Shown here: in pieces, positions 1-35,961 of the stretch
Position numbering within the stretch: the stretch's first letter is position 1
Layout: every line of letters begins with the position of its first letter
From: Clostridiales bacterium
Lineage (GTDB): Bacteria; Bacillota; Clostridia; Christensenellales; Aristaeellaceae
Length of the DNA: 35,961 nt
NCBI GenBank assembly: GCA_015056245.1
Contig: SVGQ01000018.1
Coordinates: 1 to 35,961, forward strand
Reading direction: 5' to 3'
Translations under genes and position numbers: made by a program
The notes under the pieces: generated by a model
Database searches by the model: none
Told to the model about the DNA's origin: nothing
What the model saw: the letters and a program-made list of their open reading frames with translations, nothing else

Positions 1-126
1 GGCAAACGGCGATAGGAGCCCCTTGCTGCGCAAGGGTTCCGAAACCACCGTACACGCCGCTGGTTTCGGTTTGGCAATTGGAGGGCTGCGGCCCTCCAAT
101 ACCTCCATGGGTTGTTTGACAGTCTG
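1..126 (+). repeat. Intergenic repeat, copy A (left end outside window)
   Basis: This non-coding stretch matches part of 27286-27501 closely. Shared blocks are the GGCAAACGGCGATAGGA start, a GGAACCCCTTGC-type hairpin, the paired CCGAAACCA and TGGTTTCGG arms, the GGAGGGCTGCGGCCCTCC palindrome, and the terminal TTTGACAGTCTG (115-126). The interior is shorter than copy B, which carries about 100 extra bases between the CCGAAACCA and TGGTTTCGG arms. The right end runs straight into a perfect 13-bp hairpin. No reading frame is supported here. The left end lies off the window, so its full size cannot be stated. Confidence 0.8.
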
Positions 127-164
127 AGGAACTGCTTTTTCATAGCAGTTCCTCAGGATTTTTT
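124..164. terminator. 13-bp hairpin beside repeat A, downstream of the SCP2-like gene
   Basis: Arms 124-136 and 144-156 pair perfectly over 13 bp around a seven-base loop. The T-run (159-164) follows on the + strand and overlaps the stop codon of the minus-strand gene. On the - strand, where a terminator for that gene is needed, the hairpin is followed by ACTGTCAAAC, the repeat terminus, instead of a T-run. It may terminate + strand transcripts from the left, or be a minus-strand terminator separated from its T-run by repeat A. Confidence 0.6.
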
Positions 165-534
165 ACAGATATGCCGCCAGCGTATTCAGCGCCGCCAGAC
201 TGCCTTTCACCTTCAATTTGCCGGTAAGAAGGGCCGCAGCGGGCTTTAGCTGCTTGTTGAATATCGCCAGCAGATGCTGCTCCTTGCCAAGGATGGTCAC
301 ATCCACGGGCGCCGTTTCATCCAGCGGGGCATAGCGCCCGTTCTCCAGCGAAAAGGCGCGGCTGGTATCGCTGTCTGTCGCGCAGAGGCGATAGCGGTAG
401 GTAACATCCGCAAAGGTATCCTGATGGCGAATGAGCAGTTCCACCAGTCCATCCAGTACCTGCGCCAGACTCATATTGCCGCTGCCCTTTTGCAGCATCG
501 CTTCCAATTCTTGCTGAAATTGTTCTTTTGCCAT
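163..534 (-). CDS. SCP2-like sterol-carrier domain protein
   Basis: A 123-residue protein starting MAKEQFQQEL. The ATG at 534 is chosen because AAAGGAGG lies just upstream; an in-frame upstream ATG would run into the neighbouring gene. The body resembles the small SCP2 fold: an N-terminal helix, a strand with YRYRL, then DVTILGKEQHLLAIFNKQ and a C-terminal KLKVKGSLAAL segment, typical of the 'G.lkvkGd...l..l' end of SCP2 domains. Stand-alone bacterial SCP2 proteins are thought to bind hydrophobic ligands, but the ligand is unknown. No signal peptide or membrane segment is present. It lies 26 bp downstream of the phosphatase gene and is probably co-transcribed with it. Fold assignment is by pattern only. 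Confidence 0.7.
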   Translation of the reverse strand: MAKEQFQQELEAMLQKGSGNMSLAQVLDGLVELLIRHQDTFADVTYRYRLCATDSDTSRAFSLENGRYAPLDETAPVDVTILGKEQHLLAIFNKQLKPAAALLTGKLKVKGSLAALNTLAAYL

Positions 535-560
535 GGGGAATACCTCCTTTGATCTGTGAA

Positions 561-1016
561 TCAGTCGGGGAACAGTTTGTCCAGAAGCGCGCTCACGCCC
601 CGGTTCACATCCCGCCATGTGGCCTGAAAATCGCCGGTATACCATGGGTCAGCCACATCGGAGGAATCGCCGCAAAACTCCAGCAGCTTGTGGACCTTGC
701 CCTCCGGGTCGCCGCCGCAGATGCGGTGAATGGAGCGTATGTTGCTGCTGTCCATGCCGATCAGGTAATCAAAATCGCTGTAGTCCTGCACATCCATTCG
801 GCGGGCAGTCTTGCCCTTGCAGGTAATGCCGTGCTCTGCCAGCACCCGCCGGGTGCCGGGATGTACCGGGTTGCCCTGTTCCTCGTAGCTGGTAGCGGCG
901 GATTCTACATGGCACAGGCGGCTCAGCCCCCGCTCCTCCAGCATATCTTTACAGACGAACTCTGCCATGGGGCTGCGGCAGATGTTGCCCAGACAGATGA
1001 ACAGTATCTTTTTCAC
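561..1016 (-). CDS. Low-molecular-weight protein-tyrosine phosphatase
   Basis: A 151-residue protein of normal family length. The catalytic P-loop CLGNICRS (C-X5-R-S) is at residues 8-15, and the general-acid motif DPWYTG is near the C-terminus. The family hydrolyses phosphotyrosine, and in Gram-positive bacteria may also act on phosphoarginine (the YwlE branch); this sequence does not settle which. The start is taken as GTG at 1016, giving VKKILFICLGN with GGGGAG five bases upstream; the next in-frame ATG upstream adds 22 unlikely residues. It is the first gene of a two-gene minus-strand unit with the SCP2-like gene. Cytoplasmic. Confidence 0.92.
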   Translation of the reverse strand: MKKILFICLGNICRSPMAEFVCKDMLEERGLSRLCHVESAATSYEEQGNPVHPGTRRVLAEHGITCKGKTARRMDVQDYSDFDYLIGMDSSNIRSIHRICGGDPEGKVHKLLEFCGDSSDVADPWYTGDFQATWRDVNRGVSALLDKLFPD

Positions 1017-1254
1017 GATCTCCCCAAACCTCCCCCAATATCGGAATTCTGCTATACCAGTGGGTGCACGCAGAATGCCCACATCTCAGGGCGCGTGCGT
1101 ACTTATCATACCATACTGATATTCTTTTTGCTATATGGATTCCCCATGGGGCAGTGAAAAGAACTCTGCTCTTGCCGGCTTTCTGTCTGAATGGTAAAAT
1201 GGGTGGAATCAAATGAATTTGCGTAAGGAGCGATTCAGGAAAGAGGTGCGCATC

Positions 1255-1761
1255 ATGATCTACAGACTGCCCGGAATCAACGATCAAGCTATTTTGCAGG
1301 CTTATGTACAGGAACATTATGATCATCAGGAAGACAGTATCAGCGCCAGTGTGGGATTGCTGGCTTCGGATTATCCTGACTGGGTGGAGAAAATTGGGGC
1401 CAATGCAGCATCTGGCAATGCCCAGTGGGGCAAGTCGCTGCTGTACCTTTGCTTTGATCAGAATAACCTGGTCGGTTTGCTGAGCATCCGGTATGAGTTG
1501 CCGGAAGCATTGAGCCAGTCGATTGGCGATATCGGGTACGGGGTAAGGCCCTCCGAACGGAACAAGGGCTATGCTACTGCCATGCTTCGGTACGCGCTGT
1601 CTGTTTGCAGGGAAAAAGGAAAGAAACGGGTGATCCTCGGCTGCTACAAGGATAACGCGGCCTCCGTTGCAACCATCCGCAAAGGCGGCGGTGTGTTGAT
1701 TGCGGAAAATGACAATTATGCACAAGGCAGGATCAGTCAGTATTATTCGATTGATCTGTGA
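1255..1761 (+). CDS. GNAT-family N-acetyltransferase
   Basis: A 168-residue protein. The acetyl-CoA binding signature is visible in GYGVRPSERNKGYATAML (R-N-K-G-Y-A matching the Q/R-X-X-G-X-G/A motif), followed by the helix ALSVCREKG, strand RVILGCYKDNAAS and the typical N-X-A-S-X-X-X-I-X-K-G-G end. The start at 1255 follows AGAGGTG at suitable spacing; an in-frame ATG at 1213 has no ribosome site. The substrate cannot be read from the sequence. The 3' end overlaps the convergent EFR1 gene by 29 bp, so the two messages are complementary at their ends. It stands alone, divergent from the phosphatase. Confidence 0.88.
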   Translation: MIYRLPGINDQAILQAYVQEHYDHQEDSISASVGLLASDYPDWVEKIGANAASGNAQWGKSLLYLCFDQNNLVGLLSIRYELPEALSQSIGDIGYGVRPSERNKGYATAMLRYALSVCREKGKKRVILGCYKDNAASVATIRKGGGVLIAENDNYAQGRISQYYSIDL

Positions 1762-2611
1762 GCATAGCAGACGATGAGAGAAACTCCATTCTGTCCGTCA
1801 TCAGATCCTTGGCCTGAACCAGCGGATGGTGATAGCGTTTACGCCCTTCTGGAAGCCGGAGCATTTTACAGATCACTGTGCCCAGTTTCCGATAGGCTTC
1901 CGGGGTTTGAAACTGGATGGCTTTGGTGGGGCAATAGGCAACACAGGCATTGCAGCCATGGCAATGATGATGCCAGCTGGGATGCTTGTCCTCCATGGTG
2001 ATGTTTCGTGTGGGGCAGACTTTTGCGCAAATTCCGCAACCCCTGCAGCGGTCATCGGCATAGAAGCCCTTGTCGTATTCATGCTCAATGGCAAGATAGG
2101 GTCCCATTACCTTGCCGAACCGGCGTCGGGTTAACGGAGACATACGGGGGTAGTCCCGCAGATTCTTACCGCTGATCTCCCTGCCGGCTTTTTTTATCTG
2201 CTGATCCATATAGGGGAGCATAAGTTTTTCCGGCGGGAAGGGCGGGTATGCAATACATTGGCTGGCAACACAACGCAATGCGCGTCCGTAATGGAGACGC
2301 GCTCCTTTTTTTTCAAGAAGCTCCGCCACAGTTTCAAAGCTTTTGCCCAGAACAGCGATGTAGGTCGTAACCATAAACAGGTAAGCCTTGGGATTGATAG
2401 CAAGTCCAGCGATGAATTCCTTGAAGGCTCCCGGTACATCCCATTCGTACACAGGGCAGACGAAACCGATCACATCAGCATCTTTCGCAGAGACGCTTTG
2501 AGGGTCGCAGCGTACCGAGATCAGCTGTGCACCATCCAACGCTTCTGCGATTTTTTGTGCCGCATACAGGCTGTTCCCCGTTCCGCTGAAATAGTAGATC
2601 ACCTTTTTCAT
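1733..2611 (-). CDS. EFR1-type flavodoxin/ferredoxin fusion protein
   Basis: A 292-residue protein. The N-terminus is flavodoxin-like, with the FMN phosphate loop FSGTGNS at residues 8-14. The C-terminus carries two 4Fe-4S clusters: C189, C192, C195, C199 and C217, C220, C223, C227, each in C-X2-C-X2-C-X3-CP. This is the EFR1 arrangement common in anaerobic Clostridia. It should carry low-potential electrons between FMN and iron-sulphur partners in the cytoplasm; the partner is unknown. It is divergent from a TetR gene. The region between holds an overlapping pair of promoters and copies of GTGTCACAC (2636-2738), so TetR control is likely. The 3' end overlaps the convergent GNAT gene. Confidence 0.93.
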   Translation of the reverse strand: MKKVIYYFSGTGNSLYAAQKIAEALDGAQLISVRCDPQSVSAKDADVIGFVCPVYEWDVPGAFKEFIAGLAINPKAYLFMVTTYIAVLGKSFETVAELLEKKGARLHYGRALRCVASQCIAYPPFPPEKLMLPYMDQQIKKAGREISGKNLRDYPRMSPLTRRRFGKVMGPYLAIEHEYDKGFYADDRCRGCGICAKVCPTRNITMEDKHPSWHHHCHGCNACVAYCPTKAIQFQTPEAYRKLGTVICKMLRLPEGRKRYHHPLVQAKDLMTDRMEFLSSSAMLTDQSNNTD

Positions 2612-2635
2612 CAGAGTATCCTCCTGCGAATGCTA

Positions 2636-2738
2636 AAGTGTCACACTTGTGGCTTTTTCAAAATCATTATATAATCGTTGGGTGGTAATGACAATCAGAT
2701 ATGCGAATGTGTCACACATTCATAGGATGTGTGACACA
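2636..2738. promoter_or_regulatory. Overlapping divergent promoters with TetR-type operators (EFR1 / tetR)
   Basis: For tetR (+): TTGTGG (2647-2652), 17 bp, TATAAT (2670-2675). For EFR1 (-): TTGTCA (2694-2689), 17 bp, TATAAT (2671-2666). The two -10 boxes share two bases. An inverted repeat with 12-bp arms (TGTGTCACACAT at 2708-2719, its complement at 2727-2738) lies downstream of the tetR promoter and upstream of the EFR1 -35. A further single copy, AAGTGTCACACTT (2636-2648), touches the tetR -35 and lies just downstream of the EFR1 start. The placement fits repression of both genes by the TetR protein encoded here. Confidence 0.82.
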
Positions 2739-2754
2739 AAGAAACGGAGCCTGT

Positions 2755-3306
2755 ATGAATACGACCAACGGAAGAATTGCGGAAAAATCCAGGCAGAAGA
2801 TCGTGAATGCGCTGCTGGTGGTTATGCAGCAATATGACTATAAAGAAATCACCATCACGCAGATTGCGCAGGAAGCCAAGCTGTCCCGAAAGACCTTTTA
2901 TCGTTTGTTTGGCGATAAAGAAGCGGTGCTGTCGTACCTGTTTGAAAGCTTGTATACCGAGTGCTTCACGCGGATGAAAGCCCAAGGTACCCAGCACTAT
3001 TGGGATATAGTTCAGTGTTATTTTGATTTTTGGGAAGAGAGAAAAGCACTGCTGCAGATCTTTGGAAAAAGCAAGCTTCTGCCGGTTCTGTTTGACGGCG
3101 CATACCGGTATTCCTTCAACATTTTTGAATATATCCGCTCCCGGGAAACCGTCCGGCAATTCTCTGCACAGCTGCCGTATCTCCTTGCCTACAGTGTGGG
3201 AGGTATGCACAGCATGCTGCAAAAATGGGTGGAGAACGATATGACGGTTCCGTCCCGCGTGTTGATCGGGCAGCTGAAAGAGGGCTTCAGCTCAAGGGAA
3301 TTGTGA
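2755..3306 (+). CDS. TetR-family transcriptional regulator
   Basis: A 183-residue protein. The N-terminal helix-turn-helix reads ITITQIAQEAKLSRKTFYRLF followed by GDKEAVLSYLFE, the standard TetR DNA-binding domain; the C-terminal ligand domain has no specific signature. The start at 2755 (MNTTNGR) is used because the upstream ATG at 2701 would place the operator inside the coding region; GGAG lies 7-10 bases before it. It is divergent from the EFR1 flavoprotein, and its probable operators flank both promoters, so it probably represses itself and EFR1. The inducer is unknown. The hydrolase at 3387 starts 80 bp downstream and may be co-transcribed. Confidence 0.9.
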   Translation: MNTTNGRIAEKSRQKIVNALLVVMQQYDYKEITITQIAQEAKLSRKTFYRLFGDKEAVLSYLFESLYTECFTRMKAQGTQHYWDIVQCYFDFWEERKALLQIFGKSKLLPVLFDGAYRYSFNIFEYIRSRETVRQFSAQLPYLLAYSVGGMHSMLQKWVENDMTVPSRVLIGQLKEGFSSREL

Positions 3307-3386
3307 CCCTTCTTCCGCTTGAAATCCAAATCCAGGAGAGATATACTTAATCAGCTGAAATTGATTCTTCGATTGGTGGTGTAACA

Positions 3387-4361
3387 ATGAAACTGCCAGC
3401 CATTCTGCTCTTTCTGGCTGCTGCAATGATCCTGCTGGCGCTGCTGACTGCCTACCTTTGCTTCCGCATCGTCTTTTATGTCTCCCGTAAAGGGGAAAAT
3501 CATGAGGAAATCAGCCTTCCCAAGGGGAAAGCCTATCAGCCGTACAAGGAGGAAATCATCCACTGGACAAAGCGTAAACGCGCTCTGCCGTATGAGGAAT
3601 TCTCCATCCGATCTTTCGATGGTCTCACATTGCGGGGCAGGTATTACGAATGCGAACCCGGCGCGCCCATCGAATTGATGCTCCACGGATACCACGGAAC
3701 GGCTGAGCGCGATATGAGCGCAGGCATCTTCCGCAGTTTTTCGGTGGGTCACAGCGCATTTCTGGTGGATCAACGTGCCAGCGGTTACAGTGACGGGCAT
3801 GTGATCTCTTTTGGTATCAATGAAAGCCGCGATTGCCTGCAATGGGTGGATTTCTTGGTGCAGCATTTTGGCCCGGATGTCAGAATTATGCTGGCAGGCA
3901 TCTCCATGGGCGCAGCCACTGTGCTGATCGCTTCCGGTCAGCCATTGCCTGAGAATGTGATCGGCGTGCTGGCGGATTGCGGTTTCACCTCTGCGAAGGA
4001 GATCATCTGCGAAGTAATGAAAAAGCTGCACATTCCTCCGAAGATGCTGTATCCTTTTGTGCGGCTTGGCGCACGGCTTTACGGTGGGTTTGACCCGGAA
4101 TCGCGTTCGCCCATCAAAGCAGTGGAGCATTGCCGGGTGCCTGTCATCTTTTATCATGGGGACGATGACGAACTCGTTCCCCATCGGATGAGTGCGGAAA
4201 ATTATGAGGCCTGCGCATCCCCGAAGAAATTGGTCACCATAACCGGCGCTGGACATGGTCTGAGCTTTATCCGGGAAAAGGAAGGGTATCTGCAGGCATT
4301 GATTGCCTTCTGTCAGGAAAATGGGATTCCAGCGACTGATCATGGACTCACAAGGCTGTGA
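3387..4361 (+). CDS. Membrane-anchored alpha/beta hydrolase
   Basis: A 324-residue protein. Residues about 1-28 form a hydrophobic N-terminal segment that probably anchors it in the membrane. The hydrolase fold follows: oxyanion region MLHGYHGTAE, nucleophile elbow GISMG, a late acid in GDDDELVP and histidine in GAGHG. This resembles the YqkD/BEM46-like lineage often annotated as peptidase or esterase; the substrate is not readable. It follows the TetR gene on the same strand with an 80-bp gap and GGTGG before ATG. The downstream hairpin at 4434-4467 serves the opposite strand, so its own terminator is unclear. It resembles the 26071 hydrolase in layout but is not a close copy. Confidence 0.87.
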   Translation: MKLPAILLFLAAAMILLALLTAYLCFRIVFYVSRKGENHEEISLPKGKAYQPYKEEIIHWTKRKRALPYEEFSIRSFDGLTLRGRYYECEPGAPIELMLHGYHGTAERDMSAGIFRSFSVGHSAFLVDQRASGYSDGHVISFGINESRDCLQWVDFLVQHFGPDVRIMLAGISMGAATVLIASGQPLPENVIGVLADCGFTSAKEIICEVMKKLHIPPKMLYPFVRLGARLYGGFDPESRSPIKAVEHCRVPVIFYHGDDDELVPHRMSAENYEACASPKKLVTITGAGHGLSFIREKEGYLQALIAFCQENGIPATDHGLTRL

Positions 4362-4433
4362 AACGGTGCTATATTGTGATGCATGGCTTGGCAAGTTTGC
4401 CCGGAAGCTCCCCTGAATATGAGATAAACAAAG

Positions 4434-4467
4434 GAAGCCGCCCACAGCGCAATCTGTGGGCGACTTC
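4434..4467 (-). terminator. Rho-independent terminator of the ABC-importer operon
   Basis: Arms GAAGCCGCCCACAG (4434-4447) and CTGTGGGCGACTTC (4454-4467) pair over 14 bp with one mismatch or wobble and a six-base loop. Read on the - strand the hairpin is followed by CTTTGTTTATC. It lies 18 bp beyond the ATPase stop codon. Confidence 0.8.
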
Positions 4468-4484
4468 AAATAGGGGGATACTTC

Positions 4485-5288
4485 TTACCCAAGCACCATC
4501 CGGTCATTGACGATGCCGCCGCCGCTGGCCTTCGTAAACAGGTTCAGAAGCTGCTCTACCGTCAGCTGTTTCTTTTCTTCGCCGGAAATATCAATAATGA
4601 CCTTGCCTTCGTGCATCATAATCAGACGGTTGCCGTGAGCGATGGCGTCCTTCATGTTGTGGGTGATCATCAGCGTGGTCAGCTTGTTTTTCTGCACGAT
4701 CTGATCGGTCAGTTCCAGCACTTTGGCGGCTGTCTTGGGGTCAAGGGCCGCGGTGTGCTCGTCCAGCAGCAGAAGCTTGGGTCGGTTCATGGTTGCCATC
4801 AGCAGCGTGACGGCCTGCCGCTGACCGCCGGACAGCAGGCCCACCTTGGTGGACAGGCGGTTTTCCAAGCCCAGTTCCAAGGAGGCCAACAGCTCGCGGT
4901 AGTTTTCCCGGTCAGCCTTTTTCACACCGCGGACGAACCGGCGCTTGATGCCGCGCTTGGAGGCAATGGCCAGATTTTCAGCGATCTCCATATCGGGGGA
5001 GGTACCCTTCATGGGGTCTTGAAATACCCGGCCTAAAAACTGCGCGCGTTTGTGCTCCGGCATATTCGTTACATTCACGCCATCAATTTCGATGGTGCCG
5101 TAGTCTGGCTTCCACACCCCTGCGATGGCGTTGAGCAGCGTGGATTTCCCCGCACCGTTGCCGCCGATGACGGTGACGAAATCGCCGTCCTTCAGTTCCA
5201 GATTCAGCCCATCCAAGGCGGTTTTGGCGTTGACGGTACCTGCGTTGAAGGTTTTTTGCAGATCGGTGATCTTAAGCATGACCGTCAC
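4485..5288 (-). CDS. ABC transporter ATP-binding protein (COG1101 type)
   Basis: A 267-residue ATPase. Walker A is GGNGAGKST (about residues 42-50), the signature LSGGQRQ is at 152-158 and Walker B LLLLDEH at 172-178, with the following H in ITHNMKDA. The LLDEHTAALDP wording is characteristic of the ATPases paired with COG4120 permeases and ABC_sub_bind proteins. It powers import by the two genes upstream. The start overlaps the permease end by 17 bp; a second ATG three codons in is equally possible. It is the last gene of the operon, followed by a clear terminator. The T-box upstream suggests an amino acid substrate. Confidence 0.93.
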   Translation of the reverse strand: MTVMLKITDLQKTFNAGTVNAKTALDGLNLELKDGDFVTVIGGNGAGKSTLLNAIAGVWKPDYGTIEIDGVNVTNMPEHKRAQFLGRVFQDPMKGTSPDMEIAENLAIASKRGIKRRFVRGVKKADRENYRELLASLELGLENRLSTKVGLLSGGQRQAVTLLMATMNRPKLLLLDEHTAALDPKTAAKVLELTDQIVQKNKLTTLMITHNMKDAIAHGNRLIMMHEGKVIIDISGEEKKQLTVEQLLNLFTKASGGGIVNDRMVLG

Positions 5289-6195
5289 CTCCGTTCACCA
5301 TCTCATGGGGATGCAGGGATTTATGCTTGGTGAAATACTCGCTCTTCAGATACGGCACCGCCAGGAAGATGGCTACAATAATCGCGGAGAGCATCTTCAG
5401 GTAGTCCGTCTTGAGGCCCATCAGGATGACGAAGTTGTACACGATGTAGTAGGTAATGCCTCCGCCCAGCACGCCGATCAGACTGACAACAAAGTTGGGC
5501 TTGATCTTCATTGAAACGGACAAGCCAATGAAGATGGCAGCCAGACCGATGACGATAGCGCCGCGTCCGTCGTTGATGTTGGCAGAACCCTTGTACTGGG
5601 CCAGCATAGCGCCCGCCAGCGCAACGATGCCGTTGGCGATGGCAAGGCCTACCACCTTGTTCAGCTTCACATTCACGCCCTGCGCACGGCTCATATCCGG
5701 ATTGTCACCGGTGGATTTGAGGGTGAGGCCGATCTCCGTATAGAAGAACTGCCACAGGCAGATGATCACCACGGTGACCATGAGGATCATCGAAAGAATG
5801 GAGGCGTTGTTGTTGCTCATATGCACCCACAGGTCGACCGCCCGGGGATTGATGGCAACCAGCGATTTGCCGCCAAGAATGCACAGGTTCACCGTGTAGA
5901 GCATCAACTGGGTCAGGATGCCCGCCAGAATGGAGGGAATCCCCAACGCGGTATGCAGCAAACCTGTTACCACGCCGGCGAGAGCGCCTGCCAGCAATGC
6001 GGCAAGCAGGCTGAGCCAGACCGATACGCCCCTGCCCAGAAGCACAGCGCAGACACAGGCACCGGTACAGATCGAACCGTCTACCGTCAGATCTGCGATA
6101 TCCAGAATCTTATAGGAGATGTAAACACCGATACCCATCAGACCCCAGATGAGTCCTTCTGCGATGGCTCCGGGCAGTGCGTACAGGAAAGCCAT
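5272..6195 (-). CDS. ABC transporter permease (COG4120 type)
   Basis: A 307-residue integral membrane protein with about eight hydrophobic segments, related to the LivH/BPD_transp_2 permeases. Typical features are the N-terminal GLIWGLMGIGVYISYKI segment, DLTVDGS, GILTQL, the cytoplasmic EIGLTLKSTGDNP motif that contacts the ATPase, and GLAIANGIVALAGAMLAQ. It forms the membrane channel for the substrate delivered by the binding protein. It lies 35 bp downstream of the binding-protein gene and overlaps the ATPase start, so the three are translated together. It does not itself show substrate choice. Confidence 0.92.
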   Translation of the reverse strand: MAFLYALPGAIAEGLIWGLMGIGVYISYKILDIADLTVDGSICTGACVCAVLLGRGVSVWLSLLAALLAGALAGVVTGLLHTALGIPSILAGILTQLMLYTVNLCILGGKSLVAINPRAVDLWVHMSNNNASILSMILMVTVVIICLWQFFYTEIGLTLKSTGDNPDMSRAQGVNVKLNKVVGLAIANGIVALAGAMLAQYKGSANINDGRGAIVIGLAAIFIGLSVSMKIKPNFVVSLIGVLGGGITYYIVYNFVILMGLKTDYLKMLSAIIVAIFLAVPYLKSEYFTKHKSLHPHEMVNGGDGHA

Positions 6196-6230
6196 AATGT
6201 ACCTCTTCTTTCTGAACCGTTCTTTGCGGA

Positions 6231-7145
6231 TTAGTTGGCGGGAACTTCAATGCCCAGCTGAGCGCAGAGTTCGGCGTTGTAGGCAACGGTGGGGGTGAGG
6301 GTCTTGATCTCGATATCAGCGGGAGCCTTGCCGCTGAGCAGGATGTCAGCAGCCATCATACCGGTTTCGTAGCCCAGCTGGTAGTAGTCGATGGCGAGGC
6401 TGGCGTAGCAGATCGCGCCGCCGTAGCTGGTGTAGATGGGAACGTTCTTCTCAGTGCAGATGGCGCCCACGATGGTATCATTGGCAGCAACGGTGTTATC
6501 AGAGGGGATGTACACAGCCTTGACCTCGCCCGCCATGGAGGTGGTCACAGCCTGTAGCTCAGTGGTTTCGGAGAAAGTGTAGGCCTTCACAACGATACCC
6601 TTTTCCTCGAACAGCGCCTTGACCGCTTCGTACTGGATCAGAGAGTTGGATTCGTTGGTGCAATACAGCACGCCGACCACGTCGCCTTCCACCAGACCAA
6701 GGGTGTCGATCATCATTTGAGCCTGCTCAGCGAAGGGAACAGCGTCGGAAGTGCCGGAAACGTTGGCGGGAATGTCGCCGGCGAAGGTGTCGGCGTAATC
6801 CGTTACGGAAGTGCCCAGCACGGGGATGGTGGTGGTCATGTTGGCGGCAGCCAGCAGCGCGGGGGTGGCGTTGCCCATGATCAGGTTCACGCGCTTGGCA
6901 TTGAAAGCGTTGACGACAGTGGAACACAGGTTGGCATCGCCCGCAACCTGAATATCAATATCAACGGTGTGACCGGCTTCGGTCATCTGGGCGTTGAGGG
7001 CATCGGCAAAGCCTTGGGTGGCCTGATCCAGAGAGTCGTGTACCATCAACTGGCAAACGCCGACGGTATAATTCTCAGCGCTGGCGGTGCAGCATACGGC
7101 GAGCATCATAACCAGGGTCAACAACATAGCGAGAGTCTTTTTCAT
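6231..7145 (-). CDS. ABC transporter substrate-binding protein (ABC_sub_bind / COG2984)
   Basis: A 304-residue secreted binding protein. The first 25 or so residues (MKKTLAMLLTLVMMLAVCC, then TASA) form a Sec signal; adjacent cysteines suggest lipid attachment, but the lipobox is imperfect (A-V-C) and cleavage after ASA is an alternative. The mature part has the family's periplasmic-binding pattern: GNATPALLAAAN, VLGTSVTDY, VGVLYCTNESNS, VYIPSDNTVAAN and the closing YGGAICYASLAIDYYQLGYETGMMAADIL. The ATG at 7145 follows TGGAGG. Relatives in this family (TrpX) are predicted tryptophan carriers; here the T-box leader reads as Phe-specific, so phenylalanine or a related aromatic compound is the best guess. 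Confidence 0.92.
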   Translation of the reverse strand: MKKTLAMLLTLVMMLAVCCTASAENYTVGVCQLMVHDSLDQATQGFADALNAQMTEAGHTVDIDIQVAGDANLCSTVVNAFNAKRVNLIMGNATPALLAAANMTTTIPVLGTSVTDYADTFAGDIPANVSGTSDAVPFAEQAQMMIDTLGLVEGDVVGVLYCTNESNSLIQYEAVKALFEEKGIVVKAYTFSETTELQAVTTSMAGEVKAVYIPSDNTVAANDTIVGAICTEKNVPIYTSYGGAICYASLAIDYYQLGYETGMMAADILLSGKAPADIEIKTLTPTVAYNAELCAQLGIEVPAN

Positions 7146-7206
7146 GGTTCCTACCTCCAAAAGTAAAATCATATTTTTTCATCCATCCGGGATGAGAAAA
7201 GCAAAT

Positions 7207-7492
7207 GAAAAATCCCTGTATTGGATCAATACAGGGACGAAATTGCTCGTGGTACCACTCTGCTTCGCATACGCCTTGCAGCCTATGCCTTATCAGGCTT
7301 CGCACCTGCTGAAAGACCTGCTTTCAGAGGCTGAAAAGTCTTAGCGATGTAACGGTCGCACCCGTTGTGCCTACTGTGGTTTCAACACACCGCTCGCAGA
7401 ATGAACTTCGCTGGATTCCTGCTGATGCCTCGCACCCACCGGCATCTCTCTGAAGCGTTCCTCTCAGGTACTCTTTCTGCTCAAACGCATTT
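7207..7492 (-). promoter_or_regulatory. T-box riboswitch, probable tRNA-Phe specificity
   Basis: On the - strand, Stem I carries GCAGAAAGAGTA (from 7480), the AGAGAG/GGTGGGTGCGAGGC distal loops, and the closing arm TTCTGC. The specifier bulge reads TTC (7405-7403) followed by the usual A. The T-box bulge AGAGTGGTACCACG (7261-7248) contains UGGU, which pairs with a tRNA end ACCA, i.e. discriminator A73. The terminator is CCCTGTATTG/CAATACAGGG (7236-7214) followed by ATTTTTC. Uncharged tRNA should favour the antiterminator and permit expression of the ABC importer 60 bp downstream. UUC with A73 fits Phe; tryptophan would need UGG and, with G73, UGGC. Confidence 0.9.
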
Positions 7493-7546
7493 GCATGGAT
7501 TGGATTGGTCTGTGGGGGAATGTTACTGTTCCCTTAAGACGTGCTT

Positions 7547-7598
7547 ATTATACATGCTGTTTTTCAGGATTGCAAATAGTTAGTTTGCATAGTATAAT
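7547..7598. promoter_or_regulatory. Divergent promoters sharing one self-complementary -35 (TTGCAA)
   Basis: TTGCAA at 7570-7575 is its own reverse complement. Leftward (-) it is followed at exactly 17 bp by TATAAT (7552-7547), heading the T-box operon. Rightward (+) it is followed at exactly 17 bp by TATAAT (7593-7598), heading the LysR gene. An inverted repeat TGCAAA-N7-TTTGCA (7571-7576 and 7584-7589) overlaps the shared -35 and fits a LysR-type binding site. Binding would be expected to affect both directions. Confidence 0.8.
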
Positions 7599-7626
7599 AA
7601 GTTAATCTTATGAATGGAGATGAGAT

Positions 7627-8529
7627 GTGCCCATGAACCTGAACCAGCTGCGTTATTTTGTATCCGTTGCCGAAAGCGGCAGCTTTACCAAAGCTGCACA
7701 AAGCCACTTTGTTTCGCAGACGGCGATCACCCAGCAGATTCACGCATTGGAAGAGAATATCGGAACCAAGCTGCTGGACAGGAACAGCCGGCCGGTCGCA
7801 CTGACGCCTGCTGGGCGGGTACTGCTGAAGGAGGCCCGGGAGATCCTCAGCCGAATGGATACGGCCCTGATCCGTACCCGGGAAGCCTCCACAGGCTTGG
7901 AAGGTGAACTCCGACTTGGCTATACCAAGGGTTATGAGCACAGCGACCTGCCCAAATACCTGCGCCGTTTTCACCGGCAGTATCCCAATGTGCTCATCTC
8001 CTGCTACCGCTGTGATACGGACATGCTGGCTGCGGGGTTGATCAACGGCGATTATGATGTGATCTTCACTTGGGACAGCACCAACCTCCGTCAGGAGGAG
8101 TCCCTGCAATTGCAGGTGATGGAGCATGTGCCGCTGCGGGTCGCGCTGTACGCCAACCATCCTCTTGCCAGGCGGGCTGAACTGACCCGTAAGGATCTCA
8201 AGCAGGAAAACATTTTGTTCATGTCCCCTTCCGGCACCGGCGACTCCTTTGGCGATGCCTTCTATATCCGGCTGTACCAGCAGGCGGGTTATCAGCCCAA
8301 CATTTTGCTGCGCTCCAACGATATGGAAAGCATCCTGATGATGGTGGCGGCAGAGGAGGGCATCTCCATTGTGCCGGAATACTCCCATCCTTGGGATGTG
8401 GGCACGGAGAATGTGGTATTTGTGCCGCTGGCAGGCGAGGGGGAAACCGAAGAGATCCTGATTGCGTGGAGAAAGAACGATGACAACCCTGCACTGGTGC
8501 ACTTCATCCAGAAACTCCCCCATGCATAA
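7627..8529 (+). CDS. LysR-family transcriptional regulator
   Basis: A 300-residue protein (298 from the ATG). The N-terminal winged helix-turn-helix starts NLNQLRYFVSVAESGSFTKA and continues with SQTAITQQIHALEENIGTKL; the rest is the two-lobed co-inducer domain (EGELRLGYTKGYE, DYDVIFTWDS, EEGISIVPEY). GGAG at 7616-7619 is well spaced for a GTG at 7627, less so for the ATG at 7633; both are in frame. It is divergent from the T-box/ABC operon and shares its -35, so it may control the importer as well as itself. The ligand is unknown. A rho-independent terminator follows at 8628-8663. Confidence 0.93.
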   Translation: MPMNLNQLRYFVSVAESGSFTKAAQSHFVSQTAITQQIHALEENIGTKLLDRNSRPVALTPAGRVLLKEAREILSRMDTALIRTREASTGLEGELRLGYTKGYEHSDLPKYLRRFHRQYPNVLISCYRCDTDMLAAGLINGDYDVIFTWDSTNLRQEESLQLQVMEHVPLRVALYANHPLARRAELTRKDLKQENILFMSPSGTGDSFGDAFYIRLYQQAGYQPNILLRSNDMESILMMVAAEEGISIVPEYSHPWDVGTENVVFVPLAGEGETEEILIAWRKNDDNPALVHFIQKLPHA

Positions 8530-8627
8530 GGTTTCTGGAACAGGTTTGTGGTGTTTCGTTATTCATGGAAAAAACAATGCTGCCTGAAAGCCAAAGTGGA
8601 AACGGCATGTAACCGTTCCTGAAAGGA

Positions 8628-8663
8628 GCAAGGCCTGTCCCTCGGGTCTTGCTTCTTCTTTTG
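8628..8663 (+). terminator. Rho-independent terminator of the LysR gene
   Basis: Arms GCAAGGCCTG (8628-8637) and CGGGTCTTGC (8643-8652) pair over 10 bp with two G:U pairs, then TTCTTCTTTTG. Confidence 0.8.
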
Positions 8664-8708
8664 TCAAAAAATGATCGCCACCGCTGCGTGAAAGCAGCCT
8701 GTGGCGAC
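8664..8708 (-). terminator. Rho-independent terminator of the isomerase/oxidoreductase operon
   Basis: On the - strand, GTCGCCAC and GCTGC arms fold onto GCAGC and GTGGCGAT, followed by the T-run ATTTTTTG. It ends a few bases after the isomerase stop and sits back to back with the LysR terminator. Confidence 0.8.
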
Positions 8709-8716
8709 CCAAACAG

Positions 8717-9526
8717 TTATTTCATTGCTTTGCGAACGGTTTCCATATCCCGCTCAATCAGGCTGAACCGATCCTCTGCCATGGCGCAGAGCGGAAGGGA
8801 ACCATAGTTGTTTTCCAGCACGATCGTGCCGGTATAGGTATGGTTTCGCAGAGTGTCCATCACCTGCGCAAAGGGGCTGGTGCCGGTGCCCAGCAGCATG
8901 GACCCCATGCCGCCGCCGTCTTTTACATGAAGGTGATTACCCAGCCTGTCCCAATGAGTCAGGAGAACATCCACTGCATAGTCATGCCCGAATACGGAGT
9001 AGTTCTGGCTGTCAAACAGGAGCCGGAGCTGGTCGGAACCACAGTCTTGGAACAATCGGGTCATGGCTTGCGCGTCCAGAACATTCTCCGTGTATACTGT
9101 CAGTCCCAAAGGGGCGGCTTGTTCACAGGCAAAGCGAAGCGCCTCCACCGTATGCTCGTAGTGGGCTTGCGTGTGGATCTTGCCTGCGCCAAAGCTTGGC
9201 AGGGTGATCCCCTCCAACCCCAGTTCGGCTGCTGCCTCCAGAGAAGCCAGAATCGTATCCCGGGCAATCTGCCCATCCGTTGTATCCAGTCCGTTGACCA
9301 CGCCGTAGCGGCACAGCGCGTTGACCGTCAGCGGCAGCAACCGGATCCCCAACGCTTGGCTGTCCCTTGCATAGAGATCCCGCAGCCGCTTGTGCGACAG
9401 CGCCATACCGGCTTCCCAGCTGCCGAACTCCAGCTGAACCGCATCAAAGCCCAGCTGCTTTGCCAATGGCAGGGTGTAACCATGGTTCCCGGGCAGGCTC
9501 CACTGCGTGATTCCCAGCGTCCACAC
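8717..9526 (-). CDS. Sugar phosphate isomerase/epimerase-like TIM barrel protein
   Basis: A 269-residue protein of the xylose-isomerase-like (AP_endonuc_2) TIM-barrel family. Visible strand ends include LGFDAVQLEFGSWEAG, LGLEGITLPSFGAGKI, LTVYTENVLDA with a probable metal-binding E, LRLLFDSQNYSVFGHD, GNHLHVKDGGG with the metal-binding H, and GTIVLENNYGS. The start is a GTG (MWTLGITQW), 2 bp after the stop of the upstream oxidoreductase. The pairing of such an isomerase with a Gfo/Idh/MocA enzyme is typical of inositol or unusual-sugar catabolism, but no specific substrate can be assigned. No transporter lies beside them. Confidence 0.85.
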   Translation of the reverse strand: MWTLGITQWSLPGNHGYTLPLAKQLGFDAVQLEFGSWEAGMALSHKRLRDLYARDSQALGIRLLPLTVNALCRYGVVNGLDTTDGQIARDTILASLEAAAELGLEGITLPSFGAGKIHTQAHYEHTVEALRFACEQAAPLGLTVYTENVLDAQAMTRLFQDCGSDQLRLLFDSQNYSVFGHDYAVDVLLTHWDRLGNHLHVKDGGGMGSMLLGTGTSPFAQVMDTLRNHTYTGTIVLENNYGSLPLCAMAEDRFSLIERDMETVRKAMK

Positions 9527-9528
9527 GG

Positions 9529-10524
9529 TTATTCACCAACCTCTCCCGGGTAGAAAATGCCATGCTTATGGCGGATCTCCGTGCAGATCTTGCTGGCCTG
9601 GAGAGACTCCGCATGGGGCATCACCGGGGATTCCAGCAGCCCTTGCTGGATGCACGCCGCCGCGTGATCAAACTCATAATGATAGGGCTCGTTGGGCAGA
9701 TCAAAGGTAAACACCTGATCGTCCTGCCCTTCCACGCACAGGGTGAAGGTGTCTGCGCGCCAGAAGCCCGGCAGTCTGATATAGCCCTTTGTGCCGAAAA
9801 TCTGCATATAGTCGTTGCTGCATGCATCCATGCCGCAGAAAAACTGGGCGATGGCACCGTTGGGGTACTGCATCTGAACACTGGTGCTCATGTCAACGCC
9901 CTCCGGGGTTTTACGGCAAAGGCTCTGGATGGTTTCCGGTTCGCTTCCCAGGATCTGCATGCAAAGCATCAGCGGATACACGCCCAGATCCAGCAGCGCA
10001 CCTCCCGCCAGCGTCGGATCAAACAGGCGGCTTGCGGGATCATAATTGTCGCCGCAGCTCCAGCTGAACTCGCCAAAGATGTTGCGTACCTGGCCGATTA
10101 CGCCTTCCTGCAGCATCTGCATTAGTGTCCGGATGCAGGGCTGGAAACGCGTCCACATGGCTTCCATCAGGAAAACGCCGTTCTCTCTGGCACAGTCGAT
10201 CATCCGCTGCACTTCCGTGTGGTTAATGGACATGGGTTTTTCGCAGATTACATGCTTGCCATGGCGCATCATCAGCATGGCCTGCTCCGCATGGAAGTTG
10301 TGCGGTGTGGCAATGTAGGCCAGATCCACTTCGCTGCTCTGCGCCATCTCCAGATAACTGCCGTAGGCGTTAGGGATATGATATTCCTCAGCCGCAGCCT
10401 GTGCTCTTTTCAGGTCACGGGCGGCGATGGCGGTGATCTCAACATTCTCCAAAAGGTGCATGTCCTTCATGACGCGGGCGACGATGGCGCCTGCGCTGAC
10501 GATACCCAGTCTGATTTTTTTCAT
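9529..10524 (-). CDS. Gfo/Idh/MocA-family NAD(P)-dependent oxidoreductase
   Basis: A 331-residue protein. The N-terminal Rossmann fold starts MKKIRLGIVSAGAIVARVM, with a GXXXXG-like loop slightly altered from GXGXXG. The family motif EKP occurs in HVICEKPMSIN, and the C-terminal domain has the GGALLDLGVYPLMLCM stretch with the catalytic-region D and H-like position replaced by Y-P. Relatives oxidise or reduce a sugar hydroxyl, for example trans-1,2-dihydrobenzene-1,2-diol or sugar dehydrogenases. ATG at 10524 follows GGAGGAG. It is the first gene of a two-gene unit; its promoter at 10664-10692 carries a palindromic operator candidate. Confidence 0.9.
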   Translation of the reverse strand: MKKIRLGIVSAGAIVARVMKDMHLLENVEITAIAARDLKRAQAAAEEYHIPNAYGSYLEMAQSSEVDLAYIATPHNFHAEQAMLMMRHGKHVICEKPMSINHTEVQRMIDCARENGVFLMEAMWTRFQPCIRTLMQMLQEGVIGQVRNIFGEFSWSCGDNYDPASRLFDPTLAGGALLDLGVYPLMLCMQILGSEPETIQSLCRKTPEGVDMSTSVQMQYPNGAIAQFFCGMDACSNDYMQIFGTKGYIRLPGFWRADTFTLCVEGQDDQVFTFDLPNEPYHYEFDHAAACIQQGLLESPVMPHAESLQASKICTEIRHKHGIFYPGEVGE

Positions 10525-10663
10525 CGTGTTCTCCTCCATTTGGATGTTGTGAATGCTTGCGGTTATCAATAGGAACGGGACGAGGCCTCTATGCCAGCCG
10601 CTTTTCCGCAGCAAGCGGTTTGTGGTCGATTTTTCTTTTCACAGCAATCATACTCTCAATGGC

Positions 10664-10692
10664 AGTATAGCAACTTATTGCACAGCGTGCAA
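10664..10692 (-). promoter_or_regulatory. Promoter and palindromic operator of the oxidoreductase/isomerase operon
   Basis: On the - strand: TTGCAC (10692-10687), 17 bp, TATACT (10669-10664). The -35 is one arm of a perfect inverted repeat, TTGCAC-AGC-GTGCAA (10678-10692, + strand reading). Its position suggests a repressor blocking the -35. No candidate repressor gene is adjacent. Confidence 0.65.
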
Positions 10693-10724
10693 CCGGAAGG
10701 TGCCAATATGCATCTGCCAGTGGG

Positions 10725-11669
10725 TCAGCAAGGTTCTTCCGTCTGAAACAAACGTTTGATAAAAGCGATCCGACCGGCGATCATTCTTTGAGATGTGGGC
10801 GCGTTGAAGACGGTATCAAATCCGTGCATGGTGCCTTTGGCTTCGTGGAATTCCACTTCAATGCCCGCCCCTTTCAGCAGTTCAGCGTATAAAGCGCCGT
10901 CATCATGCAGACAATCGAATTCTGCCACCTCAATATACGCAGGCGGTAAACCAGCAAAACAGTCAGCCTCTACCGGGGAACGGTAAGCAAGCGGTACGGC
11001 AGAGGGATCGGGGTTGATGATCGGTCCTGCCTTTTTGGATAGTGTGGAATTCCACATAGGGTTATCGGTATAGCGGTGACAGGATTCGCTGTTGTTGCGT
11101 CCATCCAGCCATGGGTAGACCAGCAATTGAAACAATGGCTTCACAGCGGCTTCCCGGTCCCGTGCCATCATACAGGAGGTCACTGTCAGGGTGCCGCCTG
11201 CGCTGTCGCCGGTCACCCCGATGCGATTTCGGTCGATCGCCAGTTCGTCAGCGTGCTCATAGGCCCAGCACAGCGCCGCGTAGCAATCTTCCTGCGGTAT
11301 TGGGAACGGATACTTCGGCGCCAGCCGGTAGCGGATAAAAAGCACTTTGCAGCGAGCTTCCTTCGCGTAAGCCATCGCAAGCCTGAAATGGCTGCCCGAG
11401 CCTTCAAATACGAAGCCGCCGCCATGAATATGCAAAAGGCAGGGCGCGGGCTCTGTCAGTCCCTTGGGTGTGAGGATGAGCAATTCGATTTCATCCCCCC
11501 GATAGCCGGGAATCCTTCGGGATTGAACATCCAGTTTCGGATCCTTCCAAAGGAATTTCGGCGTTTTCATGCCCTTCTGCGCCAGCTGCACAAAGCGGCG
11601 GCTCAGTGGCGGCGCAAATAGATTGAAAGGGAAAAATTCCTTGCTGATGGGTTATTTCGATTTTGCCAT
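10725..11669 (-). pseudogene. HSL-type alpha/beta hydrolase with nonsense codon near its 5' end
   Basis: The uninterrupted frame is 11591-10725 (288 residues, GTG start without a ribosome site). It has the hormone-sensitive-lipase family motifs HIHGGGF, GDSAGG (nucleophile Ser), the acid in EFDCLHDDG and H in GTMHGFD, so the catalytic core is complete. The natural start appears to be the ATG at 11669, preceded by GGAGGAGATT. Its frame is the same, but reads MAKSK then TAA (11654-11652), then continues PISKEFFPFN into the hydrolase. Full length would be 314 codons with the stop, normal for the family. A consensus promoter lies upstream. Either a recent single-base nonsense mutation or a short leader peptide; I favour the mutation. 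A base-calling error is possible. Confidence 0.75.
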
Positions 11670-11744
11670 AATCTCCTCCAAAATAACACATGCCGGATGA
11701 ATCGGTCATGCGGCTGTATTGATTTGCATTATGTATTGCTTATC

Positions 11745-11772
11745 ATTATATAGGATGCAAATGGGAAGTCAA
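11745..11772 (-). promoter_or_regulatory. Promoter of the interrupted hydrolase gene
   Basis: On the - strand: TTGACT (11772-11767), 16 bp, TATAAT (11750-11745). The -10 is bracketed by ATTTGCAT (11722-11729) and ATGCAAAT (11755-11762), 8-bp inverted arms 25 bp apart that could bind a regulator. Confidence 0.6.
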
Positions 11773-11778
11773 GCATAC

Positions 11779-11818
11779 AACAACAGGCACAGCGAAATGA
11801 GACGCTGTGCCTGTTGTT
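11779..11818 (-). terminator. Long hairpin downstream of the GltS-like gene
   Basis: Perfect 16-bp arms at 11779-11794 and 11803-11818 with an eight-base loop. The 3' arm on the - strand ends GTTGTT, but no strong T-run follows. It lies 42 bp past the symporter stop and just before the hydrolase -35, so it probably insulates the two. Confidence 0.6.
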
Positions 11819-11860
11819 TCAATGATGTGATCCTTTACGGGCAAAGGCTTGCTTGAAAAA

Positions 11861-13303
11861 TCAGCAATCTGCGCTGTCCGTCCAAACCTCAACCGGCGCA
11901 TCCTGATACCGCTTTGCAAAGAGCTTTCTGCGGAACAGGAAGACGGTATAAACGCTCCACAGCACAAAGAAAATAACAAGGGCGATAACTGCGTTCGTCA
12001 AAGATTTACCGGCAAAGCCCAAAAGCAGCAAAAGCGGAGCGATCATTACCATCGCTGGGAAGTTGGAGAGAATATACAGGCTGGAAGTGGGGGTACGCAG
12101 ACCGGGGTCGATTTCCTTCGTGAGGATCATGCCGTTGGAAGCTGTGCCGGTCAGGGTACCAAAGCTCATCAGGAAAAACTCGTGCTCAAAGCCCTTGAAG
12201 CATTCCTTGGCGACCAGACGGATGTAGACGAAAGTGATGATTGTGCCAACAATGCTGAGGATAACGATAGGCAGGATATAATTCTTGATGTCGTTGATCT
12301 CGATGGCGGCAACGCCGGCAACGATCATCAGGTCAAAGGCGAAGCCGGAGATTCGGTCCATCTGATAGTTGTTGATGTATTCCCGGTGCATCAGGTTATG
12401 CTTCCGCAGCTGTTTGACCACAAAACGGATCAGCATGGCTGCGAGGGATGCCCACAGGAAGTTGAATCCCCAGGCGATGCTGTTGGTAAAATCAGAGAGG
12501 ATTCCCAGCAGGTACATAAAGCCGAAGGAAAGGGCATAGGCCAGAGCAACAAAACCTGCCTGCAAGGAAAACTTGTCTACGGACTCATTGTCCGGGATCT
12601 CGCCGTTGGCTTCCTGCGGAGCAGCAGCCAATTCCACAGGCGTTCCGGTGCGTATCGTCAGTTCGCCGCGCTTTTTGTGGATGTTGATATACAGAACGCC
12701 AAACACCGACGCCACCACAAAGCCGATGGAGGCAAGGGACAGACCAAAGCTGCCATTACCGGCAAACTGGGCAGCGGGCGTGTTGGTAAAGTTGATATCC
12801 CAGCTGAGGGCATTGCCCGGTCCCTGGCCAAAGGCCAACGGCAGAATAAGACCGCAAATATAGGAAACGATCTTATCACCATAGCGAGTAATCAGGAACA
12901 TCACCAGCGTGATGCCAAGCCCTACGAAAGCCTGCAGCATGTAGGTGCCGCCCTGCAGCGCGCCGAACTCCAGCACCTGCGCCCGGTTGGTCTTGTGGGT
13001 GCTCTTTTCAGTTTTCAGGGACATGGCAGCAAAACCGATGGCAAGGCAGTGATAGGTGATCACCTGCATCAGCCGACGGTCTACCAGCACAAAGCCAAAT
13101 TGCTTGCAAATGATGTTCACGATCAGCAGAAGTGTACCGCCCAGAAGGGCAGAGGGCACCAGACATTTCCGGAACAACGGGATGGTGCGGCGGAGGATGT
13201 TGCCCATCATCAGGAACAGCAAAAGAAGGCCGAGCTGCACCATAAAAGCCCAGACGGCACCATAGTTCGCCATGGTAAAGTCCCAGCTGGAAGCGTAGTT
13301 CAT
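11861..13303 (-). CDS. GltS-like sodium/dicarboxylate (glutamate) symporter
   Basis: A 480-residue membrane protein with about a dozen hydrophobic segments. Family features are MGNILRRTIPLFRKCLVPSA near the N-terminus, FGQGPGNALSWD in the first half, and the matching re-entrant motif FGTLTGTASNGMILTKEIDPG in the second half; these two inverted glycine-rich loops are the hallmark of GltS (COG0786). A long charged loop at about residues 205-240 separates the halves. It is longer than E. coli GltS (about 400). The start at 13303 follows AAGGAG. Transport of glutamate is a family inference; other anionic substrates are possible. It is divergent from the TetR gene. Confidence 0.88.
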   Translation of the reverse strand: MNYASSWDFTMANYGAVWAFMVQLGLLLLFLMMGNILRRTIPLFRKCLVPSALLGGTLLLIVNIICKQFGFVLVDRRLMQVITYHCLAIGFAAMSLKTEKSTHKTNRAQVLEFGALQGGTYMLQAFVGLGITLVMFLITRYGDKIVSYICGLILPLAFGQGPGNALSWDINFTNTPAAQFAGNGSFGLSLASIGFVVASVFGVLYINIHKKRGELTIRTGTPVELAAAPQEANGEIPDNESVDKFSLQAGFVALAYALSFGFMYLLGILSDFTNSIAWGFNFLWASLAAMLIRFVVKQLRKHNLMHREYINNYQMDRISGFAFDLMIVAGVAAIEINDIKNYILPIVILSIVGTIITFVYIRLVAKECFKGFEHEFFLMSFGTLTGTASNGMILTKEIDPGLRTPTSSLYILSNFPAMVMIAPLLLLLGFAGKSLTNAVIALVIFFVLWSVYTVFLFRRKLFAKRYQDAPVEVWTDSADC

Positions 13304-13472
13304 TCGTACTCAACTCCTTAAAACGCTCGTTCGTGTGGTACGGTCTGTGGAAACAGAGAACCCAGCTATTGGCAGGGGGGATGATTGCGGAATAATATTC
13401 ACAGACTGACCACCTAATAGTTAAACACAAAAAGCTGCTCAATTCAAGAACTTTGTTGCGGTTAAGTCTCTC

Positions 13473-13532
13473 TTGACAGCTAATCCCAATTAGCCTATAC
13501 TATTGGAGGCTAATCCGGATTAGCCAAAGGAG
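13473..13532 (+). promoter_or_regulatory. TetR promoter with two palindromic operators
   Basis: TTGACA (13473-13478), 17 bp, TATACT (13496-13501). The spacer is almost wholly the palindrome GCTAAT-CCCA-ATTAGC (13479-13494). A second, perfect 18-bp palindrome GGCTAATCCGGATTAGCC (13508-13525) covers the expected start site. The ribosome site AAAGGAG (13526-13532) follows directly. Binding at both would block polymerase entry and exit, fitting autorepression by the TetR protein below. Confidence 0.88.
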
Positions 13533-13540
13533 ATGCGTTT

Positions 13541-14164
13541 ATGAATACCAAACAAAAAATCCTTGATGCAGCGCTGACGCTGTTTTCACAAAAGGGGTAC
13601 AGTAATGTCTATGTGGCCCAGATCGCCGAGGCGGTGGGCATCAAAGCGCCGTCGCTGTACAAGCATTTCAAGAGCAAGCAGGATCTCTTTCAGGCCATCT
13701 TGGCAGAAATGAAGAACCGGTATGATCATCAGGCCCATTCTCTGAACATGAATGGAAACGACGCATCCATTGATGCCCAGACCCTTGCGGTCGTTTCTGA
13801 AGATGGGCTTGTCCAGATGGGCACGGGGTTGTTTCAGCATTTCCTGCACGATGATTATGCCCAGCGTTTTCGCAAAATGCTGACAATAGAGCAGTTCCGT
13901 GACCCGGAACTGGCCCGGTTGTTCAGCTGCCAGTACGCAGATGACCCGCTTATGTATCAGTCAGCGATGTTTGCCATGCTCAGCGCTGGCGGCGTTTTGA
14001 AGGATCAGAATCCGAATGTAATGGCGCTGCAGTTCTATGCGCCCATCTATCTGCTGTTGACCCTGTGCGACCGCGAACCGCCACGGGAAGAAGAGCTGAC
14101 AGCGTTATTGGAAAGCCATATCCGGCAGTTCAGCCGGATGTACCAACGGGAGGATAAAAGATGA
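13541..14164 (+). CDS. TetR-family transcriptional regulator
   Basis: A 207-residue protein. The N-terminal DNA-binding domain is complete: KQKILDAALTLFSQKGYSNV, VAQIAEAVGIKAPSLYKHF, KSKQDLFQAIL. The C-terminal part resembles the TetR_C_33/AcrR-like ligand domains with ALQFYAPIYLLLTL. The gene has its own promoter with two palindromes of core GCTAAT/ATTAGC and overlaps the reductase gene by 4 bp (ATGA), so regulator and reductase share one message. It probably senses a compound handled by that flavoprotein. The ligand is unknown. Confidence 0.93.
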   Translation: MNTKQKILDAALTLFSQKGYSNVYVAQIAEAVGIKAPSLYKHFKSKQDLFQAILAEMKNRYDHQAHSLNMNGNDASIDAQTLAVVSEDGLVQMGTGLFQHFLHDDYAQRFRKMLTIEQFRDPELARLFSCQYADDPLMYQSAMFAMLSAGGVLKDQNPNVMALQFYAPIYLLLTLCDREPPREEELTALLESHIRQFSRMYQREDKR

Positions 14165-14862
14165 AAATCGTATTGATCCATGGACAGAATCACAAAGGAA
14201 GTTCCTATCACATCGGGCGCATGATCGCGGAGAAGATCACGGATCAAAAGGAAATCACAGAGTTCTTTTTACCGCGGGATCTGAACCATTTCTGCACCGG
14301 CTGCTACAGCTGCATTGATGATGACAGCCGCTGTCCGTATGCGGCGGAAAAGCGCATCATAATGGAGGCGGTGGAAGAGGCTGATCTGCTGATCCTTACC
14401 ACGCCCACATATTGCATGCGGGCTTCTGCGCCCATGAAAGCGTTCATCGACCTTACCTTCACCTATTGGATGGTGCATCGGCCCCGGGCTTGCATGTTTG
14501 AGAAGCGGGCTGTGGTGGTATCCACGGCAGCCGGTACAGGCACTGCCTCTGCCATCGGGGATGTGGCAATAGCGCTGGAATATTGGGGTGTGCCGCAGAT
14601 CGTGAAGTATGGTATCGCTGTGCAGGCATCGGGGTGGGATGCGGTTTCCGACAAAAAGAAGGCACAAATCGATAAGGATACAGATCAAATCGCCGCCAAA
14701 CTTTCGCATGCCAGTCAGACTCGGGTGGGGCTGAAAACCAAAATGTTGTTCAGTATGATGCGAATGATGCAGAAAAACAACTGGGGTTCCAGTCCGGCAG
14801 AAAAGCAATATTGGATCGATAGAGGCTGGCTGGGCAGAGCGCGCCCATGGAAGAAAAATTGA
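14161..14862 (+). CDS. Flavodoxin-fold NAD(P)H-dependent FMN reductase-like protein
   Basis: A 233-residue protein. The N-terminus MKIVLIHGQNHKGSSYHIGR contains the FMN phosphate loop; FCTGCYSCIDDDSRCPY and the LLILTTPTYCMRASAPMKAFID stretch are typical of the iron-sulphur-flavoprotein-like / FMN_red branch, though only paired cysteines (C-X2-C) are seen here. The C-terminal 60 residues are basic with helices and no known domain. Translation is coupled to the TetR gene by a 4-bp overlap, suggesting the pair responds to quinone, nitro or thiol stress. The terminator at 14871-14897 follows closely. Confidence 0.87.
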   Translation: MKIVLIHGQNHKGSSYHIGRMIAEKITDQKEITEFFLPRDLNHFCTGCYSCIDDDSRCPYAAEKRIIMEAVEEADLLILTTPTYCMRASAPMKAFIDLTFTYWMVHRPRACMFEKRAVVVSTAAGTGTASAIGDVAIALEYWGVPQIVKYGIAVQASGWDAVSDKKKAQIDKDTDQIAAKLSHASQTRVGLKTKMLFSMMRMMQKNNWGSSPAEKQYWIDRGWLGRARPWKKN

Positions 14863-14870
14863 ATTGAAAA

Positions 14871-14897
14871 CGAGCCTGCACTCATCGTGCAGGCTCG
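14871..14897 (-). terminator. Terminator between convergent genes (reductase / PAP2)
   Basis: Perfect 11-bp arms CGAGCCTGCAC (14871-14881) and GTGCAGGCTCG (14887-14897). The - strand hairpin is followed by TTTTCAATTC, serving the PAP2 gene; the + side has AAAAATTTC and may also stop the reductase transcript. Confidence 0.8.
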
Positions 14898-14919
14898 AAA
14901 AATTTCGTAGAAACGAAAC

Positions 14920-15861
14920 TTACTTTACTTCCGCTGTGGTTTCACTCTTCTGACCCAGCTTGCCAAAGAAGCTAAAGGTCATAGGCCAGATGACACTTGC
15001 CATCAGCGCCATCAGGAAATAGCGGATTCCGTTGGTAAACTGCGCCTCGCCAAAGATGGCTGCCAGCACGGGTTTCATACCGATGCGTACCCCCATTACC
15101 AGCGCAGCGCCGATGATTACCTTCAGCAACTGTGCCCACCATACCGCTTTGGTTTCATAGTGGAGATGATGCTCGTCAAACAGCCAGCCCACCAGCAGAC
15201 CAGCCATGGTGCCGAAGCATACCCATGCGCTCTTTCTGCCATGAGCATCAAATTCCGGATTGTTGGCTTCACGTACAGGAGCAAAGTTCACATACAGCAC
15301 CAGCACCAGCGCAAAGACCAGCGCGCCCAGCAGAAGTCCCAGTACAGCTTTTGGCTTGTTTTCAAAGCGATCCATCAGCCAGTTCAGCCCCACCACGATA
15401 ATGGGGGCGGTGATCAGCGAAACGCCCACATCCAGCGGTGTGTGTACGCCCAAGTACATACGGCTGAAGCCCACCAGCAGGGACATAACGATGCACAGGA
15501 TGGTCACCCAGCTCTTACGGATCCACATCGCCAGCGTACCGAACACGCCTGCAGCAGTCTGGGTATGACCGCTGGGGAAGGAATAACCAGTGGCGGCAGC
15601 CCGGGCAGATTCCACGATTGGGAACTCCGGATCCAACACCCACGGACGGGGAATCAGGAAGATGGCTTTCAGCAGCTGGTTCAGGGTGTTTCCCACCATA
15701 CCCACCAGAAAGAAGCGGTAGCCCCATTTCTTGTTGACGCACCAGAGGATGAACATGCCCACCACCATCAGAATGGTTTCTTCGCCCAAACGGGTGATCA
15801 CAGAGAAAATGGCATCCAGCACAGGATTGCGGATGGATTGCAGCCAATAGAGAAGCGACAT
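14920..15861 (-). CDS. PAP2-superfamily membrane phosphatase
   Basis: A 313-residue integral membrane protein. The three phosphatase motifs are present: KAIFLIPRP (K-X6-RP), PSGHTQ (PSGH) and SRMYLGVHTPLDV (SR-X5-H-X3-D), all in the N-terminal half, with further membrane helices to the C-terminus. The family dephosphorylates lipid phosphates such as undecaprenyl pyrophosphate or phosphatidic acid outside the membrane. The ATG at 15861 is preferred because GGAGGG sits seven bases before it; an in-frame ATG 15 bases upstream overlaps that site. It is a single-gene unit, convergent with the reductase. Confidence 0.92.
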   Translation of the reverse strand: MSLLYWLQSIRNPVLDAIFSVITRLGEETILMVVGMFILWCVNKKWGYRFFLVGMVGNTLNQLLKAIFLIPRPWVLDPEFPIVESARAAATGYSFPSGHTQTAAGVFGTLAMWIRKSWVTILCIVMSLLVGFSRMYLGVHTPLDVGVSLITAPIIVVGLNWLMDRFENKPKAVLGLLLGALVFALVLVLYVNFAPVREANNPEFDAHGRKSAWVCFGTMAGLLVGWLFDEHHLHYETKAVWWAQLLKVIIGAALVMGVRIGMKPVLAAIFGEAQFTNGIRYFLMALMASVIWPMTFSFFGKLGQKSETTAEVK

Positions 15862-15962
15862 GGGGAATCCCTCCATTAACGAGAATTGATACTGTCGTAA
15901 TCATATCATAAAGACGGGGGAGTGGGAAGGGGGCACAAAGAGGAGAAATGGATAAATACAAC

Positions 15963-15994
15963 AAAACTCCGAAACCTTAGTGGTTCGGAGTTTT
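15963..15994 (-). terminator. Terminator of the first tRNA-Lys gene
   Basis: Arms AAAACTCCGAA and TTCGGAGTTTT pair over 11 bp, four bases after the tRNA end on the - strand, with a terminal TTTTGTTG. Confidence 0.85.
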
Positions 15995-15997
15995 GTT

Positions 15998-16073
15998 TGG
16001 TACACCATCAGGGACTCGAACCCTGGACACCCTGATTAAGAGTCAGGTGCTCTACCAACTGAGCTAATGGTGC
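15998..16073 (-). tRNA. tRNA-Lys (anticodon CTT), copy 1
   Basis: A 76-base cloverleaf ending in encoded CCA. Acceptor GCACCAT pairs with ATGGTGT (one G:U), the D arm contains AGCTCAGTTGGTAGAGC, the anticodon arm CTGACTCTTAATCAG gives CTT, and the T arm has GGTTCGAGTCC. It reads AAG codons. The sequence is identical to the copy at 16221-16296. Confidence 0.97.
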
Positions 16074-16099
16074 ATGCGGTGTTTCAACCAGCGAATGAT

Positions 16100-16127
16100 A
16101 TTATACACCTTTTGGATTGAAAGTCAA
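16100..16127 (-). promoter_or_regulatory. Promoter of tRNA-Lys copy 1
   Basis: On the - strand: TTGACT (16127-16122), 16 bp, TATAAT (16105-16100), then a leader ending GCTGGTTGAAACACCGCAT directly before the tRNA. Confidence 0.8.
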
Positions 16128-16184
16128 CCCTTTTTTGAAAATTATTGCGCCAAAGAAAAATACGAATGGCGAAGTGGCGCAGCA

Positions 16185-16216
16185 TAAGAAAAACGCCATC
16201 CGATTTGGATGACGTT
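16185..16216 (-). terminator. Terminator of the second tRNA-Lys gene
   Basis: On the - strand AACGTCATCC and GGATGGCGTT pair around AAATC, followed by TTTCTTATG. It lies five bases after the tRNA end, so the two tRNAs are separate transcription units. Confidence 0.75.
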
Positions 16217-16220
16217 CTCT

Positions 16221-16296
16221 TGGTACACCATCAGGGACTCGAACCCTGGACACCCTGATTAAGAGTCAGGTGCTCTACCAACTGAGCTAATGGTGC
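16221..16296 (-). tRNA. tRNA-Lys (anticodon CTT), copy 2
   Basis: Identical over all 76 bases to copy 1, including encoded CCA, with the same 19-base leader in front. Its promoter and terminator differ in sequence from those of copy 1. Confidence 0.97.
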
Positions 16297-16322
16297 ATGC
16301 GGTGTTTCAACCAGCAAAAAGT

Positions 16323-16350
16323 ATTATACACCTTTTCGGCATCTTGTCAA
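16323..16350 (-). promoter_or_regulatory. Promoter of tRNA-Lys copy 2
   Basis: On the - strand: TTGACA (16350-16345), 16 bp, TATAAT (16328-16323). Spacing and the AAAAGGTG before the -10 match copy 1, pointing to duplication of the whole unit. Confidence 0.8.
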
Positions 16351-16422
16351 CACTTTTTTGCAAAAAATCTGAAAAGGCGCAAATTTCAATAATGTCTTGC
16401 AGCAGGCGTTTGGCCATTGACA

Positions 16423-16451
16423 TTGCATCGTCCTTGCGGGCATGATAAAAT
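16423..16451 (+). promoter_or_regulatory. Probable promoter of the HAD phosphatase gene
   Basis: TTGCAT (16423-16428), 17 bp, TAAAAT (16446-16451), about 58 bp before the start codon. Only a moderate match. Confidence 0.45.
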
Positions 16452-16508
16452 ACAAATACGCCATTGCGTCTGTGCGTGATGTGCAAGTATGCATAAACAG
16501 GTGAGCCT

Positions 16509-17168
16509 ATGAACCGCAGAATACAGAGACCCATCAAACAGATCCTTTGGGACTGGAACGGCACCCTGCTGGATGATCTGCAATATGCCATCGGTGTGCG
16601 GAACCGTACCTTTCCTGCTTTCGGCCTGCCCACCATCGATAGTCTGGAGGAATACCACAGCCAGTTTACATTCCCGGTTCGGCTGTACTATGAAAAGGCT
16701 GGCGTTACGGATGAAAACTTCGATCAGGTGGCCCATGCCTGGATGGATGAATATGTCCGCGGCTGTCCGCAGATCCCCCTGCATGAGGACGCAGTGGAGG
16801 TAGTACGCCTGTTTCGGCATGCCGGTTTGCATCAGGTGGTGCTGTCTGCCAGTCAGCTGGATATTCTCAGGCAGCAGCTTGGCTACTATGCCGGGCTGGA
16901 AGGAGCCTTTGATGAACTGCTGGCGTTGTCGGATATTTACGCACGCAGCAAGGAAGCGATCGGACTGGCCTATCTGGAACGCTGCGGCGTGTCGCCGGTG
17001 GAAAGCGTCATGCTGGGAGATACGCTTCATGATGCCGATGTGGCAAGGGCTATGGGAACCCAATGTATCCTGATCGCCCGGGGCCATCAGAGCCGTGCCA
17101 CACTGGAGCAAGCTGGTGTAACGGTGTGCGGCTCTTTGAAGGAAGCAGCCGGCCTCATTCTGGGCTGA
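16509..17168 (+). CDS. HAD-superfamily phosphatase (phosphoglycolate phosphatase-like)
   Basis: A 219-residue protein. Motif I is DWNGTLLDD (nucleophile D at about residue 15, with W in place of the usual F/L and N for the second D's neighbour), motif II is VVLSAS, and motifs III/IV are KEAIG and MLGDTLHDADVA. The alpha-helical cap lies between motifs I and II (about residues 25-85), as in PGP/beta-phosphoglucomutase subfamily I. It should hydrolyse a small phosphorylated metabolite in the cytoplasm; the substrate is not evident. The start follows AGGTGAG. It is a single-gene unit ended by a strong terminator. Confidence 0.88.
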   Translation: MNRRIQRPIKQILWDWNGTLLDDLQYAIGVRNRTFPAFGLPTIDSLEEYHSQFTFPVRLYYEKAGVTDENFDQVAHAWMDEYVRGCPQIPLHEDAVEVVRLFRHAGLHQVVLSASQLDILRQQLGYYAGLEGAFDELLALSDIYARSKEAIGLAYLERCGVSPVESVMLGDTLHDADVARAMGTQCILIARGHQSRATLEQAGVTVCGSLKEAAGLILG

Positions 17169-17207
17169 GTGCTGTTTTGGAATGGTTGATTGGATGATTC
17201 ATAGAAA

Positions 17208-17256
17208 AAGCGTCTGTGGTTTCAGGTGCAACGGCCTGACCACAGACGCTTCATTT
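17208..17256 (+). terminator. Rho-independent terminator of the HAD gene
   Basis: AAGCGTCTGTGGT pairs with ACCACAGACGCTT across a partly paired loop, followed by TCATTTTG. Confidence 0.8.
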
Positions 17257-17324
17257 TGCAAATAATCGTAAAATCATCGAATCGATAGGGACGCAATATG
17301 GAAAACGGGAAGAAATACAGACTG

Positions 17325-17540
17325 TTATTTGGGGGTTTCAGCGTTCAGACCCAGCACGTAGTCTGCACTGATGCGGTAATACCGGCACAATGTAATCAAA
17401 TGATGAATCGGCAGCGCATTCACGCCGTTTTCGTAGCGGGAGTATACTTGCTGGGTGGTTTCCAGAATCTGAGCAATGTCAGACTGTTTCAGGCCGCGCT
17501 TCTCCCGCAATTCTCTTAATCTTTCGCAATACGTTTTCAC
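17325..17540 (-). CDS. Small XRE-family helix-turn-helix regulator
   Basis: A 71-residue protein consisting of one HTH_3 domain: RLRELREKRGLKQSDIAQIL, then TTQQVYSRYENGVNALP, HHLITLCRYY and SADYVLGL, the standard five-helix layout ending with the 'DYLLG' tail. The GTG start at 17540 has GGGAGG six bases upstream. Its own promoter is at 17582-17610. It lies alone, convergent with the HAD gene and divergent from TspO. It could be a chromosomal housekeeping regulator or an orphan antitoxin; no toxin-like gene is adjacent. Confidence 0.88.
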   Translation of the reverse strand: MKTYCERLRELREKRGLKQSDIAQILETTQQVYSRYENGVNALPIHHLITLCRYYRISADYVLGLNAETPK

Positions 17541-17581
17541 AGCGAGCCTCCCTTCAGCCTTTTCAGACTATGATCATATTT

Positions 17582-17610
17582 ATTATACAGGAATTGGAAA
17601 CGCAATGCAA
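17582..17610 (-). promoter_or_regulatory. Promoter of the XRE regulator
   Basis: On the - strand: TTGCAT (17610-17605), 17 bp, TATAAT (17587-17582), about 42 bp before the GTG start. Confidence 0.75.
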
Positions 17611-17764
17611 TAATAAACAATTGGATTTCCAGATAAATACACCATAAAAACACCTGAATATCAATCAAACGTTTGGTTTGGATCGCTTTGCCGTATCGGA
17701 AGGACAGGGGGCGCATAAACTATCCGGGAAAGAAACAGCCTTGGCTTTGAAGGGGGAACACCAT

Positions 17765-18256
17765 ATGAACCGAAGAGAGAACGGACGAACCAACTGGAAA
17801 TGGCTGCTGATCTGTCTGGCGATACCGGTAGGGATCGGAATATTGTCTGCACTGGTCTCCATGGATGGTATGAAGCGATTTGAACAGGTTGCCAAGCCGC
17901 CGCTGACACCACCCGGCTGGTTGTTTCCGGTTGCATGGACACTGCTGTACCTGTTGATGGGCTATGCATCCTATGTGGTATGGCGCTCCGATGCATCCAA
18001 GCAGCAGATCGATCATGCGCTTCTCTGGTACGGCGCGCAGTTGGCGGCTAATTTTCTGTGGAGTCCGCTGTTCTTTCAGTGGGATCTGTACTTTGCGGCG
18101 CTTTTGTGGCTTGTGGTCATGCTGCTTCTGATCGTGATCACCATGGTGCGTTTTTGGCGGGTGGATCGCAAAGCAGGCATTCTGATCCTGCCGTATCTGT
18201 GCTGGGTGTTGTTTGCCGGCTACCTGAATGCCGGGGTCTGGATCCTGAATCGGTAG
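17765..18256 (+). CDS. TspO/MBR-family tryptophan-rich sensory protein
   Basis: A 163-residue membrane protein with five predicted helices. Diagnostic features are KPPLTPPGWLFPVAWTLLYLLMG, AANFLWSPLFF and the C-terminal PYLCWVLFAGYLNAGVWILN (cf. W-X-X-F-A-X-X-L-N). The family binds porphyrins and cholesterol-like ligands; in bacteria it is linked to tetrapyrrole turnover and stress. The ATG at 17765 follows AGGGGGA; a longer in-frame start at 17678 lacks a ribosome site. A charged ten-residue N-terminus precedes helix 1. It is monocistronic with a strong terminator. Confidence 0.94.
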   Translation: MNRRENGRTNWKWLLICLAIPVGIGILSALVSMDGMKRFEQVAKPPLTPPGWLFPVAWTLLYLLMGYASYVVWRSDASKQQIDHALLWYGAQLAANFLWSPLFFQWDLYFAALLWLVVMLLLIVITMVRFWRVDRKAGILILPYLCWVLFAGYLNAGVWILNR

Positions 18257-18270
18257 GGCAAAGAAAAAAC

Positions 18271-18314
18271 AGCAAACAAGCCATTCCTGTACGGGTTTGG
18301 CTTGTTTGCTTTGT
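18271..18314 (+). terminator. Rho-independent terminator of the TspO gene
   Basis: AGCAAACAAGCC (18271-18282) pairs perfectly with GGCTTGTTTGCT (18299-18310), then TTGTC. Confidence 0.8.
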
Positions 18315-18371
18315 CAAAATGTGTTAAGATAGTTTGAGAAACTGAACAAATGTAATGAGAGGTGTACCGCC

Positions 18372-19154
18372 GTGACATTTACTGATTTCCATTATTTTTC
18401 CAACGCGCTGGGCGTGCAGGTGTCTGTGTTTGTGCTGATGCCTCCCATGGATGTGATGCAGCAGAAAAAGACCAAGCTGCCCTGTCTGTACCTGCTCCAC
18501 GGTCTCAGCGATGATCATACCATGTGGATGCGCCAGACCCGTTTGGAGTATTATGCCCGCAAGTATCGAGCTGCGATTGTGATGCCGGCGGTGAACCGTT
18601 CCTTCTATACAGATATGGCGCAGGGAGCCAAGTATTTCACCTTTGTATCCGAAGAACTGCCCGAGGTGATGGAGCGGTATTTCCCCATCAGTGATAACCG
18701 CAAGGATCGCTTTGCTGCGGGCTTGTCCATGGGCGGCTATGGCGCTATGAAGCTGGGTCTGAGCTGCCCGGATCGCTATGCGGCTGTTGCCAGTTTTTCC
18801 GGTGCGCTGGAGATGGAAAAGAGCTGGCAGGATAGCCGGCGCGGCGATGACTTTCTCAGGGAACTGGATATCGTCTTTGGCGGCGAAAAGGCCATGAAGA
18901 ACAGTGATAATAATCTGGCCCGTCTGGCCCGCCGCCTTGCCAAGACCCCGCAAGAGGCTCCCCGCATCTATGTGGCCTGCGGCACGGAGGATTTCCTCTT
19001 TGAAGCCAATAACAGCTTTGTGAAGAATTTTGGCAAAAAGCTGAATATTGAGTATTTTACCGAGCCCGGCGCCCACACTTGGGATTTCTGGGATAAGCAT
19101 ATCGAAAAAGCCCTTGAATGGTTCAACCTGCCGGAGGCGGAAAACGTATGGTAA
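18372..19154 (+). CDS. Esterase D / acetyl-esterase-like alpha/beta hydrolase
   Basis: A 260-residue protein of the Esterase (PF00756) family. It has LYLLHGLSDDHTMW near the oxyanion region, the nucleophile elbow GLSMGGYGAMKLGL, an acid in CGTEDFLFE and H in GAHTWDFWD, which is the complete triad. Relatives include S-formylglutathione hydrolase and the small tributyrin/xylan acetyl esterases of gut Firmicutes. No signal peptide is seen, so it is probably cytoplasmic. The GTG at 18372 has AGAGGTG upstream. It overlaps the TlyA gene by 7 bp, so the two are translated from one message. Confidence 0.92.
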   Translation: MTFTDFHYFSNALGVQVSVFVLMPPMDVMQQKKTKLPCLYLLHGLSDDHTMWMRQTRLEYYARKYRAAIVMPAVNRSFYTDMAQGAKYFTFVSEELPEVMERYFPISDNRKDRFAAGLSMGGYGAMKLGLSCPDRYAAVASFSGALEMEKSWQDSRRGDDFLRELDIVFGGEKAMKNSDNNLARLARRLAKTPQEAPRIYVACGTEDFLFEANNSFVKNFGKKLNIEYFTEPGAHTWDFWDKHIEKALEWFNLPEAENVW

Positions 19155-19969
19155 AGAAAACCACAGCCATGGAACGCCTGCTCAAGGAAGGCTTCTTTGA
19201 CAGCAAGGAAGCAGCCCTGCCCTACCTGATGAGCGGAGCGGTCACCTGCGGCGCGGTGCCGGTGCGCACCGGCGGTCAGATCGTGCCGCTGGATCTGCCC
19301 ATGAATGTGAAGGGACTCAACGAGAAATATGTGGGCAAGGGCGGCTATAAGCTGGAAGGTGCCATTGCGGACTTCGGCATTGAGGTCAAGGACCGGATCT
19401 GCATTGACGCTGGTGCCTGCACAGGCGGATTTACCGACTGCCTGCGCCAGCATGGCGCGGGGCTGGTCTACGCGGTAGAGGTTGGCTTTGGGCAACTGGC
19501 GGGCAGCCTGATGCAGGATGCCACTATCGTTAATCTGGAAAAGACCAACATTGGCGATGAAAAGCTGCTCTCCCTCGAACCCAAGCCGGATCTGGGCAGT
19601 GTGGATCTGAGCTATCTGTCGCTGGTGAAGGCGGTGCCGCAGTTCCGGGCGATCATGCATGATCAGGGCGAATTGATGTGTCTGGTCAAGCCGCTGTTCG
19701 AGATCGACGATGCCAACGCCCGCCGTACCGGCGAAATCGCTCAGGAAGCGTATCTGCCGCTGTTGATCGGTTTGGTGGAAGAACTGAACAGCCAACCGTC
19801 TACATGGGTGGAAAATGTTACCCACAGCCCGGTTACCGGTAACAATGGCACTCATGAGTTCTTCCTGCATGTGTGTTTTGGCGCGCAGGAGAACAAGCCC
19901 GATCTGTCTCAGGCCTGTCAGGCTGCGGTGGAAAGGGCTGTGCAGCTGGAGAAATACCATAAGAAATAG
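19148..19969 (+). CDS. tlyA: TlyA-family rRNA 2'-O-methyltransferase (S4 + FtsJ domains)
   Basis: A 273-residue protein. Residues 1-60 form a short S4 RNA-binding domain (ERLLKEGFFDSKEAALPYLMSG). The FtsJ-like methyltransferase follows, with YVGKGGYKLEGAI, the SAM-binding motif CIDAGACTGGFTDCLRQ, VYAVEVGFGQL, PDLGSVDLSYLSL and CLVKPLFEI. TlyA methylates 16S/23S rRNA riboses and affects capreomycin sensitivity; in Clostridia the gene more often lies in the dxs/recN region. Here it is coupled to an esterase. The catalytic K-D-K-E-like residues (K in SRGGxKL, D in DLSY, K in VKP) are present. Confidence 0.92.
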   Translation: MVKKTTAMERLLKEGFFDSKEAALPYLMSGAVTCGAVPVRTGGQIVPLDLPMNVKGLNEKYVGKGGYKLEGAIADFGIEVKDRICIDAGACTGGFTDCLRQHGAGLVYAVEVGFGQLAGSLMQDATIVNLEKTNIGDEKLLSLEPKPDLGSVDLSYLSLVKAVPQFRAIMHDQGELMCLVKPLFEIDDANARRTGEIAQEAYLPLLIGLVEELNSQPSTWVENVTHSPVTGNNGTHEFFLHVCFGAQENKPDLSQACQAAVERAVQLEKYHKK

Positions 19970-20078
19970 GTTTTCTTTTCCAGTGAAAATTCCATCGAAA
20001 AAGCATAATCCCCGGGAAGATTTCTTCCCGTCTGTTCGTTACATAAGTAACAGAGGAAATACCAAGGAGGTCATCACG

Positions 20079-21236
20079 ATGAAAACAGCTTACAGAAAGA
20101 AAAATAGGTGCATCGCAGTAGTGGCGTTGCTTCTTTCTTTGCTGATGGCTGGCAGCGCTTTGGCAGATGGTTTCGGTGTGGTTACCGGCACCAACTCCCT
20201 CAATCTGCGCTCCGCGGGCAGTTCCTCCAGCCAGTGGCTGGGCGCTTATCCCAAGGGTACATGGGTGGAGATCATCGGCAGCCAGAATAACTTCTATCAG
20301 GTCATCACCCCTGATGGAAAAGTGGGCTACATGAGTAAGAATTATGTGGATGCCAATGGCGGCGAAATGCTCCGGATCGCTACGGTGAATAACCGCAACA
20401 GCGGCGCATTTCTCAATTTCCGTCAGTCTCCCAGCTATAACGCCAAGGTGCTGGGCATCTTCTACAGCGGTGTGCCGCTGATGGTGCTGGGCGAGCAGAA
20501 CGGATGGTATTGCGTGCAGATCAACGGTCAGGTGGGCTATGTGCGCAGCGAGTTTGTCAATGTGCGCACCATCGCTGGCAGCAGCGAGGTGGCTACCATC
20601 AAAACGCCCAATAACTCCGCCATGAATATGCGCTCCGGCCCCGGAAAGCAGTATGCGGTTGTTCGTCAGTATCCCGGCGACGAGTACGTGATGGTGCTGG
20701 CTAAGGGCAAGGAATGGTGGTATGTATCCGTTGACGGCGATACCGGCTATATGAGCAGCGATTTCCTCAGCGAAGGTCTCAAAACATCCCGGGATCAGGC
20801 AGCTACCAGCGGCGGCGGTGTCAGCAGCAACAGCTATGCGGTGGTCAGCAACCCTCGCTCCACGCAGGCTTTGAATCTGCGCCAGTTCCCCAGCACGGCT
20901 TCCGCAGTGCTGCGCAAGCTGTACAATGGCGATGAACTTTGGGTGGACGAGCATGGTTCCGAATGGTGCGCTGTTACTGTGAAGGAAACAGGCCTCAGCG
21001 GCTATGTGATGACCAAGTACATCACCCTCTACAACACGCCCACCACCACGCTTCGTACGGTGGTGCACCCCAGCGGCACCTATGTGAACCTGCGCCAGAG
21101 TCAGAGTTTGACCGCGCCCATCCTGATGCGGGTACCTCACGGCCGTCAGGTGACCATTCTCTCGGCGGGTGCTGAGTGGAGCAAGGTCAGCTACAATGGT
21201 ACGCAGGGCTATATGCTCAGCTATTTCCTCAAATAA
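20079..21236 (+). CDS. Secreted protein with five bacterial SH3 repeats
   Basis: A 385-residue protein. The signal peptide (about residues 1-29: KKNRCIAVVALLLSLLMAG, then SALA) is followed by five SH3_3-type repeats at roughly 32-92, 98-162, 168-232, 248-315 and 322-385. Each has an L-N-[LFM]-R turn, for example SLNLRSAG, FLNFRQSP, MNMRSGPG, LNLRQFP and VNLRQSQ, and a closing G-Y-[MV] strand. Such repeats bind cell-wall peptides. No catalytic domain, transmembrane helix or sorting signal is present, so it is probably wall-associated or soluble. AAGGAGG precedes the ATG. The 3' end overlaps the convergent membrane-protein gene by 16 bp. Confidence 0.92.
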   Translation: MKTAYRKKNRCIAVVALLLSLLMAGSALADGFGVVTGTNSLNLRSAGSSSSQWLGAYPKGTWVEIIGSQNNFYQVITPDGKVGYMSKNYVDANGGEMLRIATVNNRNSGAFLNFRQSPSYNAKVLGIFYSGVPLMVLGEQNGWYCVQINGQVGYVRSEFVNVRTIAGSSEVATIKTPNNSAMNMRSGPGKQYAVVRQYPGDEYVMVLAKGKEWWYVSVDGDTGYMSSDFLSEGLKTSRDQAATSGGGVSSNSYAVVSNPRSTQALNLRQFPSTASAVLRKLYNGDELWVDEHGSEWCAVTVKETGLSGYVMTKYITLYNTPTTTLRTVVHPSGTYVNLRQSQSLTAPILMRVPHGRQVTILSAGAEWSKVSYNGTQGYMLSYFLK

Positions 21237-21862
21237 AGCCTGCGGAAGACCGCAAGCAGAGAGCGCATCAACAGCATACACAGCATTTCCAGCGAGGCGA
21301 TATATACCCCGTATCCCGGACGGATGAGAAACGCCAGCGGCGTTCCCGAAGGCGCAGCCCGGAGAAACAGGTAGTTGCTGTCCAACAGATCGTTGATGCA
21401 TGCTACCAACAACAGAAAACCGTTGCCCAGAAGGAAAGCCTTGCAGGCGCTCTGCGGCAACGGTTTTTTCTGTGTCCACAGGAATACCGCTGTTGCTATG
21501 ATCAGCACATGCAACCGGAGAAAAGCCAGCCGCATCAACAGCGGATGAGAGCAGACGCTGATCGCTGGAAAGCAGAGGGCCAGACCTGCGCCGGGAACAC
21601 CCAGCAACAGCAGCAGATGATAGCCAGCCGGAAACGAAAACCAACACAGGGGAATACACAACACTGCCATCATACCACAAAGATGAAGCGGCAAACCGGT
21701 TTGCAGCGTCAATAGATCATCCAGCCACAAAAGATACAGCTGGCTGCTCATGGACAGCGTCAGCCCGCCTGTTAATGCCGCCGCTGTCAGGTGCCGCCGC
21801 AATGGGGCAGAGGCCCCATAACGGGCCAGTGTGCACCAGATCAGCAGCTGAAACCATTGCAT
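21221..21862 (-). CDS. YwaF-like (TIGR02206) integral membrane protein
   Basis: A 213-residue hydrophobic protein with six or seven membrane helices. LPLHLCGMMAVLCIPL and NDLLDSNYLFLRAAPSGTPLAFL match the HLC and N-Y-X-F-L-X-X-P-X-X-X-S/T-X-L pattern of the TMEM164/YwaF family, whose function is not established. The start is uncertain. ATG at 21862 has GGGAGG 11 bases upstream. The frame extends to a TTG at 21949, adding 29 hydrophilic residues, but that codon has no ribosome site and would overlap the -10 of the divergent relQ-like gene. Convergent with the SH3 gene, whose end it overlaps by 16 bp. Confidence 0.8.
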   Translation of the reverse strand: MQWFQLLIWCTLARYGASAPLRRHLTAAALTGGLTLSMSSQLYLLWLDDLLTLQTGLPLHLCGMMAVLCIPLCWFSFPAGYHLLLLLGVPGAGLALCFPAISVCSHPLLMRLAFLRLHVLIIATAVFLWTQKKPLPQSACKAFLLGNGFLLLVACINDLLDSNYLFLRAAPSGTPLAFLIRPGYGVYIASLEMLCMLLMRSLLAVFRRLYLRK

Positions 21863-21921
21863 CTGTTCTTGCACCTCCCGGAGATACTTTGCCTTGCTCC
21901 AGTCGAAACCATGCGCCCGGT

Positions 21922-21950
21922 TTGACGGCTCCCCATAAAAACGATACAAT
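21922..21950 (+). promoter_or_regulatory. Promoter of the small alarmone synthetase gene
   Basis: TTGACG (21922-21927), 17 bp, TACAAT (21945-21950), 40 bp before the start codon. It lies over the possible extended 5' end of the divergent membrane-protein gene. Confidence 0.7.
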
Positions 21951-21990
21951 AGAATCAGAGGTACCGTCCTCAGCCAAGGAGGGAGATTAT

Positions 21991-22686
21991 ATGGAACATA
22001 CGCCTCAATGGCCTGCCGAGATGGAGGAACTGATCCGGGGATTTGTGGATCTCCGCTGCCGCTATCAGGCGGCGCTGACGGAGGTCAAAACCAAGCTGGA
22101 TATCCTCAATGAGGAATTTCGTGTCCGCTACTCCCGCAATCCGATCCATCACATGGAAAGCCGTATCAAAGCACCGGCGAGCGTAGCCCAAAAACTGGCC
22201 CGCAAAGGATTCGCCCCGACACCTGAAAACGCGGTCCAGCAGCTGAAGGATATCGCGGGTATCCGAGTGGTCTGCGCCTATCGGGAGGATGTCTATACCA
22301 TTGCCAAGCTGCTGACCAGTCAGGATGATATCCGCCTGCTGCGTACCCGGGACTATATCAAGGAACCCAAGGCCAATGGCTATCGCAGTTTGCACCTGAT
22401 CGTGGAGATTCCGGTGTTCCTGTCCACGGGCAAGCAATATTTGCCGGTGGAAGTGCAGATCCGCACCATTGCCATGGACTTTTGGGCCAGTCTGGAGCAC
22501 CGCATCCGTTACAAGGTGGAGTTTCAGGTGCCGGAGGATCTGAACCGGGAGTTGTTTGACGCTGCCCAGCGTATCGCAGAAGTGGACGAGGATATGCAGC
22601 GCATTCATGACCGGATGGTGGAATTGGCGAATCAGAGCGGGGTATCCTCGCAGCCTCAGCCGCCGCAAGTGGATTGGGAAGAATAA
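21991..22686 (+). CDS. RelQ-type small alarmone synthetase ((p)ppGpp synthetase)
   Basis: A 231-residue protein with a single RelA/SpoT synthetase domain and no hydrolase, TGS or ACT domain. The core is visible as IAGIRVVCAYREDVYTIAKLL, RDYIKEPKANGYRSLHLIVE and PVEVQIRTIAMDFWASLEHR, including the GYRSLH and E-V-Q-I-R-T signatures for GTP and ATP use. It makes (p)ppGpp from GTP/GDP and ATP. The C-terminal helix region with RIAEVDEDMQ resembles the tetramer-forming helices of RelQ. The start is supported by AAGGAGGGAGATT. It appears monocistronic or weakly coupled to the YdcZ-like gene through the hairpin at 22691-22728. Confidence 0.94.
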   Translation: MEHTPQWPAEMEELIRGFVDLRCRYQAALTEVKTKLDILNEEFRVRYSRNPIHHMESRIKAPASVAQKLARKGFAPTPENAVQQLKDIAGIRVVCAYREDVYTIAKLLTSQDDIRLLRTRDYIKEPKANGYRSLHLIVEIPVFLSTGKQYLPVEVQIRTIAMDFWASLEHRIRYKVEFQVPEDLNRELFDAAQRIAEVDEDMQRIHDRMVELANQSGVSSQPQPPQVDWEE

Positions 22687-22690
22687 GAAA

Positions 22691-22728
22691 ATCGCCTCTC
22701 TGTGCATCCTATGGCACAGGGAGGCGAT
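22691..22728 (+). promoter_or_regulatory. Hairpin that sequesters the ribosome site of the YdcZ-like gene
   Basis: Arms 22691-22705 and 22714-22728 pair over 15 bp with a single G:U and an eight-base loop. It begins four bases after the relQ-like stop. The 3' arm contains GGGAGG (22719-22724), the only ribosome site for the TTG start at 22733. T-rich sequence (TTGATTTGATC, then ATTTTTG) follows, so it may also act as a leaky terminator. Either way, expression of the downstream gene should depend on the hairpin opening. Confidence 0.7.
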
Positions 22729-22732
22729 TGAT

Positions 22733-23161
22733 TTGATCGGATTTTTGTTTGCTGTGATTGCCGGTGCAGCCATGAGCGTGCAGGGTGTGATGAACACCCG
22801 CCTGCAGGAGCATGTGGGCTTGTGGGAAGCCAATGCGTACACGCAGGGGACTGCCCTTTTGCTGTCGCTGATTGTGCTGTGGATCTTCGGCAACGGCGAT
22901 TTGATGAAGCTGACCAGCGTACCCAAAGGATACTTGCTCAGCGGTGCATTGGGGCTGGTGATCACCGTTACAGTGATGCTTTCCATCAAGGGGCTCAGCC
23001 CAACAGTGGCGATTTCCACCATCCTGATTGCCCAGTTGCTGGTGGCTGCCATGATCGATGGTTTTGGCTGGATGGGGCAAGAAAAAATCAGCATGAGCGC
23101 AAAGCAGTTCATTGGCCTTGCGCTCATGCTGGGCGGGGTTGTGCTGTTCAAATGGAAATGA
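22733..23161 (+). CDS. YdcZ/DUF606-type small membrane transporter-like protein
   Basis: A 142-residue protein with five hydrophobic helices, matching the four- or five-helix half-transporters of the DMT clan (DUF606). Typical pieces are FLFAVIAGAAMSVQGVMNTRL, HVGLWEANAYTQGTALL, GALGLVITVTVMLSIKGLSPTVAISTI and FIGLALMLGGVVLFKWK. The first codon is a TTG at 22733, chosen because GGGAGG lies eight bases upstream and the length then fits the family; no in-frame ATG exists before residue 20. The substrate is unknown. Its stop codon abuts the stop of the convergent gene at 23162 with no gap. Confidence 0.85.
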   Translation: MIGFLFAVIAGAAMSVQGVMNTRLQEHVGLWEANAYTQGTALLLSLIVLWIFGNGDLMKLTSVPKGYLLSGALGLVITVTVMLSIKGLSPTVAISTILIAQLLVAAMIDGFGWMGQEKISMSAKQFIGLALMLGGVVLFKWK

Positions 23162-23668
23162 TTATTCTGTTTCAAACCCCAGCACACCATTGGTGCGGTT
23201 GTTCAGGTCGTTGATGGCCTCCGTCAGGGCGTTGAGGGAGTCGTTCACTTTTTGACCGCTTGCCAGTTTGGCATCATAGGTGTCCAGTATGGTGTAGATG
23301 TTATCAAATACGGACTGGGCGTACAGGCGGCCTACTTCGCCGTACATGCTTACGTTCAGTTCGTTGATCAGCTCCACGCCGTGCACGTATTGCCGGATCT
23401 TGGACAGCTCAATGGTGGTGCTGCTGGCACCCAGACGGCTGAGCTTGTTGGTGGCAGCCAAAGCATATTGCACTTCACTGCGCAGTTTGGCATTGCGCTG
23501 GTTGGTGAAGTTTTCCTCATTCAGGCCCCCCACACCGGAGGCGCGGAAGATGACAAAAGCAGCCACCAGAATGCCCACAATAACCAGTATGGGAAGCAAA
23601 GGACTGCTGGAACGGGTATTCTGATAACGATAGCCTTTCTGCTTGCGATTGCCGCGATAGTGGATCAT
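23162..23668 (-). CDS. Membrane-anchored protein of unknown function
   Basis: A 168-residue protein. A very basic N-terminus (HYRGNRKQKGYRYQNTR) precedes one membrane helix (about residues 24-42, LLPILVIVGILVAAFVIF), giving a likely N-in, C-out topology. The outside part is mainly helical, with heptad-like patterns (LRSEVQYALAATNKLSRLG, LSKIRQYVHGVELINELN, LNALTEAINDLNNRTNG), suggesting a helical bundle or coiled coil. I recognise no family. ATG follows GGAGGAAAATCC. It has its own promoter at 23725-23752. A role at the cell surface or divisome is possible, but nothing in the sequence proves it. Confidence 0.8.
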   Translation of the reverse strand: MIHYRGNRKQKGYRYQNTRSSSPLLPILVIVGILVAAFVIFRASGVGGLNEENFTNQRNAKLRSEVQYALAATNKLSRLGASSTTIELSKIRQYVHGVELINELNVSMYGEVGRLYAQSVFDNIYTILDTYDAKLASGQKVNDSLNALTEAINDLNNRTNGVLGFETE

Positions 23669-23724
23669 TGGATTTTCCTCCTTGCAGCCAGTAAAGTGCT
23701 GCGGATACTTCTAAAGGCATCAAT

Positions 23725-23752
23725 ATTATACCATATCCGGCGTGAAATGCAA
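23725..23752 (-). promoter_or_regulatory. Promoter of the membrane-anchored unknown protein
   Basis: On the - strand: TTGCAT (23752-23747), 16 bp, TATAAT (23730-23725), with TGG directly before the -10 (extended -10). Confidence 0.75.
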
Positions 23753-23794
23753 ATTTGCTTGATATCGAGCCGGTTTGAGCTGGCTCCTACGGAG

Positions 23795-23840
23795 AAGAGC
23801 ACTCCCTGCCTGCGGTGAATCGCAGACAGGAAGTGCTCTT
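23795..23840 (-). terminator. Terminator of the response-regulator gene
   Basis: AGAGCACT...CTGCCTGCG pairs with CGCAGACAG...AGTGCTCT around GTGAAT, with small internal mismatches. The - strand continues TCTTCTCC, and the + strand TTTGTTG, so it may work both ways. Confidence 0.65.
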
Positions 23841-23888
23841 TGTTGCTGGGAACAAAACGATCAATTGACTACGCACGAATAAAGGAGA

Positions 23889-24524
23889 TCAGGCCAGCCT
23901 CAGCCGGTAGCCGCATTTATAAACGGTTTCGATATACTCGCAGCCCAGCTTCTTGCGAAGCCGCTGCACATGCACATCCACGGTGCGGGTTTCGCCGATG
24001 CTCTGGTAGCCCCACGCCTTGCGCAGAAGCTGTTCACGGCTGACAGGGGTATCCGGCTTTTCCATCAGGGCCAGCAAAAGGGCTGTCTCCTGTGCGGTCA
24101 ACTCCACACGGCGGCCGTCCAGCAGCGCTACGCGTTCCTCTTCGTCTACCTGGAGCTCCCGGTTCCCTTCTTCCACGCCGCAAAGCTGAGTCAATTTGCT
24201 GCGCAGGGCTTTGGCCTGCAAAGGCAGCGTAGTTACCTCACAACGTCCGTTGTACAACGCTTTCAAATGAGCATGAGCGCTGGCTCGCTTATCTGCCGTC
24301 AAAAACAGAAGCGGCAGGTTTTGCTTGCAGCAGGCTTCCAGCAGAGGGCGGCAGTCGCTCCAGCGCATGCGGGCATCCATGATTACCAGCGTGGGCTGTT
24401 CCTCTTGGGAAGGGAGAGCTGCAGTTTCGTCCATCCGGCAGATTTCATGTGCGTCCTTCTTTAAAAAATCCTGAATTTTGCGTGCAATCTGTTCGTCGGG
24501 TTCCCAAATCAGCAACTTTGCCAT
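23889..24524 (-). CDS. OmpR-family response regulator with degenerate receiver (orphan)
   Basis: A 211-residue protein. The C-terminal winged helix is canonical: LTAQETALLLALMEKPDTPV, SREQLLRKAWGY, TRTVDVHVQRLRKKLG and ETVYKCGYRL. The N-terminal receiver keeps the phospho-acceptor D50 (VIMDARM) and T77 (FLTAD). However, the acidic pair that binds Mg2+ reads WEPDEQ instead of D-D, and the conserved KP lysine is LP (L100-P101). Phosphorylation may be weak or absent. No histidine kinase gene is next to it. ATG at 24524 has GAGGTG six bases upstream. The S41 peptidase gene is divergent and might be a target. Confidence 0.9.
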   Translation of the reverse strand: MAKLLIWEPDEQIARKIQDFLKKDAHEICRMDETAALPSQEEQPTLVIMDARMRWSDCRPLLEACCKQNLPLLFLTADKRASAHAHLKALYNGRCEVTTLPLQAKALRSKLTQLCGVEEGNRELQVDEEERVALLDGRRVELTAQETALLLALMEKPDTPVSREQLLRKAWGYQSIGETRTVDVHVQRLRKKLGCEYIETVYKCGYRLRLA

Positions 24525-24658
24525 GTTTATCACCTCTTGTCTATTCAACGAACCAGCGGGGGGATTTCTTCCATGGAATGTGAACAAATTGTAACGAATG
24601 GGAAATGAATTTGCCATTGGGGAAGAACAGAGAAAAGTCAATGGGTGAGAGCACTTTT

Positions 24659-24667
24659 TGGTATAAT
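24659..24667 (+). promoter_or_regulatory. Extended -10 promoter of the S41 peptidase/hydrolase pair
   Basis: TGG-TATAAT (TATAAT at 24662-24667) is an extended -10, about 33 bp before the start codon. No good -35 is visible, in keeping with the extended -10 type. Confidence 0.6.
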
Positions 24668-24699
24668 GGATGGGTATTTTGTGCAAAGGATGTGTTACG

Positions 24700-26034
24700 A
24701 TGAGAGAGAAAAAACGAAAGGGAGTCCGCAGATGGACGGTAATGGCTCTATTGACGCTTCTTGTGTTGGGCATTGCAGCCAGCTTGCTTTGGTTTTTTCC
24801 CTTGGGGATACTGCCTGCGCAAGGCGATCCTTATCAGACTGCATTGCCGCGGGATCATATGCTGACGGCACAGCAGGTTCAGCAGGATTGTCAGCAATGC
24901 ATCCGCATCGTGGAGGAAACTCACCCCTATTTCCTGCTGGAAGAGGACTTGACCGCTTATGAAGCCGCCAAGGCCCAGTATCTGGCTGCAGCCTCTGCCG
25001 AGATGACGGTAAGTGATTTGGAAGCGGCAACCGCCGAGTACCTGTGCTTCTTTGGGGATGGTCACACGGGCGTCAGCTTGATGGAGACGGAGTATCTGAA
25101 TCTGCCGCAGATGTACAAGGACGGAAAAACATGGCTTTGCCAGGACGGAGAGGCTACTGGTGTGTGGGTGGAGACCATCGGCAATGTGTCTGTAGAGACC
25201 ATCTATCAGACCATCGACCGTCTGGTCCCTGCTGAAAATGAGATGGCCCGAACCAAGAACCGGGATCAGCGCATCATCAGACGGGGCATTCTCCAACGGG
25301 CTGGGGCAGAGATCACCGACAGCCAAACGGTTGTGACTTTTTCTGACGGTACAGAAGCTGTCTATTCCTTTGAAAAACCGGCACAAGCCGTCAGCCAGAC
25401 CGCCAGCGGTAGCCCGGTCAATCGCTGGTATATGGATGGTGATGTGTTCGTAGTGGATTTCAATGCCTGCAATGACGATGAGGAACTCAAGGCCGTTGCG
25501 GCTGAATTGCAAAAGGCGGTGGAAGCGGACTGCCGAAAGGTGATCATTGATGTGCGGGGCAATGGTGGCGGCAACTCCAACGCCTGCACCCGTCTGCTCA
25601 ACGCCATGGGCATGGATGCGCCTCGGTATGATATGCTGGTGCGGTATTCTCCGCTGGCACGGCAGCAGCGCGGCTATCTGCGAACCGATGGTCAGTACCG
25701 GTCCCGGGGTTCCAACAACCCAGTCAAAGGCAACGAACTGGTAAAACTGGCGGTGCTTTGCGATCGCTACACCTTCTCCTCTGCCACCATGATGTGCGTC
25801 TATGTGCGGGATGGCGGTCATGGCGTGCTCGTTGGCGAACCCAGCAGCAACATGCCCAGCGCCTACGGGGATATTCTTTCCTTCTCCCTGACCCATTCCC
25901 ACGTGAACGGGATTATTTCCCACAAGCAGTTCATCCGGCCTGATGAGAACAACACCGAGCGTATGCTGGAACCGGATATAGCTGTTGATCCGCAGGCGGC
26001 TTACGAGGCAGCCATGGAGTGGCTGGCACAGTAA
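24700..26034 (+). CDS. Membrane-anchored S41-family peptidase
   Basis: A 444-residue protein. The ATG at 24700 gives a basic N-terminus and a single membrane helix (about residues 15-35), placing the rest outside the cell. The S41 core shows GDGHTGV early on, VFVVDFNACNDDEELKAVAAEL, VIIDVRGNGGGN, the catalytic Ser region DRYTFSSATMMC and GVLVGEPSSNMPSAYGD. No PDZ domain is recognisable, unlike CtpA-type processing proteases; it resembles the tricorn-core/IRBP-like S41 peptidases of gut Clostridia. It is followed 36 bp later by a membrane-anchored hydrolase, probably co-transcribed, and is divergent from the orphan response regulator. Confidence 0.88.
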   Translation: MREKKRKGVRRWTVMALLTLLVLGIAASLLWFFPLGILPAQGDPYQTALPRDHMLTAQQVQQDCQQCIRIVEETHPYFLLEEDLTAYEAAKAQYLAAASAEMTVSDLEAATAEYLCFFGDGHTGVSLMETEYLNLPQMYKDGKTWLCQDGEATGVWVETIGNVSVETIYQTIDRLVPAENEMARTKNRDQRIIRRGILQRAGAEITDSQTVVTFSDGTEAVYSFEKPAQAVSQTASGSPVNRWYMDGDVFVVDFNACNDDEELKAVAAELQKAVEADCRKVIIDVRGNGGGNSNACTRLLNAMGMDAPRYDMLVRYSPLARQQRGYLRTDGQYRSRGSNNPVKGNELVKLAVLCDRYTFSSATMMCVYVRDGGHGVLVGEPSSNMPSAYGDILSFSLTHSHVNGIISHKQFIRPDENNTERMLEPDIAVDPQAAYEAAMEWLAQ

Positions 26035-26070
26035 AGCAATTCATCCAAGAGATCTCAGGAGGCATTCCCT

Positions 26071-27141
26071 ATGACCAAACGAAAGAAAACACTGAAAATC
26101 ATTTTTATAGTTTTGGCGATCGTCCTTGCGCTGATCATCGCGGCAGGCCTGATTGTGCCCAAACAGCTGGCAATGGCGGTATACAACGACAATTTTGGCG
26201 TTCGGTTTACCTGCGATGAGGCTACCGCGTGGGATCTGGAGGACTTCGACGGTCTTCTGCGCGACCGGTATACCTTTGCTTCCCATCAGGGACAGATGCT
26301 GACCGGCTACAAGTATTACCGGAATACAGCGGAAACCAGGGGCGTGGTTGTGCTGGCCCATGGCTTTGGCGGAGGCGGTCACCGCTACTATATGGATGTG
26401 GCAGACTATTTTGCTGCCAATGGCTATGCAGTGTTCGCCTATGATGCCACTGGCAATGACGAGAGCGAAGGCGAAGCAGTGGGCGGTTTGCCCCAGGGCA
26501 TTATCGATCTGGACTATGCCCTTCGCTTTGTGAAGTCCAGTCCGGAATTCGCAGGTCTTCCCATTATGCTCTGGGGTCATAGCTGGGGCGGCTATTCAGC
26601 TGGATCTGTGACCAAGCTGCATCCCGATGTGAAAGCGGTGGTGATCGTGGCAGGTTTCAATGAGTCGCTGGATATGCTCGAATCCGAGGGCAGGAACATC
26701 GCTGGCGAGGCCATCCAATTTGTTTTGCCGTACTTTGAAGAATACGAGACAAAGACCTTTGGCGAATACGCCTCCATGAGCATTCTGGAAAGCCTTGACG
26801 CTACCGATGCCCGTGTCATGATGATCCATAGCGCCGATGACGGGATGATCCCCATTGAGAACAGCTTTGACCGCTACTACGAGAAGTATGCAGATAACGA
26901 CCGGTTTACCTTTGTCCGCTATGAGGATCGGGGACACAACGATGTGTTCTATGATGAGAGCATGCGCTCATACCGGGAGGCGTTCAACGCCGCTGGCAAA
27001 CAGTACACTGAAAGCGTTGGAGAAGTGACGGAAGAGATGCGGCTTGCCTATTTTGATGAGCATTTTGACAAGCACAAAGCCTATCCGCTGGATGAAGCCC
27101 TGATGCAGCGGATGCTGGAGATGTATAACAGCAGCATCTGA
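26071..27141 (+). CDS. Membrane-anchored alpha/beta hydrolase (serine aminopeptidase-like)
   Basis: A 356-residue protein. Basic residues MTKRKKTLK precede a membrane helix (about 10-30), so the enzyme probably faces outward. Hydrolase motifs are VVVLAHGFGGGGHRYY, FAYDATGNDESEG, nucleophile elbow WGHSWGGYS, acid in HSADDGMIP and H in EDRGHND. The last 60 residues extend beyond the usual fold. It belongs with Hydrolase_4/YqkD-type proteins; esterase or peptidase action cannot be told apart. AGGAGG precedes the ATG. It is the second gene after the S41 peptidase, and a hairpin terminator follows at 27172-27202. Confidence 0.88.
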   Translation: MTKRKKTLKIIFIVLAIVLALIIAAGLIVPKQLAMAVYNDNFGVRFTCDEATAWDLEDFDGLLRDRYTFASHQGQMLTGYKYYRNTAETRGVVVLAHGFGGGGHRYYMDVADYFAANGYAVFAYDATGNDESEGEAVGGLPQGIIDLDYALRFVKSSPEFAGLPIMLWGHSWGGYSAGSVTKLHPDVKAVVIVAGFNESLDMLESEGRNIAGEAIQFVLPYFEEYETKTFGEYASMSILESLDATDARVMMIHSADDGMIPIENSFDRYYEKYADNDRFTFVRYEDRGHNDVFYDESMRSYREAFNAAGKQYTESVGEVTEEMRLAYFDEHFDKHKAYPLDEALMQRMLEMYNSSI

Positions 27142-27171
27142 TGGTCTGCACAGTACAATTCCTTATACAGC

Positions 27172-27202
27172 AAACGCCAGACTGCATTGCAGTCTGGCGT
27201 TT
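27172..27202 (+). terminator. Terminator of the S41/hydrolase pair, truncated at repeat B
   Basis: Perfect 13-bp arms AAACGCCAGACTG (27172-27184) and CAGTCTGGCGTTT (27190-27202), loop CATTG. The T-run is short (TTT then CAGC), and the 3' arm recurs exactly at 27499-27511, on the other side of repeat B. Confidence 0.75.
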
Positions 27203-27511
27203 CAGCTCGTCAAAAAACACGCCTGCGGCGGCTTTTTTGACGACTTTTGCACCGTTTGCCTAGGAGCCTGCGGCTCCCCGGGCGGCAAACGGCGATAGGA
27301 ACCCCTTGCTACGCAAGGGTTCCGAAACCACCGGAAGGGTGAGCAAAGCGAACCGAGGCGTGAGGACAGCGCGAAGCGCTCCGCAGAGCCGAAGCCCAAA
27401 ACTGACCGAAGGTCGGGTTTGGGCCGCAATACATGTCGCTGGTTTCGGATGAACAATCGGAGGGCTGCGGCCCTCCGATACCTCTGGGACTTCTTTGACA
27501 GTCTGGCGTTT
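27190..27511 (+). repeat. Intergenic repeat, copy B, with 13-bp direct repeats
   Basis: About 296 bp of non-coding sequence lies between two copies of CAGTCTGGCGTTT (27190-27202 and 27499-27511). It starts near GTCAAAAAA, has a GGCGGCTTTTTTGAC arm, then the block shared with copy A: GGCAAACGGCGATAGGA, a GGAACCCCTTGC hairpin, CCGAAACCA/TGGTTTCGG arms, a GGAGGGCTGCGGCCCTCC-type palindrome and the terminus TTTGACAGTCTG. An extra GC-rich insert (about 27334-27440) is absent from copy A. No ORF is credible. It separates the 26071 hydrolase from pyrR. Confidence 0.8.
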
Positions 27512-27534
27512 GTCTATCGCCGGCCAATTTGCCT

Positions 27535-28071
27535 CTACAGGCTATACAGCCCCACGCTGGTCTCCCCATCGATCTCATTCACCCGCACCACCACTTTCTC
27601 GTTTTTGGCGGTGGGGATGTTCTTGCCCACAAAATCGGGCCGGAAGGGCAGCTCACGATGGCCCCGGTCAATGAGCACCGCCAGCCGGATGGCTTTGGGC
27701 CGTCCCTGCCGGAAAATGGCCTCGATGGCAGCACGAACGGTGCGCCCGGTGTGGAGCACATCATCCACAAGAATAACGGTGGTGTCTTCCAATTTGCAGG
27801 GAATGTGGCAGTCGGCGGCAGTCAGGGGCGGCGCAGCGTCGCCCCGATCATCCCGAAAGTGGGAAATATCGATCTGCCCCACCGGCACCTCCACTTGCTC
27901 AAAACGGTACAGGTTTTCTGCCAGCATCTTTGCCAGCGGTACGCCCCTGCGTTTGATGCCCAACAGGCACAAGCCGTCCACGCCGTGCTGCTTTTCGATA
28001 ATCTCGTGGGTGAGGCGCGCCATGGTGCGGTGGATCTGCGCTGCATCCATCAGTTGGGACTTAAACTCCAT
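27535..28071 (-). CDS. pyrR: PyrR: pyrimidine operon regulator / uracil phosphoribosyltransferase
   Basis: A 178-residue protein of normal PyrR length. The PRPP-binding loop is VILVDDVLHTGRTVRAA. GLCLLGIKRRGVPLA, VGQIDISHFRDD, VLIDRGHRELPFRPDFVGKNIPT and the C-terminal VVRVNEIDG are characteristic. In Firmicutes PyrR binds UMP and pyr mRNA leaders to cause attenuation, and has uracil phosphoribosyltransferase activity. Here no pyr biosynthetic genes adjoin it; it follows comFC by 27 bp at the end of a five-gene minus-strand unit. GGAGGG precedes ATG. Confidence 0.95.
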   Translation of the reverse strand: MEFKSQLMDAAQIHRTMARLTHEIIEKQHGVDGLCLLGIKRRGVPLAKMLAENLYRFEQVEVPVGQIDISHFRDDRGDAAPPLTAADCHIPCKLEDTTVILVDDVLHTGRTVRAAIEAIFRQGRPKAIRLAVLIDRGHRELPFRPDFVGKNIPTAKNEKVVVRVNEIDGETSVGLYSL

Positions 28072-28098
28072 CCGGAGACCCTCCTCTTGGAAAAAAGG

Positions 28099-28764
28099 TT
28101 ATGCCTGACAGGCAGTAATCAGGGTGACCGCTTTGGCACCGGCTGCCAGCAAGGCATCGGCACAGGCTGCGGCAGTGGCACCTGTGGTCAATACATCATC
28201 CACCAACAGGATGGACAACCCAGCCGCTTGCTCACTTGCCGCAAATACGCCCTGCATCGCGCTGTGCCGTTCCTCAGCGGTACGCTTGGTCTGGGATTGG
28301 GTGGCTTTCGTACGGAAAAGCAAGTCTGTACGAAGATTCAGGCGATAGCAACTGGCAATCTCCTGTGCCAGCAGCCGCGCCTGATTGTAGCCGCGAAGCC
28401 GCAATTTGGAGACGTGCAGCGGAACCGGTATGATGGCATCCCAGTCCCGTGGGGCTGGCGAAGTCAATAAAGCTTGACACATATGCAGCCCCAGCAGGGG
28501 CGCGACAATCCCGTTGCTGTGGTATTTCAGGTGGTGAATCAGCTGGCGGGCTATTCCATCATACGCAAAGGCGCTGATGCACAGTGTAAGAGGAGCATGG
28601 ACCGATACCCGCTCCGGCAGGGTCAGGACGCAAGCAGCTAGTTCCTCTTCGCAACAGGAACACAGGATATGTTCCATCCCGATCAACGCCCGCTGGCAGA
28701 GACAGCATTGATTGTCCCATGGAAAGAGCAGGTTCAGTAGTCCTTCTCTCAGGCTTTGGCGCAT
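28099..28764 (-). CDS. comFC: ComFC-like phosphoribosyltransferase-fold protein
   Basis: A 221-residue protein. The N-terminal zinc knuckle has C-X2-C and C-X2-C in CCLCQRAL and CSCC. The PRTase domain shows AFAYDGIARQLIHHLKY, IIPVPLHVSKLRLRGYNQA (the RGYNQ motif) and the PRPP loop ILLVDDVLTTGATAAAC. ComFC/GntX proteins take part in DNA uptake in competent bacteria. The helicase ComFA is not beside it, and no other competence genes are in the window, so its role here may be different. It lies 45 bp after ald and 27 bp before pyrR on the same strand. Confidence 0.92.
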   Translation of the reverse strand: MRQSLREGLLNLLFPWDNQCCLCQRALIGMEHILCSCCEEELAACVLTLPERVSVHAPLTLCISAFAYDGIARQLIHHLKYHSNGIVAPLLGLHMCQALLTSPAPRDWDAIIPVPLHVSKLRLRGYNQARLLAQEIASCYRLNLRTDLLFRTKATQSQTKRTAEERHSAMQGVFAASEQAAGLSILLVDDVLTTGATAAACADALLAAGAKAVTLITACQA

Positions 28765-28809
28765 AGTGTCCGCCCACCCTTCACAAGCCTGCCGGCAGGC
28801 TGGAATTGC

Positions 28810-29925
28810 TTACTGCATCAGATCAAACGCGTTGATGTATTCCAGATTCAAACTGTTGGCAACATTCTGGTTGGTGCACTTGTGCGCATAGATGTTGATG
28901 CCGTTCGCCAGTCCAGCATCCATTTTGGCGGCGGCTTCCAGACCGTGATCAGCCATCAGCATGCCGTAGCGGAAGGTGGAGTTGGACAAGGCAATGGTGG
29001 AGGTGTAGGGCACCGCGCCGGGCATGTTGCCAACGCAGTAATGCACCACGCCTTCCTCAATGAAGACGGGATTGTCGTGGGTGGTGGTATGGGAGGATTC
29101 GCAGCAGCCGCCCTGGTCGATGGCGATATCCACGATGACTGCGCCTTTCTTCATCAGCTTCAGATGCTCGCGGCGGATCAGCTTGGGGGTGGAACCGCCG
29201 GGGATCAGCACAGAACCGATGACCAGATCAGCCTCGGCAAGGCACTTGCGGATGTTGGCATCGGTGCTGTACAGGGTGGTGACGGAAGCCCCGAACACAT
29301 CTTCCAGATAGCTGAGGCGGTTGAGGTTGATATCCAGCAGGGTCACCTGCGCGTCCATGCCAACGGCAGCCTTGGCAGCGTAGGTGCCGGCGATACCGCC
29401 GCCAATGATGGCGATCTTACCGCGCTCCACACCGGGTACGCCGCCCAGCAACAAGCCGCGACCGCCGAAGCTGCGCTCCAGATACTTAGCACCTTCCTGA
29501 ATGCTCAGACGGCCCGCCACCTGACTCATGGGACGCAGACAGGGCAGGTTGCCCTCTTTGTCGGTGATGGTTTCGTAAGCCACGGCCTTTACGCCGCGAT
29601 CCATCAGCGCTTTCGCCAGACGGGGATTGGGGGCCAGATGCAGGTAGGTGAACAGGATCTGGTTTTCCCGCAGCAGGTTGTATTCGCTGGGTTCTGGCTC
29701 CTTTACCTTCACGATCATCTCTGCTCTGGCGTATACTTCAGCAGCGGTGTCCACTACGATACCGCCTGCGTTGCGGTAATCTTCATCGCTAAAGCCGCAG
29801 CCCTCGCCAGCGTGGGTTTCCACATAAACGGTGTGGCCCTTGGCAACATAGGCAGAAACGTTATCCGGGGTCAGACCGACGCGGTATTCATGGTTTTTCA
29901 GTTCCTTGGTAGTTCCGACGATCAT
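28810..29925 (-). CDS. ald: Alanine dehydrogenase
   Basis: A 371-residue protein of normal Ald length. The N-terminal domain begins MIVGTTKELKNHEYRVGLTP with the pyruvate-binding R15. K and H of the active site are in VKVKEPEPSEY and TYLHLAPNP. The Rossmann loop is IIGGGIAGTYAAKAAVGMDA and the C-terminal part has VIVDIAIDQGGCCE and NMPGAVPYTST. It interconverts L-alanine with pyruvate, ammonia and NADH, in the cytoplasm. It is the third gene of the operon headed by the aldolase/decarboxylase fusion. It could supply pyruvate or alanine to that pathway. AAGGAG precedes ATG. Confidence 0.97.
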   Translation of the reverse strand: MIVGTTKELKNHEYRVGLTPDNVSAYVAKGHTVYVETHAGEGCGFSDEDYRNAGGIVVDTAAEVYARAEMIVKVKEPEPSEYNLLRENQILFTYLHLAPNPRLAKALMDRGVKAVAYETITDKEGNLPCLRPMSQVAGRLSIQEGAKYLERSFGGRGLLLGGVPGVERGKIAIIGGGIAGTYAAKAAVGMDAQVTLLDINLNRLSYLEDVFGASVTTLYSTDANIRKCLAEADLVIGSVLIPGGSTPKLIRREHLKLMKKGAVIVDIAIDQGGCCESSHTTTHDNPVFIEEGVVHYCVGNMPGAVPYTSTIALSNSTFRYGMLMADHGLEAAAKMDAGLANGINIYAHKCTNQNVANSLNLEYINAFDLMQ

Positions 29926-29980
29926 GGGGAATCACTCCTTCAAAATGGATATACGGCAGAAAATGCCGGGAATCGCAACA

Positions 29981-30907
29981 TTACCAGATGGGGGTGAGCC
30001 AGCCTTCCGGGCTGCCCGCCTGACCGCGGACGATGTGGTCGTACTGACGGGATAGCCGGTAAGTGAGGCTGGCTTCATTCTGGGCAGGCACTTCGTAGCC
30101 ATCAATAGCGGTAATGGGGGTCAGGCCCATGGAGGAACCGCACAGGAAGGCTTCGTCACACAGGTACAGCTCGGTGCGGTCCACAGCGCGTTCCTGCGTG
30201 GGAATGCCCAGTTCCTCAGCCATGCGCAGCACCGTATCCCGGGTGATGCTCTCCAGCACGCTCTCGGTGATCAGGGGGGTCACCAGCACGCCGTCCCGCA
30301 CAAGGAACAGGCAGGAGCCGGGGCCTTCTGCCACCTTGCCCTGCTGATTGAGGAAGATGGTGGTGTCGTAGCCGTTGCGCAGGGCTTCCAACTGGGCCAT
30401 GCGGCTGTTGATGTAGTTGGCGCCGCATTTGATGCGGGGGGACAGGCTGTTGTCGCTGATGCGCTGCCAGGAGGATACGCAGCAGCGAAGACCGGTCTTG
30501 TTGTATTCCGCGCTGGTGTGCCGCTTGGGAATAGGGGCCACAAACATGCCCACCTCCGTGCGGGTGGTCCAGGAGCCGAATCCGTCGGCAAACAGGGTCT
30601 GACGGACAGCCAGATCCTCTTTGTATTCGTTGGCCTTCACCACATCGGAAAGAGCTTTGGTCATTTCCGGGATGGAATAGGGACAACTGAGTTGCAGCAG
30701 GCGCGCGCTGCGTTCCAGACGGCGGTAGTGATCCTCCAGCCGGAAAGCGTACAGTTGCTGCTTTTCTTCGTTCCAGTAGCAACGGATGCCCTCGAACACA
30801 TTCAGGCCGAACTGAGCGGTGGGGGAGAGCACGTTGATTTTCGCGTCGTTTACGTTCAGTGTTTCACCGTTGAGCCAGATAAAGCGGTTGTTTACTTCGG
30901 TCGCCAT
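29981..30907 (-). CDS. Class IV PLP aminotransferase (branched-chain type)
   Basis: A 308-residue protein. The fold-type IV pattern is clear: FIWLNGETLNVNDAKINVLS, FEGIRCYW, LEDHYRRLERSARLL, the PLP lysine in RIKCGANYINSRMAQLEA, EGPGSCLFLV, SITRDTVLRMAEELGI and ELYLCDEAFLCGSSMGLTPI. It looks nearest to IlvE, but the phosphate-side motif normally reading S/E-N-[LIV]-F is S-C-L-F here, and the GTAAE motif is GSSMG, so substrate range may differ. ATG at 30907 has AAAGGAGAAG upstream; the longer in-frame start overlaps the fusion gene. It lies 19 bp after the fusion gene and is probably translated with it. Confidence 0.88.
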   Translation of the reverse strand: MATEVNNRFIWLNGETLNVNDAKINVLSPTAQFGLNVFEGIRCYWNEEKQQLYAFRLEDHYRRLERSARLLQLSCPYSIPEMTKALSDVVKANEYKEDLAVRQTLFADGFGSWTTRTEVGMFVAPIPKRHTSAEYNKTGLRCCVSSWQRISDNSLSPRIKCGANYINSRMAQLEALRNGYDTTIFLNQQGKVAEGPGSCLFLVRDGVLVTPLITESVLESITRDTVLRMAEELGIPTQERAVDRTELYLCDEAFLCGSSMGLTPITAIDGYEVPAQNEASLTYRLSRQYDHIVRGQAGSPEGWLTPIW

Positions 30908-30926
30908 AAGGCTTCTCCTTTCGGTA

Positions 30927-33014
30927 TCAGAAAGCGTAGGTGGCAAACAGATCGTCAAAGTCTTCCGGACGCTTCACCTGACGGGTGACGCCGCCGGCTT
31001 TGTCCACCACGGCAAAGTTGGGCAGGATGAAGGGTGGCTTGAGTACCACGGAGTAGGACCCCACGTTGCCAAACACCAGATAGTCCCCCTGCGCCAGCGG
31101 GCCCTGATAGCCCTTGTAGAGGTAATCGGATTCAATGCAGGTGAAACCGCCCACATTCACATCCTGATAATCGGTGGTATTCGCACCGCAGTGGAATACT
31201 TCCAGCGGAGGATTTTTGCCATTCAGGGTGGGGTTGATGTTGTAGACACTGCCCAGCACTGTGGCGATGGCATGTCCACGCACCTGCTTGATGGTCTTTA
31301 CCTTGCAGCAGAAGCGCATCACATCGCCGCTGAGGGCGCTGCCGGGCTCGATGAGCAGCAGAGGCTTCTCGGCTTCGGACACATTCGCGTAATGGGCGGC
31401 AAACAGGGTGGCAGCAGCCTCTGCGTATTCCTCATAGGTGGGGATGGGGGAAGAAAACTGAGCTTTCAGGCTGTCGTGCATTTTACCGAACAGACCGCCG
31501 CCCAAGTCCACCATTTTGGGCTTGAGAGCGTATTTGTCGATCAAGTTCAGCATCCCCTGCGCCCGGGGAGCCCAGGTATCCAGCCTGCGGGTGGCGAAGT
31601 GGCACTGCAGAGAGGTCAGCTCCATGTTTTCATGGGCTGCGATAAAATCCAGCACCTGAGGCAGATCGCTGTCCGCGTCCACGCCAAAGCGGGAGATAAC
31701 GCCGTCGCCGATGTCGAAATTCACCCGGATACCCATGTGCAGCCTGGCAGCAGGATTGCGGCGGGAAATCTCCTCCAGCATGGGCAGTTCATCCAGTGAG
31801 TCGATGTTCACCACACCACCGCTGACCAGCAGTCCTTCCACTGCATCCGCGTGCTTGAAAGGCCCGTTGAAGATCATTTTATCCGCAGGCACGCCGCAGC
31901 GGCGGGCAATCTCCCACTCCATGCGGGAAACCACTTCCGCGTATCCGCCCAGTTGGTGAAGGCGCTTGCAGATGGCGGGGATATAGTTGGTCTTGTAGGA
32001 ATAGGCGATGGCAAATTTGGGATAGCGGCTGGCAAAGGCCTGATGCAGCTCCTGAAAATTGGCGGCATACTGGTCGGTATCCAACAGATAGAAACTCTCG
32101 CCGTAGTTATCACCAATGCGGTTCAGGGTTTCATAATCCAGCTGATCCACTGCCACGGGTTCCGGGGTGGTCATACGGGCGGTGTGCCGCTTTTTTTCCC
32201 GGATGCCTGCGGCGATCTTGTCCACGCTGGCAATCACGGTTTCCCGGTTGCGCTGGAAATAGGCTGCGTCCTTCTGGTTCAGCCGTTCCTCAAACTCCCG
32301 GATCTCCTTCACGCCGTACTGGAACACCTGACGGATCTCGTCGGTTTCCTGCTTGAGCCAGGTGTCGTAGAAACTGCGGGAGAGAATCACCATTTCAGAA
32401 CCCAGCCGGTGGTGCTCCGCAATGATGAACCGGGCTGGCAGCATGCCTTCATCCAGTCGTGCGATACCGCCAAAACCAAAGGGAATGCCCGCTGCCTTGA
32501 TCTTTTCGGCCAGTGCATCCACCATGCCGTTTGCCAACGGCTGGAAGAGGAAATCCATGCCGTGGGAGATATGCAGGTCGTTCAGGCCAATGTGGATCTC
32601 GTCAATGCCCTCCACTGCCAGAATGTCATCAATGGCAGCTTCTGCGTCCTTGTTTTCAAGCAGCAGCATGGTTTTGGCCCGTCCGCCCACCAGCTCCACA
32701 AAAGTGCGGGCATCCTCAGCGCTGCGGAACATGGGCAGCATGACGATATCCGCGCCCCGCTGGATTACATCGCTGATTTCCTCAGCAGAACCGGGATGCA
32801 GGGGATTGACCCGCACCAGCAGCTCCGCCTTGCGGAGCACCTGTCGGATGGCAGATACATCCTCCCGTGTATGCCGGGACTTGACGGTATTCATTCCGGC
32901 CTGACGCTCTTCTTTGCCCAGCGTTTCCAGATCCACAAAAATACGATCCACGGAGCACTGCTCTGCAATCTGTGCGATCTCCGGCTGGTTGGTGATATAC
33001 ATCAGTTTCAGCAT
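30927..33014 (-). CDS. HpcH/HpaI aldolase - type III PLP decarboxylase fusion
   Basis: A 695-residue two-domain protein. Residues 1-270 are an HpcH/HpaI (2,4-dihydroxyhept-2-ene-1,7-dioate aldolase/citrate lyase) barrel with R68 (VRVN), metal ligands E120 (LLENKDA) and D146 (IGLNDLHIS). Residues 293-695 are an alanine-racemase-fold decarboxylase like LysA/SbnH, with PLP lysine K341 (YSYKTN), H472, the glycine loop DLGGG (503-507), EPGSA (556-560), C626 in CIESDY and Y654. All catalytic residues seem present. No ribosome site precedes the internal Met281, so this is one protein. It heads a five-gene operon with a -35/-10 promoter at 33079-33108. Function is open: C-C bond formation plus decarboxylation of an amino-acid product is inferred. 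Confidence 0.9.
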   Translation of the reverse strand: MLKLMYITNQPEIAQIAEQCSVDRIFVDLETLGKEERQAGMNTVKSRHTREDVSAIRQVLRKAELLVRVNPLHPGSAEEISDVIQRGADIVMLPMFRSAEDARTFVELVGGRAKTMLLLENKDAEAAIDDILAVEGIDEIHIGLNDLHISHGMDFLFQPLANGMVDALAEKIKAAGIPFGFGGIARLDEGMLPARFIIAEHHRLGSEMVILSRSFYDTWLKQETDEIRQVFQYGVKEIREFEERLNQKDAAYFQRNRETVIASVDKIAAGIREKKRHTARMTTPEPVAVDQLDYETLNRIGDNYGESFYLLDTDQYAANFQELHQAFASRYPKFAIAYSYKTNYIPAICKRLHQLGGYAEVVSRMEWEIARRCGVPADKMIFNGPFKHADAVEGLLVSGGVVNIDSLDELPMLEEISRRNPAARLHMGIRVNFDIGDGVISRFGVDADSDLPQVLDFIAAHENMELTSLQCHFATRRLDTWAPRAQGMLNLIDKYALKPKMVDLGGGLFGKMHDSLKAQFSSPIPTYEEYAEAAATLFAAHYANVSEAEKPLLLIEPGSALSGDVMRFCCKVKTIKQVRGHAIATVLGSVYNINPTLNGKNPPLEVFHCGANTTDYQDVNVGGFTCIESDYLYKGYQGPLAQGDYLVFGNVGSYSVVLKPPFILPNFAVVDKAGGVTRQVKRPEDFDDLFATYAF

Positions 33015-33078
33015 ACCTATCTCCTTCTTGGCGGAATGGGTTTTTCAAGCGGTGTTCTGCTTGAATAAAGCAACTTTT

Positions 33079-33108
33079 ATTATAATCCAAGCGGAAAGGG
33101 GCTGTCAA
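33079..33108 (-). promoter_or_regulatory. Promoter of the five-gene fusion/aminotransferase/ald/comFC/pyrR operon
   Basis: On the - strand: TTGACA (33108-33103), 18 bp, TATAAT (33084-33079), about 60 bp before the start codon. Upstream lies the distal copy of the repeat-C hairpin. Confidence 0.8.
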
Positions 33109-33125
33109 TTCTTATCCAATACAAA

Positions 33126-33350
33126 ACAGGACAACCGGGGTTGCCGGTTGTCCTGCCAGACTGTCGAAAAACCCATACTTCTGTTCAAAAGTCGCACATC
33201 TTGCACCTACGGTGCTCGCTGTGCTTGCTGAAAAGGGCTGCGGCGCAAGGTTTTGTGGGCTCTGCCCACACCCGGCAGGAAACTGAGTTTCCTGCACCTT
33301 CCCCTTTTTTGACAACCTGACAGGACAACCGGGGTTGCCGGTTGTCCTGC
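33126..33350 (-). repeat. Intergenic repeat, copy C, flanked by a duplicated 31-bp terminator hairpin
   Basis: Two exact 31-bp copies (33126-33156 and 33320-33350) each contain a perfect hairpin CAGGACAACCGG / CCGGTTGTCCTG with a five-base loop. Between them is 163 bp with no ORF. On the - strand this starts GTTGTCAAAAAAA and ends TTTTTCGACAGTCTGG, the same termini as copy B, but with a different interior (several short hairpins such as TGGGCAGAGCCCA and GGAAACTCAGTTTCC). The hairpin copy next to GH127 lacks a T-run on the - strand; the distal copy keeps TTTTGT. This looks like insertion into the GH127 terminator with duplication of the hairpin. Confidence 0.82.
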
Positions 33351-33364
33351 TGAAAAAACTCGGA

Positions 33365-35278
33365 TTATTTCACTTCGTCCATCCAGACCCGCATCTGGTT
33401 CTCGCCGCGGTTGGCCCATGCGTAGTAGGGAATGGCCTTGGCGGTGCATTCCTCCTCGGCGGGCGGGGTGGTGGAGTACAGGTCGCCGTCGTCGGTGCGG
33501 CGGATGGCATCAGCGGTCAGGGTGACCACGCCGCTGAGCAGCTGTTCATCGAAAGCAGAGGGGGTCACCTTGCCGCCACGCTTCAGGGCAAGGGTCAGCA
33601 CATCGCCATCGTTGTCCACGCCTTCGAAGCAGTAGACCAGCGGACCACGGCCCAGCGCAACTTTACCGGTAAGCTGAGGCACCTTGCCGGAAGCGTACAC
33701 GGTGCGCACGCTGTCATCCAGCTGCATGACGATCACATCGCCATCCTGCACGGTGAGGTATTGATAGCCCGCTTCGGGGCTCAATTCCACTGCGTTGCCG
33801 TTGAGGGTGATGCGGGTGGTATTGCTCCAGCCGGGCAGACGAATAGCAAGTTTGCCGCCCTTTTCGACGCGGTAGGTAACGGTGAAATCGTAGGGATAGG
33901 CGGTTTCGCAATGCATCTTCAAGCCATTGTGGAAGGAAACCTCACCGGCGGCGATCAGATGGCAGTAGGCGGTTTCTTCGCTCTCGCCATAGGCAAACTG
34001 ACCGTAGGAGGAGATCAGACGGGCCACATTGGGCGGGCAGCAGGCACAGGCGTACCAGCCGGGACGGGTGGTCAGGTCGTGGCGATGGGTCACTGCCACG
34101 CCGGAAATGCCGGGGATGCACTCCAGGGGGTTCACATAATAGAAACGCTTGCCATCCAGCTGCATGCCGCCCAGTACGGTGTTGTAGAAGGCCTTTTCCA
34201 TGATGTCCGCGTAATCGCTGACGGGCTGATGCTCCAGCATGCGGGAGCCGAAGAACATCAGACCGATGGAGGCGCAGGTTTCCGCATAGGCGGTATCGCC
34301 GGGCAGGTCATAGTCCACGGTGAAGGCTTCGCCCTGCACGGTGGATCCGATGCCGCCGGTCAGATACATGCGGCGGGTGGTGATGCTGTCCCAGAGCACC
34401 TGGCAGGCCTTTTGCAGGCTTTCGTCGCCGGTAATGGAGGCCAGATCCGCCATGGCAGTGTAGAGATACACGGCGCGTACGGAGTGACCGGTGGCATCGG
34501 TCTGCTCCCGCACAGGCTTGCCGCTCTGCTGATAGTCGGGATCCTTGCCGTCGCTGCCCCAGACACGCCAGTTGCGGGAAGCCACTTCGTTTTCATAGTA
34601 GTGAGGATCCACGCCGCGAACATTGATGAAATGCGCCGCCAGATCCAGACAGTGCTGGTTGCCGGTCATGCGGTACATTTTGATCAGCGCCAGCTCTACC
34701 TCCGGGTGACCGGGATAACCGGGCGCACCCTCCACGATGAAGTGCTGGTAGATGTGCTCGGCGTTGCGCAGCATCACATCCAGCAGCTTGCGCTTGCCGG
34801 TGGCGTCATAGTAGGCGCAGGCAGCTTCCATCATGTGACCGGAGCAGTACAGCTCGTGGCCTTCCAGCAGGTTGGTCCAGCGCTTGTCCTTGTCCTTGAT
34901 GGTGTAGTAGGTGTTCAGGTAACCATCGGCATCCTGCGCGTCAGCGATGATGTCGATCAGTTTGTCAGCGGTTTTCTCCAATTCGGCATCGGGCAGCACA
35001 GCCAGCGAGTAGGCAACCGCTTCCAGCCACTTGGCAGCGTCGCTGTCCTGGAATACCATGCCGTAGAAACCGTCACCCACATCCTCGCCGCGGATGGCTT
35101 TGCCAGCGTTGATGAAATTCTGCACCACGTGGCTCTTCTCGGCGCCGGGGGCTTCGTCGCACAGCACACTGTACTGATAGGGGATCACTGTATCCTTGAT
35201 CAGCTGCTGATACTTGCCGATGAAGCCTGCCGAACGGTAGGCGGTGATGGAAACCTGCTTTTGCATTTTCATATGCAT
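33365..35278 (-). CDS. GH127-family beta-L-arabinofuranosidase-like glycosidase
   Basis: A 637-residue protein, the usual length for GH127 (DUF1680). The N-terminal (alpha/alpha)6 barrel includes VVQNFINAGKAIRGED, AQDADGYLNTYYTI, GHELYCSGHMMEAA and YAETCASIG. The zinc/catalytic cysteine motif is WYACACCPPNVARL, matching the C-C-P-P-N motif in which a zinc-bound cysteine acts as nucleophile, with E in AETC. Beta-sandwich domains follow. No signal peptide, so it acts on imported oligosaccharides in the cytoplasm. The start at 35278 follows GGGAG; internal ATGs two and four codons later are possible. It is divergent from an AraC-type gene, its likely regulator. Confidence 0.95.
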   Translation of the reverse strand: MHMKMQKQVSITAYRSAGFIGKYQQLIKDTVIPYQYSVLCDEAPGAEKSHVVQNFINAGKAIRGEDVGDGFYGMVFQDSDAAKWLEAVAYSLAVLPDAELEKTADKLIDIIADAQDADGYLNTYYTIKDKDKRWTNLLEGHELYCSGHMMEAACAYYDATGKRKLLDVMLRNAEHIYQHFIVEGAPGYPGHPEVELALIKMYRMTGNQHCLDLAAHFINVRGVDPHYYENEVASRNWRVWGSDGKDPDYQQSGKPVREQTDATGHSVRAVYLYTAMADLASITGDESLQKACQVLWDSITTRRMYLTGGIGSTVQGEAFTVDYDLPGDTAYAETCASIGLMFFGSRMLEHQPVSDYADIMEKAFYNTVLGGMQLDGKRFYYVNPLECIPGISGVAVTHRHDLTTRPGWYACACCPPNVARLISSYGQFAYGESEETAYCHLIAAGEVSFHNGLKMHCETAYPYDFTVTYRVEKGGKLAIRLPGWSNTTRITLNGNAVELSPEAGYQYLTVQDGDVIVMQLDDSVRTVYASGKVPQLTGKVALGRGPLVYCFEGVDNDGDVLTLALKRGGKVTPSAFDEQLLSGVVTLTADAIRRTDDGDLYSTTPPAEEECTAKAIPYYAWANRGENQMRVWMDEVK

Positions 35279-35306
35279 ATTCTCCCTTCGGTTGTTCCGT
35301 TGGTGG

Positions 35307-35335
35307 TTGACAATGGTTGATGTATGTATTATAGT
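35307..35335. promoter_or_regulatory. Overlapping divergent promoters (GH127 / AraC-type regulator)
   Basis: On the + strand: TTGACA (35307-35312), 17 bp, TATAGT (35330-35335), for the AraC-type gene. On the - strand, TATAAT (35333-35328) shares four bases with that -10 and suits GH127; its -35 is weak (TGTTTT at 35356-35351), as expected for an activated promoter. TCATC-AAAC-GATGA (about 35337-35350) is a short inverted repeat between that -35 and -10 that a regulator could use. Confidence 0.65.
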
Positions 35336-35389
35336 CTCATCAAACGATGAAAAACATAGATACTTATCGGGTTTGTATGGAGGATTATC

Positions 35390-35961
35390 GTGTATCGAGT
35401 GCGTTTGAGCAATGAACAACTGCCATCGGTGGTGGGTTATGGCCTTCTGGCGACTGCGGAGGGGTTTTATCATGCGGACCGCAATCTGCCCTTCCATGTG
35501 CTGATCTATGTGCTGGAAGGCGCTATTTATGTGACCGAGGACGGTGTGGATTACGCTGTACAGCCCGGGCAGCTGCTGTTTCTCAAAAGTGGTTTGCGGC
35601 ATTTTGGCAAGCGGCAGATCCCCAGGGGTACCCGCTGGTACTATGTGCATTTTGCCCTGCCGCAGTCTGTACCGGATGCGGCTCAATGGCTTATCCTGCC
35701 CAAGCAGCTTTCCCATCTGACGGGCAGCAGCATTGAAAAGGAACTGGGCACCTTTGTGGAGGCCTGCCACAGTCGGGAGGAAACCACCCGCTGGTACCTG
35801 AACCAGCAGTTGTTTGTATTGCTGAGCCATATTGCCCAACACGATCGCCCGGAGACTCCTTCCCCCGATTTGGCCCAGCGCATCGCCCTGTACCTGCGCC
35901 AGCATGCCCGGGAACCCTTCCGTGCCAAAGAACTGGAACGAGCCTTTTTCCTCAGCTATAA
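35390..35961 (+). CDS. AraC-type regulator, N-terminal part (cut by window end)
   Basis: The frame opens with GTG at 35390, six bases after TGGAGG, and runs without a stop to the window end (190 codons). There is no early in-frame ATG, which makes it easy to miss. The translation has an AraC-type cupin: FHVLIYVLEGAIYVTEDG, VQPGQLLFLKSGLRHFGK, TRWYYVHFALP. The region DLAQRIALYLRQHAREPFRAKELERAF then matches the start of an AraC helix-turn-helix domain, whose remainder is outside. It is divergent from the GH127 gene and probably activates it in response to an arabinose-containing sugar. Confidence 0.85.
   Translation, partial: MYRVRLSNEQLPSVVGYGLLATAEGFYHADRNLPFHVLIYVLEGAIYVTEDGVDYAVQPGQLLFLKSGLRHFGKRQIPRGTRWYYVHFALPQSVPDAAQWLILPKQLSHLTGSSIEKELGTFVEACHSREETTRWYLNQQLFVLLSHIAQHDRPETPSPDLAQRIALYLRQHAREPFRAKELERAFFLSY

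Follow-up and report, generated by a model that had tools for sequence, protein, structure and literature searches.

On the reverse strand of the window, as the whole 35,961 nt stretch of DNA that was analysed is called here, one gene encodes an HpcH/HpaI-type aldolase and a fold-type III PLP decarboxylase in a single chain. This raises the question of which reactions the fused protein catalyzes and for what purpose. The initial annotation recognized the fusion and related its halves to SbnG and SbnH of siderophore biosynthesis; the first of these observations was borne out and the second was not. The reading that we put forward, with about an even chance of being correct, is a three-enzyme pathway in which the fused protein would supply two active sites and the product of the adjoining gene the third, leading to a hydroxy-amine destined for a glycan of the cell surface. 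The product is probably an unusual amine.

The fused gene and its product

The reading frame opens with an ATG codon and contains no internal stop codons (Table 1). Pfam domains of both families are detected above their cut-offs in the product, namely HpcH_HpaI at residues 8–153, Orn_Arg_deC_N at 319–562 and Orn_DAP_Arg_deC at 565–652, in agreement with the claim of one fused chain of 695 residues. As had been noted before, visual inspection of the domain junction shows no ribosome site. The promoter-like site upstream of the gene matches all 12 of 12 consensus bases and lies approximately 65 nt before the start codon.

Table 1. Features of the fused gene, its surroundings and related fusions. 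Positions refer to the window unless a locus is named.
Feature	Position	Strand	Remarks
Fused HpcH/HpaI-type aldolase and fold-type III PLP decarboxylase gene	30927..33014	(-)	695 aa
Aldolase domain, residues 1–270	32205..33014	(-)	Pfam and alignment; R68, E120, D146 kept
Linker, residues ~271–290 (~20 residues)	32145..32204	(-)	
PLP decarboxylase domain, residues 291–695	30930..32144	(-)	Pfam, alignments, fold comparison
Dedicated class IV aminotransferase gene, IlvE-like	29981..30907	(-)	19 nt after the fusion stop codon, own ribosome site
Ribosome-binding site AAGGAG of the fusion gene	33021..33026	(-)	Six bases before ATG, read by eye
Promoter-like site TTGACA-18-TATAAT	33079..33108	(-)	Consensus match only
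Terminator-like hairpin between GH127 gene and fusion gene	33125..33157	(-)	Pattern only
CoA_binding_3-like/aldolase fusions	L127:517-2331, L129:520-2331, L135:6811-8622, also L137, L139		

With 46.3 bits against the gathering cut-off of 25, the aldolase half belongs to the HpcH/HpaI superfamily (PF03328). The initial annotation held the catalytic residues of both halves to be intact, and the alignments agree: R68, E120 and D146 are identical in 31 of 31 aldolase rows from 28 different loci, and K341, H472 and C626 are retained in all 22 decarboxylase rows, which represent 20 different loci. The top PDB profile match of the aldolase half is the class II pyruvate aldolase YfaU, with which the superfamily is shared. 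E120 and D146 align with its metal-ligand Glu and Asp, while R68 lies outside the alignment; we take E120 and D146 to bind the metal and R68 to be the substrate arginine. The named YfaU and HpaI aldolase equivalogs are nevertheless remote, the window aldolase scoring approximately 22–33 bits against cut-offs of approximately 370–440. The window enzyme may also differ from HpaI at residue 31, the position at which we presume the catalytic His of HpaI to lie. This residue, which follows D28-x-E30, is T, V, F, L, Y or I and never His in all rows, and the PDB alignment does not extend over this part.

The decarboxylase domain keeps K341, H472, E556, C626, D630 and Y654, and the arginine of its EPGR motif is replaced by S559. 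A barrel and a sheet domain with the PLP Lys, His, Cys and Tyr are present, and by its domains and residues the second half is assigned as a fold-type III PLP decarboxylase. Structure prediction from the single sequence was poor (pLDDT 42.4), and a second model built with 17 sequences reached a pLDDT of 82.7 and a pTM of 0.61. Confidence in this model is low for residues 513-519, 586-600, 617-634, 655-664 and 686-695, which contain N594, C626 and D630. A long predicted helix (250-282) extends into the linker, and a split aldolase homologue (L006) terminates near the point that corresponds to residue 270 of the fusion. The fold comparison of the model spanned residues 288-692, barely covering the aldolase half, and no HpaI-type chain was among the 50 matches listed for this span.

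Conservation and distribution of the fusion

Fused orthologues of about equal length, sharing 79–88% identity with the window protein, are present in L003, L004 and L005, so the fusion is not an assembly accident of a single genome. These loci were taken as the genomes G007, G002 and G001, respectively, on the basis of identical match values, and the species labels of the metagenome-assembled contigs were accepted as given. The Nei-Gojobori dN/dS ratios of the window gene are approximately 0.13, 0.16 and 0.10 against L003, L004 and L005; they are low in both halves, and the linker evolves faster than either half. These ratios indicate that purifying selection maintains the fusion in all four species. 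The possibility that two genes were misread as one was rejected on the strength of the intact frame in the four species and the selection acting on it.

Whole-genome surveys detected the fusion in 4 of 17 genus members and in 4 of 308 genomes of the family. A profile of the decarboxylase half matched 4 of 391 genomes of the class (E 1e-60), 4 of 398 of the phylum (E 1e-100), 7 of 349 in the family of the genome G060 (E 1e-60) and 1 of 344 in the order of G060 (E 1e-100); the centre genome is among those counted, the samples of the surveys are partly shared, and the thresholds exclude weaker relatives. The matches beyond the four species in the class, phylum and both family surveys are open frames of 369–438 amino acids, and thus none of them is fused like the window gene. 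A plasmid- or phage-borne fusion was rejected, since the plasmid and phage collections contain no record with 80% coverage of the protein; the scan of viral contigs gave one match of 44 residues with 34% identity.

The dedicated aminotransferase

The product of the gene next to the fusion has its probable PLP lysine at K160. It scores 262.2 against the cut-off of 245.55 for the NCBIfam model ilvE_I, which it shares with the branched-chain aminotransferase IlvE, and by this score it is placed in the ilvE_I branched-chain type. In a set of 13 genomes, the cassette-type enzyme (at least 59% identity) was found in 7 of 7 genomes with the cassette and in 0 of 6 without it. A distant branched-chain aminotransferase (BCAT, 25–29% identity) occurs in 11 of the 13; G085 shows the cassette enzyme only, and G021 shows none. 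The cassette enzymes are separate from these housekeeping BCATs of the same genera: YIRP, present in the seven housekeeping rows that were aligned of the 11 found, is changed to xVRQ in eight of nine cassette enzymes, the ninth, from L090, retaining the housekeeping YIR. The nine cassette rows also separate at 100/100 in a tree that has a distant outgroup and leaves out L135. The aminotransferase is part of the cassette unit.

Split cassettes and their glycan setting

A survey of fused and split pairs with their neighbours, as suggested in the initial annotation, revealed unfused cassettes, with glycan genes around the five that were checked with Pfam. The aldolase and the decarboxylase are encoded by separate adjoining genes in L006 (labelled uncultured Prevotella), L045 (G085), L052 (G625) and L089 (G861), where they are approximately 50–58% identical to the halves of the window protein. 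The gene order in these four loci is aldolase, decarboxylase, Bac_transf sugar transferase and aminotransferase. Their aminotransferases share 58–67% identity with that of the window, and the transferases of L006, L052 and L089 are 57–60% identical to the one of L045. L135 (G1702), which comes from the window's own family, has the same order, with its aldolase fused behind a CoA_binding_3-like domain. The order is different in L090 (G868), where a decarboxylase, an aminotransferase and an aldolase were found at 39–47% identity; the common order therefore occurs in five of the six unfused cassettes. The junctions between the aldolase and decarboxylase genes are tight in L006, L052 and L089 and measure approximately 75 nt in L045, so that little would be needed for fusion. 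Contigs with a Bacillota label and contigs with a Bacteroidota label both carry the three enzymes together.

According to Pfam, Wzz proteins, flippases, glycosyltransferases, DegT or nucleotide-sugar enzymes surround the cassettes of L006, L045, L052, L089 and L090. The sugar transferase of L052 (L052:8740-9384) is doubtful because its match contains an in-frame TAG and its open reading frame spans only part of the Pfam model; this gene may be broken. There is good support for a glycan role of the split cassettes; for the fusion of the window we only infer one. The genus yielded no close counterpart of the sugar transferase of the cassettes, the best match being 43% in G000; identities do not exceed 47%, over partial stretches, and relatives that lack the cassette give similar values.

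The split cassette of L089 adjoins a 2-aminoethylphosphonate (AEP) operon (L089:5668-9237), which encodes a PEP mutase with a cytidylyltransferase-like domain, a TPP enzyme and an AEP aminotransferase. The PEP mutase and PhnW/AepZ equivalogs score above their cut-offs.

Two settings of the aldolase

The enzymes encoded near the aldolase were tallied in 34 fetched loci, short loci that repeat genes already represented being omitted; enzymes were counted within 4 kb on the same strand and Bac_transf genes within 2.5 kb. The 10 loci with a decarboxylase all contain the aminotransferase (10/10) and never a D-2-hydroxyacid dehydrogenase (0/10), and 5/10 have a Bac_transf gene. Among the 24 loci without a decarboxylase, the dehydrogenase is present in 21, the aminotransferase in none and a Bac_transf gene in 15. 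No probability is given for this tally because some of the loci are related: 4 of the 10 are the fused loci and 7 of the 24 are from Exiguobacterium. The loci with the dehydrogenase, from Exiguobacterium, Ruminococcus bromii and others, share the type of aldolase (approximately 46–54% identity) and differ in that the dehydrogenase takes the place of the aminotransferase and the decarboxylase. L023, L138 and L139 have neither decarboxylase nor dehydrogenase; the aldolase match of L139 spans only residues 2-165.

In the aldolase tree, the cassette rows are mixed among the others, with four changes. The same aldolase thus seems to feed two finishing modules, and the triad may have arisen on more than one occasion or swapped aldolases.

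Five loci, L135, L136, L137, L138 and L139, encode the aldolase as the rear part of a fusion with a CoA_binding_3-like domain. CoA_binding_3 was identified by Pfam in L127, which is part of L136, and in L129, which is part of L138, and in the others by similarity only. The domain has a visible hydrophobic start, and we take it to correspond to the membrane-anchored front part of sugar dehydratases of the CapD/PglF type. A sugar transferase lies within 2.5 kb in four of the five loci. In L127, L137 and L138, the gene after the fusion matches a VanZ–sugar transferase fusion, by Pfam in L127 only. The order of sugar transferase, aldolase and dehydrogenase genes known from bacterial glycan loci is also seen in L022 (MT835705.1), which bears the label 'Bacteriophage sp.' and may be a mislabelled bacterial fragment.

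Relatives of the decarboxylase

In fold and score, the decarboxylase half is nearest to the group of DAPDC, BtrK and FslC. BtrK, DAPDC, FslC and SbnH share approximately 17–24% identity with it in the better rows. The EPGR arginine is lost in the window enzyme, which clusters with other glycan-locus decarboxylases instead. The cassette decarboxylases form one group in the tree with support of 90/91, below the level that the tool marks with a star. Both DAPDC arginines, in the EPGR and RP motifs, which we take to be the substrate arginines, are absent from the cassette decarboxylases; the window enzyme has S559 and N594 at these positions, and the LysA-type row L032 retains both arginines. An assignment as DAP decarboxylase (LysA) was rejected on these replacements and on a score of 122 bits against the lysA cut-off of 297.9. 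The FslC model gave 94.5 bits against a cut-off of 500.

The nearest relatives among the decarboxylases whose surroundings were fetched are those of L046, L047, L050, L053-L057, L091 and L141 (26–40% identity). Most of them resemble the cassette loci in that a gene for a sugar transferase or for PIG-L lies close by. They differ in that an ATP-grasp ligase is encoded within 1 kb in 10/10 loci, and neither the aldolase nor the cassette aminotransferase was found at these ten loci. A further relative is present in G1632 (L131), and weaker LysA-type matches were obtained in L002 and L032-L034.

Proposed pathway and alternative explanations

Class II aldolases of the HpcH/HpaI superfamily form 4-hydroxy-2-oxo acids, class IV aminotransferases use 2-oxo acids, and fold III decarboxylases use amino acids. 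Because of these substrate classes, the order of aldol reaction, transamination and decarboxylation appears the most natural, and we infer it purely from enzyme class. The first step would be a metal-dependent aldol addition, in which an aldehyde or ketone accepts a pyruvate-type enolate and a 4-hydroxy-2-oxo acid is formed. The aminotransferase would convert this acid into a 4-hydroxy-2-amino acid, from which the PLP decarboxylase would remove the carboxyl group to yield a 3-hydroxy-amine. The amine, or a sugar bearing it, would then enter a cell-surface glycan. At the loci without the decarboxylase, a 2-oxo acid of this kind would instead be reduced by the D-2-hydroxyacid dehydrogenase, whose alternation with the other two enzymes supports a shared 2-oxo acid. 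In the genus of the window, the genes of the aldolase and decarboxylase would have been fused, and the sugar transferase is missing beside the cassette. Several points stand against this pathway. In the genus of the window, no glycan-building gene was seen near the fusion and no cassette sugar transferase lies beside it. The fused pair would represent the first and third steps, which are not adjacent. The splitting of the cassette rows in the aldolase tree, the YIR of L090 and the doubtful transferase of L052 also count against it.

The two steps joined by the fusion would be the first and the last if the sequence ran in reverse, the decarboxylase producing an amine, from which the aminotransferase would form an aldehyde for the aldolase to combine with pyruvate. 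This order would explain the fusion, yet we consider it improbable, since at 24 loci the aldolase stands without a decarboxylase or cassette aminotransferase nearby, so that its aldehyde need not come from these enzymes, and the aminotransferase has the score of an amino-acid transaminase. Alternatively, the aldolase might act on a nucleotide sugar or a lipid-linked sugar, joining pyruvate to a keto-sugar. Transamination and decarboxylation of the branch would then give a C-branched aminoethyl sugar, and at loci with the dehydrogenase the branch would be reduced. We see a limited chance of this. It would fit the sugar transferase found within 2.5 kb of the aldolase in 20 of the 34 loci, the five aldolases behind a CoA_binding_3-like domain (by Pfam in two, by similarity in the others) and the transferase subtypes, which differ between the aminotransferase/decarboxylase and dehydrogenase routes so that each has its own. 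Against it, the lineage of the window keeps the three enzymes without an adjoining cassette transferase, and the seven Exiguobacterium loci have no sugar transferase within 2.5 kb. The fuller version, in which the cassette would build a carbon-branched aminoethyl sugar from pyruvate and a keto-sugar nucleotide at the start of glycan assembly, sister loci would reduce the branch to a hydroxy acid and the window fusion would be a compact form that has departed from its glycan locus, we hold to be unlikely; to our knowledge, such a sugar has no precedent.

The kinship of the decarboxylase with DAPDC, BtrK and FslC in fold and score would suit a lysine-like route, from pyruvate and aspartate semialdehyde through transamination and a DAP-type decarboxylation to hydroxylysine. 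We judge it very unlikely in view of S559 and N594 in place of the DAPDC arginines that L032 keeps, and of the score far below the LysA cut-off. The comparison with SbnG and SbnH implied a citrate synthase and a citryl-amine decarboxylase of a siderophore pathway, which is extremely unlikely and largely refuted. The two halves are only distant kin of these enzymes, SbnG matching the profile of the aldolase half at an E value of only 0.006. An IucA/IucC-type NIS synthetase was found in 0 of the 9 cassette genomes searched, of which G000 is 81% complete (the search was positive in 2 of 14 genomes as a control), and a siderophore pathway was rejected on this absence. The five Pfam-checked cassette loci are, moreover, glycan loci.

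Returning to the three-step pathway to a hydroxy-amine, each part of it belongs to a known superfamily; for the combination, the fusion and the link to glycan genes, no description was found. Text searches of the literature gave no account of the fusion, of the cassette or of the CoA_binding_3-like/aldolase fusion; this is a weak negative, as names containing a slash are unsearchable. Passages of PMC10918830 proved irrelevant to the fusion and the cassette. The pairing of one aldolase with either of two finishing modules leads directly to the hypothesis that the intermediate is a 2-oxo acid. A substituent or sugar so far unknown from the surfaces of gut and rumen bacteria could be discovered in this way.

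Neighbouring genes in the window

The fusion and the aminotransferase gene are flanked by genes for GH127, alanine dehydrogenase and ComF, the last named by eye from its sequence rather than by Pfam. These neighbours are common to the sister species. No glycan-building gene was found among the 24 window open reading frames, a chosen subset, that were scanned with Pfam. Alanine dehydrogenase (28810-29925) was rejected as a cassette member: its gene is present without the fusion in G009, G011, G014 and G016, and it was not found at E 1e-30 in G625, which has a cassette. The genes for alanine dehydrogenase and ComF adjoin both in the window and in G011 (L092:4947-6048). In the latter genome, GH127 and the alanine dehydrogenase–ComF pair are 1.9 kb apart with no cassette match between them, and the site therefore looks variable. 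A 23-base hairpin core is present twice in the window, at 33346 (-) and 33152 (-), with one copy directly after the GH127 gene and the other directly before the promoter-like site of the fusion.
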